From NCBI RefSeq assembly GCF_023369855.1, contig NZ_JAMBPP010000004.1, positions 62,001-126,000 on the forward strand: 64,000 nt of DNA, written 5' to 3'. Every line of letters begins with the position of its first letter. Position 1 is the first letter of the stretch. Under the pieces are notes generated by a model, which saw nothing but the letters and a program-made list of their open reading frames with translations, searched no databases and was not told the DNA's origin. A program made the position numbers and the translations under genes. Of the stretch, positions 1-64,000 are shown piece by piece. The stretch comes from Actinotalea alkalitolerans. Its GTDB lineage: Bacteria > Actinomycetota > Actinomycetes > Actinomycetales > Cellulomonadaceae.

Positions 1-303
1 TACGAGTTCATCGACATCACGATGCGCCCTGAGATCCAGGCGATCCTGGGCAACAACGGTGGCCTCCCGCTGGCCGCCGACCCGGCGGACATCACCGACG
101 CCAAGAGCCAGGAGCTCATCACCGCCTTCAACGAGGTGCTCGAGAACGACGGGCTGGCGTTCTACCCCGACTGGCCGGTCCCCGGGTTCTACGACGTCCT
201 GGTCTCTGGCTTCCAGTCCCTGATCAACCAGTCCAAGACGCCCGAGCAGGTGCTGACCGAGATCGGCTCGGCCTACGACGACGGCGTCGCCAACGTCGGA
301 TGA
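1..303 (+). CDS. Sugar ABC transporter substrate-binding protein, C-terminal end (partial)
   Basis: The reading frame is open from the first base and ends at a TGA, giving the last 100 residues of a protein whose start lies outside the window. The tail, with a closing stretch of the type 'SKTPEQVLTEIGSAYDDG', resembles the C-terminal helices of family 1 (CUT1) extracellular sugar-binding proteins. Two CUT1 permease genes follow directly, which fits a lipoprotein that captures an oligosaccharide outside the cell and delivers it to the permease pair. No ATPase gene lies in the visible part of the operon, so a shared MsiK-type ATPase elsewhere is likely (inference). The ligand cannot be read from the sequence; the downstream alpha-xylosidase and beta-glucosidase suggest a plant beta-glucan or xyloglucan oligosaccharide. 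Confidence 0.85.
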   Translation, partial: YEFIDITMRPEIQAILGNNGGLPLAADPADITDAKSQELITAFNEVLENDGLAFYPDWPVPGFYDVLVSGFQSLINQSKTPEQVLTEIGSAYDDGVANVG

Positions 304-308
304 CCTCA

Positions 309-340
309 CCGACGGGGCCGGTGACAACCGGCCCCGTCGG
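309..340 (+). promoter_or_regulatory. 13-bp perfect hairpin between binding-protein and permease genes
   Basis: Bases 309-321 are exactly complementary to 328-340, with a six-base loop. No T-run follows, so it is not a classic strong terminator. In CUT1 operons a hairpin at this place often protects the 3' end of the abundant binding-protein mRNA and lets only part of transcription continue into the permeases. That role is inferred here from position and structure. Confidence 0.6.
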
Positions 341-378
341 TCCCACCCCGAACGTCCAGCGACACCGGAGGCCGCCCG

Positions 379-1335
379 ATGGCGACGACGACCGTGCATG
401 AGGCATCGACGGGCACCCGCCCGGCGCGACGGAGCCCTGATCGCTCGGGGCGCGGGGGGTACTGGTTCTACCTGATCCCGGGAGCGGTGCTGTTCCTGGG
501 GGTCATCGTGGTGCCCTTCTTCATGAACCTGTACTTCTCGATGACGCGATGGGCCGGGATCGGCGACCCGCAGTGGATCGGCCTGGACAACTACGTCCGG
601 CTGCTCTCCGACGCGACGTTCTGGATGTCCTTCCGCAACTCGATCGCGATGATCGTCGCGATGGTCGTGGTGCCGACGCTGATCGGGCTGCTCCTCGCCG
701 CGGTCCTGTTCGACTTCCTCGGCAAGAGGTTCGACGGGCGGGTCGCGAGCATCCTGCGGGCCACCTACTACCTGCCCCAGATCCTGCCGGTCGCGGTCGC
801 GGGCATCCTGTGGGGCTGGATCCTCAACCCGCAGACCGGGGCGCTCAACGTCACGCTGCGCCAGCTGGGGCTCGAGCAGCTCGCCCTGAACTGGCTCGGG
901 GACACCAGCACGGCCCTGCCGACGGTCATGATGGTGATGATCTGGGTGCAGATCGGCTACCCGGTCGTCATCTTCATGGCCGCGCTGCAACGGGTGGACC
1001 CCGAGCTGTACGAGGCGGCCGAGCTCGACGGCGCGGGGTGGTTCCGTCGCTTCCGGGCGATCACCATCCCGCAGATCAAGCCCGAGACCTTCGTGGTCAC
1101 GCTGACCTGCACCATCGCCGCGCTCAAGGTCTTCGGTCCGATCTTCGTGCTGACCCGCGGCGGACCGGAGAACTCGACCAACGTCCCGTCCTACTTCGCG
1201 TACCAGAACTTCTTCGCACGGTCCCAGGTGGGTTACGGGGCGGCGATCGCGACGGTGCTGACGGTCATCGTGATCATCGTGTCCATCGCGTTCATCCGGT
1301 TCCAGATGGCGAGCGAGCGCAAGGAGAGTCGCTGA
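379..1335 (+). CDS. CUT1 sugar ABC transporter permease, MalF/UgpA type
   Basis: This 318-residue inner-membrane protein has a cytoplasmic N-terminal stretch of about 30 residues and then six hydrophobic segments. The EAA loop that docks the ATPase reads 'EAAELDGAGWFRRF' near residues 213-226, as in sugar permeases of the binding-protein-dependent type. The start is an ATG with GGAGG at 367-371, seven bases upstream. Its stop overlaps the start of the second permease by one base, so the two are translationally coupled and should form a heterodimeric channel. Substrate is unknown; the two glycosidases downstream suggest an oligosaccharide with xylose and beta-glucose units. Confidence 0.93.
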   Translation: MATTTVHEASTGTRPARRSPDRSGRGGYWFYLIPGAVLFLGVIVVPFFMNLYFSMTRWAGIGDPQWIGLDNYVRLLSDATFWMSFRNSIAMIVAMVVVPTLIGLLLAAVLFDFLGKRFDGRVASILRATYYLPQILPVAVAGILWGWILNPQTGALNVTLRQLGLEQLALNWLGDTSTALPTVMMVMIWVQIGYPVVIFMAALQRVDPELYEAAELDGAGWFRRFRAITIPQIKPETFVVTLTCTIAALKVFGPIFVLTRGGPENSTNVPSYFAYQNFFARSQVGYGAAIATVLTVIVIIVSIAFIRFQMASERKESR

Positions 1336-2270
1336 TGACCACCGAGCCCGTCGTCCTGGGACGCACACCCCTGGCGCCCGGTGCCGCCGGCCCTGACCGG
1401 CCCGGACCGTCCGGCGCGGCAGGCGCCGACCGCAGCAGGGACCGCCTGCACCGCGGCTCGCTGCGCTGGCTCGTGCTCGCGGTGACCGTCCTGGTCGCCG
1501 CGGCGATGATGGTGCCGTTCGCCATCATGCTCCTCAACGCCTTCAAGTCCCCGGCCGACTACTCGGCGAACGGGCCGTTGAGCCTGCCCACGAGCCTGTA
1601 CACCGACGGGCTGGTGAACTTCTGGAACCGGGTCGACTACCCGGGCAAGCTCGCGAACTCGATCGTGATCAGTGGCTCGGTGGCGATCCTGGCGACCGTC
1701 GTCTCCCTGTTCAACGCGTACGCGCTGGGCATCGGACGGGTCAAGGGTCGGATGTGGATCGTGACCCTCTTCCTGCTCGCGAACATGCTGCCGCAGGAGG
1801 CGCTGGTCTACCCGCTGTACTTCCTGGCCAAGGAGACCGGGCTCTACAACACCCAGCTCTCGGTGATCATCATCTTCACCGTGATCCAGAGCGCCTTCGG
1901 CACGTACCTGCTGTCCTCGGTGCTCTCGACGTTCCCGCCGTCGGTGCTCGAGGCGGCCGCCCTGGACGGGGCAAGCAGGTGGCAGGTGCTCTGGCGGGTG
2001 GTCTTCCCGATCTCCCGGCCGACCCTCGCGGTGCTCGTCATCTTCTTCTTCATCTGGACATGGAACGAGTTCTTCATCCCGCTCGTCATGCTGATCGACA
2101 ACGCGACGCAGACGATCCCGGTGGCCCTCGCCTCGCTCCAGGGTGACCGGCTGATGGACGCTCCCACGATCAACGCAGGCTCGCTGATCAGCCTGCTGCC
2201 CGCGGTCATCTTCTTCTTCATCTTCCAGCGCACGCTGACCCGGGGCATCACGGCCGGGGCGGTCAAGTGA
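1335..2270 (+). CDS. CUT1 sugar ABC transporter permease, MalG/UgpE type
   Basis: The protein has 311 residues, six predicted membrane segments and a C-terminal EAA loop ('EAAALDGASRWQV'), the MalG-type partner of the preceding MalF-type permease. The ATG is the one that overlaps the previous stop (TGATG), with AAGGAG at 1321-1326 as ribosome-binding site. The frame is open far upstream, but that part is the shadow of the first permease. The Pro/Gly/Ala-rich cytoplasmic N-terminus of about 45 residues before the first membrane helix is longer than usual. It belongs to the transporter operon that continues into the GH31 gene 73 bases downstream. Confidence 0.93.
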   Translation: MTTEPVVLGRTPLAPGAAGPDRPGPSGAAGADRSRDRLHRGSLRWLVLAVTVLVAAAMMVPFAIMLLNAFKSPADYSANGPLSLPTSLYTDGLVNFWNRVDYPGKLANSIVISGSVAILATVVSLFNAYALGIGRVKGRMWIVTLFLLANMLPQEALVYPLYFLAKETGLYNTQLSVIIIFTVIQSAFGTYLLSSVLSTFPPSVLEAAALDGASRWQVLWRVVFPISRPTLAVLVIFFFIWTWNEFFIPLVMLIDNATQTIPVALASLQGDRLMDAPTINAGSLISLLPAVIFFFIFQRTLTRGITAGAVK

Positions 2271-2343
2271 CCGGCCGCCACCGAACGCCCCCGCGTCCCA
2301 CTCACGACCCGACCCACCTGCCGACCGAGAGCGACGAGACCCC

Positions 2344-4641
2344 ATGAAGTTCACCGACGGGTACTGGATGGTCCGCGAGGGCATGCACCCGGCCCACCCC
2401 GCCCAGGCCTACGACGTCTGGGCGCAGGACGACGCCATGACGGTGTACGCCCCGACCAGCGCGATCCGCACCCGGGGCGACACCCTCAACCGTCCGGTGG
2501 TGACACTCACGTACAGCTCACCCATGCCCGACGTCATCCGGGTGCGCGTCGAGAACCACACCGGCGGTCTCGACCGCGGCCCGCACTTCGCTCTCGAGGG
2601 GCCCGCACGGGTCCCCGTGGACATCGAGGTGGACGACACCGTCGGTGTGCTGACCTCGGGAGGCCTGTCGGTCCACGTCCAGCGCGGCGACCGGTGGAAC
2701 GTGGAGTTCCGGGCCGGAGGGCGCGTGCTGACCTCGAGCCCGCACAAGGCCACGGGGGTCGTGACGACCGACCAGGGCGAGACCCACGTCCACGAGCAGC
2801 TGACGCTCGGCGTGGGGGAGCACGTCTACGGTCTGGGCGAGAGGTTCGGACCGTTCGTCAAGAACGGGCAGAGCGTGGACATCTGGAACGCCGACGGCGG
2901 GACGTCGAGCGAGCAGGCCTACAAGAACGTGCCCTTCTACCTGACCGACCAGGGGTACGGCGTCTTCGTGAACCAGCCCGAGCTCGTCTCGTTCGAGATC
3001 GCCTCGGAGAACACCTCTCGCACGCAGTTCAGCGTCCGCGGGCAGTCGCTGGAGTACCTGGTCATCCACGGCCCGAGCCCCAAGGAGATCCTGCGGCGCT
3101 ACACCGCCCTGACCGGACGGCCGGCACGGGTGCCCACGTGGTCGTACGGGCTGTGGATGTCCACGTCCTTCACGACCGACTACGACGAGGCAACGGTGAC
3201 CCGCTTCGTGGAGGGGATGGCCGAGCGTGACCTGCCGCTCAGCGTGGTGCACTTCGACTGCTTCTGGATGCGCGAGCTCAACTGGTGCGACTTCGAGTGG
3301 GACCCCAGGACCTTCCCCGACCCCGAGGGGATGCTCACCCGTCTGAAGGACCGGGGCCTGCGCATCTGCGTGTGGATCAACCCCTACATCGCGCAGCGCT
3401 CGCCGCTCTTCGCCGAGGCCGCTTCCCGCGGCTACCTGGTGCGTCGGACGGACGGCTCGGTGTGGCAGTGGGACAAGTGGCAGGCCGGCATGGGGCTGGT
3501 GGACTTCACCAACCCGGAGGCCACCGCGTGGTTCACCGGCCACCTCGACCGCCTGATCGGGATGGGGGTCGACGCGTTCAAGACGGACTTCGGCGAGCGG
3601 ATCCCCACCGACGGGATCGTCTGGCACGACGGCTCCGACCCCGAGCGGATGCACAACTACTACGCCCAGCTGTACAACCGGAGCGTCTTCGACCTCCTGG
3701 TCCGGCGCCGGGGGGAGGGCGAGGCGGTGCTGTTCGCCCGGTCGGCGACGGCCGGCGGGCAGCAGCTGCCGGTGCACTGGGGCGGTGACTGCTGGTCGAC
3801 CTACGAGGCCATGGCCGAGTCGCTGCGCGGCGGTCTGTCGCTGTCCTTGTCAGGCTTCGGCTACTGGAGCCATGACATCGGCGGCTTCGAGGGCACCCCG
3901 GATCCCACGGTGTTCAAGCGCTGGCTCGCCTTCGGGCTGCTCTCCTCGCACTCGCGGCTGCACGGCTCGGGCTCCTACCGGGTGCCCTGGGCGTTCGACG
4001 AGGAAGCGGTCGAGGTCACCCGGCGCTTCACCCGGCTCAAGATGTCGCTGATGCCCTACCTGGCGCGGGTCGCCGAGGAGGCGCACACGGACGGGACGCC
4101 GATGATGCGGCCGATGGTGCTCGAGTTCCCCGAGGACCGTGGTGCGGCGACGGTCGACACCCAGTACATGCTCGGTGACGCCCTGCTCGTCGCCCCGGTC
4201 TTCGACGCCGAGGGGGTGGTGGACGTCTACGTCCCGGCGGGGACCTGGACCGACCTGCTGAGCGGTGCACAGGTGACCGGGCCGCGCTGGGACCGGCAGC
4301 GGCACGACGTGCAGTCCCTGCCCCTGCTGGTCCGGCCCGGGACGGTGGTCCCGCTCGGTGCACGTAGCGACCGTCCCGACTACGACTACGCCCAGGGCGT
4401 GGTGCTGCACGTGGTCGAGCCGCAGGACGGTGCGCGGACGGAGGTGCTCGTCCCTCGTGGCGGCGACGAGAGCACCCGCCCGCCCGCCCGCTTCGTCGTC
4501 GAGCGTGCCGGCACCGAGGTGCGCGTCAGCGCGAGCCACACCCCGCCCGACTGGTCGGTGCAGGTGGCCGTCGCGGGCCGCGTCCACGGACCTGTGCGGG
4601 TCGTCGCCGGGCAGGACGAGGTCCGGCTCGCGATCGGCTGA
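2344..4641 (+). CDS. yicI: Alpha-xylosidase, GH31 (YicI family)
   Basis: This 765-residue protein is close in length and layout to Escherichia coli YicI (772 residues). It has an N-terminal beta-sandwich, a (beta/alpha)8 barrel from about residue 255 to 600 and C-terminal beta domains. The nucleophile Asp is in 'FKTDFGE' (Asp415) and the acid/base Asp in 'HWGGDCW' (Asp482), matching positions known for YicI. The family removes alpha-1,6-linked xylose from the non-reducing end of xyloglucan oligosaccharides, releasing isoprimeverose-type xylose. There is no signal peptide, so it acts in the cytoplasm on imported sugars. It lies 73 bases behind the transporter permeases and ahead of a GH1 beta-glucosidase. 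The family assignment is firm; the exact substrate is inferred. Confidence 0.93.
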   Translation: MKFTDGYWMVREGMHPAHPAQAYDVWAQDDAMTVYAPTSAIRTRGDTLNRPVVTLTYSSPMPDVIRVRVENHTGGLDRGPHFALEGPARVPVDIEVDDTVGVLTSGGLSVHVQRGDRWNVEFRAGGRVLTSSPHKATGVVTTDQGETHVHEQLTLGVGEHVYGLGERFGPFVKNGQSVDIWNADGGTSSEQAYKNVPFYLTDQGYGVFVNQPELVSFEIASENTSRTQFSVRGQSLEYLVIHGPSPKEILRRYTALTGRPARVPTWSYGLWMSTSFTTDYDEATVTRFVEGMAERDLPLSVVHFDCFWMRELNWCDFEWDPRTFPDPEGMLTRLKDRGLRICVWINPYIAQRSPLFAEAASRGYLVRRTDGSVWQWDKWQAGMGLVDFTNPEATAWFTGHLDRLIGMGVDAFKTDFGERIPTDGIVWHDGSDPERMHNYYAQLYNRSVFDLLVRRRGEGEAVLFARSATAGGQQLPVHWGGDCWSTYEAMAESLRGGLSLSLSGFGYWSHDIGGFEGTPDPTVFKRWLAFGLLSSHSRLHGSGSYRVPWAFDEEAVEVTRRFTRLKMSLMPYLARVAEEAHTDGTPMMRPMVLEFPEDRGAATVDTQYMLGDALLVAPVFDAEGVVDVYVPAGTWTDLLSGAQVTGPRWDRQRHDVQSLPLLVRPGTVVPLGARSDRPDYDYAQGVVLHVVEPQDGARTEVLVPRGGDESTRPPARFVVERAGTEVRVSASHTPPDWSVQVAVAGRVHGPVRVVAGQDEVRLAIG

Positions 4642-4687
4642 CCCGCCGCGCGTCCCGGCCCGCTGCGGCGAGCGGGGACGTCGCAGG

Positions 4688-4701
4688 TGATCGCGCTCCC
4701 A
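4688..4701 (+). promoter_or_regulatory. Possible CebR/CelR-like operator upstream of the GH1 gene
   Basis: The 14-base stretch TGATCGCGCTCCCA matches the inverted-repeat operator TGGGAGCGCTCCCA known for the cellobiose repressor CebR/CelR of actinobacteria at 11 of 14 positions. The right half is perfect and the left half degenerate. It lies 56 bases before the beta-glucosidase start, in a 115-base gap where a promoter would fit. No CebR gene is in this window. The imperfect left half makes the site uncertain. Confidence 0.35.
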
Positions 4702-4756
4702 TCCCGGGGGCGCCCGAGTACCCGAATCGGTTCGACCAGTGTCAGGATGTGTCCCC

Positions 4757-6199
<1,443 letters not shown>

Positions 6200-6276
6200 C
6201 GGCAGCCGGTCGGCCGACCCCGCCGGGTGCGGGCCGACCGGCTGCACCGCGCCCTGCGGCGCGGGAGGATGGTGAC

Positions 6277-6579
6277 ATGCCACGCAGCCGCGGATCCCGG
6301 CGCCGCCCCTGGGGCGAGGAGCACCCCGAGCTCGACGTCGAGCGCGCCCGGGGTGGCATCCAGCGCGTCGAGGGCGGCCCGTCAGGGCAGTGGCACGTGC
6401 GCCGGGTGAGCACCTCGGCCAAGTCCTACCGCTGCCCGGGCTGCTCCCAGGAGATCCCCGCGGGCACCGCGCACGTGGTGGCGTGGGCGGCTGACGGGCT
6501 CTTCGGTCCCGAGGCGGCCCTCGCCGACCGCAGGCACTGGCACCCGGGGTGCTGGGCCGCCCGGACGACCCGGCGCTGA
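6277..6579 (+). CDS. Small Cys/His-rich conserved actinobacterial protein
   Basis: This is a 100-residue basic protein of unassigned function. Residues 53-56 are Cys-Pro-Gly-Cys, followed by His66, His87, His89 and Cys92 ('HWHPGCW'), a set that could hold one zinc ion in a treble-clef or HNH-like fold. No catalytic HNH signature is complete, so nuclease activity is not claimed. The N-terminus is Arg-rich ('PRSRGSRRR'), which would suit nucleic-acid contact. The ATG has GGGAGG at 6263-6268 as ribosome-binding site. An alpha/beta hydrolase gene follows 38 bases later on the same strand. Similar short proteins are common as hypothetical genes in actinobacteria; I do not know a demonstrated role. 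Confidence 0.8.
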   Translation: MPRSRGSRRRPWGEEHPELDVERARGGIQRVEGGPSGQWHVRRVSTSAKSYRCPGCSQEIPAGTAHVVAWAADGLFGPEAALADRRHWHPGCWAARTTRR

Positions 6580-6617
6580 CCCGTCCAGCCGGGCGAATCA
6601 TGGATAGTCTCGACCCG

Positions 6618-7373
6618 ATGACCTCCGAGATCCGGTCCATGACCATCCTTCCTGCCCGTCGGGAGGAGATCGAGCTGCACACCGCGGACGGGCTGACCCT
6701 CGTCGGTGAGCTCGCCAGGCCCGAGCAGACCGCCCCGCGGGCGACGCTGGTCACCCTGCACCCCCTGCCGACCCACGGCGGGTTCATGGACTCGCACGTG
6801 CTGCGCAAGGCCTCGTGGCGGCTCCCTGCCCTGGCCGACCTCGCAGTCCTCCGGTTCAACACCCGCGGCACCGCGAGTGCCCGTGGCCGCAGCGACGGGT
6901 CGTTCGACGGCGGGGACGCCGAGCGGTTCGACGTCGCGGCGGCGATCGAGTACGCCGAGTTCCACGACCTGCCACGTCGCTGGCTCGTCGGGTGGTCCTT
7001 CGGCACCGAGCTCGCGCTCATGCACGGCGACGACCCCGCGGTCGAAGGGGCGATCCTGCTCTCGCCGCCACTGCACCGGGCGGGGCTCGAAGACCTGCAG
7101 CGTTGGGACGCAGGCGGCAAGCCGCTCGTGGTCCTCGTGCCCGAGCTGGACGACTACCTGCGGCCCGAGGACGCCCATGAGCGGTTCTCGGTGGTGAGGC
7201 AGGCTGAGGTGATCGGTGTCGAGGGGGCCAAGCACCTGTGGGTGGGGGAGTCCGCCGTGCGGCGCGTGCTCGACGAGATCGTCGCCCACGTGCTGCCCGG
7301 ACACCCGCCGCTGCCGACCACGTGGGACGGACCCACGCAGACCGCTGACCAGGACGATGACCAGACCCGCTGA
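6618..7373 (+). CDS. Alpha/beta hydrolase
   Basis: The 251-residue protein has the alpha/beta-hydrolase layout: an oxyanion-hole region around 'TLHPLPTHGG', the nucleophile elbow 'GWSFG' (Ser127), an acidic residue in 'ELDDYLRPED' and a C-terminal His in 'GAKHLW'. The pattern 'HPLPTHGG', with removal of a prefix, is typical of the small cytoplasmic hydrolases related to dienelactone hydrolase-like and serine aminopeptidase-like proteins. No substrate can be named. The start at 6618 is chosen because a TAGTCT -10-like element at 6605-6610 ends seven bases before the ATG, suggesting a leaderless transcript; an ATG at 6600 is an alternative. A second hydrolase follows 45 bases downstream. Confidence 0.85.
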   Translation: MTSEIRSMTILPARREEIELHTADGLTLVGELARPEQTAPRATLVTLHPLPTHGGFMDSHVLRKASWRLPALADLAVLRFNTRGTASARGRSDGSFDGGDAERFDVAAAIEYAEFHDLPRRWLVGWSFGTELALMHGDDPAVEGAILLSPPLHRAGLEDLQRWDAGGKPLVVLVPELDDYLRPEDAHERFSVVRQAEVIGVEGAKHLWVGESAVRRVLDEIVAHVLPGHPPLPTTWDGPTQTADQDDDQTR

Positions 7374-7418
7374 CGCCACCACGGAGCGTCCCGCGGGGTC
7401 GACGACACGGAGGGCTCG

Positions 7419-8243
7419 ATGACCACCGACGGCATGCTCAGGCTGCACACGCTGCGTCAGGGGGCGGAGGCGATGCTTCCCCTGGTGCTGCTGCACGGGT
7501 TCCCGCTGGACCACCGGATGTGGCTGGACGTCACCGACCTGCTGGCGGGGGACCGCACCGTGCTGGCCCCCGACCTCCCCGGGTTCGGTGACTCGCCGGT
7601 GGGGCCTGACGTCGCCGAGGCGCTCGGCGAGAGCCGGGCGACCACCTCGGTCGAGGTGATGGCCGATGCCGTCGCGGCGACCCTGACCGCGGCCGGCGTC
7701 GACCGCGCCGTGGTGGCAGGCCTGTCGATGGGTGGCTACGTGGCGATGGCCCTCGCCGAGCGGCACCCGGGCATGGTCGCGGGCCTCGGGCTGATCGACA
7801 CCAAGTCCACGGCCGACGACGACGCGGCCCGGGCCAAGCGGTTCGAGATCGCCGACGCCGTGCTCGCCGAGTGGAGGGTCGATGCGGTGTTCGGGATGCG
7901 CACCTCGGTCCTCGGCGCGACCAACCGTGTCGCCCGTCCGGACCTGGTCGAACGGCTCGAACGATGGATCAGGGACCAGGGTCCGTTCGCGGTGGCATGG
8001 GCCCAGCGCGCGATGGCGGCGCGCCCCGACCGCACCGGTGTGCTCGCGGCCTTCGAGGGTCCGTCCGTCGTGGTGGTCGGTGACGAGGACGAGCTCTCAC
8101 CGGTGCCCGCGGCCGAGCACATGGTCTCGGTCCTGCGCGACACCGAGCTCGTGGTGGTCCACGGCGCCGGGCACATGACGAGCAACGAGAGCCCTGAGCC
8201 GGTCGCGAGCGCGCTGAGCCGGCTGCTGCTGCGCGCCCGCTGA
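7419..8243 (+). CDS. Alpha/beta hydrolase (lactonase/esterase-like)
   Basis: A 274-residue enzyme with a full alpha/beta-hydrolase signature: 'LLHGFPLDHRMW' (oxyanion hole), 'GLSMGGY' nucleophile elbow with Ser103, an acidic residue in 'VGDEDELSPV', and the catalytic His252 in 'GAGHMTSNE'. The pattern 'PLDHRMW...LPGFG' is shared with 3-oxoadipate enol-lactonase-like and related esterases, but no other aromatic-degradation genes lie nearby, so the substrate is open. ATG start with a GGAGGG sequence about six bases upstream. It is probably co-transcribed with the preceding hydrolase. The gene converges on the minus-strand pair at 8.3-11 kb with only an 18-base gap. Confidence 0.88.
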   Translation: MTTDGMLRLHTLRQGAEAMLPLVLLHGFPLDHRMWLDVTDLLAGDRTVLAPDLPGFGDSPVGPDVAEALGESRATTSVEVMADAVAATLTAAGVDRAVVAGLSMGGYVAMALAERHPGMVAGLGLIDTKSTADDDAARAKRFEIADAVLAEWRVDAVFGMRTSVLGATNRVARPDLVERLERWIRDQGPFAVAWAQRAMAARPDRTGVLAAFEGPSVVVVGDEDELSPVPAAEHMVSVLRDTELVVVHGAGHMTSNESPEPVASALSRLLLRAR

Positions 8244-8261
8244 CCCGGGGCGCGACCTGGC

Positions 8262-8690
8262 TCAGCTCGTCGGTGAGTCTCCGAGGGTGATCCTCAGGGC
8301 GTCCTCCAGGGCGATGGACTCACCGTCCCGCCCACCGGCCCCGAGCACCAGCGGTGGGTCGCTCGGCACGAGGGACGCCCCCAGGACGAGAGAACGCAGG
8401 CTGGCCGGGACGGTGAGCAGGTAGAACTCGCCGTCGGTGCCCACCGCGACGCTCTCGTTCTTGCGCAGGTACCACCCCGAGGTCGAGGTCCGGTACCTGC
8501 TCCGGCCGTCATAGCTGCGGACCCTCAGCCGTGTCGGTGGGATCCCTCGGACGTCAGCCTGGGTGACGAACTCGGCGATCAGCTCGCGGGCGCGGGCCGA
8601 CTCGGCGGCACGACGACGCTCCAGGGCAGAGGCGTGCACCTCCGCCGCGTCGCTGCGCGCCTCCCGCCAGGAAGGCTCGTCCTCAGGCAC
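8262..8690 (-). CDS. Conserved hypothetical protein translationally coupled to the coiled-coil gene
   Basis: The 142-residue protein starts with a charged helix (residues 1-45, rich in Glu, Arg and Ala) followed by a beta-rich domain with 'SGWYLRKNESVAVGTDGEFYLL'-type strands (about residues 70-110) and a closing region that reads as a second beta segment. I do not recognise a named family. The GTG start overlaps the stop of the upstream coiled-coil gene by eight bases, so the two are translated together and probably act together. The middle segment 'KNESVAVGTDGEFYLLTVP' looks like a small conserved actinobacterial module. Coding is supported by frame, overlap and amino-acid composition; function is unknown. 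Confidence 0.75.
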   Translation of the reverse strand: MPEDEPSWREARSDAAEVHASALERRRAAESARARELIAEFVTQADVRGIPPTRLRVRSYDGRSRYRTSTSGWYLRKNESVAVGTDGEFYLLTVPASLRSLVLGASLVPSDPPLVLGAGGRDGESIALEDALRITLGDSPTS

Positions 8691-11043
8691 CCGTCCGGGC
8701 CCGTCGGGGGGCCTTCCCGGCGGGCGCGGGAGCCTGGGCTGCCGGCTCGTCCGGGGCTGTCTCGTCCGCGGCTGTCGCCTCGTCCGCGGCTGCCTCGTCC
8801 GAGGTCGCCCCGCTCGTGGTCGCCTCGTCGGGTGCGACCTCGGTGCCGGACTCCTGTGCCGGCCCGGTGTCACGGCCGGACGGGACGTCAGCCTGCTCCT
8901 CGCCGTCGGCGGGCGTGCTCTCGTCCCGCTCGGCGTCCGAGCCGTCGCTCGCCGGTGCGGCTGGCTCTGCCCCGGGCTCGCCGGTGCCCTGCTTGCCACC
9001 GTCGACCTCGGTCTCGCTGTCGTCGGCGACCGGTGCGGGCGAGGCCTCCTGCCCGCTCGTGGCCAGCACTGCCTGCCCGGCGTCGGACTCGGCGAACCGC
9101 TCCTCGACGTTGCGTGCCTTCTCCAGGGCCAGCCGGGAGGGCATCGGGTCGTGCCCGAGGAGGTTGCGGAGCTCGTCGAGGTAGGAGGTGATCGACTCGC
9201 GCTGGCGGTTCAGGTCCTCGACCTGCCGCTGCGCCGAGGTGCGCTCGCGCTCGGCCTCGACCATCGCCTCGGAGAGCGTCTTCTCGGCGTGCTCACGCGC
9301 CTCGGCCACGACCCGGTCGGCATTGCGGCGTGCGTTGGACAGCAGGTCCTTGGCGTGGGCGTCGGCGTCCTTGCGGATCTGCTCGGCCTGCGCCAGAGCG
9401 TTGGCCACCCGCTGCTCCGCCTCGGAAGCGTGCGCCTCGGCGTCGGCGACGAGGCGTTCGGTCGCGACCCGCGCGGCCTCGTGGCGGTCGGCGTCGGCGC
9501 GCTCGGCGGCCTCCCGGCGGGTCGCCACGTCCACCTCGGTGTCGGCCAGCAGGCGGCGGGCCTCGTCACGCAGTGCCTCGGCCTCGGCGGTCGCCGTCCC
9601 GGTGACCTCCGAGGCCGTGCGGCGTGCGTCGGTCAGCAGACGGTCCACCTCGAGGCGCGTGCGTTCCCGGAGCTCGGTCGTCTCGCGTTCGGTGACGGCG
9701 CGGAGCTCGCTGGTCTCGCGTTCGGTGACCGCGCGCAGCTCGCTGGTCTCGCGCTCGGTCTCGGCGCGCAGCTCGCTGGTCTCGCGCTCGGCCGCCTCGC
9801 GAAGGTGCGACGTCTCGCGTACGGCGCTCTCGCGGAGCTCGCCGGTCTCGCGGTCGGCCGCAGCGCGCAGCTCGGCCGCGTACTGCTCGGCGTCGTCGCG
9901 CAGCGCACCGACCTCGGCGGCGAGCTCGTTGCGCGTCGTGGTCACCTCGTCGGCCACGGCGGAGCGGTGCTCGGCCACCTCGCGGTCGGCGGTGGCCCGG
10001 ACGAACGCTCCGTACTGGTCGGCCTCGGCGCGCACCGCGACGCTCTCTGTCTCGGCCCGCTGAGCGGTAGCCCTGGCCTCGCGCTCGGCCGCAGCCCGCA
10101 GCCCGTCGGCGAACTCCTGGGCCGCTGCTCGTACGGCCGCCGCGTCGGCCTCGCTCGTGCGGCGCAGGTCGGCCGCCTGCTCGTGCGTGGTGCGTCGCAG
10201 CTCGTTGGTCTCGGTCTCGGCCGCGGTCCGCAGTGCCGCGGCGTACTGCTCGGCGTCGCTGCGCAGAGCCGAGGCCTCTCGCTCGGTCGTGCTGCGCAGC
10301 TCGGAGGTGTCGGCGTCTGCTGCGGCGCGGAGGTCCTGCGCGTAGCGCTCGGCCTCCTCGCGCGCCTGGCTGGTCTCAGCCAGGGTCGAGCTGCGCAGCT
10401 CGGCAGCGAAGCGCTCGGTCGTGACCCGCAGCTCGGTGGTCTCGCGCTCGGTCGTGGCGCGCAGCGTGCCGAGCTCGCGCTCGAGCCCGGTGCGGCGCTC
10501 GCTCTCCTCGGTGGTGATCGCGCTCGAGATGCGGGCTGCCTCACGCTCGGCCGAGCCGACCAGCTCCTCGGCCCGCCGCTGGGCGGAGATCAGCGTGCTC
10601 TCCGACTCCGAGGCGGCGGTCGACCGGAGCTCCTCGGCCTCGCGGCGGGCCGTCGCCAGGAGCTCGGCGACCTCGTTCTCGGCGCGGGCACGGAGCTGAC
10701 CGGCGGCCAGCTTGGCCCGAGCGAGGGAGTCCGCGGCCTGGGCGTTGGCCTGGGCGACGACGTCCGAGGACTGCTCCTCGGCCGAACGCAGCAGCTGCTC
10801 GATCCTCGAGCCGAGGCCCGAGTAGGTCGGACGCTCGGCCTCACGCAGCTGGCGGTGGGCCTCGGAGAGCTCGCCGGCCACCTGCATGGCCCGGGCGTCG
10901 AGCTGCTCGACCTGCGTCCTGGCCTCCGTGACCTGCTGCTCGAGCTGGCTCAGGCGCTGCTCCACCTGGGCCCGCTCGTAGCCGCGCATGACGACAGGGA
11001 AGAGCGTTCGCTCGTCGGCCACATCAACCTCCTGAAGAGACAT
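8683..11043 (-). CDS. DivIVA/Scy-like cytoskeletal coiled-coil protein
   Basis: This is a 786-residue, cysteine-free, Glu/Ala/Arg-rich protein. The N-terminus ('FPVVMRGYERAQVEQRL') resembles the DivIVA lipid-binding start. Residues 30 to about 640 form an almost unbroken coiled coil with strong 11-residue periodicity; residues 405-465 contain near-identical hendecads such as 'ERETSELRAVT' repeated in tandem. A short motif, 'LNRQRESITSYLDELRNLLG', lies near residue 585. The last 140 residues are an acidic, disordered Ala/Asp/Glu/Pro tail ending in a basic patch. Relatives are often labelled 'cellulose-binding protein' in databases, and Streptomyces Scy has comparable hendecad repeats; a role in cell polarity or division scaffolding is inferred. 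The ATG has an AGGAGG-like site in front of it on the minus strand. Confidence 0.82.
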   Translation of the reverse strand: MSLQEVDVADERTLFPVVMRGYERAQVEQRLSQLEQQVTEARTQVEQLDARAMQVAGELSEAHRQLREAERPTYSGLGSRIEQLLRSAEEQSSDVVAQANAQAADSLARAKLAAGQLRARAENEVAELLATARREAEELRSTAASESESTLISAQRRAEELVGSAEREAARISSAITTEESERRTGLERELGTLRATTERETTELRVTTERFAAELRSSTLAETSQAREEAERYAQDLRAAADADTSELRSTTEREASALRSDAEQYAAALRTAAETETNELRRTTHEQAADLRRTSEADAAAVRAAAQEFADGLRAAAEREARATAQRAETESVAVRAEADQYGAFVRATADREVAEHRSAVADEVTTTRNELAAEVGALRDDAEQYAAELRAAADRETGELRESAVRETSHLREAAERETSELRAETERETSELRAVTERETSELRAVTERETTELRERTRLEVDRLLTDARRTASEVTGTATAEAEALRDEARRLLADTEVDVATRREAAERADADRHEAARVATERLVADAEAHASEAEQRVANALAQAEQIRKDADAHAKDLLSNARRNADRVVAEAREHAEKTLSEAMVEAERERTSAQRQVEDLNRQRESITSYLDELRNLLGHDPMPSRLALEKARNVEERFAESDAGQAVLATSGQEASPAPVADDSETEVDGGKQGTGEPGAEPAAPASDGSDAERDESTPADGEEQADVPSGRDTGPAQESGTEVAPDEATTSGATSDEAAADEATAADETAPDEPAAQAPAPAGKAPRRARTGA

Positions 11044-11390
11044 CTCTGGGTCGCGTGCACCTGGTGACGGTCGTCCCCGTGCTCGCCGACCGGACGCGCT
11101 CAGGGCGTGACGGCGGGACGGAGCGGCGGGCGACGTCCTGGCGACAGCGCACAGCGTTGTTCAGCGTATCGGTCCGACCGCCCGGAATTCACCCGTCCGG
11201 TCGTATCCAGGTCCGATCGCGGATCGCGCCGTCGCGAACCGCACGACGCCACGAGTCGCCGTCGGGCCGGTCGCCGGACGAGCGGTCGGCAGGGTGCCGA
11301 CCGACCGTGTGGGGCATGATCGTCCGGGGCCAGGTGCACCTCGAGGTGCCCGCTCGCCTATGGTGGATCGTCTGCCCGAAAGGACCATCT
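11044..11390. promoter_or_regulatory. Divergent intergenic region with palindrome at 11336-11349
   Basis: This 347-base gap separates the divergent coiled-coil gene and the membrane-protein gene. I see no convincing small gene in it. A perfect 14-base palindrome, GCACCTCGAGGTGC (11336-11349), sits where the -35 region would lie for a TATGGT -10-like element at 11359-11364. The GTG start at 11391 has GAAAGGA just upstream. The palindrome could be an operator, or chance in GC-rich DNA. Confidence 0.35.
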
Positions 11391-12710
11391 GTGCTCAAAC
11401 GTGCTCTCGCCGCACTCCTGTGCGTGCTCGGCGCCGCGGCCATCGGCCTGGGCGTCGCCTCGGCGACCGTCTGGCGCGCCTCGGACACCCTGGTCGCCTC
11501 GGGGCAGAGCCCGGCCACCGCCACGCTCCTGCTGACCGAGCCCGGGGTCCTCGAGACCGCGGCGGACGAGGTGACCGTCCAGGCCACCTCCGAGGGTGAG
11601 CGGGTGGTGCTCGCGATCGGCCGGACGATCGACGTCGAGGCGTGGGTCGGTGACGACGCCCACGGGCGCGTGACCGGCCTGGCGGACTGGGACGTGCTCG
11701 CGATCCAGGACGTCCCGCGTGCGGCTACCGACGACGACGAGGGTACCGAGCCGACCGCGGAGGAGATCGAGCCCGCCCCCGACCCGGCCGGCTCGGACCT
11801 GTGGGTGCTCGAGGCGGCCAGCCCGGACGAGGCCCGCCTGGAGTGGACCCGTACCCCCGGACGGTGGAGCCTGCTCGCGGCCTCGACCGGTACCGGTGCC
11901 GGACCCGTGACCGTGACGCTCACCTGGCCCCAGGAGGTCACGACGCCGTGGCTGGTGCCCGGGGTGGCGGTCGGGTCTGTCCTCCTGCTCGCTGGGCTCA
12001 CCTGGTTGACCGTCCTGCTCGTCCGGTCCCGCCGGGCTGCTGCCACGTCCAGCCGTCGACCCGCCGCCGCGACGCCCGCCGGTGCCGGTGGACCACCCGG
12101 CCACGAGGGTGCGCCCAGCACCTCGTCGGCCGGTGCGACCCCAGGTCGACCCTCGACGCCCACCGCGCCCGCGTTGAGCCCCGGTGCACCGGGGCTCCCC
12201 GCAGGCGACCAGCCGGCGGCGCCGATGACCCGGCGGCAGCTGCGGGAGATGGAGCAGCGAAGGGCCGCGGCACCACGAGGGCGCGGCCGCGACGCCGCCG
12301 CTGCCGGCACCGGCTGGACGATCGCCGGGCCGGTCCGCACGGACGCGGGCACGCCCGCCCCGGAGCCCGCCCCGGAGCCCGCCCCGGAGCCCACGCCTAC
12401 GCCTACGCCTCAGGGTGAGCAGGCCGCAGACGCCCCGGCCGGGCGCTGGGGGCGCCTGTCCGGGCGGCTCCCGGGCCGACGTCCCGTCGCGGACGGCCCG
12501 TCCGGTCCCCACGACAGCGCAGCGAGCCGCGCGTCGGACCAGCCCGAGCCCGACGTGCTGGCCCAGCCGGTCTTCCCTCCCACCGCCTCGGCGGATGCCT
12601 GGCGCCGTGCCTGGGGCCTTCCGCCAGGGACGGCCGACCAGCCGGAGGACACCCAGGGCGCGAGCCCGCCCCCCGATCGCCCGGGACACGACGATCGAGA
12701 GGGGAAGTGA
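11391..12710 (+). CDS. Membrane protein with extracytoplasmic domain and low-complexity tail
   Basis: The 439-residue protein has a hydrophobic N-terminal segment (about residues 5-27), a 160-residue predicted extracytoplasmic domain, a second membrane segment (about residues 188-211, 'VGSVLLLAGLTWLTVLLV') and a Pro/Ala/Arg-rich cytoplasmic tail of about 225 residues. The tail contains a short tandem repeat of 'EPAP' and 'TPTP' units. The start is a GTG at 11391 with GAAAGGA upstream; the frame is open further upstream but that part lacks protein-like character. It overlaps the following lipoprotein gene by one base, so the two are coupled. Function unknown; the arrangement with a lipoprotein suggests an envelope complex (inference). 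Confidence 0.8.
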   Translation: MLKRALAALLCVLGAAAIGLGVASATVWRASDTLVASGQSPATATLLLTEPGVLETAADEVTVQATSEGERVVLAIGRTIDVEAWVGDDAHGRVTGLADWDVLAIQDVPRAATDDDEGTEPTAEEIEPAPDPAGSDLWVLEAASPDEARLEWTRTPGRWSLLAASTGTGAGPVTVTLTWPQEVTTPWLVPGVAVGSVLLLAGLTWLTVLLVRSRRAAATSSRRPAAATPAGAGGPPGHEGAPSTSSAGATPGRPSTPTAPALSPGAPGLPAGDQPAAPMTRRQLREMEQRRAAAPRGRGRDAAAAGTGWTIAGPVRTDAGTPAPEPAPEPAPEPTPTPTPQGEQAADAPAGRWGRLSGRLPGRRPVADGPSGPHDSAASRASDQPEPDVLAQPVFPPTASADAWRRAWGLPPGTADQPEDTQGASPPPDRPGHDDREGK

Positions 12711-13714
12711 TGAGCCCGACCACACGGATCGGCCGGGCGGGTGTGGCGTTCGCCGTCCTCGGTCCACTGCTCCTGGCCGCCTGTGCACCACCGCTGCCCG
12801 AGCCGACCCCCGATGCCGAGCCCGCCGTGGTCCAGGCGGCGCTGAGCACCGATCAGGTCGAGCGGGTCGTCGAGCAGGTCGCGGCCGTCCTGGCCGAGGC
12901 CGACGCCGGCGGCTCGGCCGAGACGCTGGACCCCCGGGTGACCGGACCGGCCGAGGCCGTCCGGTCGGTCGAGTACCGCCTGGCTGCTGCAGGTGTCGAG
13001 CAGGCGTTGACACCCGTGCCGGAAGGCATCCAGACGATCGTCGTGCCGGCGACCACGACCTGGCCGCGCACCGTCATGGTCGTGACCGAACCGCCCGAGG
13101 ACCTCCAGGCGCCGTTGCTGCTGACCCTGGTCCAGCCCCGGCCGCGCGAGGCCTACGAGCTGTGGAGCTGGGTGCGCCTGTTCCCCGGGGTCCAGATGCC
13201 TGCGACCACCGAACCGGGCCTCGGCAGCCCGACGGTGCCCGGCGGAGAGGAGTCCGGACTCCTGGTCCCGCCCGAGGACGTCATCCCCCGGTACGTCGAC
13301 GTGCTGACCAGCGGTACGGAGTCGGAGCACGCGGCGACCTTCGCCGAGGACCCGATGCGTGCGCAGATCGTCGGGGTCAGGGACAGCCTCTCGGCCTCGC
13401 TCGCCGAGCAGGGGAGCCTGGTCGAGACCTACCAGCCGGCCTTCGACGGGGTGACCCGCTCCCTGGCGACCGCCGACGGCGGCGCGGTCGTGGTGGGTGC
13501 CGTGGAGACGGTCACCACGATCACGCTGGACGACAGCACCCTGACGTTGGGGGCCGGCGAGACCGTCGCCCTGCTCGGTGGCGACACGATCACCGAGTCC
13601 CTGACCACCACCTGGCTGAGCATGGTCGCCTTCTACGTCCCTCCGGCCGGCTCGAGCGACCCCGTCGTCGTGCTGGGCGGCGAGCACACACCCACCGAGG
13701 TCACCGGTCAGTAG
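12710..13714 (+). CDS. Lipoprotein of unknown function
   Basis: The 334-residue protein begins with a basic N-region, a hydrophobic segment and the lipobox 'LLLAAC', so it should be lipid-anchored at Cys on the outer face of the membrane. A Pro/Glu-rich linker follows. The mature part has conserved-looking segments ('YELWSWVRLFPGVQMP' near residues 145-160 and 'FYVPPAG' near the end) but no enzyme motif that I recognise. ATG at 12710 overlaps the previous stop by one base, with GAGGGGAAG as ribosome-binding site; a GTG one codon earlier is possible. It sits between a two-segment membrane protein and a thioredoxin/TPR protein, which makes an envelope or redox-stress role possible but unproven. 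Confidence 0.85.
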   Translation: MSPTTRIGRAGVAFAVLGPLLLAACAPPLPEPTPDAEPAVVQAALSTDQVERVVEQVAAVLAEADAGGSAETLDPRVTGPAEAVRSVEYRLAAAGVEQALTPVPEGIQTIVVPATTTWPRTVMVVTEPPEDLQAPLLLTLVQPRPREAYELWSWVRLFPGVQMPATTEPGLGSPTVPGGEESGLLVPPEDVIPRYVDVLTSGTESEHAATFAEDPMRAQIVGVRDSLSASLAEQGSLVETYQPAFDGVTRSLATADGGAVVVGAVETVTTITLDDSTLTLGAGETVALLGGDTITESLTTTWLSMVAFYVPPAGSSDPVVVLGGEHTPTEVTGQ

Positions 13715-13756
13715 CCTGGTGACCGCCCCCGACCCGATCACCTGAGCGAGAGCGCC

Positions 13757-14704
13757 ATGACACTTCCCCCCGGACCCACCCCCCGCCTCGACGTGCGCGG
13801 CGCCGTCGACCTCTCCTCGCTCGGGCGGCCCGCTGCCCCTGCGCCGGGAGGTCCGGCCACTGCCGGGGCCGGACCAGCCGTGGGCGTGGTCGTCGACGTC
13901 ACAGAGGCGAACTTCGCCGACGTCGTCCAGCAGTCCACGCAGGTCCCGGTGGTCTTCTCGCTCTGGGCGTCGTGGAGCGAGGCGAGCACCACCGTGACCG
14001 CGGATCTCGTCGCCCTCGCGACCGAGCTCGGTGGACGGTTCCTGCTGGGACGGGTCGACGTCGACGCCAACCCGCAGATCGCTCAGGCCTTCGGCTCGCA
14101 GAGCGTCCCGAGCGTCGTGGCGGCGCTCCGGGGGCAGCCGGTCCCGCTGTTCCAGGGCCAGGCGAGCAGGGAGGAGATCCGGGCGGTCCTCGACCAGCTG
14201 CTGCAGGCCGCGGTGGCCAACGGCATCACCGGCACCGTCGGATCCGCCGCCCCCGAGCAGGAAGCTGCCGAGGAGCCTGAGGAGCCGCCGCTGCCGCCCC
14301 TGCACCAGGCCGCCTACGAGGCGATCGAGCGTGACGACCTGGACACCGCCGCCGCGGCGTACTCGCAGGCGCTGGTGGAGAACCCTCGGGACGACATGGC
14401 CCGTGCCGGGCTGGCGCAGGTCGAGCTGCTGCGCCGCACCCGCGACGCGGACCCCTCGCTGGCGCGCGCCGTCGCGGCGCAGGCGCCCCATGACGGTGAG
14501 GCGCAGATGCTGGTCGCCGACCTGGACCTGCTCGGCGGGAAGGTCGAGGACTCCTTCGCCCGGCTGCTCGACCTGGTCCGCGCGACCACGGGTCCTGAGC
14601 GCGAGCAGGCACGGGTCCGGCTGATCGAGCTGTTCGCCGTCGTCGGGGACGCTGACCCGCGGGTCCAGCAGGCCCGTCGGGCGCTCGCCAGCGCCCTGTA
14701 CTGA
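13757..14704 (+). CDS. ybbN: Thioredoxin-fold/TPR co-chaperone, YbbN (CnoX) type
   Basis: The 315-residue protein has a thioredoxin-like domain (about residues 40-155) followed by a TPR-type helical domain (about 175-315), the arrangement of YbbN/CnoX. The thioredoxin domain keeps the cis-Pro loop ('SQSVPSVVA') but the active-site CxxC is replaced by 'WASWSEAS' and the protein has no cysteine at all. It therefore cannot act as a dithiol oxidoreductase. Members of the family act as holdases that hand clients to GroEL/DnaK (established for E. coli), so a chaperone or adaptor role is more likely. It follows the lipoprotein gene by 42 bases. Its 3' end is partly duplicated just after the stop. 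Confidence 0.88.
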   Translation: MTLPPGPTPRLDVRGAVDLSSLGRPAAPAPGGPATAGAGPAVGVVVDVTEANFADVVQQSTQVPVVFSLWASWSEASTTVTADLVALATELGGRFLLGRVDVDANPQIAQAFGSQSVPSVVAALRGQPVPLFQGQASREEIRAVLDQLLQAAVANGITGTVGSAAPEQEAAEEPEEPPLPPLHQAAYEAIERDDLDTAAAAYSQALVENPRDDMARAGLAQVELLRRTRDADPSLARAVAAQAPHDGEAQMLVADLDLLGGKVEDSFARLLDLVRATTGPEREQARVRLIELFAVVGDADPRVQQARRALASALY

Positions 14705-14783
14705 CCTCGCCAGCGCGCTGTACGGACGAGACACACTGTGCTGAGGCGACCGCACTGCTGAGGCGACCGCACTGCTGAGGCGA
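14684..14783 (+). repeat. Short direct and tandem repeats after ybbN
   Basis: Two local repeats follow each other. The 18-base stretch at 14684-14701, encoding the end of ybbN, recurs with one mismatch at 14706-14723, straight after the stop. Then a 17-base unit (CTGAGGCGACCGCACTG) is present at 14741-14757 and 14758-14774, followed by a nine-base partial copy to 14783. They look like replication-slippage products, with no sign of a mobile element. Confidence 0.8.
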
Positions 14784-14806
14784 GGCGCTGCGCCGACCGG
14801 ACGGTT

Positions 14807-14843
14807 GCGACGGGCCTGGGGACACCGCCCCCAGGCCCGTCGC
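14807..14843. terminator. Bidirectional terminator between ybbN and glgB
   Basis: A perfect 15-bp stem (14807-14821 with 14829-14843) and seven-base loop stand between the convergent ybbN and glgB genes. No long T-run follows on either side, which is common for GC-rich actinobacterial terminators. Position and strength support a shared terminator. Confidence 0.7.
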
Positions 14844-14848
14844 CGCTG

Positions 14849-17068
14849 CTAGCGGTCGTTCGGCAGGTCGCTGGCCTGGTCCTCCTCGGGCACGAGGAAC
14901 AGCGCACCGAGCGGAGGGACGCGCACCGCGACCGACTGACGCTGGCCGTGCCACGGACGGTCCTCGGAGGTGACCCGCCCGAGGTTGCCGACACCCGACC
15001 CGCCGTAGGTCTCGGAGTCGGTGTTGAGCGCCTCGCGCCACACTCCGCGGCGCGGCAGGCCGAGCCGGTAGCCCTCGTGCGGGGTACCGGCGAAGTTCAC
15101 CACGACCACGACCTCACGCCCCTGACCGTCCCGGCGCACGTAGGACAGCACGTTGTGGTCGGCGTCGTGCGAGTCGATCCACTCGAAGCCGGCCGGCTCA
15201 CGGTCCAGGGCCCACAGGGCCGGTTCGGTGCGGTAGAACGCGTTGAGGTCCTGCACGAGCCGCGAGATGCCGTCGTGCGGCCAGTGGTCGGCCAGGTGCC
15301 AGTCGAGGCTGCGCCCCTCGGCCCACTCGGACTCCTGACCGAACTCCGAGCCCATGAAGAGCAGCTGCTTGCCGGGGTGGGACCACTGGTACGCCAGGAG
15401 CGCACGCACCCCCGCGGCCTGCTGCCAGCGGTCACCGGGCATCTTGCCGAGCAGCGAGCCCTTGCCGTGGACCACCTCGTCGTGGCTGATCGGCAGCACG
15501 AAGTGCTCGGAGAAGGCGTACACCAGGGAGAACGTCACCTCGTGGTGGTGGTACCTGCGGTTGATCGGCTCCTCGGCCAGGTAGCGGAGGGTGTCGTTCA
15601 TCCACCCCATGTTCCACTTCAGCCCGAAGCCCAGCCCGCCGTTGTCGGTCGGCTCGGTCACACCGGGCCAGGCGGTGGACTCCTCGGCGATCATCATGAT
15701 CCCCGGTGTCCGGCGGTAGGCCGTGGCGTTCGTCTCCTGGAGGAAGCTGATGGCCTCGAGGTTCTCCCGCCCGCCGTGGACGTTGGGCCTCCACTGCCCG
15801 TGGCTCCGTGAGTAGTCGAGGTAGAGCATCGAGGCCACGGCGTCGACCCGGAGGCCGTCGACGTGGAACTCCTCGAGCCAGTAGGTCGCGTTGGCGACCA
15901 GGAAGTTGCGCACCTCGTGGCGACCGAAGTTGAACACGAAGGTGCCCCAGTCCGGCTGCTCGCCGAGCAGCGGGTCGGGATGCTCGTAGAGCGGGGTGCC
16001 GTCGAAACGGCCCAACGCCCACTCGTCCTTGGGGAAGTGGGCCGGGACCCAGTCGAGCAGCACGCCGACACCGGCCTGGTGGAGACGGTCGACGAGGTAC
16101 CGGAAGTCGTCGGGGTGGCCGAACCGTGAGGTCGGCGCGTAGTACGAGCTGACCTGGTACCCCCAGGACCCACCGAACGGGTGCTCGGCCACCGGGAGCA
16201 GCTCGACGTGGGTGAAGCCCATCTGCACGACGTAGGCGGTGAGCTCCTCGGCGAGCTCGCGGTAGCCCAGGCCGGGGCGCCAGGAACCGAGGTGCACCTC
16301 GTAGACGCTCATCGGACCGTGGTGAGGATCGCCGGCCGAGCGCTTCTCGAGCCACTCGCCGTCGGCCCACGTGTGGGTCGACTCGACGACGACCGAGGCG
16401 GTCGCCGGGGGGATCTCGGTGCCCTTGGCGAGTGGATCGGCCTTCTGGCGCCAGGACCCCTCACGGGTGAGGATCTCGAACTTGTACCGGTCGCCGGCGC
16501 CCACCGCGGGTACGAAGAGCTCCCACACCCCGCTCGACCCGAGCACGCGCATCGCGTGGGCAGAACCCTGCCAGTGGTTGAAGTCGCCGATCACCCGTAC
16601 CGCGCGGGCGTTGGGGGCCCAGACCGCGAACGAGGTGCCGGTGACCTCGCCCAGCTCGCTCGGGTACGTGCGGAGGTTGGCCCCCATCACCGTCCAGAGC
16701 TCCTCGTGCCGCCCCTCGCGCACCAGGTGCAGGTCGAGCTCGCCCAGGCTCGGCAGGAAGCGGTACGGGTCGTCACCCAGGGTCACCTCGGTGCCGTACG
16801 TGACCCGTAGACGGTAGTCCGGGACACCGTCCGAGGTCACGGTGCACACCCATACGCCATGGTGCTCGTGCTCGGCCGAGTGCTCACCGGTCGGTGTCAC
16901 GACCACCACCGAGTCCGCCAACGGACGCAGTACCCGGATGGTGACGACCTGCCCGTCCAGGTGCGGTCCGAGCACGGTGTGCGGGTCTGCGTGCGTCCCG
17001 GAGGCGATCGCGGCGAGCTCGGCGTCGTGGACTGGTCGTGGGCTCGGCGTGGTCGATGCGCTGGTCAT
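14849..17068 (-). CDS. glgB: 1,4-alpha-glucan branching enzyme, GH13
   Basis: The 739-residue enzyme has the GlgB order of domains: N-terminal module (1-100), CBM48 (about 105-210), GH13 catalytic barrel (about 220-630) and C-terminal beta domain. The nucleophile is Asp409 in '[10 protein letters not shown]', and the acid/base is Glu462 in 'IAEESTAWP', and '[13 protein letters not shown]' supplies the transition-state stabiliser Asp. It cuts alpha-1,4 chains and rejoins them as alpha-1,6 branches. The start is an ATG at 17068; the open frame extends upstream but only into the maltokinase shadow. It is the last gene of the minus-strand cluster glgX-glgE-treS-mak-glgB, 50 bases behind mak, and ends at a strong hairpin. 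Confidence 0.96.
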
Positions 17069-17118
17069 GGACCCACCCTCCCACGCACCGGGACCCGGTG
17101 CACGAGTACTGCCGAGCG

Positions 17119-18573
17119 TCAGCCGGGCAAGGCCAGAAGGCGGTCGACACCGGCCAGCGGAACGTGCAGCCAGGCGGGTCGGTTCCGGCTCTCGTAGACC
17201 ACCTCGTACAGCGCCTTGTCGAGCTCCAGGGCGCGCAGCAAGGTCTGCTGGACCCCGTCGGCCGTGCTGCCCTGGGCGGGAGATCCGGTCTCGGCGCGAT
17301 AGCCGTCGACCAGCGCGCTGCGGGCCTCGGCGGCCCATCGCGGGTCGGCCGCCCCACCGATCTCGGCGGCGTAGTCCATGGACCTGAGCATCCCGGCGAG
17401 GTCGCGCAGCGCGAGGTCGGGCCGGTTCCGCTCAGCCTCCGTCGCCTGCGGCTCACCCTCGAAGTCGAGGACGACCCATCCGCGGTCGGGCGACCGCAGC
17501 ACCTGGCCCAGGTGGTAGTCGCCGTGCACCCGCTGGAGCGGTGGCAGGTCCCCGAGGTGCTCGACGGCCGCGAGCACCCGCTCGACCCCTGCAGCCCGCT
17601 CGACGAGCTCGGGCGCGGCGGCGACGGCCTCGGCCGCGCGGTGCCGCAGGGTGCCGACCACGGTGCCGCTGCCCGAGCGCGGCTGGGCAGGGCTGCCGTC
17701 AGGCGCCGAGGTCGGGAGCGCGGAGGCCAGGGCCCGGTGCATCTGGGCGGTGGTACGACCGAGGTCCTCGGCGAGAGCGGCGAAGGACCGGCCCTGACCG
17801 GCGAGCTCGCACGCGAGCTCGAAACCGTCCCGAGCGCCCATGACGAGCTCGCTGAGCACTCCCAGGTGGGTGAGGGTGCGGTCGGTGCCCCCGCCGGTGG
17901 ATGCCGGCAGGTCCCAGGTCGCGGTGAGCCAGGCAAGCGGTCGGGGCACTCCCGTCCAGCCGGTCCCGCTGAGGGCCAGAGGCACCACCACGTCGGGGTT
18001 CGGCCCGGTGCTCAGGCCGCGGAAGACCTTGAGGATCGACGGCACGGGTGTGCCCGGCAGCATCACCGAGGTGTTGGACTGCTCGCCGGAGATCAGCCGC
18101 ATGCCCCGCAGCGCACCCTCGAGCGCCTCACCCTGAAGGGCGGGAGCGTCGGGGTCGGCCTGCTCGGCCGCACTCAGCCATGCGCGCAGGAAGGCCTCGT
18201 CCAGGCACCCGTCCATCAGTGCCAGCGGTTGCGCCGAGGCCGCGCCAGCGTCACCGGGCGAGGCCGGCAGGAGCCCGATCTGCGCGGGCCCCGGCTCGGC
18301 GGGCGCCGGACGGACCGTGACCGGCACCTGCAGCACCGCACCGGTGGACAGCCGGAGCAGGTGGACCTGCACCTCCGCCTCACCGAGAGGATCGGTCAGG
18401 CGGACCAGGGCCCGACCCGAGAGCGCGACGTGGGTCCCCTTGGCAGGGAACCACCGTTGCCCGGGCAGCCACCCCCGCAGGAGCTCGAGCACCGGGTCAC
18501 CACCTGGTCCCGGCTCCACCGCGAGCGGCTCGGCCTGGACGGGGGAGTCGGTCGTGCTCCGCGCTGGGCTCAT
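17119..18573 (-). CDS. mak: Maltokinase (Mak/Pep2)
   Basis: The 484-residue protein has a kinase-like fold of the aminoglycoside-phosphotransferase type, with the catalytic loop '[11 protein letters not shown]' (Asp352) and the metal-binding 'LDFEGEP' (Asp370). Maltokinase uses ATP to turn maltose, made by TreS, into alpha-maltose-1-phosphate for GlgE. The N-terminal cap contains '[12 protein letters not shown]' (near residue 35-50), which is typical of the Mak N-terminal domain. The ATG at 18573 is preferred over a GTG six bases upstream because GGAGG is five bases from it. In many actinobacteria mak is fused to treS; here the two are separate genes with treS directly upstream (57-base gap). 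Confidence 0.94.
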
Positions 18574-18630
18574 GCGCACCTCCGGTGGGGTTCGATCGCG
18601 GGCTGGGAGACCGTCGGACGTGCCGGTGGG

Positions 18631-20400
18631 TCAGGCCGAGGTCACCGTCAGCCAGAAGAAGTCCCGTGAGCCCAGTGTGACCACAAGCTCGCCGTTGCTG
18701 CTCACCGAGGGGAACGCCGCTCCGCCGAAGACGTCGTGCACCTGGTCGCCGGCGTTGTCGGGCAGCTGGATCGTCGCCGAGCGCGGTGTCGAGGCGAGGT
18801 TCGCCACGCACAGCACGGTCTCCTCGGGCGAGCGTCGCAGGTAGGCGAGCACGGCGTCGTTGTCGGCGCGCAGGGCCACGAACTCACCCGACCCGAAGAC
18901 CGGGTGGCGGCGGCGGACCGCCAGCATCCCGTGGACCCAGTGCAGGAGCGAGGTCGGCTGGGCGAGCTGGGCCTCGACGTTGACGTTGTTGTAGTGGCTC
19001 ACCAGCGACTGGACCAGTGGCAGGTACAGCTTGCCGGGGTCGGCGGTCGAGAAGCCGGCGTTGCGGTCCGGGGTCCACTGCATCGGGGTGCGCACCGAGT
19101 CACGGTCGGGCAGCCAGATGTTGTCGCCCATCCCGATCTCGTCGCCGTAGTACAGGCAGGGGCTGCCCGGCAGGGAGAGCAGGAGCGCGTGGGCGAGCTC
19201 GATCTCCGCGCGTGAGTTGTCGAGCAGCGGTGCGAGCCGACGCCGGATCCCCACGTTGGCGCGCATCCGCGGGTCGGGCGCGAACCACCCGTACATCGAC
19301 GCACGCTCCTCGGTCGAGACCATCTCGAGCGTGAGCTCGTCGTGGTTGCGCAGGAAGGTGCTCCACTGCGCGCCGAGCGGGATCTCCGGGGTGTCAGCCA
19401 GGATGTCGAGGATCTGGTTGGCCCGCTGGTCCTTGACCGCGTAGTAGATCCGCGGCATGACCGGGAAGTGGAAGCACATGTGGCACTCGGGCTGCTCGGC
19501 CGTGCCGAAGTACGGCGCGACGTCCTCGGGCCACTGGTTGGCCTCGGCCAGCATGATGCGGCCCGGGAACTCCGTGTCGACCATCTCGCGCATGCTGCGC
19601 AGCAGCTCGTGGGTACGCGGCAGGTTCTCGCAGTTGGTGCCCTCCTCCTCGAACAGGTACGGCACGGCGTCGAGGCGGAAGCCGTCCACGCCGAGCCGCA
19701 GCCAGAACCGCGCGACGTCCATCATCGCGTCGCGGACCTGAGGGTTCTCGAAGTTCAGGTCGGGCTGGTGGGAGAAGAAGCGGTGCCAGAAGTACTGCCG
19801 GCGCACCGGGTCGAAGGTCCAGTTCGAGGTCTCGGTGTCCACGAAGATGATCCGCGCGTCCTCGTAGCGCGTGTTGTCGTCGCTCCACACGTAGAAGTCG
19901 CCGTACGGGCCCTCCGGGTCCGAGCGTGAGGCCTGGAACCACGGGTGCGCGTCACTGGTGTGGTTCATCACCAGGTCGATCACCAGGCGGATGCCGCGGG
20001 CGTGGGCCTCCTCGATGAGCTCGGCGAAGTCGTTGACCGTCCCGTACTGCGGGGCGATGGCGGTGTAGTCCGAGACGTCGTACCCGCCGTCGCGCAACGG
20101 CGAGGGGAAGAACGGCGGGAGCCAGAGGCAGTCGACACCCAGCCACTGCAGGTAGTCGAGCCGCTCGATCAGGCCCCGCAGGTCACCGGACCCGGCTCCG
20201 GTCGAGTCCGCGAAGCACCGGAGCATCACCTCGTAGAAGACAGCGGTCTTGTACCAGTCCGGGTCGTCGCTGAGACCACCGCCCACCACCGGCGACGGCA
20301 GAAGGGCCATGGGGTCGGGTCGTGGGGGGAGTGCGCGCGAGGGGTCCGGCGGGTGCTGACCCAGGACGGTCGGCTCGTGCGAGGGACGGTGGGTGGTCAC
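18631..20400 (-). CDS. treS: Trehalose synthase (maltose alpha-D-glucosyltransferase), GH13_16
   Basis: The 589-residue enzyme converts trehalose and maltose into each other within the active site. It has the GH13 motifs 'VMNHTSDAHPWF', 'GFRLDAVPYLFEEEGTNC' (nucleophile Asp244), 'LAEANQWPED' (Glu286) and 'FLRNHDELTLE'. The strings 'GTNCENLP' and 'NQWPEDV' mark it as TreS rather than a general amylase. The GTG start overlaps the stop of glgE by four bases (GTGA), so the two are translationally coupled. It supplies maltose to Mak in the GlgE pathway; run backwards, it would make trehalose from maltose. A Pro-rich N-terminal extension of about 35 residues precedes the catalytic domain. Confidence 0.95.
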   Translation of the reverse strand: MTTHRPSHEPTVLGQHPPDPSRALPPRPDPMALLPSPVVGGGLSDDPDWYKTAVFYEVMLRCFADSTGAGSGDLRGLIERLDYLQWLGVDCLWLPPFFPSPLRDGGYDVSDYTAIAPQYGTVNDFAELIEEAHARGIRLVIDLVMNHTSDAHPWFQASRSDPEGPYGDFYVWSDDNTRYEDARIIFVDTETSNWTFDPVRRQYFWHRFFSHQPDLNFENPQVRDAMMDVARFWLRLGVDGFRLDAVPYLFEEEGTNCENLPRTHELLRSMREMVDTEFPGRIMLAEANQWPEDVAPYFGTAEQPECHMCFHFPVMPRIYYAVKDQRANQILDILADTPEIPLGAQWSTFLRNHDELTLEMVSTEERASMYGWFAPDPRMRANVGIRRRLAPLLDNSRAEIELAHALLLSLPGSPCLYYGDEIGMGDNIWLPDRDSVRTPMQWTPDRNAGFSTADPGKLYLPLVQSLVSHYNNVNVEAQLAQPTSLLHWVHGMLAVRRRHPVFGSGEFVALRADNDAVLAYLRRSPEETVLCVANLASTPRSATIQLPDNAGDQVHDVFGGAAFPSVSSNGELVVTLGSRDFFWLTVTSA

Positions 20401-22523
20401 AGGGTCCTCACGTGGATGATGTGGGCGCACTGGACCTGGGGGTCGAGACGCACGTAGGGGTGCGCACCCCACGCGTAGACCGCTCCGGAGAGCAGGTCGT
20501 GCGCGGCGAGGGCGGGGGCGTCAGGATCCACCGGGGCCGTGATGCCGAGCGCCTCGAGGTCGAGGTGCACGACCCCGTCCCGGGTGTGGTGCGGGTCGGT
20601 GCTCACCACCACGATCACGGTGTCCTCACGGCCGTCGACCGTCTGGGACGAGGTCACCCGTCGCGAGTAGCACAGGAGGGAGTCGTCGGTGGTCGGGTGG
20701 ACCGTCAGACCCCGCAGGCGCTGCAGGGCCGGGTGCTCGCGGCGGATCGCGTTGAGCCGGGTGAGCAGGGTCGAGATGCCGATCTGGGGTGCCAGCGACC
20801 AGTCACGGGGCCGGAACTCGTACTTCTCGTTGTCGATCTGCTCCTCGGCGCCGGGTCGCGGCACGTCCTCGACGAGCTCGTAGCCCGAGTAGATGCCCCA
20901 GGTCGGAGCGCCGGTCGCAGCGAGCACCGCACGGATCGCGAACGCAGCGGCGCCGCCGGACTGCATGTACGGCGTGAGGATGTCGTGGGTGGTGGGCCAC
21001 AGGCTGGGTCGCATGTACGCCGCAGCCTCGCCCGAGATCTCGGCGAAGTACGTGGCGAGCTCCTTCTTGGTGTTCCGCCAGGTGAAGTAGCTGTACGACT
21101 GGTGGAAGCCGATCTTCGCCAGGGTGTGCATCATCGCGGGACGGGTGAACGCCTCGGAGAGGAAGATCACGTCGGGGTGGGACGCGGCGACGTCGGCCAG
21201 GATCCGCTCCCAGAAGGTCAGTGGCTTGGTGTGGGGGTTGTCGACGCGGAACGCGGTGACGCCGTGGTCGATCCAGACCTGCAGCATGCGCCGCATCTCG
21301 AGGTAGATGCCCTCGGGGTCGTTGTCGAAGTTCAGGGGGTAGATGTCCTGGTACTTCTTGGGCGGGTTCTCGGCGTAGGCGATCGTCCCGTCGATGCGGG
21401 TGGTGAACCACTCCGGGTGCTCGGTCACCCAGGGGTGGTCGGGCGAGCACTGCAGCGCGACGTCCAGGGCGACCTCGAGGCCGAGGTCACGGGCCCGCGC
21501 CACGAACGCGTCGAAGTCCTCGAAGGTCCCCAGCTCGGGGTGGATCGCGTCGTGCCCGCCGTCGGCAGAACCGATCGCGTAGGGCGAGCCCGGGTCTCCG
21601 GGCTCGGTCTTCAAGGAGTTGTTCCGCCCCTTGCGATGGGTCGAGCCGATCGGGTGGATCGGCGTGAGGTAGACCACGTCGAAGCCCATCTCGGCGATGC
21701 CAGGCAGGCGCTCGGCGGCGGTGCGCAGGGTGCCCGAGGTCCATCGACCGGTCGCCTCGTCGAAGGTCGCCCCCTCCGAGCGGGGGAAGAACTCGTACCA
21801 GGAGCCGACCAGCGCCAGCTCGCGCTCGACCACCAGCGGATAGGTCTGCGAGGGCGAGACGTGCTCACGCACCGGGTGGTCGAGCAGTGCCGCCCGGACC
21901 TCCCCGGAGAGTCCAGCGGTCAGCCGGTCCTGGGGGGTCCGGTGGGTGTCCTCGAGCCCGGCGGCGGCGTCGGTCAGCACCCTGGCGACCTCGGCCGGCA
22001 GGCCCTCGCGGGCCGCGGCACGGCCCAGCAGCAGCGCGCCCTCGGCCAGCATCAGCTCGACGTCCACCCCGGCCTCGACCTTGATCGCCGCGTCGTGGCT
22101 CCACGTGCCGTACGGGTCGGACCAGCCCTCGACGCGCAGGCCCCAGGTCCCGGTCGAGTCGGGGATCAGGTCTGCCCGGTGGCTGTCGAGCCCTGCGTTG
22201 ACCACGTCCATACGGACGACCGTGTGATCGGTCCCGTCGGGGGCGACCAGGACGGCAGTGGCCGCCACGGCGTCGTGACCCTCGCGGAAGACCGTCGCCA
22301 GGACGGGTACCGCCTCGCCGACGACGGCCTTCGCGGGCCAGCGACCGCACTCCACGACGGGACCGACGCCGACGACAGGGATGCGTCCGAGCCCGGAGGG
22401 ACGTGGGCCGGGCAGGGAGGGCACGGGTTCGTGCCGGGTGGATCCGGTCGGGGCGGGGTGGCTGGTCGGTGCCCCGGTGGTGGCGGTCGGAGGGCGCGGC
22501 GGGGTGGAGGGCGTCTGCGTCAC
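20397..22523 (-). CDS. glgE: Alpha-1,4-glucan:maltose-1-phosphate maltosyltransferase, GH13_3
   Basis: The 708-residue protein is GlgE: an N-terminal beta domain and helical insert (about residues 30-230), then a GH13 barrel. The nucleophile is Asp428 in 'FRVDNPHTKP', and Glu457 in 'FLSEAFTRP' is the acid/base; 'NPHTKP' is diagnostic for GlgE. It adds maltosyl units from maltose-1-phosphate to alpha-1,4-glucan, releasing phosphate. The enzyme belongs to the trehalose-to-glucan pathway first worked out in mycobacteria, where its loss causes toxic maltose-1-phosphate build-up. The first 40 residues are a Thr/Pro-rich extension. It lies 70 bases behind glgX and overlaps treS by four bases. Confidence 0.96.
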   Translation of the reverse strand: MTQTPSTPPRPPTATTGAPTSHPAPTGSTRHEPVPSLPGPRPSGLGRIPVVGVGPVVECGRWPAKAVVGEAVPVLATVFREGHDAVAATAVLVAPDGTDHTVVRMDVVNAGLDSHRADLIPDSTGTWGLRVEGWSDPYGTWSHDAAIKVEAGVDVELMLAEGALLLGRAAAREGLPAEVARVLTDAAAGLEDTHRTPQDRLTAGLSGEVRAALLDHPVREHVSPSQTYPLVVERELALVGSWYEFFPRSEGATFDEATGRWTSGTLRTAAERLPGIAEMGFDVVYLTPIHPIGSTHRKGRNNSLKTEPGDPGSPYAIGSADGGHDAIHPELGTFEDFDAFVARARDLGLEVALDVALQCSPDHPWVTEHPEWFTTRIDGTIAYAENPPKKYQDIYPLNFDNDPEGIYLEMRRMLQVWIDHGVTAFRVDNPHTKPLTFWERILADVAASHPDVIFLSEAFTRPAMMHTLAKIGFHQSYSYFTWRNTKKELATYFAEISGEAAAYMRPSLWPTTHDILTPYMQSGGAAAFAIRAVLAATGAPTWGIYSGYELVEDVPRPGAEEQIDNEKYEFRPRDWSLAPQIGISTLLTRLNAIRREHPALQRLRGLTVHPTTDDSLLCYSRRVTSSQTVDGREDTVIVVVSTDPHHTRDGVVHLDLEALGITAPVDPDAPALAAHDLLSGAVYAWGAHPYVRLDPQVQCAHIIHVRTL

Positions 22524-22593
22524 TGTCCGAACCTACCGACCCCAGGGCCAGGACGGCACCTGGACACGGTCCCGCCGGCCTGTGGTCGGGGGC

Positions 22594-24822
22594 TCACCGG
22601 TTGACGTAGACCCGCAGCGAGAGCGGGTCGACGGTCACGGACGAGCCCACCGCAGGGTGCGTCCCGTTGCCGTTGCCGTTGCTGGTGGCCAGCGCGGCAC
22701 GGTCGGCCGGGTTCTCCCACGTGCTGTCCCAGACGAGCTCCCAGCCACCGCCCGGACCGCCCGCGACCACCACGTCGACGGTGTCCAGTGCTCCGTTGAT
22801 CACCAGCAGCACCGCCGACCCGTCGCGCGCGGTCCGGATCATCTGGAGGGTCCGGACACCGGGGTCGTGCCACAGACCGTGGTCGAGCTCGGCGCCCTCG
22901 GCCGTGCGCCAGTCGAGGTCGGGGCACTGGGCGACGGGCTCGCCCGCGTGCCCGGCCGCAGGGGTCCGGGGGCGTCCGCGGTAGAAGTGCGTGGCCCGCA
23001 GCGCGGGGTGCTCGCGACGCAGCCTGAGCAGGTGGGTGGTCGTGGCGAGCAGGTCCTCGCGCCACGGCGAGAGGTCCCACTGGAGCCAGGAGAGGTCGCT
23101 GTCCTGGCAGTACGCGTTGTTGTTGCCGAGCTGCGTGCGCCCGATCTCGTCCCCCGCCGTGATCATCGGCGTGCCGGCCGCGAGCAGGAGCGTCCCGAGC
23201 AGGTTCCGGATCGAGCGGCGGCGCAGCGGCAGGATCTCCATCCCGACGGACGTCGCGGCCACGGGCCCCTCGATGCCGTGGTTCCAGGACCGGTTGTCGT
23301 TGGTCCCGTCCCGGTTCTGCTCACCGTTGGCCTCGTTGTGCTTGTGCTCGTAGGCCACGAGGTCGGCGAGGGTGAACCCGTCGTGCGCCGTCACGTAGTT
23401 GACCGAGGCCCCCGGTCCCCGCATCAGCGGCGGGTCGCCGTGACCGAAGAGGTCCGCCGAGCCGGCCAGGCGGGTCGCGAGCTCACGGACGCCGTGCCCT
23501 GCGCGGCCGTGGGCCGCCTCGGCAGGGTCGGTGAGCCAGAAGGTGCGGACCGCGTTGCGGAACCGGTCGTTCCACTCGGCCATGGGCGGGGGGAAGGAGC
23601 CGGTCTGCCACCCGCCGGGCCCGACGTCCCACGGCTCGGCGATCAGCTTGCGGTCGCCCAGGACGGGGTCGCAGCGCAGCGCGACCAGGAAGGGGTGGTC
23701 CTGGTCGAAGCCGCCGTTGCCACGCCCGAGGGTCACCGCGAGGTCGAAGCGGAAACCGTCGATGCCGACCTCCTGCGCCCAGTAGCGCAGCGAGTCCAAC
23801 GCCATCTGCACCACCCGTGGCCGGCGGAAGTCGAGCGTGTTCCCGCAGCCCGTGACATCGGCGAACCGGGCCGGCGAGCTGCCGTCGTGCAGGTAGTAGA
23901 CCGTGCTGTCCAGCCCGCGCCAGCTCAGGTGGGGTCCGTCGGTGCCCCCCTCGCAGGTGTGGTTGTAGACGACGTCGAGGATCACCTCGATCCCTGCCGC
24001 GTGCAGCAGCCGGACCATGCCCTTGACCTCGGCCAGGACGGCCTGCGCCCCGTCGCGGCGAGCCTGCTCGGTGGCGTACGCCGCGTGCGGGGCGAAGAAG
24101 CCGAGCGTGTTGTAGCCCCAGTAGTTGACCAGGCCGCGTCGCACCAGGTGAGGCTCGCTCGCCGAGGCGTGGAAGGGCAGCAGCTCGAGACTGGTGACGC
24201 CCAGCGACCGCAGGTGATCGATCGTCGCGGGGTGGGCGAGCCCGGCGTAGGTGCCTCGCAGGTGCTCGGGCACGCCGGGCAGGCGCTGCGTCAGCCCTCG
24301 CACGTGGGCCTCGTAGATCACGGTCTGCGACCACGGCACGTCGGGCCGGTCGACCGCGGGGGCGTCGAAGCGGTCGTCGATGACGACGCCGTGCGGCACA
24401 TGGGCGCGTGAGTCGCTGGTGTCAGGCTCGGGCGAGTCGCCCAGGACCCTGCCCTCGGCGTCGAGACGGTGCCCGTGGGCCTCCTGCCCCAGCACGACCT
24501 CGCCCTCCACGCCCCGCGCGTAGGGGTCCAGGAGCAGCTTGTGAGGGTTGTAGCGCGTGCCCTGCCGGGGGTCCCAGAGTCCGTGCGCGCGGAAGCCGTA
24601 CCGTTGGCCCGCGTGCAGGCCGGGGACGAAGGCGTGCCACACACCGAAGGACGGTCCGCCCAGGGGGATGCGACGCTCGGACCAGCCGTCCTGCGAGGTG
24701 GGGTCGCGGTCGAGCAGGCACAGCTCGACGGCCTCCGCATGGGACGCGAGCACAGCGACGTCCGCGCCGCCGTCGACCAGGTGGACGCCGAGGCGGTGGG
24801 GTGCGCGGGGTGTGGCGGTCAC
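22594..24822 (-). CDS. glgX: Glycogen debranching enzyme, GlgX type (GH13_11)
   Basis: The 742-residue enzyme has an N-terminal CBM48 domain, a GH13 barrel and a C-terminal beta domain. Motifs include 'VVYNHTCEGG', 'GFRFDLAVTLGR' (nucleophile Asp360), 'LIAEPWDVG' (Glu396) and 'VTAHDGFTLADLV'. It is expected to hydrolyse alpha-1,6 branches of glycogen after phosphorylase trimming. The GTG at 24822 is chosen since homology begins right after it ('HRLGVHLVDGGADVAV'); no good Shine-Dalgarno is visible, so a leaderless start is possible. The open frame continues about 1.8 kb upstream but is only the antisense shadow of etfB and etfA. It heads the minus-strand glucan operon. Confidence 0.93.
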   Translation of the reverse strand: MTATPRAPHRLGVHLVDGGADVAVLASHAEAVELCLLDRDPTSQDGWSERRIPLGGPSFGVWHAFVPGLHAGQRYGFRAHGLWDPRQGTRYNPHKLLLDPYARGVEGEVVLGQEAHGHRLDAEGRVLGDSPEPDTSDSRAHVPHGVVIDDRFDAPAVDRPDVPWSQTVIYEAHVRGLTQRLPGVPEHLRGTYAGLAHPATIDHLRSLGVTSLELLPFHASASEPHLVRRGLVNYWGYNTLGFFAPHAAYATEQARRDGAQAVLAEVKGMVRLLHAAGIEVILDVVYNHTCEGGTDGPHLSWRGLDSTVYYLHDGSSPARFADVTGCGNTLDFRRPRVVQMALDSLRYWAQEVGIDGFRFDLAVTLGRGNGGFDQDHPFLVALRCDPVLGDRKLIAEPWDVGPGGWQTGSFPPPMAEWNDRFRNAVRTFWLTDPAEAAHGRAGHGVRELATRLAGSADLFGHGDPPLMRGPGASVNYVTAHDGFTLADLVAYEHKHNEANGEQNRDGTNDNRSWNHGIEGPVAATSVGMEILPLRRRSIRNLLGTLLLAAGTPMITAGDEIGRTQLGNNNAYCQDSDLSWLQWDLSPWREDLLATTTHLLRLRREHPALRATHFYRGRPRTPAAGHAGEPVAQCPDLDWRTAEGAELDHGLWHDPGVRTLQMIRTARDGSAVLLVINGALDTVDVVVAGGPGGGWELVWDSTWENPADRAALATSNGNGNGTHPAVGSSVTVDPLSLRVYVNR

Positions 24823-24975
24823 GAGCAACCAGTCTGGACCACGTCTCGTGCACGAAGGTGCACGCACCCCCGTAGAGCGGGTGATCTGCGGGTGAACCCG
24901 GTCACGTCGTGCCCGCCGCGCGCGGACGGGTAACCTTCGCCCGACGGCGGCTGCCGAGGAGAGAGAGACGTCCTG

Positions 24976-25764
24976 ATGAGAATCGTGGTGTGCGTCAAGC
25001 ACGTTCCGGACCTGCAGGCCGAGCGGGCCTTCACCGAGCAGGGCTGGGTCGACCGCACCCAGGGGGACGGGACCCTCAACGAGCTCGACGAGAACGCCGT
25101 CGAAGCCGCTCTCGCGGTCGCCGAGGAGCTCGGCGGTGAGGTCACGGTGCTGACGGTGGGTCCTCAGGACGCCGAGGACGCCGTGCGCCGTGGCCTGCAG
25201 ATGGGGGCCGACCACGCCGTCCACGTCCTGGACGACGCGATCGCCGGATCGGATGCGTTCGGCACGGCGGCCGTGCTCGCCGCAGCCCTGCGGGCGCTCG
25301 CAGGGCAGGAACCGGTCGACCTCGTGATCACCGGCATGGCGGCCCTGGACGGTCTGATGTCGGTCGTGCCGACCCTCGTGGCCGCCGAGCTCGGCATCGC
25401 CCAGCTCACGCTGGCGGCCGAGCTCACGGTCACCGAGGGGAGCGTGCGGGTGCGGCGCGAGCTCGACCACGCGACCGAGGTGCTCGAGGCCCCGCTGCCC
25501 GCGCTGGTCAGCGTCACCGACCAGTCGAACCAGCCCCGCTACCCCAACTTCAAGGGGATCATGGCGGCTCGCAAGAAGCCGGTGACGACCTGGTCCCTCG
25601 ACAACCTCGGGGTGGACCCGCAGCGGGTCGGCGCCGCCGGCGCACGCACCCGTGTGGTCGAGGCCACGCCGCGTCCGCCGCGGGAGAACCGCGTGCTCGT
25701 CACCGACGACGGCGAGGCGGGCGTGCAGCTCGCCGCGTACCTCGTCGAGAACCGCCTCGTCTGA
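24976..25764 (+). CDS. etfB: Electron transfer flavoprotein, beta subunit
   Basis: The 262-residue protein is the beta (FixA) subunit of the heterodimeric electron transfer flavoprotein, which collects electrons from acyl-CoA and other dehydrogenases. Typical segments are the start 'IVVCVKHVPD', the 'LNELDENAVEAAL' helix and the AMP-binding region 'ITGMAALDG', with 'KFKGIMAARKKP'-type sequence ('NFKGIMAARKKP') near the end. ATG start with GAGGAGAG upstream. It is followed by etfA after 24 bases. It diverges from glgX across a 153-base gap in which the two promoters must lie. Confidence 0.95.
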   Translation: MRIVVCVKHVPDLQAERAFTEQGWVDRTQGDGTLNELDENAVEAALAVAEELGGEVTVLTVGPQDAEDAVRRGLQMGADHAVHVLDDAIAGSDAFGTAAVLAAALRALAGQEPVDLVITGMAALDGLMSVVPTLVAAELGIAQLTLAAELTVTEGSVRVRRELDHATEVLEAPLPALVSVTDQSNQPRYPNFKGIMAARKKPVTTWSLDNLGVDPQRVGAAGARTRVVEATPRPPRENRVLVTDDGEAGVQLAAYLVENRLV

Positions 25765-25788
25765 CCGCCCGTCCGAACTGGAGACCTC

Positions 25789-26769
25789 ATGACGATCTCG
25801 ACCGCCCCGGCGGACAGCACCATCCTCGTCCTCGTCGACCACACCGGTGGGACGGTCCGACCCCCGGTGCTCGAGCTCCTGACCCTGGCGCGCTCGATCG
25901 GGCGGGCCGAGGCGCTGTGGATCGGTGACGGCGTCGAGCCCGTGCTGGACACCCTCGCAGCGCACGGGGCGTCCACGGTGCACCGGGCGCCCGCTGACGC
26001 CCGCGGCCTCGTCCCGACGGTCGCCGGCACGGTCGCCGCTGTCGTCGAGCGCACGGGGGCGCAGGTGGTGCTGCTCTCCTCGACCTTCGAGAACAAGGAG
26101 ATCGCTGCGCGCGTCGCGCTGGCCACCCAGGCCGCGCTGGTGGTCGACGCCGCGGGGGTCGAGCGTGTCGAGGGCCGCCTGGTCACGACGCAGGCGGCGT
26201 TCGCCGGCACGTGGACGTTGCGCGGGGAGGTGACGACCGACCGCGCGGTCGTCGCCGTCAAGCCCAACGCCGTCCCGGCCCTCGCCGTCGACGGCGCCGC
26301 TCGCCCGGACGTCGTCGAGCACCCCGCGGTGCCGACGCAGGCCGGTCCCGACGTCACCCTGGTCGAGAGGGTCGAGCGAGCGGCGTCCGGGCGCCCCGAG
26401 CTCGGTGAGGCGCAGGCGGTCGTGGTCGGTGGTCGTGGCACCAACGGTGACTTCAGCGCGGTCGAGGATCTCGCCGACGCGCTGGGGGCCGCGGTCGGCG
26501 CGACCCGGGTCGCCACCGATGAGGGGTGGATCGGTCACGAGGCGCAGATCGGCCAGACCGGGGTGACCGTCTCCCCACGGCTCTACGTGGGGGCAGGGGT
26601 CTCGGGGGCGGTGCACCACCGCGGGGGGATGCAGTCCTCGGGCACCATCGTGGCGGTCAACTCCGATCCTGAGTCGCCCATCTTCGAGATCGCCGACTAC
26701 GGGATCGTCGGTGACCTGTTCACCGTGCTGCCGCAGGCTGCCGCAGAGATCCGTCGCCTGCGGGGCTGA
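25789..26769 (+). CDS. etfA: Electron transfer flavoprotein, alpha subunit
   Basis: The 326-residue alpha (FixB) subunit carries the FAD site in its C-terminal half: 'VVVGGRGTNGDFSAVEDLADALG' region near residue 208-230 (shown in part) and the signature 'YVGAGVSGAVHHRGGMQ' near residue 265-281, then 'VAVNSDPESPIFEIADYG'. The 'IGQTGVTVSP' motif is also present. It pairs with the upstream beta subunit. ATG with GGAGA about six bases upstream. A 16-base perfect palindrome (26795-26810) follows the gene and could end transcription. Confidence 0.95.
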   Translation: MTISTAPADSTILVLVDHTGGTVRPPVLELLTLARSIGRAEALWIGDGVEPVLDTLAAHGASTVHRAPADARGLVPTVAGTVAAVVERTGAQVVLLSSTFENKEIAARVALATQAALVVDAAGVERVEGRLVTTQAAFAGTWTLRGEVTTDRAVVAVKPNAVPALAVDGAARPDVVEHPAVPTQAGPDVTLVERVERAASGRPELGEAQAVVVGGRGTNGDFSAVEDLADALGAAVGATRVATDEGWIGHEAQIGQTGVTVSPRLYVGAGVSGAVHHRGGMQSSGTIVAVNSDPESPIFEIADYGIVGDLFTVLPQAAAEIRRLRG

Positions 26770-26794
26770 CCGGCGAGCTGGCGTCGTCGCCCGC

Positions 26795-26810
26795 TCACGC
26801 CGCGGCGTGA
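26795..26810. terminator. Palindrome between convergent etfA and phosphotransferase genes
   Basis: TCACGCCGCGGCGTGA is a perfect 16-base palindrome in the 67-base gap between two convergent genes. As RNA it would form only a stem with a very tight loop, so terminator function is possible but not clear. Confidence 0.35.
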
Positions 26811-26836
26811 CCTGGGGTCGCCCGCTCGACGAGCCG

Positions 26837-27814
26837 TCAGAACCGACGGAGCCAGTCGAGTGCCGCCATGCCCTGCGCGAGCTGGAACGTCCGCAGGTTG
26901 GGGATCCCCTGCGGGGGCGGCTGGACCGAGCCGTGCACGAAGAAGGAGGTCACGCCCGCGAGGACCGCACGCACGGACTCGCGGTCGGCGCCGTGGGCGT
27001 TGGGGTGCTTCCAGAAGATCTCGTGCGGATCGCCCCCGCCCTGCATCGCGACGCTGGGCAGCATGGCCAGCAGGTCGTACCAGGCGACCCCGTGGCCGCA
27101 GGCGTGCGGCCAGTCGATCAGCCAGACGTGCCGAGGCCCGAGCAGCACGTTGTCACCGCGCAGGTCCCCGTGGACGAGCGTGTCCCCGGCAGCGGCCAGA
27201 GCCCCACCCTCCGCCCAGGTGACCAGGTCGTCGAGGTGCTCGAGCATCCAGCCACCGTGCTCGCCGACCGCCGCGACCGCCCGCTCGAGGTCGGCCGGCG
27301 CGTCGGCGAGACGTCGCCACCCGGCGAAGCTGTCCGAGAGGGTGCGGCTGAGGGCTCGCAGGCCGGGTGGGGACGGGCTGCCGGCCTCGGCGAGGTCGAC
27401 CAGGGCCTCGAGCACCCGGTCCAGGTCCTGGCCCCGCCAGGGACGCTCGGGAGAGCGGCCCTCGACCGCCTCGAACCCGAGAAGGACCCACGCACCGTCG
27501 TCGTCGGACCACAGCAGCCGGGGGGCCGGCACGCCGTCGGGCAGCCGCTCGGCGACCCTGATCTCGGAACGCGCGAGGTTGGGCGAGTCGGGGTTCTGCT
27601 CGGGCGAGACCGCCTTGACGAACACCCGGGTGCCGTCGCCGAGCTCGAGCACGGCCGCGTACCCCGGGCTGAAGCCGTTCGTCGCGCCGGTCTCCGAGAT
27701 CACCTCGGCACCGGCGATGTCGGCGATGCGGGCCCGGACCGCGCGGGGCAGGTCCGCCCAGCCCAGACGGGATCCGCCGAAGGCGTGCGGGCTGGCCTGC
27801 TCGACTGACGTCAC
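26837..27814 (-). CDS. Aminoglycoside phosphotransferase (APH)-family protein
   Basis: The 325-residue protein has the APH kinase fold: an N-lobe with a lysine in 'RVFVKAV', the catalytic loop 'VHGDLRGDNVLL' and the metal-binding 'LIDWPHACG'. The family phosphorylates small hydroxylated molecules or proteins, and most chromosomal members are not resistance genes. The substrate cannot be assigned. GTG start; a CAGAAT -10-like element lies seven bases before it, so the message may be leaderless. It is divergent from the cysteine desulfurase gene, only 39 bases away, which means the two promoters overlap. Confidence 0.85.
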   Translation of the reverse strand: MTSVEQASPHAFGGSRLGWADLPRAVRARIADIAGAEVISETGATNGFSPGYAAVLELGDGTRVFVKAVSPEQNPDSPNLARSEIRVAERLPDGVPAPRLLWSDDDGAWVLLGFEAVEGRSPERPWRGQDLDRVLEALVDLAEAGSPSPPGLRALSRTLSDSFAGWRRLADAPADLERAVAAVGEHGGWMLEHLDDLVTWAEGGALAAAGDTLVHGDLRGDNVLLGPRHVWLIDWPHACGHGVAWYDLLAMLPSVAMQGGGDPHEIFWKHPNAHGADRESVRAVLAGVTSFFVHGSVQPPPQGIPNLRTFQLAQGMAALDWLRRF

Positions 27815-27853
27815 GGCAGGGATTCTGCCAGCACCTTCGTAGACTCCTGCGCT

Positions 27854-29059
27854 GTGACGTCATATCTCGACCACGCGGCAACCACACCCATGGGTCGACG
27901 TGCCCTGGAGGCGATGGTCGCCGAGCTCGGTCGCACCGGGAACGCCTCGTCGTTGCACGGGGCCGGACGAGCCGCACGACGGGTGGTCGAGGAGTCGCGA
28001 GAGGTCGTCGCCGCTCGGCTCGGGGCACGGCCCAGCGAGGTGGTGCTGACCTCGGGGGGCACGGAGGCGGACAACCTCGCGGTCAAGGGCCTGTTCTGGG
28101 CGCGGAGCGCCGCTGACCCGCGTCGACGTCGGGTCCTGGTCTCGGGGGGCGAGCACCACGCGGTGCTCGACCCCGCGGTCTGGCTCGGGGGCGAGGGTGC
28201 CGAGGTCGTGCTGCTGCCGGTCGACGGTTGCGGCCGGCTGGACCTCGACGCGCTCTCGGCCGAGCTCGACGAGCACGGCGACGAGGTCGCCCTGCTGAGC
28301 GTGATGTGGGCGAACAACGAGGTAGGGACGGTGCAGCCGGTCGAGCAGGTCGTCGCGCTCGCACGGGCCCACGGTGTCCCGGTGCACTGCGACGCCGTGC
28401 AGGCCGTGGGCCAGCTACCGGTCGACTTCGCCGCGAGCGGTCTGGACGCGATGACCGTCTCGGCCCACAAGGTGGGTGGGCCGGTGGGTGTCGGCGCGCT
28501 GCTGGCGCGTCGTGGGCTCGACCTCACCCCCGTGCTGCACGGCGGTGGCCAGGAGCGCGGCGTGCGGTCGGGGACCCTGGACGTGCCCTCGGTCCGTGCC
28601 TTCGCGGTCGCGCTCGAGGAGGCGGTGGACCTCCAGCCGACCGAGTCGGTGAGGTTGGCGGTCCTGCGCGACCGCCTGGTCCAGGGCATCAGGGAGCGCG
28701 TCGAGGGTGCGGTCCTGCGAGGCCCCGAGGTGCTCGGCGCTACGCCGGAGGACGGCCGGACCGCCGCCCGGCTGCCCGCGAACGCGCACCTGACCTTCAA
28801 CGGCTGCGAGGGTGACTCGCTGCTGTACCTGCTCGACTCGCGCGGTGTGCAGTGCTCGACCGGCTCAGCCTGCCGCGCAGGTGTTCCCCAGCCCTCGCAC
28901 GTGCTGCTGGCCATGGGGGTCGAACCGCTCGACGCGCGCGGGGCGCTGCGGTTCTCGCTGGGCCGAGCCTCAGGAGACCAGGACGTCGCGGCTGTGCTGG
29001 AGGTGCTCCCGGAGGTCGTGGACAGGGCGCGGGCAGCGGGTCTGTCCGGTGTCCGCTGA
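27854..29059 (+). CDS. Cysteine desulfurase, NifS/IscS class
   Basis: The 401-residue PLP enzyme removes sulfur from cysteine as a persulfide. It has the N-terminal 'YLDHAATTP', 'TSGGTEADNLAVKG', the PLP lysine in 'SAHKVGGP' (Lys206) and the active-site Cys340 in the mobile loop 'CSTGSACRAG', which marks class I. No IscU or other Fe-S scaffold gene is nearby; mnmA follows 42 bases downstream, so the likely job is sulfur supply for 2-thiouridine in tRNA. GTG start, chosen because 'SYLDHAA' should begin near the N-terminus; a TAGACT -10-like element lies eight bases upstream. Confidence 0.93.
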   Translation: MTSYLDHAATTPMGRRALEAMVAELGRTGNASSLHGAGRAARRVVEESREVVAARLGARPSEVVLTSGGTEADNLAVKGLFWARSAADPRRRRVLVSGGEHHAVLDPAVWLGGEGAEVVLLPVDGCGRLDLDALSAELDEHGDEVALLSVMWANNEVGTVQPVEQVVALARAHGVPVHCDAVQAVGQLPVDFAASGLDAMTVSAHKVGGPVGVGALLARRGLDLTPVLHGGGQERGVRSGTLDVPSVRAFAVALEEAVDLQPTESVRLAVLRDRLVQGIRERVEGAVLRGPEVLGATPEDGRTAARLPANAHLTFNGCEGDSLLYLLDSRGVQCSTGSACRAGVPQPSHVLLAMGVEPLDARGALRFSLGRASGDQDVAAVLEVLPEVVDRARAAGLSGVR

Positions 29060-29101
29060 GAGGTGACCGTCCCAGCGTCTGCCGGGCCGTACCCTGAGCG
29101 C

Positions 29102-30253
29102 ATGCGTGTTCTGGCTGCCCTCTCGGGGGGCGTGGACTCCGCCGTGGCAGCCGCCCGGGCGGTCGACGCGGGGCACGACGTCGTCGGCGTCCACATGGCA
29201 CTGTCGCGCAACCGGGACGAGTTCCGTACCGGGTCGCGAGGGTGCTGCTCGATCGAGGACGCTGGTGACGCGCGACGCGCCGCCGACGTCCTGGGGATCC
29301 CGTACTACGTGTGGGACCTCTCGGACCGGTTCGAGGAGACCGTCGTCGCGGACTTCCTGTCCGAGTACGCCGCCGGACGAACCCCGAACCCGTGCGTGAG
29401 GTGCAACGAGCACATCAAGTTCGAGGCCCTGCTCGACAAGGGCGTCGCCCTCGGGTTCGACGCGGTCTGCACCGGCCACTACGCGCGGATCGAGACCGGA
29501 GCTCAGGTCGACGGCTCCTCGACCGCCGGTCCCGGCGAGGTCCGGGGCGGGGTGCGTCGCGAGCTGCACCGGGCCAACGACTCGGCCAAGGACCAGTCCT
29601 ACGTGCTCGCCGTGATGGGCCCGGACAGGCTGGCCCGGGCGATGTTCCCGCTGGGCGAGGCGCCCTCCAAGGACGAGGTCAGGGCCGAGGCCGCCGCGCG
29701 TGGGCTCGGTGTCTCGGACAAGCCCGACTCGTACGACATCTGCTTCGTCGCGGACGGGGACACCCAGGGCTTCCTGCGTGAGCGTCTCGGGACCCGGCCC
29801 GGCGACGTCGTCGACACCGAGGGCACCGTCGTGGGGGCGCACGACGGCGCGTACGCGTACACGGTCGGTCAGCGCAAGGGCCTGGCCCTGGGGCGCCCCG
29901 CACCCGACGGCCGACCGCGCTACGTGCTCGACGTGAGGCCGGCGACCAACACCGTCGTGGTCGGCGCGGCCGAGCTGCTGACCGTCACGGCTCTGCAGGC
30001 CGACCGTGCGGTGTGGTTCGTCCCGGTGGTGAGCAGCGACGAGGGGTGGTTCGGCTGCTCGGTCCAGGTGCGGGCTCACGGCACGCCCGTCCCGGCTCAC
30101 GCCCGTGCGGTGAGCGGTGCGCAGGGTCCGACCTCGGGGGTCGAGGTCCGTCTCGACGAGGGTCTGCGTGGGGTCGCCCCGGGGCAGTCCGTCGTCCTGT
30201 ACGACGGGACGCGGGTCCTGGGCCAGGCGACGCTCACGGCGTCGTCCCGGTGA
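29102..30253 (+). CDS. mnmA: tRNA-specific 2-thiouridylase
   Basis: The 383-residue enzyme inserts sulfur at C2 of uridine 34 in tRNAs for Lys, Glu and Gln. It carries the PP-loop '[10 protein letters not shown]' (about residues 7-16), the catalytic Cys98 and Cys101 in '[12 protein letters not shown]' and the persulfide Cys214 in '[10 protein letters not shown]', with the C-terminal beta-barrel after residue 230. A 20-residue Ser/Gly-rich insertion lies around residues 135-155 ('[12 protein letters not shown]'). ATG at 29102 is chosen because [10 protein letters not shown] is the expected start; TACCCT at 29090-29095 suggests a leaderless transcript. The cysteine desulfurase upstream is the natural sulfur donor. 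Confidence 0.95.
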
Positions 30254-30260
30254 GCCCCGC

Positions 30261-35030
<4,770 letters not shown>

Positions 35031-35097
35031 GACCGTGCTGAGGGGATGATCGTCGCCCTGGATGGCCCCCGGGTCACCGGTCGCGGACACTGGGGGG

Positions 35098-35544
35098 ATG
35101 ATCTCCACCCATCTCGCGACCCGACTGCGTGAGGCAGGCCTGCGATGGCGGCCTGCCGCGGGGGACCGGTTCGTGATCCCCCAGCCCGAGCTCGACGGCG
35201 AGGTCTTCACCCTCAGCGAGATGACCATCGAGGCCCACGAGTACCCCACCGGCACGGTGCTGGGGTTCAACGGCACCACCGAGTGGGCGCTGGACTCGGT
35301 CGACAAGGAGGACGCGCTGTGGTTGCCCCGGGAGGACCAGCTCCGCGAGCTGCTGGGCGGCACCTTCGTCTCGTTGGGCGTGCAGGACGGGGCGGACGAC
35401 GGTGCGGGCCGCCGGTACGCGGTCAGGGTGCGCACCACGCAGGGCCCGGAGCGGACGTTCACCGCGAGCTCGGCGGCTGACGCCTACGCGGGGGCGCTGC
35501 TCGCCCTGGTCGAGCACGCCGTGGGAGCGTCGCCCCAGGGGTGA
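35098..35544 (+). CDS. Conserved actinobacterial protein upstream of gatC
   Basis: The 148-residue protein has an N-terminal domain with 'HLATRLREAGLRWRPAAGDRF', 'GFNGTTEWALDSV' and 'WLPREDQLRELLGG', and a C-terminal helix with many Ala. The same protein is widespread in actinobacteria near gatC; some databases label it pilus assembly protein CpaE, which nothing in this short, soluble sequence supports. I see no catalytic motif. ATG at 35098 with a GGGGGG purine run just upstream; the frame is open for 12 more codons, which lack conserved character. Confidence 0.8.
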   Translation: MISTHLATRLREAGLRWRPAAGDRFVIPQPELDGEVFTLSEMTIEAHEYPTGTVLGFNGTTEWALDSVDKEDALWLPREDQLRELLGGTFVSLGVQDGADDGAGRRYAVRVRTTQGPERTFTASSAADAYAGALLALVEHAVGASPQG

Positions 35545-35592
35545 GCCGGTGCCTCGCGGCCCACGTGTGAGGCGCCCACTAGACTCGCGGCC

Positions 35593-35889
35593 ATGTCCAC
35601 CATCTCCCGCGAGGAGGTCGCGCGCCTGGCCGCCCTGGCCCGGATCGACCTCACCGAGTCCGAGCTGAACCGTCTGGCGGGTGAGCTCGACGTGATCGTC
35701 GAGTCCGTCGCGAAGGTCAGCGAGATCGCGACGGCCGACGTGCCGGCGACCAGTCACCCCATGCCGCTGACCAACGTGTACCGCGAGGACGTGCCGACCG
35801 AGCCGCTCCCGGTGCAGGACGTGCTCGCCGGCGCCCCGGCTGCCGCGGGTGGTCGGTTCCTCGTCCCGCAGATCCTCGAGGAGGACTGA
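35593..35889 (+). CDS. gatC: Asp-tRNA(Asn)/Glu-tRNA(Gln) amidotransferase subunit C
   Basis: The 98-residue subunit wraps around GatA and stabilises the complex. It shows the family start '[19 protein letters not shown]' and the mid-motif '[10 protein letters not shown]...REDVP'. The ATG has a TAGACT -10-like element (35580-35585) seven bases upstream, so the gatCAB message may be leaderless. The stop overlaps gatA by one base. Confidence 0.96.
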
Positions 35890-37472
35890 TGACCGCCCAG
35901 ACCCCGGCCGCCGGGCGCACCGGCGACCTGACCCGTCGGAGCGCGGCCGACCTCGCCGCCGCCCTGCGGGCCGGGGAGGTCACCAGCGTCGAGGTCACCC
36001 AGGCGCACCTGGACCGGATCGCCGCGGTCGACGGCGCCGTCCACGCTTTCCTGCACGTCTCGGCCGACGACGCCCTGGCGACCGCGCGCGACGTGGACGC
36101 ACGTCGTGCCGCCGGCGAGGACCTGCACCCGCTGGCCGGCGTGCCGATCGCCGTGAAGGACGTCGTGGTGACCAAGGGTCTGCCGACGACCGCGGGCTCG
36201 AAGATCCTCGAGGGCTGGGTCCCGCCCTACGACGCGACCCTGGTCGAGCGGCTCCGCGCCGCGGGCATGCCGATCCTGGGCAAGACCAACATGGACGAGT
36301 TCGCGATGGGCTCCTCGACCGAGCACTCGGCCTACGGCAACACCCACAACCCGTGGGACCTGGATCGGATCCCGGGGGGCTCGGGTGGGGGCAGCGCCGC
36401 TGCCGTCGCCTCCTTCCAGGCCCCGCTCGCGATCGGCACCGACACGGGTGGCTCGATCCGTCAGCCGGGTGCCGTGACCGGGACGGTCGGGGTCAAGCCG
36501 ACCTACGGCGGGGTGTCGCGCTACGGGTTGATCGCCCTGGCCTCGAGCCTGGACCAGGCGGGGCCGGTGACCAGGACGGTGCTGGACTCGGCGCTGCTCC
36601 ACGAGGTGATCGGCGGGCACGACCCGCGCGACTCGACCTCGCTGACCGACCCGTTGCCCGACCTGGTCGCCGCGGCACGTGCGGGCCAGGGGGGCGACCT
36701 GACCGGTGTGCGTGTCGGCATCGTCGACGAGCTCAACGGCGAGGGCTACCAGGAGGGTGTGCGCGCGCGGTTCGACGAGTCGATCGCGCTGCTGGCCGCG
36801 GCCGGTGCGGAGGTCGTGCACGTCTCGTGCCCGCACTTCGACTACGCCCTGGCGGCGTACTACCTCATCCTGCCGAGCGAGGCCTCGAGCAACCTCGCGA
36901 AGTTCGACGGCATGCGCTTCGGCCTGCGGGTGGTGCCCACCGAGGGCAGCATCACCGCCGAGCGGGTCATGGGCGCCACGCGCGGGCAGGGCTTCGGCGA
37001 CGAGGTCAAGCGCCGGATCATCCTGGGGACCTACGCGCTGTCGGCGGGCTACTACGACGCCTACTACGGCAGCGCGCAGAAGGTCCGGACGTTGATCCAG
37101 CAGGACTTCGCTGCCGCGTTCGAGCAGGTCGACGTCCTGGTCTCGCCCACGGCCCCCACCACGGCCTTCCGGTTGGGTGAGAAGCTCGACGACCCGATCG
37201 CGATGTACCTCAACGACATCGCCACGATCCCGGCCAACCTCGCCGGGATCCCCGGGATGTCGGTGCCCAACGGCGTGTCCGACGACGGCCTCCCGGTCGG
37301 CTTCCAGATCCTGGCGCCGGCCCGTGCCGACGACCGCCTCTACCGGGTGGGTGCAGCACTCGAGGCGCTGCTCGAGAAGCAGTGGGGCGGCCCGTTGCTC
37401 GACCGTGCACCCGAGCTGGTGGCCGGGCACGAACCGACCCATGCGCTCCAGACCGAGGGGACCCCCCGATGA
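35889..37472 (+). CDS. gatA: Asp-tRNA(Asn)/Glu-tRNA(Gln) amidotransferase subunit A
   Basis: The 527-residue amidase releases ammonia from glutamine for the GatB kinase/transferase step. It has the amidase signature Ser-cis-Ser-Lys set: Lys90 in '[10 protein letters not shown]', the cis Ser in '[10 protein letters not shown]' and the nucleophile Ser189 in '[10 protein letters not shown]'. The C-terminal 'GLPVGFQI' is also present. ATG overlaps the gatC stop (TGATG); the stop overlaps gatB by four bases (ATGA). The three genes are thus one translational unit and make a GatCAB heterotrimer in the cytoplasm, used when GlnRS or AsnRS is absent. Confidence 0.97.
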
Positions 37473-38980
37473 GCACCGCGACCACGACCCTGGTGGACTA
37501 CGACGAGGCGGTGGCCCGCTTCGACCCGGTCATCGGCATCGAGGTGCACGTCGAGCTCGGGACCCGCAGCAAGATGTTCTGCTCGGCACCGACCGAGTTC
37601 GGGGCCGAGCCCAACACCCAGGTGACCCCGGTCTCCCTCGGGCTGCCCGGGGCGCTGCCGGTGCTCAACCGGACGGCCGTCGAGTCGGCCATCAAGATCG
37701 GGTTGGCACTGAACTGCCAGATCGCCGAGGTCTGCCGGTTCGCCCGGAAGAACTACTTCTACCCCGACGTCCCGAAGAACTTCCAGACCTCCCAGTACGA
37801 CGAGCCCATCGCCTTCGACGGCTACCTCGACGTGGACCTCGAGGACGGCACCGTGGTCCGCGTCGAGATCGAGCGGGCCCACATGGAGGAGGACGCCGGG
37901 AAGAACACCCACGTGGGTGGGGCGACCGGTCGCATCCACGGCGCGGAGTACTCGCTGGTCGACTACAACCGGGCCGGGATCCCGCTGGTGGAGATCGTCA
38001 CGCGGCCGATCACCGGCCTCGGCGACCGTGCACCCGAGGTCGCCCGCGCCTACGTCCAGGCGTTGCGTGACATCTTCCGTGCCCTGGACGTCTCCGAGGC
38101 ACGCATGGAGCGGGGCAACGTCCGTGCCGACGTCAACCTCTCGCTGCGGGCGACCCCCGAGTCGCCTCTGGGCACCCGGACCGAGACCAAGAACGTCAAC
38201 AGCTTCCGTTCCATCGAGCGCGCGGTGCGCTACGAGGTGTCTCGGCAGGCCGCGGTGCTCGACGCCGGGGGCACGGTGATCCAGGAGACCCGTCACTGGC
38301 ACGAGGACACCGGGACCACGACGTCGGGCCGGGTCAAGTCCGACGCCGAGGACTACCGCTACTTCCCCGAGCCCGACCTCGTCCCGGTCGCGCCGAGCCG
38401 GGAGTGGGTCGAGGAGATCCGTGCGACCCTGCCCGAGTCCCCGCCGATCCGGCGGCGGCGGCTGCAGGCAGAGTGGGGCTACGCGGACGCCGAGATGCGT
38501 GACGTGGTCAACGCCGGTGCCGTCGAGCTCATCGAGGCGACGATCGTGGCGGGTGCGGCCGCCACGGCCGCCCGCAAGTGGTGGATGGGCGAGCTGGCCC
38601 GCACCGCCAACACCGAGGGCGTGGAGCTGGCCGAGCTGCCGGTGACCCCCGAGCAGATCGGTGAGCTCCAGCGACTCGTGGACTCCGGTCGCATCAACGA
38701 CAAGCTCGCCAGGCAGGTTCTGGCGGGTGTCCTGGCCGGTGAGGGCTCTCCGGCCGAGGTGGTCGCCTCGCGCGGCCTGGAGGTGGTCTCCGACGACGGC
38801 GCTCTCCTGGCCGCGGTCGACGAGGCGCTCGCCGCTCAGCCTGACATCGCCGCCAAGGTCCGGGGTGGCAACCTCGGACCGGTCGGCGCGATCATCGGTG
38901 CGGTGATGAAGGCCACACGGGGCCAGGCCGATGCGGGTCGCGTGCGTGAGCTGGTGCTGGAGCGCATCGCTCAGGACTGA
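37469..38980 (+). CDS. gatB: Asp-tRNA(Asn)/Glu-tRNA(Gln) amidotransferase subunit B
   Basis: The 503-residue subunit activates the misacylated tRNA with ATP and transfers ammonia. It contains '[16 protein letters not shown]', '[15 protein letters not shown]' and 'RANVNLSLR'-type sequence ('[10 protein letters not shown]'), then a helical domain and the C-terminal YqeY-like tRNA-binding tail from about residue 355. ATG in the ATGA overlap with gatA. A GNAT gene follows after 45 bases. Confidence 0.97.
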
Positions 38981-39025
38981 CCCCACAGGCTCGCCGGCGA
39001 CCAGCTCGCCCGGAGAAGGAGTTCC

Positions 39026-39607
39026 ATGGACAAGCCCACACTCACCGGAGAGCTGGTCGTGCTGCGGCCGGTCCGTGCCGACGACGCCGACGGGATGTGG
39101 GATCTCGTCAGTGATCGTGAGGGCATGCGGCTGCACGGCACCACCACGACCTTCTCCCGCGAGGAGATCGACCGGTGGTGCGCCACGGTCGGCGACCGTG
39201 CTGACCGGATCGACCTGGCGATCACCCACGACTCCGACGAGTACCTCGGGGAGATCGTCCTGAACGAGCTGGACCACCACTCGGCACGCGCCAACCTGCG
39301 GCTCGTCCTGCGCCCGCGTCATCGGGGGCGCGGTCTGGGCGGTGAGGCGATCTCGCTGGTGCTCGGGTACGCCTTCGGCGAACCGCCCGAGGGGCTGGGT
39401 CTGCACCGGGTCTCCCTGAACGTGCTGAGCATCAACCCGCGCGCGCGCATGCTCTACGAGGGACACGGCTTCGTGGTCGAGGGGCGACTGCGCGAGAGCC
39501 ACCGTGACGGTGACTTCTGGTGCGACGACATCGTCATGGGTGTCCTGGAGGACGACTTCCGAGCGAGCCACGCCGCCGTCGAGGCGACCCGCCCGCCCGC
39601 GCCGTGA
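39026..39607 (+). CDS. GNAT acetyltransferase, RimJ/RimL type
   Basis: The 193-residue protein belongs to the Acetyltransf_3 (RimJ/RimL) group: 'LVVLRPVRADDADGMW' at the start, the acetyl-CoA motif 'LRPRHRGRGLGGEA' (about residues 93-106) and 'NPRARMLYEGHGFVVEG' near residue 137. Members acetylate N-termini of proteins, amines or antibiotics; the substrate here is unknown. ATG with GAGAAGGAG six to eight bases upstream. The stop overlaps the next gene by four bases (GTGA). Confidence 0.88.
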   Translation: MDKPTLTGELVVLRPVRADDADGMWDLVSDREGMRLHGTTTTFSREEIDRWCATVGDRADRIDLAITHDSDEYLGEIVLNELDHHSARANLRLVLRPRHRGRGLGGEAISLVLGYAFGEPPEGLGLHRVSLNVLSINPRARMLYEGHGFVVEGRLRESHRDGDFWCDDIVMGVLEDDFRASHAAVEATRPPAP

Positions 39608-40041
39608 CAGAGCCTGCGGGCTCGGGGGGCGGGGCCGGTGACCACGGTCCCGACGGGGCGCCGCGGCAGGACGGTCCCCGACGACGGCCGCGTGCCGTCT
39701 ACGCCGTCGGGAGCGAGCCGGACCCGAGGTTCAGCATGGCCAACGAGCGGACCGCCCTGGCCTGGGTCCGCACGGGTCTGGCGCTGGTCGCCGGTGGCCT
39801 GGCGCTGACCTCGCTCGCCTCCGTGGCAGCGCTCGGCTCGTTCCTGGACCTGGTCGCGGCGGGGCTGTGCCTGCTCGGCGGGGTGGTCGCGGTCGGGGCC
39901 CTGGCGTCGTGGCGGCGGACCGAGCGCGCTCTGCGGCTGGGCCGACCCCTGCCTGCGCCGCTCCTTCTGCCCGTGCTGGTCGGGTGCGTCGTTCTCCTCG
40001 CGATCGTCCTGGCGGTGCACGCCGGGCTCGAGGCACGGTGA
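39604..40041 (+). CDS. DUF202 (YidH-like) membrane protein
   Basis: The 145-residue protein has a Gly/Arg/Pro-rich cytoplasmic start, then the DUF202 signature 'DPRFSMANERTALAWVRTGLAL' (shown in 20 or fewer per piece: 'ANERTALAWVRTGLAL' near residues 43-58) and three membrane segments. Function of the family is unknown. GTG start in a GTGA overlap with the preceding GNAT gene; the next DUF202 gene overlaps its stop in the same way, so three genes are chained by four-base overlaps. Confidence 0.85.
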   Translation: MTEPAGSGGGAGDHGPDGAPRQDGPRRRPRAVYAVGSEPDPRFSMANERTALAWVRTGLALVAGGLALTSLASVAALGSFLDLVAAGLCLLGGVVAVGALASWRRTERALRLGRPLPAPLLLPVLVGCVVLLAIVLAVHAGLEAR

Positions 40042-40370
40042 GTCGATCACCGGGGGAGGTCACCCGGCCCGGACATCCCCTGGCCGCAGATCCTGGGCTT
40101 CAGGTCGAGCGCACCGTCCTGGCGTGGCGTCGGACGGCCCTGGCCGTGACCGGCGTCGCCATGGTCTGGGTCCTGGGCTGGGTGGGGCGGGGGGCGACGC
40201 CGTGGGTGATCGCGGGCCTGGCGCCGGTCCTGGTCGCGGTCGGTCCGGCAGTGGTTCGTCCGGCGTCGCCAGCCGTGGGGCCCTGGTCCTGGATGGTCCG
40301 CACCGTGCTCGCCACGGCGTGGCTGGCAGGACTCGGGGCGATCGGCGCAGCGCTCGCGGCGAGCGGCTGA
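40038..40370 (+). CDS. Second DUF202 membrane protein
   Basis: This 110-residue protein has the shorter DUF202 signature 'LQVERTVLAWRRTALAV' (about residues 22-38) and three hydrophobic segments. It overlaps the previous DUF202 gene by four bases. In E. coli, yidH and yidG form a similar tandem pair, so the two proteins may form a heteromeric membrane complex (inference). No known enzymatic role. Confidence 0.85.
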   Translation: MSRSPGEVTRPGHPLAADPGLQVERTVLAWRRTALAVTGVAMVWVLGWVGRGATPWVIAGLAPVLVAVGPAVVRPASPAVGPWSWMVRTVLATAWLAGLGAIGAALAASG

Positions 40371-40387
40371 CGCGGGAGGATGGTCCG

Positions 40388-41329
40388 GTGCTGACGGTGA
40401 CCCTCGCCCACCCCGAGCTGATCGACGCCGTCGTGCGCGACGGGTGGGGGCCCGCGTCGGTCCGGGTCGTGCAGTGGGACCTGCGGTCCGCGCTGCCGTG
40501 CGGCACGGACCCCGCGGAGGTGGACGTGGTGGTGGTGCCCAACTACCTGGTGGACGCGACCGGGCTGCGTGCGCTGCACGGTCTGCCGAGCCTGCGGGTG
40601 GTCCAGCTGCCCAGCGCGGGCTTCGAGCACGCGTTGGCGCACCTGCCCGCCGGGGTGACGCTGTGCAACGGCCGTGGCGTGCACGACGCCGGCACGGCCG
40701 AGCTCGCGGTGGGGTTGGTGCTCGCCTCGCAGCGGGGCATCGACGATGCGGTCCGCGCCATGCCCGAGGGGCGTTGGTCTCCTGTGCTCCGTCGGTCGCT
40801 GGCCGACAGGAGGGTCATGGTCCTGGGGCACGGCTCGATCGGGTCGGCGATCGGGCGGCGGCTCGCGGCGTTCGAGGTCGACGTGGTGCGGGTCGCGCGG
40901 ACGGCCCGGACGTCACCCGACGGGCCGGTGCACGCCGTCGACGACCTGCCGGGGCTGCTCCCCACGGTGGACGTGGTGGTGGTCGTCGTGCCGTTGACCC
41001 CGCAGACGACGCACCTCGTGGACGCCCGCTTCCTGGCGGCGCTGCCCGACGGCGCCCTGCTGGTCAACGTTGCCAGGGGCAAGGTCGTCGACACGGCGGC
41101 GCTCCTCGTCGAGCTGGGCAGCGGCCGGCTGCGTGCGGCGCTGGACGTGACCGACCCAGAGCCCTTGCCACCGGAGCATCCCCTGTGGCGTGCACCGCAT
41201 CTCGTCCTCACGCCGCACGTGGGTGGGCTGACCGACGCGACCACCCCGCGGCTCGCGGCGCTCGTGAGGCGTCAGGTCGAGGCCTTGGTCGCGGGCGACG
41301 AGCCGTTGAACGTCGTGGCCCGGACCTGA
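40388..41329 (+). CDS. D-isomer specific 2-hydroxyacid dehydrogenase
   Basis: The 313-residue protein has the NAD(P) Rossmann motif 'GHGSIGSAIGRRL' (about residues 142-154), the catalytic Arg in 'NVARGKVVD', an acidic residue in 'DVTDPEPLP' and the proton-transfer His in 'LTPHVGG'. The family reduces 2-oxoacids to D-2-hydroxyacids or the reverse; substrate unassigned. GTG at 40388 with GGGAGG at 40374-40379; the frame is open upstream, but that part overlaps the DUF202 gene. The 3' end is followed by a near-copy of its last bases. Confidence 0.9.
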   Translation: MLTVTLAHPELIDAVVRDGWGPASVRVVQWDLRSALPCGTDPAEVDVVVVPNYLVDATGLRALHGLPSLRVVQLPSAGFEHALAHLPAGVTLCNGRGVHDAGTAELAVGLVLASQRGIDDAVRAMPEGRWSPVLRRSLADRRVMVLGHGSIGSAIGRRLAAFEVDVVRVARTARTSPDGPVHAVDDLPGLLPTVDVVVVVVPLTPQTTHLVDARFLAALPDGALLVNVARGKVVDTAALLVELGSGRLRAALDVTDPEPLPPEHPLWRAPHLVLTPHVGGLTDATTPRLAALVRRQVEALVAGDEPLNVVART

Positions 41330-41394
41330 CCTGTCGGCCCGGTGCTGGACCTGACCCTTCGGCCCGGTGCCGCCCCGGACCCGTCGGTCAGGTC
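41322..41394. repeat. 25-bp tandem repeat and 9-bp stem after the dehydrogenase gene
   Basis: The 25 bases at 41322-41346, which include the stop codon of the dehydrogenase gene, recur at 41347-41371 with three mismatches. Bases 41348-41356 are complementary to 41386-41394, a nine-base stem with a long GC-rich loop that may act as terminator between this gene and the convergent lacI-type gene. Confidence 0.7.
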
Positions 41395-41402
41395 GGGTGC
41401 GG

Positions 41403-42407
41403 TCAGATCGCGCGGCAGGAGCCGCGGTCGACCAGCGCCGTGGGGAGCCGGACGTGGGTGCCCGGGTCGACGGTCCCGTTCATCAGCCCGATGAGCAGGT
41501 CGATCCCGCGCGAGCCCATCTCCTGGATGGGTTGGCTGATCGTCGTCAGCGGTGGTTGGGTCAGCGCCGACTCGGGGACGTTGTCGAAGCCGATCACCGA
41601 CAGGTCTTCCGGGACGCTCAGGCCAAGAGCGGCGGCGGCGCGCATCGTGCTGATCGCGGACAGGTCGTTGGCCGCGAAGATCGCTGTCGGGCGCTGCTCG
41701 AGGTTCAGCAGCTCGGTCGCTGGGCCGAGGGCAGACTCGACCCGGTAGCCACCGAGCCGCACCAGCGTCGGGTCGAGCGGGATGCCGGCTGCCTCGAGTG
41801 CGGTGCGGTATCCCTGCTCGCGCAGCCGGGAGGACTCGAGGTCGGGTCGGCCGCTCAGGAAGCCGATGCGGCGGTGACCCAGCCGCAGCAGGTGCTCCAC
41901 CGCCAGGATGGCGCCGGTGAGGTTGTCGGAGTCGACCGTGGGGAGCCCGGTCGGCCCGGTGTGCGGGTCGATCGCGACGACCGGGATGTTGCTGTCGGCG
42001 TCCACGACCGTCGGTGTGACCAGGATCGCGCCGTCGATCAGGGTGCCGCTCAGACGCGAGAGGTAGCGGCGCTCCCACCCGACGTTGCCCCCGGGTCGCC
42101 CGCCACCGGAGTAGGCGAGCAGCTCGTAGCCGGTCCCGGCGATCGCTGCCGAGGTGCCCTTGAGGATCTCGGTGCTGAACGGCTCGAACTCGGCGACCAG
42201 GATGCCGATCACGTTCGTGCGGTGGCTGCGCAGGCTGCGGGCCACGAGGCTCGACTCGTAGCCGAGGTCGTCGATGACCTCCTGCACCCGGCTGAAGGTT
42301 GCGGCCGCGACTCCGTAACGGCCGTTGATGACCTTGGACACCGTGGCGACCGAGACGCCGGCGGTGCGGGCGACGTCACCGATCGTGACTCTTCCGGACG
42401 GTTGCAC
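41403..42407 (-). CDS. LacI-family transcriptional regulator
   Basis: The 334-residue protein has a LacI helix-turn-helix at residues 8-30 ('TIGDVARTAGVSVATVSKVI') with hinge helix 'SLVARSLRSHRTNVIGIL', and a periplasmic-binding-protein-like sugar-binding domain (about 62-325). It represses target genes until a sugar ligand binds. GTG at 42407 is supported by a TACACT -10-like element (42419 to 42414) six bases upstream, implying a leaderless message. A perfect 18-base operator-like palindrome lies in the spacer of this promoter and also borders a divergent promoter for a GH3 gene that is now only a remnant. Relatives of this type regulate beta-xylosidase or beta-glucosidase genes in actinobacteria; ligand not known. 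Confidence 0.93.
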   Translation of the reverse strand: MQPSGRVTIGDVARTAGVSVATVSKVINGRYGVAAATFSRVQEVIDDLGYESSLVARSLRSHRTNVIGILVAEFEPFSTEILKGTSAAIAGTGYELLAYSGGGRPGGNVGWERRYLSRLSGTLIDGAILVTPTVVDADSNIPVVAIDPHTGPTGLPTVDSDNLTGAILAVEHLLRLGHRRIGFLSGRPDLESSRLREQGYRTALEAAGIPLDPTLVRLGGYRVESALGPATELLNLEQRPTAIFAANDLSAISTMRAAAALGLSVPEDLSVIGFDNVPESALTQPPLTTISQPIQEMGSRGIDLLIGLMNGTVDPGTHVRLPTALVDRGSCRAI

Positions 42408-42423
42408 GAGGGGAGTGTATCGG

Positions 42424-42441
42424 ATCGATAACGTTATCGAT
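42424..42441. promoter_or_regulatory. LacI-type operator
   Basis: ATCGATAACGTTATCGAT is a perfect 18-base palindrome with the central CG of LacI-family operators. It lies between the divergent lacI-type gene and the GH3 remnant, AT-rich against a very GC-rich background. It overlaps the spacer of the lacI promoter (autorepression) and sits five bases upstream of TTGACA. Confidence 0.8.
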
Positions 42442-42446
42442 ATCGT

Positions 42447-42477
42447 TTGACACGTGATCGCGAGCGCCGCGTACTGT
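42447..42477 (+). promoter_or_regulatory. Promoter reading into the GH3 remnant
   Basis: TTGACA at 42447-42452 is a consensus -35 element and TACTGT at 42472-42477 a fair -10 element, 19 bases apart. It borders the LacI operator and points to the GH3 remnant. It appears to be the surviving promoter of a lost glycosidase gene. Confidence 0.5.
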
Positions 42478-42506
42478 GCGGACCGGGACTGGGCGCTGCG
42501 AGAGGG

Positions 42507-42692
42507 TGCGCCGCGGTCGTGCAGGCCTTCCTCCCGGGCGAGGAGGGCGGCCCGGCGATCGCCGGTGTCCTCGGTGGTCGGGTCAACCCTTCCGGGCGCC
42601 AGACGGTGAGCCTGCCACGGTCGGCGGGCTCTCAGCCCTGCTCGTACCGGCACCCGCGGCTGACCGGGACCGAGGTGCTTCACCCGGTCTGA
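42507..42692 (+). pseudogene. Remnant of a GH3 beta-xylosidase/beta-glucosidase gene
   Basis: The frame encodes 'GCAAVVQAFLPGEEGG', then 'AIAGVLGGRVNPSGRQTVSLP' in two pieces and 'SQPCSYRHPRL', which is the C-terminal alpha/beta sandwich of GH3 exo-glycosidases ('VVQAFFPGEEGG...VNPSGRLPVS'). Only about 60 residues remain of an expected 750-800; both the catalytic barrel and the fibronectin-like end are gone, and no start codon with a ribosome-binding site is present. Promoter and operator upstream and a hairpin downstream survive, so most of the coding region was probably lost by internal deletion. It is not expected to make a working enzyme. Confidence 0.75.
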
Positions 42693-42704
42693 GAACACAG
42701 GACA

Positions 42705-42743
42705 CCCGGTCTCCCGCACCCGAGGGAGGTGCCGGAGACCGGG
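42705..42743. terminator. Hairpin terminator between GH3 remnant and tipA-like gene
   Basis: Bases 42705-42720 pair with 42728-42743 with one mismatch and a seven-base loop. It lies between the plus-strand GH3 remnant and the minus-strand MerR-type gene, so it can end both units. Confidence 0.7.
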
Positions 42744-42788
42744 CCCTTCCACCACGCCGCAGCCGTGCGACGCCGTGCGAGGTCGTCC

Positions 42789-43211
42789 TCAGGGTCGATC
42801 GGCGGCCGCGAGCCGGTGGGTCGCGAAGTGGTCGATCGCCTCGCACAGGTACGCCGCGAGCCCGGGGGCGTAGGCGTCGTAGGTCGCGGTGAACCGCGGG
42901 TCGTCGACGTACATCCGGCCCAGACCGCGGTAGGACTCGGCGTCGGGCGTCCAGAACAGGGCGATCTGGGCGTGATGACGCTCGAGTAGCCCCTGGACCC
43001 GGGTGTCCTCGACCGGGACCCGCGCGGCCATGAGCGCGGCGAGGCCTCGGCCGATCTCGGCCGACTCCTCGTGGAAGGCGCTCTGGCCGTCGTGGCCCAT
43101 CCGCTCCCACGCCGCCGTGCTGCGGTCCACGGCCGTGGTGCCCCAGCGCTCGCGCGCCTCGGTGTCGTACTGGCTGTTGTCGAACCCTGCGTAGAGGTCC
43201 TTCGCTGCCAT
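42789..43211 (-). CDS. Internal start giving a TipAS-like drug-binding protein
   Basis: Within the tipA-like gene, ATG at 43211 has a strong purine-rich ribosome-binding site (GAAGGGGGG on the minus strand, plus-strand 43217-43226). Translation from it yields 140 residues, the TipAS domain without the DNA-binding part; Streptomyces TipAS is 144 residues long. In that system the short form is made in excess and traps the drug. The internal start is inferred from sequence only. Confidence 0.55.
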   Translation of the reverse strand: MAAKDLYAGFDNSQYDTEARERWGTTAVDRSTAAWERMGHDGQSAFHEESAEIGRGLAALMAARVPVEDTRVQGLLERHHAQIALFWTPDAESYRGLGRMYVDDPRFTATYDAYAPGLAAYLCEAIDHFATHRLAAADRP

Positions 43212-43610
43212 GTCGTGCCCCCCTTCCAGGGACTCAAGGGTGCGGGCGACGGTCCTGGCGAGACGGTCGAAGCGGTCCCGCTCGGCCACCAGACGGGCAT
43301 GGTGCTCGCGCAGGACCGCGGCCCGGTGCGCTGCAGCACCCTGGGCCCCGTTCGGCGCGGTCGCCGCCGCGTCGAGGATCTCGGCGATCGTGCTCAGCGG
43401 GACGTCGAGCTCCCGCAGCACCAGGACCTGCTGCAGCCGCAGCAGCTCCTCGTGGCCGTAGAGCCGTCGTCCTCCCGCGGCGACGCCGAGCGGGACGAGC
43501 AGCCCGATCGCGTCGTAGTGCCGCAGGGTGCGTGAGGTGACTCCCGAGAGCCGGGACACCTCGTCGATCGCCCAGGTCCGGGTCGGTCGGTGCACCAGGT
43601 CCTCGACCAT
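42789..43610 (-). CDS. tipA: TipAL-like MerR regulator with TipAS drug-binding domain
   Basis: The 273-residue protein has an N-terminal MerR winged helix ('IDEVSRLSGVTSRTLRHYD', residues 14-32), a dimerising coiled coil (about 85-130) and a C-terminal TipAS domain (134-273; 'YAGFDNSQYDTEARERWG'). In Streptomyces, TipAL binds thiopeptide and related antibiotics and activates its own promoter, and the C-terminal half is also made alone. Here residue 134 is a Met whose ATG (43211) has GAAGGGGGG six bases upstream, so a 140-residue TipAS-like protein can be made from inside the gene. ATG start at 43610 with GAGGT upstream. Confidence 0.9.
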   Translation of the reverse strand: MVEDLVHRPTRTWAIDEVSRLSGVTSRTLRHYDAIGLLVPLGVAAGGRRLYGHEELLRLQQVLVLRELDVPLSTIAEILDAAATAPNGAQGAAAHRAAVLREHHARLVAERDRFDRLARTVARTLESLEGGHDMAAKDLYAGFDNSQYDTEARERWGTTAVDRSTAAWERMGHDGQSAFHEESAEIGRGLAALMAARVPVEDTRVQGLLERHHAQIALFWTPDAESYRGLGRMYVDDPRFTATYDAYAPGLAAYLCEAIDHFATHRLAAADRP

Positions 43611-43663
43611 GTGACCTCACCTCCGTGCCTGCCGACGGCGGGCCTTCCGCCGTCGTCGTGCAC

Positions 43664-43692
43664 GCTAGAAGATGACGTTACGTCAACTGCAA
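43664..43692 (-). promoter_or_regulatory. Candidate promoter/operator of the tipA-like gene
   Basis: TGACGTTACGTCA (43673-43685) is a 13-base palindrome with a central T. On the minus strand it overlaps TTGACG as a -35 element. MerR-type regulators bind palindromes within their own promoters, so this is a likely site for the TipAL-like protein. The -10 element is not clear. Confidence 0.45.
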
Positions 43693-43777
43693 GCCCGGGG
43701 GATCACGCACCGCTCTCGGGTCCGCAGGACGCGCCGGCCCGCTCGTGGATGTCCTCCCGGGGTGCCACAGTGAGGGC

Positions 43778-44446
43778 ATGAGCGACCTCTTGCGCGACTC
43801 CGAGGTGACCGACGCCCTGGACCCCCGCCACTGGCGGGTGGTGCTGGGCAGGGTGCACGGCACCTTCCGCACCGGTACCTTCACCTGCGGCCTCGAGCTC
43901 ACCCAGCGGGTCGCCGAGGTCGCCGAGGCCCTCAACCACCACCCCGACGTCGACCTGCGGTACGGCTCGGTCCACCTCTCGACCGTCTCGCACGACGTCG
44001 GAGGGCTGACCGGACGAGACGTGGCCCTGGCCGGGGCCGTGTCGGCGGTGGTCGACGAGCTCGGCATCAAGGCGGACACGACTGCTCCCCAGGCGCTCGA
44101 GGTCGCGATCGACGCCCTGGACATCCCCGCGGTGGTCCCGTTCTGGCGCGCCGTGCTGGGTTACGCCGAGGAGGTCCCGGTCGCCGAGGACTCCTCACCG
44201 GCGCTGGTCGACCCGGCGGGGATCGGGCCGGCGCTCTGGTTCCAGCAGATGGATGCGCCGCGTCCGCAGCGCAACCGGATCCATCTGGACGTGTCGGTCC
44301 CGCACGACGTCGCCGAGCAGCGGGTCGCCGCCGCGGTCGCGGCGGGTGGCACCCTGGTCAGCGACGAGCGCGCCCCGGCCTTCTGGGTGCTTGCCGACGT
44401 CGAGGGGAACGAGGCCTGCGTGTGCACCTGGCAGGCCCGCGACTGA
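43778..44446 (+). CDS. Pterin-4a-carbinolamine dehydratase fused to a VOC domain
   Basis: The 222-residue protein joins two folds. Residues 1-95 are pterin-4a-carbinolamine dehydratase (PCD/DCoH), with the catalytic pattern His54-His55-Pro, His72 and Asp81 ('LNHHPDVDLRYGSVHL', 'SHDVGGLTGRD'). Residues 105-222 form a glyoxalase/VOC (vicinal oxygen chelate) domain ('DIPAVVPFWRAVLGY', 'RNRIHLDVSVP'). PCD recycles 4a-hydroxytetrahydropterin made by aromatic amino acid hydroxylases. No hydroxylase gene is nearby, so the role is open. ATG at 43778 is chosen since the PCD domain begins there; a CACAGT element lies six bases upstream. Confidence 0.88.
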   Translation: MSDLLRDSEVTDALDPRHWRVVLGRVHGTFRTGTFTCGLELTQRVAEVAEALNHHPDVDLRYGSVHLSTVSHDVGGLTGRDVALAGAVSAVVDELGIKADTTAPQALEVAIDALDIPAVVPFWRAVLGYAEEVPVAEDSSPALVDPAGIGPALWFQQMDAPRPQRNRIHLDVSVPHDVAEQRVAAAVAAGGTLVSDERAPAFWVLADVEGNEACVCTWQARD

Positions 44447-44520
44447 GGTCGGACCGGGTCAAACGTCCGCACTGCGGCCCTCGCCCTCACGTCCAGGGGG
44501 TGCGGTCCTAGACTCCCGGC

Positions 44521-46242
44521 ATGAGCGAGACGACCGACCGAGCCACCGACGCAGCCGTCGACATCAAGCCCCGTAGCCGCCAGGTGACCGACGGTCTGGA
44601 GAGCACCGCCTCGCGCGGGATGCTCCGGGCCGTGGGCCTGGGTGACGAGGACTTCGCCAAGCCGCAGATCGGTGTCGCGAGCTCGTGGAACGAGATCACC
44701 CCGTGCAACCTGTCCCTCGACCGGCTCGCCAAGGCCGTCAAGAACGGGGTCCACGCGGGTGGTGGGTTCCCGCTCGAGTTCGGGACCATCTCGGTCTCGG
44801 ACGGCATCTCGATGGGTCACGAGGGCATGCACTTCTCCCTGGTGAGCCGGGACGTCATCGCGGACAGCGTCGAGATCGTCATGCAGGCCGAGCGCCTCGA
44901 CGGGTCGGTGCTCCTCGCCGGCTGTGACAAGTCGCTGCCCGGCATGCTGATGGCGGCGGCCCGGCTGGACCTGGCCTCGGTCTTCCTCTACGCGGGCTCG
45001 ATCGCCCCGGGCTGGGTCAAGCTCGAGGACGGCACCGAGAAGGAGGTCACGATCATCGACGCCTTCGAGGCTGTCGGGGCCTGCTCGCGTGGGCTGATGA
45101 GCACCGAGGACGTCGGCCGGATCGAACGGGCCATCTGCCCGGGTGAAGGTGCGTGCGGCGGCATGTACACCGCGAACACCATGGCGTCGGTGGCCGAGGC
45201 CATGGGGATGTCCCTTCCGGGCTCCGCGGCCCCGCCGTCCGCGGACCGCCGGCGTGACGTCTTCGCGGTGCGCTCGGGCGAGGCCGTGGTCGAGCTGCTG
45301 CGGCGGGGCATCACCGCGCGCCAGATCATGACCAAGGAGGCCTTCGAGAACGCGATCGCCGTGGTGATGGCGTTCGGTGGTTCGACCAACGCGGTGCTGC
45401 ACCTCCTCGCGATCGCCCACGAGGCCGAGGTGGACCTGACCCTCGAGGACTTCTCCCGGGTCGCGGCCAAGGTGCCGCACCTGGGTGACCTCAAGCCGTT
45501 CGGGCGCTACGTCATGAACGACGTCGACCGGATCGGCGGTGTGCCGGTGGTGATGAAGGCGCTGCTGGACGCAGGGCTGCTGCACGGTGACTGCCTGACG
45601 GTCACGGGCAGGACGGTCGCCGAGAACCTCGCCGAGATCGCTCCGCCCGACCCGGACGGCAAGATCCTGCGCGCGCTGGACAACCCGATCCACCGCACCG
45701 GAGGGATCACGATCCTGCACGGATCACTCGCCCCTGAGGGTGCGGTGGTCAAGTCGGCAGGCTTCGACTCCGACGTCTTCGAGGGCACCGCTCGGGTCTT
45801 CGAGCGCGAGCGTTCTGCGCTTGACGCCCTCGCCGACGGCACCATCCAGGCCGGCGACGTCGTGGTCATCCGGTACGAGGGCCCCAAGGGCGGCCCCGGG
45901 ATGCGCGAGATGCTCGCCATCACCGGCGCCATCAAGGGGGCAGGCCTCGGCAAGGACGTGCTGCTGCTGACGGACGGACGCTTCTCGGGGGGGACGACGG
46001 GCCTGTGCGTGGGCCACGTCGCCCCCGAGGCGGTCGACGCCGGCCCGATCGCCTTCGTGCGGGACGGTGACCGGATCCGCCTGGACATGGCCCACAGCAC
46101 CCTCGACCTGCTGGTCGAGCCCGCGGAGCTGGCCGAGCGAGCCGTCGGCTGGTCGCCGCTGCCCCCCACCTACACGCGGGGTGTGCTCGCGAAGTACGCG
46201 AAGCTCGTCCAGTCGGCCTCGACCGGTGCCGTCCTGATCTGA
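44521..46242 (+). CDS. ilvD: Dihydroxy-acid dehydratase
   Basis: The 573-residue enzyme dehydrates 2,3-dihydroxy-isovalerate and -3-methylvalerate to the 2-oxoacids of the valine and isoleucine routes. Three conserved cysteines, Cys62 ('TPCNLSL'), Cys135 ('AGCDKSLPG') and Cys212 ('[11 protein letters not shown]'), can hold a [2Fe-2S] cluster; the '[14 protein letters not shown]' motif lies near the end. The ATG has TAGACT at 44509-44514 six bases upstream, so the message may be leaderless. A strong hairpin follows the stop and separates it from ilvB, which has its own attenuator. Confidence 0.97.
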
Positions 46243-46252
46243 CCTCTGGCGC

Positions 46253-46290
46253 CGGGCCCGCCCCCGCTGGTCCCACGGGGTGCGGGCCCG
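46253..46290 (+). terminator. Hairpin terminator after ilvD
   Basis: Bases 46253-46261 pair exactly with 46282-46290, and the inner C-run 62-66 pairs with 76-80, giving a long GC stem 11 bases after the ilvD stop. There is no T-run. It should separate ilvD from the ilvB leader transcript. Confidence 0.55.
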
Positions 46291-46358
46291 TCGCAGCCCA
46301 CGCGCGACGTCCGCGATGCGGACTCGTGGACCACGATGCGAGACGGCGTGCGAACGGC

Positions 46359-46387
46359 GTGACAGCGAGGCGTGCGAGGCGTAGTGT
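46359..46387 (+). promoter_or_regulatory. Promoter of the ilvB leader transcript
   Basis: GTGACA (46359-46364) and TAGTGT (46382-46387) are spaced by 17 bases. The GTG of the leader peptide at 46395 lies eight bases after the -10 element, at or next to the expected transcription start, and has no Shine-Dalgarno. This suggests a leaderless start of the leader peptide. Confidence 0.6.
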
Positions 46388-46394
46388 CTCGCCT

Positions 46395-46424
46395 GTGCAG
46401 ACGACTCTCGTAGTACTCACCTAG
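46395..46424 (+). CDS. ilvB leader peptide (attenuator)
   Basis: Nine codons read Met(GTG)-Gln-Thr-Thr-Leu-Val-Val-Leu-Thr and stop at TAG. Four of nine codons are Leu or Val, the end products of the pathway, as expected for a peptide that senses charged Leu- and Val-tRNA. A Rho-independent terminator begins 36 bases after its stop. Leader peptides of this kind are known in front of ilvB in other actinobacteria such as Corynebacterium. Confidence 0.75.
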
Positions 46425-46460
46425 GCGCCGGCGACAGCTCCCAGGTCTCGTCAGCGCTCA

Positions 46461-46497
46461 CCCCTCGACACGCCCCCCGTGGGCCGAGGGGTTTTTT
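46461..46497 (+). terminator. Attenuator terminator upstream of ilvB
   Basis: CCCCTCG (46461-46467) pairs with CGAGGGG (46485-46491), followed by six T (46492-46497), a classic Rho-independent terminator 58 bases before the ilvB start. An upstream hairpin between about 46426-46436 and 46451-46458 can be drawn. A competing antiterminator is expected but I could not fix its pairing by eye. Confidence 0.8.
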
Positions 46498-46554
46498 CAT
46501 GCACCAGCACCAGCACCGCACCGTGTCACCAGCACCGACGCCAGGGAGATACCG

Positions 46555-48465
46555 ATGGTCCAGGGCCCGCACCCGGCTCCTGCCGTGAGCAGCCGTCCTC
46601 ACGACGCTGCCCGCCCCGTCCCGCAGCCGACGCCCGTCCCGGTCGTCACCCCCGCCGACGTGGTCCGCCCCTCGGGTGTCCCAGGTCCCGTGGCGACCGC
46701 CCGGACCGTCGCCAGCACGCCGGCGACCGGTGCGCAGTCGATCGTGCGCTCGCTCGAGGAGGCCGGGGTCGAGATCGTCTTCGGCATCCCGGGCGGGGCG
46801 ATCCTGCCCACCTACGACCCGCTGATGGACTCCACCCGGCTGCGGCACATCCTGGTGCGGCACGAGCAGGGGGCCGGGCACGCCGCCTCGGGCTACGCCC
46901 ACGCGACCGGTCGGGTCGGGGTGTGCATGGCGACCTCGGGCCCGGGGGCCACGAACCTCGTCACGCCGATCGCGGACGCGAACATGGACTCGATCCCGAT
47001 GGTCGCGATCACCGGGCAGGTCGGGGCCTCCATGATCGGCACCGACGCGTTCCAGGAGGCCGACATCGTCGGCATCACCCTTCCGGTGACCAAGCACAAC
47101 TTCCTGGTGACCGACCCCGACGAGATCCCGCGGGTGATCGCCGAGGCGTTCCACATCGCCAGCACGGGACGGCCCGGTCCTGTCCTGGTGGACATCGCGA
47201 AGTCGGCGATGCAGGCCCAGACGACGTTCTCCTGGCCTCAGGACTTCGCGCTGCCGGGCTACCACCCGGTGGTCAAGCCGCACGCCAAGCAGGTCCGAGA
47301 GGCTGCTCGGCTCCTGGCGACCGCCCGCCGCCCGGTGCTCTACGTGGGTGGCGGCGCGATCCGTTCGGGGGCGAGCGCCGAGCTGCGCAAGCTGGTCGAC
47401 GCCTCCGGGGCACCGGCCGTGACCACCCTGATGGCACGTGGGGCACTGCCCGACTCCCACCCCCAGAACCTCGGGATGCCCGGGATGCACGGGACGGTTC
47501 CCGCAGTCGCCGCCCTGCAGAAGGCCGACCTGATCGTCGCCCTCGGCGCGCGTTTCGACGACCGCGTCACCGGCAAGCTCTCGTCCTTCGCCCCGCACGC
47601 GACGATCGTGCACGCCGACATCGACCCGGCCGAGATCGGCAAGAACCGACGGGTGGACGTGCCGATCGTCGGTGACCTGCGCGAGGTGATCAGCGACCTG
47701 CTGCCCGAGCTCGCCCGCGAGCACACCCAGCACGGCAAGCCCGACCTCGAGGGCTGGTGGCGCCAGATCGACGACTGGCGCGAGACCTTCCCGCTGGGCT
47801 TCACCGAGCCCGAGGACGGCCAGCTCTCCCCGCAGCACGTCATCTCGCGGATCGGCGCGCTCACCGGCCCCGACGCGATCTACGTCGCAGGAGTGGGGCA
47901 GCACCAGATGTGGGCCGCGCAGTTCATCCGGTACGAGCGACCCAACAGCTGGCTCAACTCCGGAGGCCTGGGGACCATGGGGTACTCGGTGCCCGCTGCC
48001 ATGGGGGCCAAGGTGGGTGCTCCGGACCGCACGGTCTGGGCGATCGACGGTGACGGCTGCTTCCAGATGACCAACCAGGAGCTCGCCACCTGCACCATCA
48101 ACGAGATCCCGATCAAGGTCGCTGTGATCAACAACTCCTCGCTGGGCATGGTGCGGCAGTGGCAGACCCTCTTCTACGAGTCGCGCTACTCCAACACCGA
48201 CCTGCACACCGGTCACGGCACGGCGCGCGTGCCGGACTTCGTCAAGCTGGCCGACGCCTACGGCTGCGTCGGGCTGCGCTGCGAGACCCTGGCCGACGTC
48301 GACGCGACGATCAAGCGCGCCAACGAGATCGACGACCGGCCCGTGGTCGTGGACTTCACCGTCTCGCGTGACGCCATGGTGTGGCCGATGGTGGCCGCAG
48401 GCGTCAGCAACGACGAGATCCAGTACGCCCGGGGCATCAGCCCCGCCTGGGACCGGGAGGAGTGA
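46555..48465 (+). CDS. ilvB: Acetolactate synthase, large (catalytic) subunit
   Basis: The 636-residue TPP enzyme joins two pyruvates to 2-acetolactate (Val, Leu) or pyruvate and 2-oxobutyrate to 2-aceto-2-hydroxybutyrate (Ile). It has an N-terminal extension of about 55 Pro/Thr-rich residues, then '[13 protein letters not shown]', the catalytic Glu104 in '[14 protein letters not shown]', the FAD region and the TPP motif '[15 protein letters not shown]'...'VINN'. The set of three large domains matches acetohydroxyacid synthase I/II/III. ATG with AGGGAGA upstream. It forms an operon with ilvN and ilvC and is controlled by the attenuator in front of it. Confidence 0.96.
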
Positions 48466-48544
48466 TGGGCCACCGGTCCTGCAACCCTGTCCCGCTCGTC
48501 GCGGCGAACCTGCCGCACGCCACGTCCCCGGAAGAAGGTGCATC

Positions 48545-49069
48545 ATGAGCAGGCACACGCTGTCGGTGCTCGTCGAGAACAAGCCCGGCGTGCTGACCCG
48601 CGTGGCGGGGCTGTTCGCCCGCCGCTCGTTCAACATCCACTCGCTCGCGGTGGGCCCCACCGAGCACGACGAGATCTCGCGGATCACGGTGGTCGTCGAC
48701 GTCGACGAGCTGCCGCTCGAGCAGGTCACCAAGCAGCTCAACAAGCTCATCAACATCATCAAGATCGTCGAGCTCGAGCAGGACTCGTCGGTGCAGCGTG
48801 AGCTCCTGCTGGTCAAGGTCCGCGCGGAGCTCGCGATCCGCTCGCACGTCCTGGAGGTCGTCGAGCTGTTCCGGGCACGCGTCGTGGACGTCGTCCCGGA
48901 CGCGGTGACGATCGAGGCGACCGGGGGACCGGGCAAGCTCGACGCCCTCCTGGCGGCCCTCGAGCCCTTCGGCATCCGGGAGATCGTGCAGTCCGGGACC
49001 GTGGCCATCGGCCGCGGCTCTCGTTCGATCACCGACCGAGCACTGGAACGCGTCCACCGCTCCGCCTGA
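48545..49069 (+). CDS. ilvN: Acetolactate synthase, small (regulatory) subunit
   Basis: The 174-residue protein has an N-terminal ACT domain ('LSVLVENKPGVLTRVAGLF', 'SFNIHSLAVGPTE') that binds valine for feedback inhibition, and a C-terminal ALS_ss_C domain ('ELLLVKVRAE', 'TGGPGKLDALL'). It activates IlvB and makes it valine-sensitive. ATG with GGAAGAAGG upstream; the gene lies 79 bases after ilvB and 65 before ilvC. Confidence 0.96.
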   Translation: MSRHTLSVLVENKPGVLTRVAGLFARRSFNIHSLAVGPTEHDEISRITVVVDVDELPLEQVTKQLNKLINIIKIVELEQDSSVQRELLLVKVRAELAIRSHVLEVVELFRARVVDVVPDAVTIEATGGPGKLDALLAALEPFGIREIVQSGTVAIGRGSRSITDRALERVHRSA

Positions 49070-49119
49070 CTTCCCCCAGACTTGTGCTGCTGCACGCCCG
49101 TCAACCCGATCGCCCCTAG

Positions 49120-50163
<1,044 letters not shown>

Positions 50164-50177
50164 CCTCGCTGGACGCT

Positions 50178-50212
50178 GACGCCCGTCGTCCCCTCAGGGG
50201 GCGGCGGGCGTC
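50178..50212. terminator. Bidirectional terminator between ilvC and yihY-like gene
   Basis: Bases 50178-50193 pair with 50197-50212 over 16 positions including two G-U pairs, with a three-base loop, in the gap between two convergent genes. Confidence 0.75.
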
Positions 50213-50235
50213 CTCGCGCTCGGGCCGACGACGGC

Positions 50236-51207
50236 TCAGGCCTGCGTGTCGGGGGTGGGGCGGCCCACGGCGGTGTCGGCCTTGACGGCGCCTCGCGCGC
50301 CGCGGGGTCGGTCGGGGCCGACGGTGGTGTCCGCGTCGGTCTGGTGCTCGGCCTCGGCGTTGATCTCCGCGCCGAAGAGCACGGCCATGCTGGTCAGCCA
50401 CATCCAGATCTGCAGGACGACCACCCCGGCCAGCGCGCCGTAGGTCTCGGCGTAGCGCCCCAGGACGGACACGTAGAGCGAGAAGCCGCCCGAGGCGAGC
50501 AGCCAGATCGCGGTCGCCACCACGGCTCCGACGCTGACCCACGGCACTCGTGCTGCACGGCGCTGCGGGCCGTGACGGTAGATGATCCCCAGCGCGAGGA
50601 CCGAGACGGCGAGGATCACCACCCATCGACCGAGGTTGATCGTGAGTCGTCCGGCGTCGCTGCCGCCCAGCAGCAGCGGGACGACACCGGCCAGTGCGAG
50701 CAGGACGGAGACCACGACGACCGAGCCGAGGGTGAACAGCAGGGCCATCGCCCGGCGCTTGAGGAAGCCGACACGCTCGGTCTCCTCGTAGGCGAGGTTG
50801 ACAGCGGTGATCAGGTGGGCCACCCCGATCGAGGCCGAGACGAGAGCGATCACCACCGAGAGGGCCAGGCCCAGGGAGAGCCCCTGCCGATCGGTGGCGG
50901 TGAGGCTCTCGAGCTGGTCGGTCACCAGGTCGAGGCCCTGCTGGGGCAGGATCGCGGAGAGCGCCGAGACGTGCCGGTTGATCTCCTCGGGGTTGGCGAC
51001 GAGGCCGTAGACGAGCACCGCGGCGATCAGCGACGGGAACAGGGCGAGGAAGCCGAAGAAGGCGACCCCCGCGGCGATCAGCGGAACCCGGTCGGCTCCC
51101 GAGCGCCTGATCGCGCGGACCAGGATCTGCCACCAGCCCCGCGCGGGGATCCCGGAGGGTCGGGTGGAGTGGGCACCGGGGTACCGGGACTCGTGGGGGT
51201 CGCCCAT
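50236..51207 (-). CDS. YihY/UPF0761 family membrane protein
   Basis: The 323-residue protein has the YihY (formerly 'BrkB') layout: six membrane segments starting near residue 38 ('LIAAGVAFFGFLALFPSLIA'), with 'YAETYGALAGVVVLQIWMW' near residue 255. The cytoplasmic tail is Asp/Arg/Ala-rich. The family is sometimes called ribonuclease BN, which is an error for these proteins; the true function is unknown. ATG at 51207 with AAGGAG upstream on the minus strand; the open frame continues further but belongs to the ASCH gene's shadow. Confidence 0.88.
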   Translation of the reverse strand: MGDPHESRYPGAHSTRPSGIPARGWWQILVRAIRRSGADRVPLIAAGVAFFGFLALFPSLIAAVLVYGLVANPEEINRHVSALSAILPQQGLDLVTDQLESLTATDRQGLSLGLALSVVIALVSASIGVAHLITAVNLAYEETERVGFLKRRAMALLFTLGSVVVVSVLLALAGVVPLLLGGSDAGRLTINLGRWVVILAVSVLALGIIYRHGPQRRAARVPWVSVGAVVATAIWLLASGGFSLYVSVLGRYAETYGALAGVVVLQIWMWLTSMAVLFGAEINAEAEHQTDADTTVGPDRPRGARGAVKADTAVGRPTPDTQA

Positions 51208-51312
51208 GTGTCCGACTCCTTCGCTCGACGACGTGCGGTGAGGCCAGTGTGGTGGGTGCGGCGTCCACGTGCCGGATGGGGCCTCCGGCGCCGGGCTGCG
51301 ATGATCGGTGGC

Positions 51313-51894
51313 ATGACGCCCACAGATCACCACCGTCCTGCCGACGAGCCCGTCCCCGGTGAGGACTCTGGCGCCGGGGGTGCGGACGCGCCCGACGGGG
51401 ACGAGATCATGGACTTCTGGGAGCTCGCGCGCGGCAGTGCGGGTCTGGGCCGGCTCGCAGTGGTCACCGGGGTCGGCGCCCAGGCGGGCGTCGCGCCGCC
51501 CGCCTGGGCCTTCGGCGACTCCCCGCGGCTCGCCGACGAGCTGCTCGGGCTGGTCCTGGACGGGGTCAAGACCGCGGCGTCGGTGTCGGTGGCCGAGCTC
51601 GAGGCAGCCGGCGAGCCCGTGCCGAGCCCGGGCGACCTGTCGATCGTCCTGGACGGTCGCGGCCACCCGCGCGCCCTGCTGCGCACGACCGCGGTGCGGG
51701 TGGTCCCCTTCGACGAGGTCGACGACGAGCACGCCGAGCGTGAGGGGGAGGACGACCGGACGCTCGCCTCGTGGCGTCACGAGCACGAGAGGTACTTCCG
51801 CCGGGTGCTGGCCGAGCTCGGGCAGGAGTTCGAGCCGACGATGCCCGTGGTGCTCGAGCGGTTCGAGTGCCGGTTCCCGGCACCACGGCGCTGA
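51313..51894 (+). CDS. ASCH-domain protein
   Basis: The 193-residue protein has an ASCH domain from about residue 75: 'AFGDSPRLADELLGLVLDGVKTAASVS' (shown as 'AFGDSPRLADELL' and 'VLDGVKTAAS'), a strand 'LSIVLDGRGHPRALLRTT', and a helix 'WRHEHERYFRRVLAELG'. ASCH domains have a PUA-like fold and are thought to bind RNA or nucleotides. The N-terminus is acidic and Pro-rich. ATG at 51313 chosen; another in-frame ATG lies 12 bases upstream. It diverges from the yihY-like gene. Confidence 0.85.
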   Translation: MTPTDHHRPADEPVPGEDSGAGGADAPDGDEIMDFWELARGSAGLGRLAVVTGVGAQAGVAPPAWAFGDSPRLADELLGLVLDGVKTAASVSVAELEAAGEPVPSPGDLSIVLDGRGHPRALLRTTAVRVVPFDEVDDEHAEREGEDDRTLASWRHEHERYFRRVLAELGQEFEPTMPVVLERFECRFPAPRR

Positions 51895-51950
51895 CCGTCC
51901 CGTGAGACGGGCGTCCCGAAGGGTGGGACCCAGAGGCTAGGATCGACCGC

Positions 51951-52994
51951 ATGACACGCACCGTTCGTCTGGCAGTCGTCGCGGGTGACGGCATCGGCAC
52001 CGAGGTCGTCGAGCAAGGGCTCGCGGTGCTCGACGCGGCGTTGCGCGGAAGCGACGTCACGATCACCCCGACCGAGTTCGATCTCGGCGCCCGGCGGTGG
52101 CACACGACCGGCGAGACCCTCACCGACACCGACCTCGCGGCGGTCCGCGAGCACGACGCGATCCTGCTCGGCGCGATCGGCGACCCTGAGGTGCCGTCGG
52201 GGGTGCTCGAGCGTGGTCTGCTGCTGCGCCTGCGCTTCGAGCTCGACCACTACGTCAACCTCCGTCCGGCACGGCTCTACCCGGGGGTGCGCTCACCCCT
52301 CGCCGACCCGGGCGAGGTCGACTTCGTGGTCGTGCGTGAAGGCACCGAGGGCCCGTACGTGGGCAACGGTGGGGCGATCCGGGTCGGCACCCCGCACGAG
52401 GTCGCCAACGAGGTGAGCGTGAACACCGCCTTCGGTGTCGAGCGGGTGGTGCGTGACGCCTTCGCGCGGGCGGCCGCCCGCCCGCGCCGGCACCTGACGC
52501 TGGTCCACAAGCACAACGTCCTGGTCCACGCCGGTCATCTGTGGCGCCGGACGGTCGAGGCCGTCAACGCGGACTTCCCGGACGTGACCACGGACTACCT
52601 GCACGTGGACGCTGCGACGATCTTCATGACCACCAAGCCCTCACGCTTCGACGTGATCGTGACCGACAACCTCTTCGGGGACATCCTCACCGACCAGGCC
52701 GCCGCGATCACCGGCGGGATCGGTCTGGCCGCGTCGGGCAACATCAACCCGACCGGTGCCGCGCCCTCGATGTTCGAGCCGGTTCACGGATCAGCGCCCG
52801 ACATCGCCGGGCAGGGCAAGGCCGACCCCACGGCAACGGTCCTGAGCGTGAGCATGCTGCTGGCGCACCTGGGCCTGGCCGAGGCCGCCGCCCGCGTCGA
52901 GCGGGCTGTCGCCGGGGACCTGGCCGACCGGGGCGACCGAGTACGGTCGACGGCCGAGGTGGGTCACGACCTCGCCGCCCGCGTCGCCGGCTGA
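51951..52994 (+). CDS. leuB: 3-Isopropylmalate dehydrogenase
   Basis: The 347-residue enzyme oxidises and decarboxylates 3-isopropylmalate in leucine synthesis. It shows 'GDGIGTEVV' at the N-terminus, the substrate-binding '[19 protein letters not shown]', Lys-containing 'LVHKHNVL' and the signature '[17 protein letters not shown]' near residue 240 and '[17 protein letters not shown]'. A closely related homoisocitrate or tartrate dehydrogenase is less likely given ilvE and cimA next to it. ATG with TAGGAT at 51938-51943 seven bases upstream (leaderless). leuCD and leuA are not in the window. Confidence 0.95.
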
Positions 52995-53085
52995 CCTGCA
53001 GCCCGCGCGGGCGTCCTGGGGCTCGCAGCCCGTCCGGCCGTCGTCACCGGTACCGTCAGAGTCGAACCTGGTGAAAGGCCCCACG

Positions 53086-54219
53086 ATGAGCATGACGTCC
53101 CTGCCCGAGTCCCCGCGCCCGGCGCCCACGCGAGCCGCCGGAGCCTTCGAGGTCCGGCTCTCCGACTCCCCGCTTCCCGAGCCCGACCGGAGGGCGCTGA
53201 TCGCGTCGCCGCGTTTCGGCACCGTGTTCACCGACCACATGGCGCGGTGCACCTGGACCGCGGGCGGTGGGTGGAGTGATCGGCGCATCGAGAAGTACGG
53301 TCCGCTGAACCTCAACCCCGCCGCGGCTGTGCTGCACTACGGCCAGGAGATCTTCGAGGGTCTCAAGGCCTACCGGCACGCAGACGGCTCGGTGTGGACC
53401 TTCCGTCCCGAGGCCAACGCCGCACGGTTCGCCCGCTCGGCCCACCGTCTCGCCCTGCCCCAGCTGTCCGCGGAGGACTTCCTGGGCTCGATCGAGGCGC
53501 TCGTGCGCGTGGACGCGGCCTGGGTGCCGTCGGGGGAGGAGACCAGCCTCTACCTGCGTCCGTTCATGTACGCCTCGGAGGACTTCTTGGGTGTGCGGGC
53601 GACGCAGCAGGCCGAGTACCTGGTCATCGCCTCGCCGGTCGGCCCGTACTTCGCCGGTGGGGTCAAGCCCGTGTCGATCTGGGTCGCCCAGGACTACCAC
53701 CGGTCGGGGGCCGGGGGGACGGGGGCTGCCAAGTGCGGCGGCAACTACGCCGCGAGCCTCCTCCCGCAGCAGGAGGCGCAGTCCAAGGGGTGCGACCAGG
53801 TGTGCTTCCTCGACGCGTCGACCAACTCGCTGCTCGAGGAGCTCGGCGGGATGAATGTGTTCATCGTCGGTGCGGACGGCAGCGTCGCGACACCCGAGCT
53901 CTCGGGCACCATCCTCGAGGGTGTGACGAGGTCCTCGATCCTGCGGCTGCTCGCCGACTCGGGCCACGACGTCCAGGAGCGGCCGATCGCCCTGGCCGAG
54001 CTCCGCGCGGGGTTGGCCGACGGGTCGGTGACCGAGGTCTTCGCGTGCGGCACCGCTGCGGTGATCACGCCGATCGGGAGGCTCGCGGGCGCCGACTTCG
54101 ACCTCGCCGTGGCCGACGGTGCTGCGGGCCGGGTCACGACGGGTCTGCGCGAGGCGCTCACCGACATCCAGTACGGCCGGGCGGCAGACCCCCACGGGTG
54201 GATGCACCGTCTGCTCTGA
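53086..54219 (+). CDS. ilvE: Branched-chain amino acid aminotransferase
   Basis: The 377-residue class IV PLP enzyme makes Ile, Leu and Val from their 2-oxoacids with glutamate. It has 'YGPLNLNPAAAVLHYGQEIFEGLKAYR' (in short: 'LHYGQEIFEGLKAY'), the PLP Lys216 in 'GAAKCGGNYAAS', and 'NVFIVGADGSVATPELSGTILEG' (in short 'TPELSGTILEGVTR'). ATG at 53086 is chosen because GAAAGG lies seven bases upstream; an ATG six bases later and a GTG 15 bases earlier also exist. It is followed by the cimA attenuator. Confidence 0.96.
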   Translation: MSMTSLPESPRPAPTRAAGAFEVRLSDSPLPEPDRRALIASPRFGTVFTDHMARCTWTAGGGWSDRRIEKYGPLNLNPAAAVLHYGQEIFEGLKAYRHADGSVWTFRPEANAARFARSAHRLALPQLSAEDFLGSIEALVRVDAAWVPSGEETSLYLRPFMYASEDFLGVRATQQAEYLVIASPVGPYFAGGVKPVSIWVAQDYHRSGAGGTGAAKCGGNYAASLLPQQEAQSKGCDQVCFLDASTNSLLEELGGMNVFIVGADGSVATPELSGTILEGVTRSSILRLLADSGHDVQERPIALAELRAGLADGSVTEVFACGTAAVITPIGRLAGADFDLAVADGAAGRVTTGLREALTDIQYGRAADPHGWMHRLL

Positions 54220-54269
54220 GGTCAGGCGGTCCCGCCCTCGACCGTCCGACGGCCGCCCTGAGACGGAGG

Positions 54270-54298
54270 TTCTCAGGAGTCGGACGGTGTGGCATGAT
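54270..54298 (+). promoter_or_regulatory. Promoter of the cimA leader transcript
   Basis: TTCTCA (54270-54275) and CATGAT (54293-54298) are 17 bases apart, each matching the sigma-A-type consensus at four of six positions. The GTG of the leader peptide is at 54305, seven bases after the -10 element and without Shine-Dalgarno, so translation probably begins at the first base of the RNA. Confidence 0.55.
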
Positions 54299-54304
54299 GC
54301 CCAC

Positions 54305-54334
54305 GTGACCCAGATCACCCTCATTATCGAGTAG
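54305..54334 (+). CDS. cimA leader peptide with isoleucine codons (attenuator)
   Basis: Nine codons read Met(GTG)-Thr-Gln-Ile-Thr-Leu-Ile-Ile-Glu and stop at TAG. Three of nine are Ile (ATC, ATT, ATC), two Thr and one Leu. ATT is rare in this GC-rich genome, which would increase sensitivity to Ile-tRNA shortage. Two hairpins follow at once, the second with a T-run. Citramalate synthase, the gene controlled, makes the isoleucine precursor, so the codon content fits its role. Inferred from sequence only. Confidence 0.7.
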   Translation: MTQITLIIE

Positions 54335-54363
54335 CGCGTTCGGCACACACCCGCCGAACGCGC
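54334..54363 (+). promoter_or_regulatory. Perfect 11-bp hairpin after the cimA leader peptide
   Basis: GCGCGTTCGGC (54334-54344) pairs exactly with GCCGAACGCGC (54353-54363), eight-base loop. Its left arm begins in the last base of the leader stop codon, so a ribosome on the leader peptide would open or cover it. It lies directly before the terminator, as a pause or anti-antiterminator hairpin would. Confidence 0.65.
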
Positions 54364-54364
54364 A

Positions 54365-54392
54365 GACCTCCCGTATCCCGGGGGGTCTTTTT
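54365..54392 (+). terminator. Attenuator terminator upstream of cimA
   Basis: GACCTCCCG (54365-54373) pairs with CGGGGGGTC (54379-54387) with one G-U pair, five-base loop, followed by TTTTT (54388-54392). A Rho-independent terminator 166 bases before the cimA start, which can only be regulatory since the preceding gene ilvE has ended before the leader. Confidence 0.8.
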
Positions 54393-54557
54393 GTTGGTCC
54401 GGGCACCACCCCCGCCTGACCGGCACGTCGTCCGCACCACCCGGCACCACCCCCGCCGGGCGCCCCTGACGGAGCGCGGGCGACGAGGAATGATGGAACG
54501 GCAGGACCAGCACTCCGCCACCGGACCCCCGGTGGTGGCTCGACGAGATGAGCTCCC

Positions 54558-56159
54558 GTGGACCCCACGACCTTCGACGTGTACGACACGACGCTGCGCG
54601 ACGGTGCGCAGCAGGAGGGGATGAACCTGTCGGTCTCCGACAAGCTCGCCATCGCGCCCCTGCTCGACGAGCTGGGGGTCGGCTACATCGAGGGCGGGTG
54701 GCCCGGGGCGATCCCCAAGGACACCGAGTTCTTCGCCCGCGCGGCCAAGGAGCTCGACCTGCACCACGCGGTGCTCGCCGCCTTCGGGGCGACCCGCAAG
54801 GCCGGGACCCGCGCCTGGGAGGACGCCCAGGTGCGTGCGCTGCTCGACTCCGAGGCACCGGTGGTCACTCTCGTCGCCAAGAGCGACCTGCGGCACGTCG
54901 AGCGGGCGCTGCGGACCACGGGCGAGGAGAACCTCGCGATGATCACCGACTCGGTGGCCTTCCTGGTCGGCGAGGGGCGCCGGGTGGTCGTGGACGCCGA
55001 GCACTTCTTCGACGGCTACCGCTTCGACCCCGCCTACGCGCTGCGTGCGGCCGTGGCGGCCTTCGCGGCCGGTGCCGAGGTGGTCACGCTGTGCGACACG
55101 AACGGCGGCATGCTGCCGGGCTGGGTCGCTCAGATCGTCTCCGACGTGCGCGCCGAGGTCGACGGACGCCTGGGCATCCATGCGCACAACGACTCGGGGT
55201 GCGCGGTGGCCAACACGTTGGCCGCCGTCGACGCCGGTGCGGTGCACGTCCAGGGCACCGTCAACGGCTACGGCGAGCGCACCGGCAACGCCGACCTGCT
55301 CGCCGTGGTGGCGAACCTCGAGCTCAAGGACGGGCGCACCCTGCTCGCGGGTGACGGGCTGCGCGAGCTCACCAGGATCGCCCACGCCATCAGCGAGATC
55401 ACGAACATCGCGCCGTTCGCCCGGCAGCCGTACGTGGGCGCGAGCGCCTTCGCCCACAAGGCCGGGCTGCACGCGAGCGCGATCAAGGTCGACCCGGACC
55501 TCTACCAGCACATCGACCCGACGCTGATCGGCAACGACATGCGCATGCTCGTCTCGGACATGGCAGGTCGGGCCTCGATCGAGCTCAAGGGGCGTGAGCT
55601 CGGCTTCGACCTGGCCGGGCAGGGCGAGCTGCTCTCCCGGGTGACTCAGCGGGTCAAGGACGCCGAGGCCCAGGGGTACACCTACGACGCTGCGGACGCC
55701 TCGTTCGAGCTGCTGCTGCGTGAGGAGCTGGCGGGGGAGCGGACCAGCTTCTTCGACACCGAGAGCTGGCGGGTGATCGTCGACACCGTCCCGGGCAACC
55801 CGGCCGAGGCAATCGCCGAGGCGACGGTCAAGATGGTCGTGGGTGGCTCGCGGGTCATCGCGACCGGGGAGGGCAACGGACCGGTCAACGCCCTGGACCA
55901 CGCGCTGCGGCTCGCCCTGGTCCCGACCTATCCCGAGGTCGAGCGTTTCGAGCTGATCGACTTCAAGGTGCGCATCCTGGACACCATGCACGGGACCGAC
56001 GCGGTGACCCGGGTGCTGGTCGAGACGATGGACACCGGCGCCGACACCACCTGGAGCACGGTCGGGGTCGGCCCCAACGTCATCGAGGCCTCGTGGGAGG
56101 CGATCGTGGACTCGATCGTCTACGGGCTCGTCCACGCGGGGGTCGAGAAGCGGGGCTGA
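54558..56159 (+). CDS. cimA: (R)-citramalate synthase
   Basis: The 533-residue enzyme condenses pyruvate with acetyl-CoA to citramalate, the first step of the threonine-independent isoleucine route. It has the HMGL-like TIM barrel with 'YDTTLRDGAQQEGMNLS', 'CDTNGGMLPG', the metal-binding 'GIHAHNDSG', 'GYGERTGNADL', and the second-half motif 'HKAGLHASA' with a C-terminal LeuA dimer (regulatory) domain from about residue 385. The start 'FDVYDTTLRDG' and a length near 530 distinguish CimA from LeuA (about 510-600 with 'RDG.Q'). GTG start; a T-rich terminator and leader peptide lie in its long 5' region, making it subject to attenuation. Confidence 0.93.
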   Translation: MDPTTFDVYDTTLRDGAQQEGMNLSVSDKLAIAPLLDELGVGYIEGGWPGAIPKDTEFFARAAKELDLHHAVLAAFGATRKAGTRAWEDAQVRALLDSEAPVVTLVAKSDLRHVERALRTTGEENLAMITDSVAFLVGEGRRVVVDAEHFFDGYRFDPAYALRAAVAAFAAGAEVVTLCDTNGGMLPGWVAQIVSDVRAEVDGRLGIHAHNDSGCAVANTLAAVDAGAVHVQGTVNGYGERTGNADLLAVVANLELKDGRTLLAGDGLRELTRIAHAISEITNIAPFARQPYVGASAFAHKAGLHASAIKVDPDLYQHIDPTLIGNDMRMLVSDMAGRASIELKGRELGFDLAGQGELLSRVTQRVKDAEAQGYTYDAADASFELLLREELAGERTSFFDTESWRVIVDTVPGNPAEAIAEATVKMVVGGSRVIATGEGNGPVNALDHALRLALVPTYPEVERFELIDFKVRILDTMHGTDAVTRVLVETMDTGADTTWSTVGVGPNVIEASWEAIVDSIVYGLVHAGVEKRG

Positions 56160-56179
56160 GCGGCCGGGCGCGGCCACGC

Positions 56180-56196
56180 GTCGGGCCTGGCCCGAC
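56180..56196. terminator. Short hairpin between convergent cimA and GST genes
   Basis: GTCGGGC (56180-56186) pairs with GCCCGAC (56190-56196), three-base loop, in a 60-base convergent gap. Seven pairs only, no T-run, so terminator function is likely but modest. Confidence 0.45.
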
Positions 56197-56219
56197 CGCC
56201 CCGCGGCAGCGGCCCGGGT

Positions 56220-57263
56220 TCAGCGCAACGGGGTGTGCGCGGGGTCGACCCGCTCGCCCTCGCGGACCGGGCCGGGCGCCGTCCCGTCGCCGAAGGGTCG
56301 CCCGCCGAGCTGCTCGCGACCGTGCTCCGTCATCCACCCCGACAGGTCGGGGCCGGCCGGGACGATCCCGGTGGGGTTGATGTCGCTGTGCACCACGTAG
56401 TAGTGCTGCTTGATCTGCTCGAAGTCGATCGTGTCTCCGAACCCGGGGGTCTGGAACAGGTCCCGGGCGTATCCCCACAGGGCCGGCATCTGGGTCAGGG
56501 TGCTCCGGTTGCACTTGAAGTGCCCGTGGTAGACGGCGTCGAAGCGCACCAGCGTGGTGAACAGGCGGACGTCGGCCTCGGTGATGCTGTCCCCGACGAG
56601 GTAGCGGCGGGTGGTCAGGCGCTCCTCGAGCCAGTCCAGCCCGGCCCAGAGGCGCTCGTGGGCCCGGTCGTAGGCCCCTTGCGACCCGGCGAACCCGCAC
56701 CGGTAGACGCCGTTGTTGACCTCGGTGAAGACCCGCTCGGCGACCTCGTCGATCTCGGTGCGCAGGTGCTCGGGGTAGAGGTCGGGTGCGCCGTCGCGGT
56801 GGTGCTCGCGCCACTGCGTCGACAGGTCCAGGGTGATCTGCGCGAAGTCGTTGGTGACCACCGCCCCGGTCGGCACGTCCACGATCGCGGGTACCGTGAT
56901 GCCGCGCGGGTAGTCGGGGTCCCGCCGCAGGTAGGCCTCCTGGAGGCGTTCGATGCCCAGCACCGGGTCGCGTCCCTCGGGGTCCAGGTCGAAGGTCCAC
57001 GACCGTGCGTCGTGGGTGGGACCGGGCAGCCCGACCGACAAGGCGTCCTCGAGGCCCAGCAGGCGACGCACGATCAGCGTGCGGTTCGCCCACGGGCACG
57101 CCCGGGCCGCCACCAGGCGGTACCGACCGGCCTCGACGGCGAAGCCGTCCTGGCCGTCGGCGGTGATGCGCGTGGTGATGTAGCGGGAGTCCCGGGTGAA
57201 CTCCTTGCCCTTGGTCGTGTAGCGACCGCCCTCGGTGTGCTCGGGGTGCTCGTCCTGGGTCAT
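56220..57263 (-). CDS. Xi-class glutathione transferase-like (glutathionyl-hydroquinone reductase family)
   Basis: The 347-residue protein has a thioredoxin-type N-domain with the motif Cys-Pro-Trp-Ala (Cys56) and a helical C-domain ('YLVGDSITEADVRLFTTLVRFDAVYHGHF' in short 'VGDSITEADVRLFTTLV'), as in S-glutathionyl-(chloro)hydroquinone reductases such as YqjG. Actinobacteria use mycothiol in place of glutathione, so the natural thiol is probably mycothiol (inference). It should reductively free hydroquinones from thiol adducts. ATG start at 57263 with GAGAGGCC upstream. Divergent from the lipoate ligase gene. Confidence 0.92.
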   Translation of the reverse strand: MTQDEHPEHTEGGRYTTKGKEFTRDSRYITTRITADGQDGFAVEAGRYRLVAARACPWANRTLIVRRLLGLEDALSVGLPGPTHDARSWTFDLDPEGRDPVLGIERLQEAYLRRDPDYPRGITVPAIVDVPTGAVVTNDFAQITLDLSTQWREHHRDGAPDLYPEHLRTEIDEVAERVFTEVNNGVYRCGFAGSQGAYDRAHERLWAGLDWLEERLTTRRYLVGDSITEADVRLFTTLVRFDAVYHGHFKCNRSTLTQMPALWGYARDLFQTPGFGDTIDFEQIKQHYYVVHSDINPTGIVPAGPDLSGWMTEHGREQLGGRPFGDGTAPGPVREGERVDPAHTPLR

Positions 57264-57370
57264 CGGGGCCTCTCTGGTGGTGGAATCTTCAACCAGCCTA
57301 CGGCGCCGGGGGGTGCGACGCCATCTCAGGCACGTGATCGCCGCACGCCGGCCGGACGTAGGGTGGCCGG

Positions 57371-58420
57371 ATGCGCGGTGAGTACAAGGTGCCCGGTGGC
57401 AAGCTCGTGGCGGTCGAGATCGAGGCCGCCCAGGACAGGTTGACGAGGGTCGCGGTGAGCGGGGACTTCTTCCTCGAGCCCGACGACGCCCTCGAGAGCA
57501 TCGACGGTGCGCTGCTCGGCATGCCCGTCACGGCCACCGTCGCCCAGCTGACCACGGTGATCGAGAGCGTGCTCGGCGCCGGCGTCACCATGGTGGGGTT
57601 CACCCCTGAGGCCGTGGCCATCGCGGTGCGGCGAGCGCTGGGGCACGCGACCCGGTGGGAGGACCACGAGTTCGAGATCGTGCACGAGGGCCCGCAGTCA
57701 CCCGCGATGCACATGGCCCTGGACGAGGCGATGGCCGAGTCGGTCGGTGCGGGCACGCGGCGCCCGACGCTACGGATCTGGGAGTGGGGCGCGTCCGCGG
57801 TGGTGATCGGCTCCTTCCAGTCGCTGCGCAACGAGGTCGACCCGGCGGGCGCCGAGCGGCACGGGATCACGGTGGTCCGCCGGGTCTCGGGCGGTGGGGC
57901 GATGTTCATCGAGCCGGGCAACACGATCACCTACTCGCTGACCGTCCCCACCTCCCTGGTCGAAGGGCTCAGCTTCGAGCGTTCCTACGCCTTCCTCGAC
58001 GACTGGGTCATCGGTGCCCTGCGCGGGCTGGGCATCGACGCCACGTACGTCCCGCTCAACGACATCGCCTCACCCTCGGGCAAGATCGCCGGTGCGGCCC
58101 AGAAGCGTTTCGCGAGCGGTGCGGTGCTGCACCACGTGACCATGGCCTACGACATCGACGCGACCAAGATGCTCGAGGTGCTGCGCATCGGTCGGGAGAA
58201 GATGTCGGACAAGGGCACCGCGAGCGCCAACAAGCGGGTCGACCCCCTGCGCTCGCAGACCGGTCTGCCCCGCGCACAGGTGATCGAGGCGTTCAAGGAG
58301 CACTTCCGCGCGCAGTACACGACCGTCGACGGTGCGGTGACCCGGGCTGAGCGTGAGCGTGCCGAGACGCTGGTCGCGACCAAGTTCTCGACCCCGGAGT
58401 GGGTCGCCCGGGTGCCGTGA
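57371..58420 (+). CDS. lplA: Lipoate-protein ligase A family protein
   Basis: The 349-residue protein has an N-terminal accessory domain of about 95 residues (lipoate ligase C-terminal-like, 'YKVPGGKLVAVEIE') followed by the BPL/LplA catalytic domain (about 96-349) with 'RRVSGGGAMF' (residues about 173-182) and 'SGKIAGAAQKR' holding the lipoyl-AMP site. The order accessory-catalytic is opposite to E. coli LplA. It activates lipoate or octanoate and transfers it to lipoyl domains. ATG with TAGGGT at 57359-57364 six bases upstream, so probably leaderless. Confidence 0.9.
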   Translation: MRGEYKVPGGKLVAVEIEAAQDRLTRVAVSGDFFLEPDDALESIDGALLGMPVTATVAQLTTVIESVLGAGVTMVGFTPEAVAIAVRRALGHATRWEDHEFEIVHEGPQSPAMHMALDEAMAESVGAGTRRPTLRIWEWGASAVVIGSFQSLRNEVDPAGAERHGITVVRRVSGGGAMFIEPGNTITYSLTVPTSLVEGLSFERSYAFLDDWVIGALRGLGIDATYVPLNDIASPSGKIAGAAQKRFASGAVLHHVTMAYDIDATKMLEVLRIGREKMSDKGTASANKRVDPLRSQTGLPRAQVIEAFKEHFRAQYTTVDGAVTRAERERAETLVATKFSTPEWVARVP

Positions 58421-58459
58421 TCGCCGCCGCCCGGATGCGGTGAACGTCCCCGACCTCTA

Positions 58460-59170
58460 CTACCTCGGTCGGGCTCCGAAAACCGCGCTGCCGACCCGGA
58501 CCATCGTCGAGCCCTCGGCCACCGCCGACTCGAGGTCACCGCTCATGCCCATCGACAGCTCGTGCGCCCCCTGCGTCCCGGGCTCCCCGCTGCCGGTCAC
58601 CGCGTCGCGGACCTCGCGCAGCCGTCGGAAGCCGTCGCGGACCGCTGCGCCCCGGTCCGCGGGGGCCCCGATCGTCATGAACCCGGTCAGCCGCAGGCCG
58701 GGCAGGGCGGCGACCGCGGTCGCGAGCCCTGCCGCATCGACCGGGTCCACGCCGTGCTTGGAGTCCTCTCCCGAGACGTTGACCTGCACCATCACCTCGA
58801 GCTCGGTGTCCAGTGCCGTGACACGCCGCGAGAGTCGCCCGGCGATCGCCAGGGTGTCGATGCTCTGCACGCAGGTCACCCAGGGCAGCGCTGCGTTGAC
58901 CTTGTTGGACTGCAGGTGCCCGATCAGGTGGACCGTGGGGGACAGGTCGGTCAGCTCGGGGCCCTTCGTGACGAGCTCCTGGACCCTGTTCTCACCGATC
59001 AGCGTGGCGCCTGCACCGATCGCCGCTCGGACCGCCCGCGCATCCTGCGTCTTGGTGGCCAGCAGGAGTCGGACCTCGCCCGGGGCACGGTCGGCAGCGG
59101 TCGCGGCCTCGGCGATCCGTCGCCGTACCGCGGCCAGTCGCGCGGCGAGGTCGGCGGTGTCGGGAGTCAT
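58460..59170 (-). CDS. yggS: PLP homeostasis protein, YggS/PLPBP family
   Basis: The 236-residue single-domain barrel binds PLP through Lys40 in 'LLATKTQ'. Other family motifs are 'GENRVQEL', 'HLIGHLQSNK', 'MVQVNVSGEDSKHG' and 'LSMGMSGDLESAVAEGSTMVRVG' (in short 'SMGMSGDLESAVAEGST'). It has no known enzymatic activity and is thought to control vitamin B6 and amino acid pools. The start is an ATG with TAGGGT eight bases upstream on the minus strand. It converges with lplA after a 39-base gap. Confidence 0.95.
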   Translation of the reverse strand: MTPDTADLAARLAAVRRRIAEAATAADRAPGEVRLLLATKTQDARAVRAAIGAGATLIGENRVQELVTKGPELTDLSPTVHLIGHLQSNKVNAALPWVTCVQSIDTLAIAGRLSRRVTALDTELEVMVQVNVSGEDSKHGVDPVDAAGLATAVAALPGLRLTGFMTIGAPADRGAAVRDGFRRLREVRDAVTGSGEPGTQGAHELSMGMSGDLESAVAEGSTMVRVGSAVFGARPR

Positions 59171-59278
59171 GGCTCGTCACCCTAGCCGCCGGTCCAGGGT
59201 GCGCCGACCGGCGGTCCGGGTACGGGTCAGGGTGGTCCCGGATACCGCCGCCGCCCGGACCCGGGCACAGTGGACCGT

Positions 59279-59677
59279 GTGAAGACCCTCCTGAACCTCA
59301 TCTGGCTCGTGTTCGCCGGCTTCTGGCTCGCCCTGGGCTACGTGGTGGCCGGCATCATCTGCTGCATCCTCATCGTGACGATCCCGTTCGGCATCGCCTC
59401 GTTCCGCATCGCGAGCTACGTGCTGTGGCCCTTCGGCCGCACGGTGGTCGACAAGCCCACCGCGGGTGCCTGGTCCACGATCGGCAACGTCATCTGGGTG
59501 GTCGTCGCGGGGGTCTGGCTGGCGATCGGGCACGTCGTGACGGCGATCCCGCTCTTCATCTCGATCATCGGGATCCCGATGGGCATCGCGAACCTCAAGC
59601 TCATCCCCGTCTCGTTGCTGCCGCTGGGCAAGGAGATCGTCACGACCGACCGTGCCTTCGCCGCCTACGGGCGCTGA
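59279..59677 (+). CDS. YccF-family membrane protein
   Basis: The 132-residue protein has two copies of the YccF repeat, each a pair of hydrophobic segments with 'NLIWLVFAGFWLALGY' (first) and 'NVIWVVVAGVWLAIGH' (second), followed by 'TIPFGIASFRI' and 'GIPMGIANLKL'. Function unknown. GTG at 59279 is chosen over the GTG three codons upstream: it matches the usual YccF start and lies seven bases after a CACAGT element. Confidence 0.88.
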   Translation: MKTLLNLIWLVFAGFWLALGYVVAGIICCILIVTIPFGIASFRIASYVLWPFGRTVVDKPTAGAWSTIGNVIWVVVAGVWLAIGHVVTAIPLFISIIGIPMGIANLKLIPVSLLPLGKEIVTTDRAFAAYGR

Positions 59678-59685
59678 ACGGCCGG

Positions 59686-60183
59686 TCAGTCACGGCCGAT
59701 CGGCGCCACCCTCGCGCTGGTGAGGCGCACGAGGTCCTCTCCGGAGAGCTCGACGTCCAGGCCCCGGCGACCTCCCGAGACGAAGACCGTGTCGAAGAGC
59801 CACACGGTCTCGTCGACCACCGTGGGATGGGGATGGCGCTGACCCAGGGGCGAGATGCCGCCGACCACGTAGCCGGTCGCCCGCTCGGCCGCGGACCGCT
59901 CGGCCATGGTGGCCCTCTTGCCGCCCACCGCGTGGGCCAGTGCCTTGAGGTCGAGCGTGCCGGTGACCGGCACGACCGCCACCGTGAGCACGCCGTCGAC
60001 CACGGTCATCAGGGTCTTGAAGACCTGCTCCGCCGGGACGCCCAGCACGCCGGCCGCCTCCAGCCCGTAGCCGACGTCGTTGCTCGCGTCGTGGTCGTAC
60101 CGGTGCACGCTGTGCTCGACCCCCGCTGCCGCGAGAGCCACGAGTGCCGGCGTCGCCGAAGGGACCAGCTGTCTCCTGCCCAC
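59686..60183 (-). CDS. ybaK: Cys-tRNA(Pro) deacylase, YbaK/EbsC type
   Basis: The 165-residue protein has the YbaK fold with 'VFKTLMTVVDG' (conserved Lys), 'KRATMAE' and the 'GYVVGGISPLGQ' loop that binds the mischarged tRNA end. It frees cysteine or similar residues from wrongly charged tRNA(Pro). GTG start, with TAGGGT six bases upstream on the minus strand (leaderless). It is convergent with the YccF gene (8-base gap) and lies 32 bases downstream of the helicase gene on the same strand. Confidence 0.94.
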   Translation of the reverse strand: MGRRQLVPSATPALVALAAAGVEHSVHRYDHDASNDVGYGLEAAGVLGVPAEQVFKTLMTVVDGVLTVAVVPVTGTLDLKALAHAVGGKRATMAERSAAERATGYVVGGISPLGQRHPHPTVVDETVWLFDTVFVSGGRRGLDVELSGEDLVRLTSARVAPIGRD

Positions 60184-60215
60184 GGCAGAACCCTACGACG
60201 GGCCGACGCGACGGG

Positions 60216-62831
60216 TCAGAGCCGGCCCGCGCCGACGACCCGCAGCACCACGGTCCCCGCGGCGTCGCTCGCGGCCAGGTCGACCACCGCGTCGATGCGC
60301 CAGTCGTGGTCGCCGGCGGGGTCGTCGAGCACCTGCCGGACCTCCCAGACCTCGCCCGAGGCCAGCGCCCGCTCGGTCACCTGGTGCAACGCGGGTCCGC
60401 GGGCCGCCGGGCCGGTGCCGATATCGGTGTGGTCGTCGAAGTAGGGGTCGAGGGCGTCGGCCCACCGGTCGGTGTCCCAGGGGGCGTCGTCGGGGTCGAG
60501 GTCCCCCAGCGCCGCCAGGGCCCCCCAGCGCTCGCGGGCAGCGAGCTCGACCCGACGGAAGAGCGCGTTGCGGACCAGGACCCGGAAGGCGCGGCGGTTG
60601 GCGGTGATCGGCGGGGGTGCGTCGTCGGGCGTGTCCTGCCCTGCGGCGACCGCAGCCTCCAGGGCCTGCGGGTCAGCCAGGCGCTCCCACTCGTCCAGCA
60701 GGCTCGAGTCGGTTCCTCGGACCAGCTCGCCGAGCCACTCCACGAGGTCCTCGAGCTCCTCGTCGCGTCGTTCGGCCGGCACCGTCTGCCGCAGCGCACG
60801 GTAGGCGTCGGCGAGGTAGCGCAGCAGCACGCCCTCGGTGCGCTCCAGGCCGTAGAAGGACACGTACTCGGTGAAGGTCATCGCGCGCTCGTGCAGGTCG
60901 CGGACCACGGACTTGGGGGACAGCTCGTGGTCGGCGACCCACGGGTTGGTCTGCTTGTAGATCGCGAACGTGGCCTCGAGCACCTCCGCGAGCGGACGCG
61001 GGTAGGTGATGTCCTCGAGCGCCGCCATCCGCTCGTCGTAGTCGTAGCCCTCGGCCTTCATCGCACCGATCGCCTCGCCGCGGGCCTTCTTCTCCTGGGC
61101 GTAGAGGACCTGGCGGGGGTCGTCCAGGGTCGACTCGATGACCGACAGGACGTCCAGGGCGTACGACGGTGCCTCGCGGTCCAGGATGTCCAGGGCCGCG
61201 TAGGCGAAAGGGGACAACGCCTGGTTCAACGCGAAGTCGTGCGGGACGTCGACCGTGAGCCGCACGGTGCGTCCGTTGCCGTCCGGGCGGGGAACCCGCT
61301 CGACCACCCCGGCGGTGCGCAGCGACCGGTAGACGTTGACGGCCTGGCGCACGTGACGCCCGCGCGCCGCCTCGGGCTCGTGGTTGTCGGTGAGGAGGTG
61401 CGTCATCGCCTCGATCGGGTCGCCCGGTCGGGCCAGCACGTTGAGCACCATCGCGTGGCTCACCGCGAAGCTCGAGGTCAACGGCTCGGGAGGCGCGTCC
61501 CGCAGCCGCTCGAACGTCTTGTCGGTCCAGTTCACGGCACCCTCGGGCGCCTTCTTGCGAACGATCTTCTTGATCTTCTTGGGGTCGTCCCCGGCCTTGG
61601 CGAGCAGCTTGCGGTTCTCGATCACGTGGTCCGGGGCCATCACGATGACCTCGCCGACGGTGTCGAAGCCGGCTCGACCCGCGCGTCCGGCGATCTGGTG
61701 GAACTCCCGGGCCGAGAGGTGACGCATCCGCACCCCGTCGTACTTGACCAGGGAGGTCAGCACCACCGTGCGGATCGGGACGTTGATCCCCACCCCCAGC
61801 GTGTCGGTGCCGCAGACCACGGTCAGCAGACCCCGCTGGGTGAGCCGTTCGACGACCCGCCGGTACCGGGGCAGCATCCCGGCGTGATGGATCCCCACGC
61901 CGTGACGCAGCAGACGCGAGAGCGTCTTGCCGAACCCGGTGCCGAACCGGAACGCACCGAGCTCGTCGGCGATCTCGTCCCGACGGGTGCGCGAGGCGAC
62001 GGTCGTGGACAGCAGCGCCTGGGCCCGCTCGACAGCCGCGGCCTGGGTGAAGTGCACCAGGTACACCGGTGAGCGACGGGTCGAGACGAGCTCCTCGACC
62101 AGCTCGTGCAGGGGCTCCACCGCATAGCTGTAGGTCAACGGCACAGGGCGTTCGGTGTTGGTCACCGTCGCGACAGCACGACCGCTGCGGCGCTCGAGGT
62201 CCTCGGCGAAGAAGCCCACCTCGCCGAGGGTCGCGGACATCAGCAGGAACTGGGTCCGTGGCAGCTCCAGGAGCGGGACCTGCCACGCCCACCCGCGCTG
62301 CGGGTCGGCGTAGAAGTGGAACTCGTCCATGACGACCTGACCGACGGCGTCCACCCCCGGCACGGCGGGGTCGTCGACGTGGTCGGGCGCCTCGGCGGTG
62401 CCCTCACCGGTCCGCAGCGCGATGTTGGCCAGGATCTCGGCGGTGCAGCAGACGATCGGTGCACCGGGGTTGACGCTGCTGTCCCCGGTCATCATCCCGA
62501 CGTTGTGCGAGCCAAAGGCCGCGACCAGGGCGAAGAACTTCTCGCTCACCAGCGCCTTGAGCGGCGCGGTGTAGTAGGTGCGACGCCCCTGCGCCAGGGC
62601 GACGAAGTGCGCTGCGGTGGCGACCAGGGACTTCCCCGAGCCGGTGGGCGTGGAGAGGATCACGTGCGAGCCGGTCACGAGCTCGAGCAGCGCGTCCTGC
62701 TGCGCGGGGTACAGCTCGAGCCCCTGGTCCGCAGCCCAGCCGACGAAGGCCTCGTACAGCGAGTCCGGGTCGGGTCGTGCGGGGATGCGCTCGGCGAGGT
62801 TCCGGCTCGGGTCGATCGGCTGTGTGGTCAT
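60216..62831 (-). CDS. Ski2-like DEAD/DEAH-box helicase with C-terminal DUF3516-type domain
   Basis: The 871-residue protein has helicase motifs in order: 'STPTGSGKS' (I, about residue 59-67), 'TAPLKALVSEKF' (Ia), 'MDEFHFY' (II), 'LMSATLG' (III), 'HHAGMLPRYR', 'TDTLGVGINVP' (V) and 'QIAGRAGRAGFD' (VI). The region after residue 430 is a long helical domain that matches actinobacterial helicases of the Ski2/Mtr4-like type. It is likely to remodel RNA or RNA-protein complexes; the substrate is unknown. ATG at 62831 is chosen because GGGAGG lies nine bases upstream; an ATG 9 bases earlier abuts that site. The long open frame upstream is only a shadow. Confidence 0.9.
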   Translation of the reverse strand: MTTQPIDPSRNLAERIPARPDPDSLYEAFVGWAADQGLELYPAQQDALLELVTGSHVILSTPTGSGKSLVATAAHFVALAQGRRTYYTAPLKALVSEKFFALVAAFGSHNVGMMTGDSSVNPGAPIVCCTAEILANIALRTGEGTAEAPDHVDDPAVPGVDAVGQVVMDEFHFYADPQRGWAWQVPLLELPRTQFLLMSATLGEVGFFAEDLERRSGRAVATVTNTERPVPLTYSYAVEPLHELVEELVSTRRSPVYLVHFTQAAAVERAQALLSTTVASRTRRDEIADELGAFRFGTGFGKTLSRLLRHGVGIHHAGMLPRYRRVVERLTQRGLLTVVCGTDTLGVGINVPIRTVVLTSLVKYDGVRMRHLSAREFHQIAGRAGRAGFDTVGEVIVMAPDHVIENRKLLAKAGDDPKKIKKIVRKKAPEGAVNWTDKTFERLRDAPPEPLTSSFAVSHAMVLNVLARPGDPIEAMTHLLTDNHEPEAARGRHVRQAVNVYRSLRTAGVVERVPRPDGNGRTVRLTVDVPHDFALNQALSPFAYAALDILDREAPSYALDVLSVIESTLDDPRQVLYAQEKKARGEAIGAMKAEGYDYDERMAALEDITYPRPLAEVLEATFAIYKQTNPWVADHELSPKSVVRDLHERAMTFTEYVSFYGLERTEGVLLRYLADAYRALRQTVPAERRDEELEDLVEWLGELVRGTDSSLLDEWERLADPQALEAAVAAGQDTPDDAPPPITANRRAFRVLVRNALFRRVELAARERWGALAALGDLDPDDAPWDTDRWADALDPYFDDHTDIGTGPAARGPALHQVTERALASGEVWEVRQVLDDPAGDHDWRIDAVVDLAASDAAGTVVLRVVGAGRL

Positions 62832-62942
62832 CTCGGCCATCCTCCCAGGTCTGCCGGCCCGCGATCCCTTGATCGTGCCCGATGTCGGTCGATAGGTCGG
62901 CCGTGCCCGGTGGGTGCCGAACCACCAGAGGGGGACGAGCGG

Positions 62943-64000
62943 GTGCTCACGCACGACTGGGCGCGCAGCGGACGCTACGCGGTCGCCTTCACGGTGATGG
63001 TCGTCCTCGGCCGGCTGATGCGCACCGAGCCCGCGAGCCTGTCGTTGGTGTGGCCGGCGGCCGGTGTGGCCCTGATGTGGCTCACGGGCTCGGCCTCGCG
63101 CCGCGCCCGTCTCCTGGACGGCTCGCTGATGCTGGTCATCGCGACGGTCGCCGCCGTCGCGACCGGGGCGCCTGCCAGCACGGCCTTCGTCCTGTCCTCC
63201 TCGACCCTGGGCGGGGCAGCGTGCGCCGGGCTGGTCCACCGGCGTGGGCGTGAGGGTGCCCCGACCCTGGCCAGCGTCCAGGACGGCCTGCGGCTGCTGC
63301 TCGCCTCGCTCGTCGCCGGTCTGTCCAGCGCCCTGGTCGTGGCCGTGGCCTCGCTCGTGGTCCGGGACGTCGACCTGCTCGCCTACACGCTCCTGCTGGT
63401 CGTGCGCGCCGTGCTGGGCTCGCTGATCGTCGGTGCGGTCGTGCTGACCTGGCGCTCGGGTCGTCCACGGCGCGGGGCACGTCGGGGGTGGGCCGGCGAG
63501 GTGGTGCTCGAGGGAGCGGTCACGGCGGTGGTCCTCACGGCGATCTTCGCGGTGGCGGACGGCGTGCCGCTGGCCTTCGCCGCGATCCCGGTCACGCTGT
63601 GGGTCGCCCTCCGCTCGGACGTGCTGCGGTCGGCGGTGCACGTGACCGTGGCCGGGACCCTCGTCGTGGCGTTCACGCTGACCGGCTCGGGTCCCTTCCT
63701 CGACTGGCCGGTGACCACCGCCTTCCTGCTCGCCCAGGGCTTCATCGCCGTGGTGGCCCTGACCGGACTGGGGCTGGCCCTGGTCCAGGCCGAACGGCTC
63801 GCCGCCGCGCAGGACGCCCGCTCGGCGGCCGACCGGCTGCGGAGCACCATCGACAGCGCACTCATCGCTCACCTGACCGTGCACCGCACCCCCGCCGGGC
63901 CTGTGCTGGGCCGGGTGAACCCGGCGGCCACGACCTTCCTCCGACGCTCGGCGCACGAGCTGACCGGGCGGCCCTGGCTCGAGCTCGTCGCCCCCTCGCA
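62943..64000 (+). CDS. MASE1-type membrane sensor with PAS domain, N-terminal part (partial)
   Basis: The frame is open to the end of the window, giving 352 residues. Residues 1 to about 285 contain six to eight hydrophobic segments with 'PASLSLVWPAAGVALMWL', typical of the MASE1 sensory domain. A short helix ('LVQAERLAAAQDARSAADRL') leads to a PAS domain ('STIDSALIAHLTV', 'NPAATTFLRRSAHELTGR'). The output module is cut off; in MASE1 proteins it is a GGDEF/EAL pair or a histidine kinase. GTG start with an AGGGGG purine run seven to ten bases upstream; it diverges from the helicase gene. Confidence 0.8.
   Translation, partial: MLTHDWARSGRYAVAFTVMVVLGRLMRTEPASLSLVWPAAGVALMWLTGSASRRARLLDGSLMLVIATVAAVATGAPASTAFVLSSSTLGGAACAGLVHRRGREGAPTLASVQDGLRLLLASLVAGLSSALVVAVASLVVRDVDLLAYTLLLVVRAVLGSLIVGAVVLTWRSGRPRRGARRGWAGEVVLEGAVTAVVLTAIFAVADGVPLAFAAIPVTLWVALRSDVLRSAVHVTVAGTLVVAFTLTGSGPFLDWPVTTAFLLAQGFIAVVALTGLGLALVQAERLAAAQDARSAADRLRSTIDSALIAHLTVHRTPAGPVLGRVNPAATTFLRRSAHELTGRPWLELVAPS

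Follow-up and report, generated by a model that had tools for sequence, protein, structure and literature searches.

The locus considered here raises the question of whether a bacterial regulatory gene is translated from two starts, one giving a transcription factor and the other a free copy of its own ligand-binding domain. The window (the whole 64,000-nucleotide stretch of Actinotalea alkalitolerans DNA that was analysed, and to which positions refer) carries a tipA-like gene on the minus strand (42789–43610), in a frame that opens with an ATG at 43610, closes with a stop codon ending at 42789 and encodes a full-length product, ‘TipAL’, of 273 residues. By Pfam, this protein has the N-terminal MerR helix–turn–helix and C-terminal TipAS domain of TipA-class MerR regulators. 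The MerR_1 DNA-binding domain (PF13411, 58 bits, above cut-off) covers residues 15–81 (43368–43568, minus strand) and the TipAS antibiotic-recognition domain (PF07739, 116–118 bits, above cut-off) residues 148–262 (42825–43169, minus strand); a MerR-DNA-bind match at residues 58–120 lies below the Pfam cut-off, and an NCBIfam search returned sub-threshold matches only. No other gene of the source genome matches TipAS. Among proteins of known structure, the best match to the full-length protein is Caulobacter SkgA (7cla, 145.8 bits), followed by the MerR-like regulator 3qao (105.6 bits), while the TipAS/TipA structures of Streptomyces lividans (1ny9, 2mbz, 2vz4) match at 58–59 bits. The nearest named relatives are in Actinotalea sp. 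C106 and Cellulomonas cellasea, with 76% and 70% identity, respectively, over the best segment.

Between the MerR part and the Pfam TipAS domain lies an in-frame ATG, encoding residue 134 (43209–43211, minus strand). It is preceded by an internal Shine-Dalgarno (SD)-like run, GAAGGGGGG (43218–43226, minus strand), from which it is separated by six bases, CACGAC. Allowing one G-U pair, seven contiguous bases can pair with the 16S tail at an aligned spacing of 7, as compared with four at every one of the gene's three remaining internal ATGs and eight at its first start, the SD of which is GGAGGTGA (43617–43624, minus strand). Initiation at Met134 would yield a free TipAS protein of 140 residues (42789–43211, minus strand), predicted from the reading frame and its conservation. 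Thus, at the level of sequence, a second in-frame start with its own ribosome-binding site stands at the domain boundary. The original prediction of a TipA-like gene with such a site holds up in these terms, with small corrections as to strand (minus) and first ATG (43610); the boundary position of ATG 43211 and the length of its product were as predicted. The exact SD match at the internal site is only 4 nt (AAGG), so that it falls below a strict threshold of five exact nucleotides, as do 10 of the 18 genes of the ‘family’ group. Synonymous recoding of this one site gave no significant departure (p 0.38), because Leu-Glu-Gly-Gly already encodes the purine run. Above-chance evidence for the putative internal start is therefore that of the comparison with homologues.

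In its MerR and TipAS domains, its in-frame second start ahead of TipAS and the promoter in front of its own gene, the locus resembles S. lividans tipA. It differs in that the internal Met is 9, not 13, residues before a conserved Phe, and in that its linker reads LEGGHDM rather than MEA-x-x-M, the pattern of the classical class, to which S. lividans TipA belongs, judging by the solved TipAS sequence. SkgA and 3qao (which we take to be Listeria Lmo0526) both have a Met at the same place as the window protein. In the alignment with the solved proteins, the cysteine-bearing stretch of S. lividans TipAS aligns to FWTPDAESYRGL, where there is no counterpart cysteine; the only Cys of the window protein is residue 256, and a cysteine that would bond covalently to thiopeptides is thus lacking. 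Of the S. lividans-style drug trap that had been proposed, the two-start arrangement stands, and a thiopeptide trap cannot be assumed.

For S. lividans TipA, two products are stated in the available parts of PMC7762955 and PMC2893106, the first of which describes TipAS as the predominant form, sequestering and neutralizing thiopeptides; in the text seen of PMC7762955, the two-isoform statement is confined to S. lividans and does not extend to the related regulators SkgA, 3qao and Mta. Klebsiella oxytoca AlbA is likewise described as a self-regulatory sponge with two translation products and a 19-bp spacer promoter (PMC10189885, in part); such a promoter is also present here, where the two products are predicted. 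Unlike the window protein, AlbA has a tandem TipAS-like arrangement as its ligand domain, which binds albicidin (PMC6078987, in part). The two-product device is therefore already known from TipA and AlbA, and the tipA-like gene adds a member. The main text of a Caulobacter ribosome-profiling paper (PMC4117421), as far as available, does not mention SkgA; by its count, no more than 24.6% of Caulobacter genes have an SD. In the portion of the open-licence literature covered, we found no earlier report of a family-wide internal start conserved at the nucleotide level.

Homologues were gathered at 291 loci, of which 249 carry full MerR+TipAS genes, or 202 after removal of those with at least 85% identity. 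The 42 loci dropped had no full MerR+TipAS frame by the cut used: 15 hold a MerR part (L017–L031) and 27 are truncated, broken, divergent or TipAS-only. A PF07739 search of 296 genomes of the source organism's own phylum contributed 110 of its 112 places, the two left out being the window itself and the second piece of one gene. Ten PF07739 places came from 299 genomes of the phylum of a Caulobacterales genome (Pseudomonadota), and for the Bacillota sample, drawn from 149 genomes of the phylum of a Virgibacillus, the 30 best-scoring of 62 places listed were used, a choice that favours canonical members. Phylum names were deduced from the titles of named records. Since PF07739 begins past the Met, sampling with it is blind to the internal site; a further 80 loci came from a contig search with six peptides, one of which spans the site.

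The start proved to be widely conserved. An orthologue at E ≤ 1e-60 was found in 30 of 221 family genomes, and a boundary in-frame ATG was present in all 30 (one of them, L137, being a partial match with a TGA). Among the 202 nonredundant genes, 176 have an in-frame ATG at the boundary. In the own-phylum sample of 83 nonredundant genes, 75 have a boundary ATG, GTG or TTG in frame, and 55 have one with an exact SD of at least 5 nt; the corresponding figures were 25 and 13 of 25 for the best-scoring Bacillota places, and 8 and 5 of 8 for Pseudomonadota. The claim that the device is kept outside Streptomyces is thereby supported by sequence evidence. The outcome that would have spoken against it, an internal site not shared by close homologues, was not what we found: the ATG was there in every family orthologue, preceded by codons that these genes seldom use elsewhere.

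An SD is associated with boundary ATGs in particular. In the 202 genes, 117 of 233 boundary ATGs have an exact SD of at least 5 nt before them, as compared with 75 of 900 other in-frame ATGs, and the difference persisted when the set was thinned to below 60% (47/90 versus 36/415), 50% (23/44 versus 17/224) or 45% identity (16/25 versus 12/157). For runs of at least six with one G-U pair, the counts were 98/233 and 37/900, and in the Cellulomonadaceae/Demequina group 15/34 and 0/61. By position, the genes fall into a classical class of 31, in which 13 residues separate the start from the conserved Phe downstream and the linker is mostly (M/L)EA-x-x-M with GGAGG, and a second class of 138, including the window gene, in which it is 9 or 8 residues before the Phe and linkers are mostly of the EGG/KGE type. 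Each class supplies the SD from different linker residues.

Codon choice at the site departs from the usage of the same genes elsewhere. In 32 own-genus and family genes, GAA accounted for 24/38 at the five codons before the start, as compared with 14/543 elsewhere; in 117 high-GC genes, GGA/GGG accounted for 95/125 versus 747/2105, and AGG/AGA/CGA for 30/44 versus 282/3093. In profiles aligned on the start, the five-codon window before it ranked first of 220 for A-ending codons in four groups, with z 17.7 in 24 Cellulomonadaceae/Demequina genes (35 observed, 3.5 expected), 10.7 in 31 genes of classical TipA type, 25.4 in the 61 remaining high-GC genes and 4.3 in 25 from Bacillota. These z-scores are descriptive, having been computed without a tree. 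In the recoding, codon-count and start-aligned profile tests, the candidate with the best SD was taken as the start, and several candidates were present in 89 of the 194 genes. Because picking a start for its SD is circular, the A-ending profile was redone, aligned blind on the conserved Phe. The boundary window again ranked first, of 230 (379 observed, 153.9 expected, z 22.5, all 202 genes), lying at codons −16 to −12 from the Phe or one to two codons later. It also ranked first of 230 in each of six subsets: Cellulomonadaceae/Demequina (z 17.4), genus (23.5), own-phylum sample (13.7), contig-search loci (12.0), Bacillota (4.6) and Pseudomonadota (3.9, eight genes). Away from the boundary, the best start-blind window reached 3.8 at most.

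Two other measures were less clear. A recoding null based on duplex energy gave p ≤ 0.05 in just 29 of 194 genes; it has little power, because Leu-Glu-Gly in common high-GC codons already spells GGAGG, and codon-choice profiles were used in its place. For pairwise synonymous identity, the Cellulomonadaceae/Demequina group shows no rise at the site (ranks 179–241 of 241), which there mixes GAA with GAG and GGA with GGG and GGC. The identity was fair in two groups, the genus (4–90 of 247) and the Arthrobacter-like genes (10–43 of 247), and high in Bacillota (1–4 and 39 of 251); classical TipA gave no ranking. Conservation of the purine run and ATG beyond coding expectation is therefore upheld by codon choice, and not by the recoding null or by synonymous identity in the Cellulomonadaceae/Demequina group. 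These last two results are what favours the view that the pattern reflects only amino-acid constraint on a flexible, charged linker (EGG/KGE plus Met). We regard that view as very improbable, given that codon choice at the site departs from each gene's own usage and that both linker types, built of different residues, carry an SD.

SD-like runs within coding sequence are often regarded as pause sites, and the position of the purine run between two domains would suit a ribosome pause for co-translational folding, with no start involved. Several observations make this very unlikely. A start codon lies downstream of the run at start-type spacing. Codon +1 is biased towards A-ending in the Cellulomonadaceae/Demequina group (11/24 versus 0.6 expected, z 13.5) and in other high-GC genes (18/61 versus 3.2, z 8.8), slightly so in classical TipA (6/31 versus 2.3, z 2.6) and not in Bacillota (3/25 versus 5.4, z −1.3); in high-GC genes, the second codon is A-ending after 33 of 105 boundary ATGs as compared with 4 of 400 other in-frame ATGs. 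When 40-nt stretches of the mRNA were folded, all four groups showed little structure around the start (z 1.82, 1.61, 1.86 and 1.23); in high-GC genes, the mean z is 1.83 for the 105 boundary ATGs and −0.03 for 404 in-frame ATGs elsewhere. A boundary start is absent from 8 of the 202 genes, or from 21 by a stricter count; these 21 show no structure dip (folding z 0.08), and an SD core is present at the boundary in 6 of them as compared with 133 of the 181 genes with a start. That GTG is the codon at all 10 boundary valines treated as starts is a weak argument, because they were selected as GTG. The A-ending second codon and the structure minimum at the predicted start fit initiation better than pausing.

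A free TipAS domain could also arise by transcription from an internal promoter, and the available text of PMC3048380 does call TipAS ‘independently transcribed’. The conserved signal, however, is a ribosome-binding site, and alternative in-frame translation products are described for tipA in the parts seen of PMC2893106 and PMC6078987; we consider an internal promoter most improbable. Taking these comparisons together, we think it highly probable that the internal start is used.

What such a product might do is suggested by the promoter. Upstream of the gene, on the minus strand, lie a −35 element, TTGCAG (43687–43692), a −10 element, TAGCGT (43662–43667), and between them a 19-bp spacer (43668–43686) with the dyad TTGACGTAACGTCA, a likely operator. 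The gene thus has before it, in sequence terms, the 19-bp-spacer promoter with central dyad of the TipA class. The TGAC-n-GTCA dyad recurs in 37 of 40 orthologue rows (some genes being counted twice, from two collections). In 19 genomes of the genus, a strict form of the promoter pattern, which would miss weaker sites, gave 15 matches and its reversed control none. For 14 of the 15 matches, a TipAS gene follows directly, at a distance of up to about 130 bases, and the remaining match, in the source genome, precedes a glyoxalase-superfamily gene; of the 15 TipAS genes, 14 have the promoter upstream and the fifteenth starts at a contig end. The four genomes with no full-length TipAS match had no promoter match, and 13 of the 14 genomes holding the pattern have a single match, right before the TipAS gene. 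By this pattern, the regulator would act almost solely on itself.

We propose, with considerable confidence, that the best explanation of the locus is a self-contained, autoregulated gene of the tipA type with two translation starts. The full-length MerR+TipAS protein would sit on its own 19-bp-spacer promoter, which would be switched on when a toxic ligand is bound by the TipAS domain. The induced mRNA would be read from both starts, the first giving more sensor and Met134 the free TipAS domain, which, having no DNA-binding part, would bind ligand, soak it up and damp the response. As the strict pattern leaves the regulator little but itself to switch on, free TipAS would be its natural output, and the internal start would explain the purpose of the circuit. 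That the second product is made, and that the protein acts on the promoter, binds drug and protects the cell, we infer. The free domain probably works as a ligand sink. A short protein that is made for regulation only, as a ligand buffer that sets the threshold, with no part in resistance, seems to us unlikely, but less so than the readings dismissed above. The promoter lies mostly before the gene itself, so that sink and feedback are hard to separate, and the cysteine of covalent capture has no counterpart here; against this, S. lividans TipAS is described as the predominant form, neutralizing thiopeptides (PMC7762955, in part).

A related arrangement appeared in a second family. MerR genes without TipAS, meant as a negative control (9 of 21 frames were long enough), failed as such: within a loose 40-codon window, a start with SD was found in 7 of 9, as compared with 66 of 83 own-phylum TipAS genes. 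Most of the long-enough control genes encode MerR with a GyrI-like domain (PF06445, BmrR type) and have an SD and start at the boundary. For the GyrI family, two sets of 30 loci each were taken, together with 40 further places from among those listed; 77 MerR-GyrI genes passed and were aligned, 65 of them nonredundant. In these 65, an SD of 4 nt or more precedes 28 of 30 boundary ATGs versus 50 of 207 others, and one of 5 nt or more 14 of 30 versus 14 of 207. Many of these regulators thus resemble the window gene in having SD and ATG between MerR and effector; they differ in the effector domain, which is unrelated to TipAS, and in that 26 of the 65 have no boundary start with an SD of at least 4 nt.

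The codon-choice signal follows this division. In the 28 genes picked for ATG and SD, near-boundary A-ending windows took the top places of 235, the best being codons −9 to −5 (z 8.0; folding z 1.36), and in 29 picked by ATG alone the top windows were kept (z 8.4). In the 26 genes lacking such a start, the best boundary rank was 24 and the folding z −0.11; 11 genes belong to neither class. The 36 genes with no ATG, some of which have GTG or TTG with an SD, retain a trace (rank 2, z 3.4). The MerR-GyrI gene of the source genome itself, L405, has GGAGGTCACACTC-ATG at the boundary, and a boundary SD-ATG is also found in L335, L321, L322, L329, L334, L349–L365 and others. All but a few of these genes come from a single class of bacteria, and the MerR-GyrI case is weaker than that for TipAS. 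According to PMC10414762, as far as available, the databases have separate entries for GyrI-like variants, short or two-domain, of the same protein; we found no earlier report of MerR-GyrI internal starts in the open-licence literature covered.

The occurrence of the same predicted second start in regulators of very different bacteria suggests that systems in which one gene both senses toxic compounds and sequesters them are widespread. We give an even chance to the broader proposal that internal initiation of a free sponge is a general, repeatedly evolved design of MerR multidrug regulators, ancient and common in MerR-TipAS across phyla and of separate origin in MerR-GyrI. If so, many bacterial ‘regulators’ would be one-gene inducible sequestration systems, and many annotated MerR regulators would also make an unannotated ligand-binding protein, the main product having been missed by annotation. 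This would bear on intrinsic antibiotic tolerance and on the use of MerR regulators as biosensors. In the MerR-GyrI regulators, the device would be seen to work with a different effector domain, and their start-less sister genes would serve as natural controls.

The neighbourhood of the gene and its relatives offered further observations. Divergent from it on the plus strand (43745–44446) is a gene encoding a pterin-4a-carbinolamine dehydratase domain fused to a Glyoxalase_6 domain. A second TipA-type promoter in the source genome (L292, G000:C11:140439–140469) precedes a glyoxalase/VOC-like (glyoxalase-superfamily) gene, the mRNA of which would have no leader; a gene with a MOSC domain is divergent from it. 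This copy is possibly a second target of the regulator. TipAS frames with no intact MerR part in the stretch available occur at L272 (G574), L179 and L267; at L272, a single codon separates the MerR frame from the TipAS frame, the two being in phase, and the SD-ATG is retained.

Near the predicted 5′ end of the window gene's mRNA is a 9-bp inverted repeat (43633–43655, minus strand), CGACGGCGG-5-CCGCCGTCG, which begins 6 nt past the −10 box and would form a hairpin if transcribed. Rfam has no match at gathering score in 42700–43800, and at zero mismatches the repeat occurs at one place in its own genome. A stem of at least 6 bp (G-U allowed) is present in 23 of 30 distinct orthologous leaders, and of at least 8 bp in 21, with paired changes in L118 and L131; the repeat may form a hairpin at the 5′ end of the mRNA or serve as a further operator. 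In four Demequina genes (L038, L039, L042 and L043), the promoter is so near the first ATG that mRNA for the long product would be leaderless, and the purine run before the internal ATG is retained.
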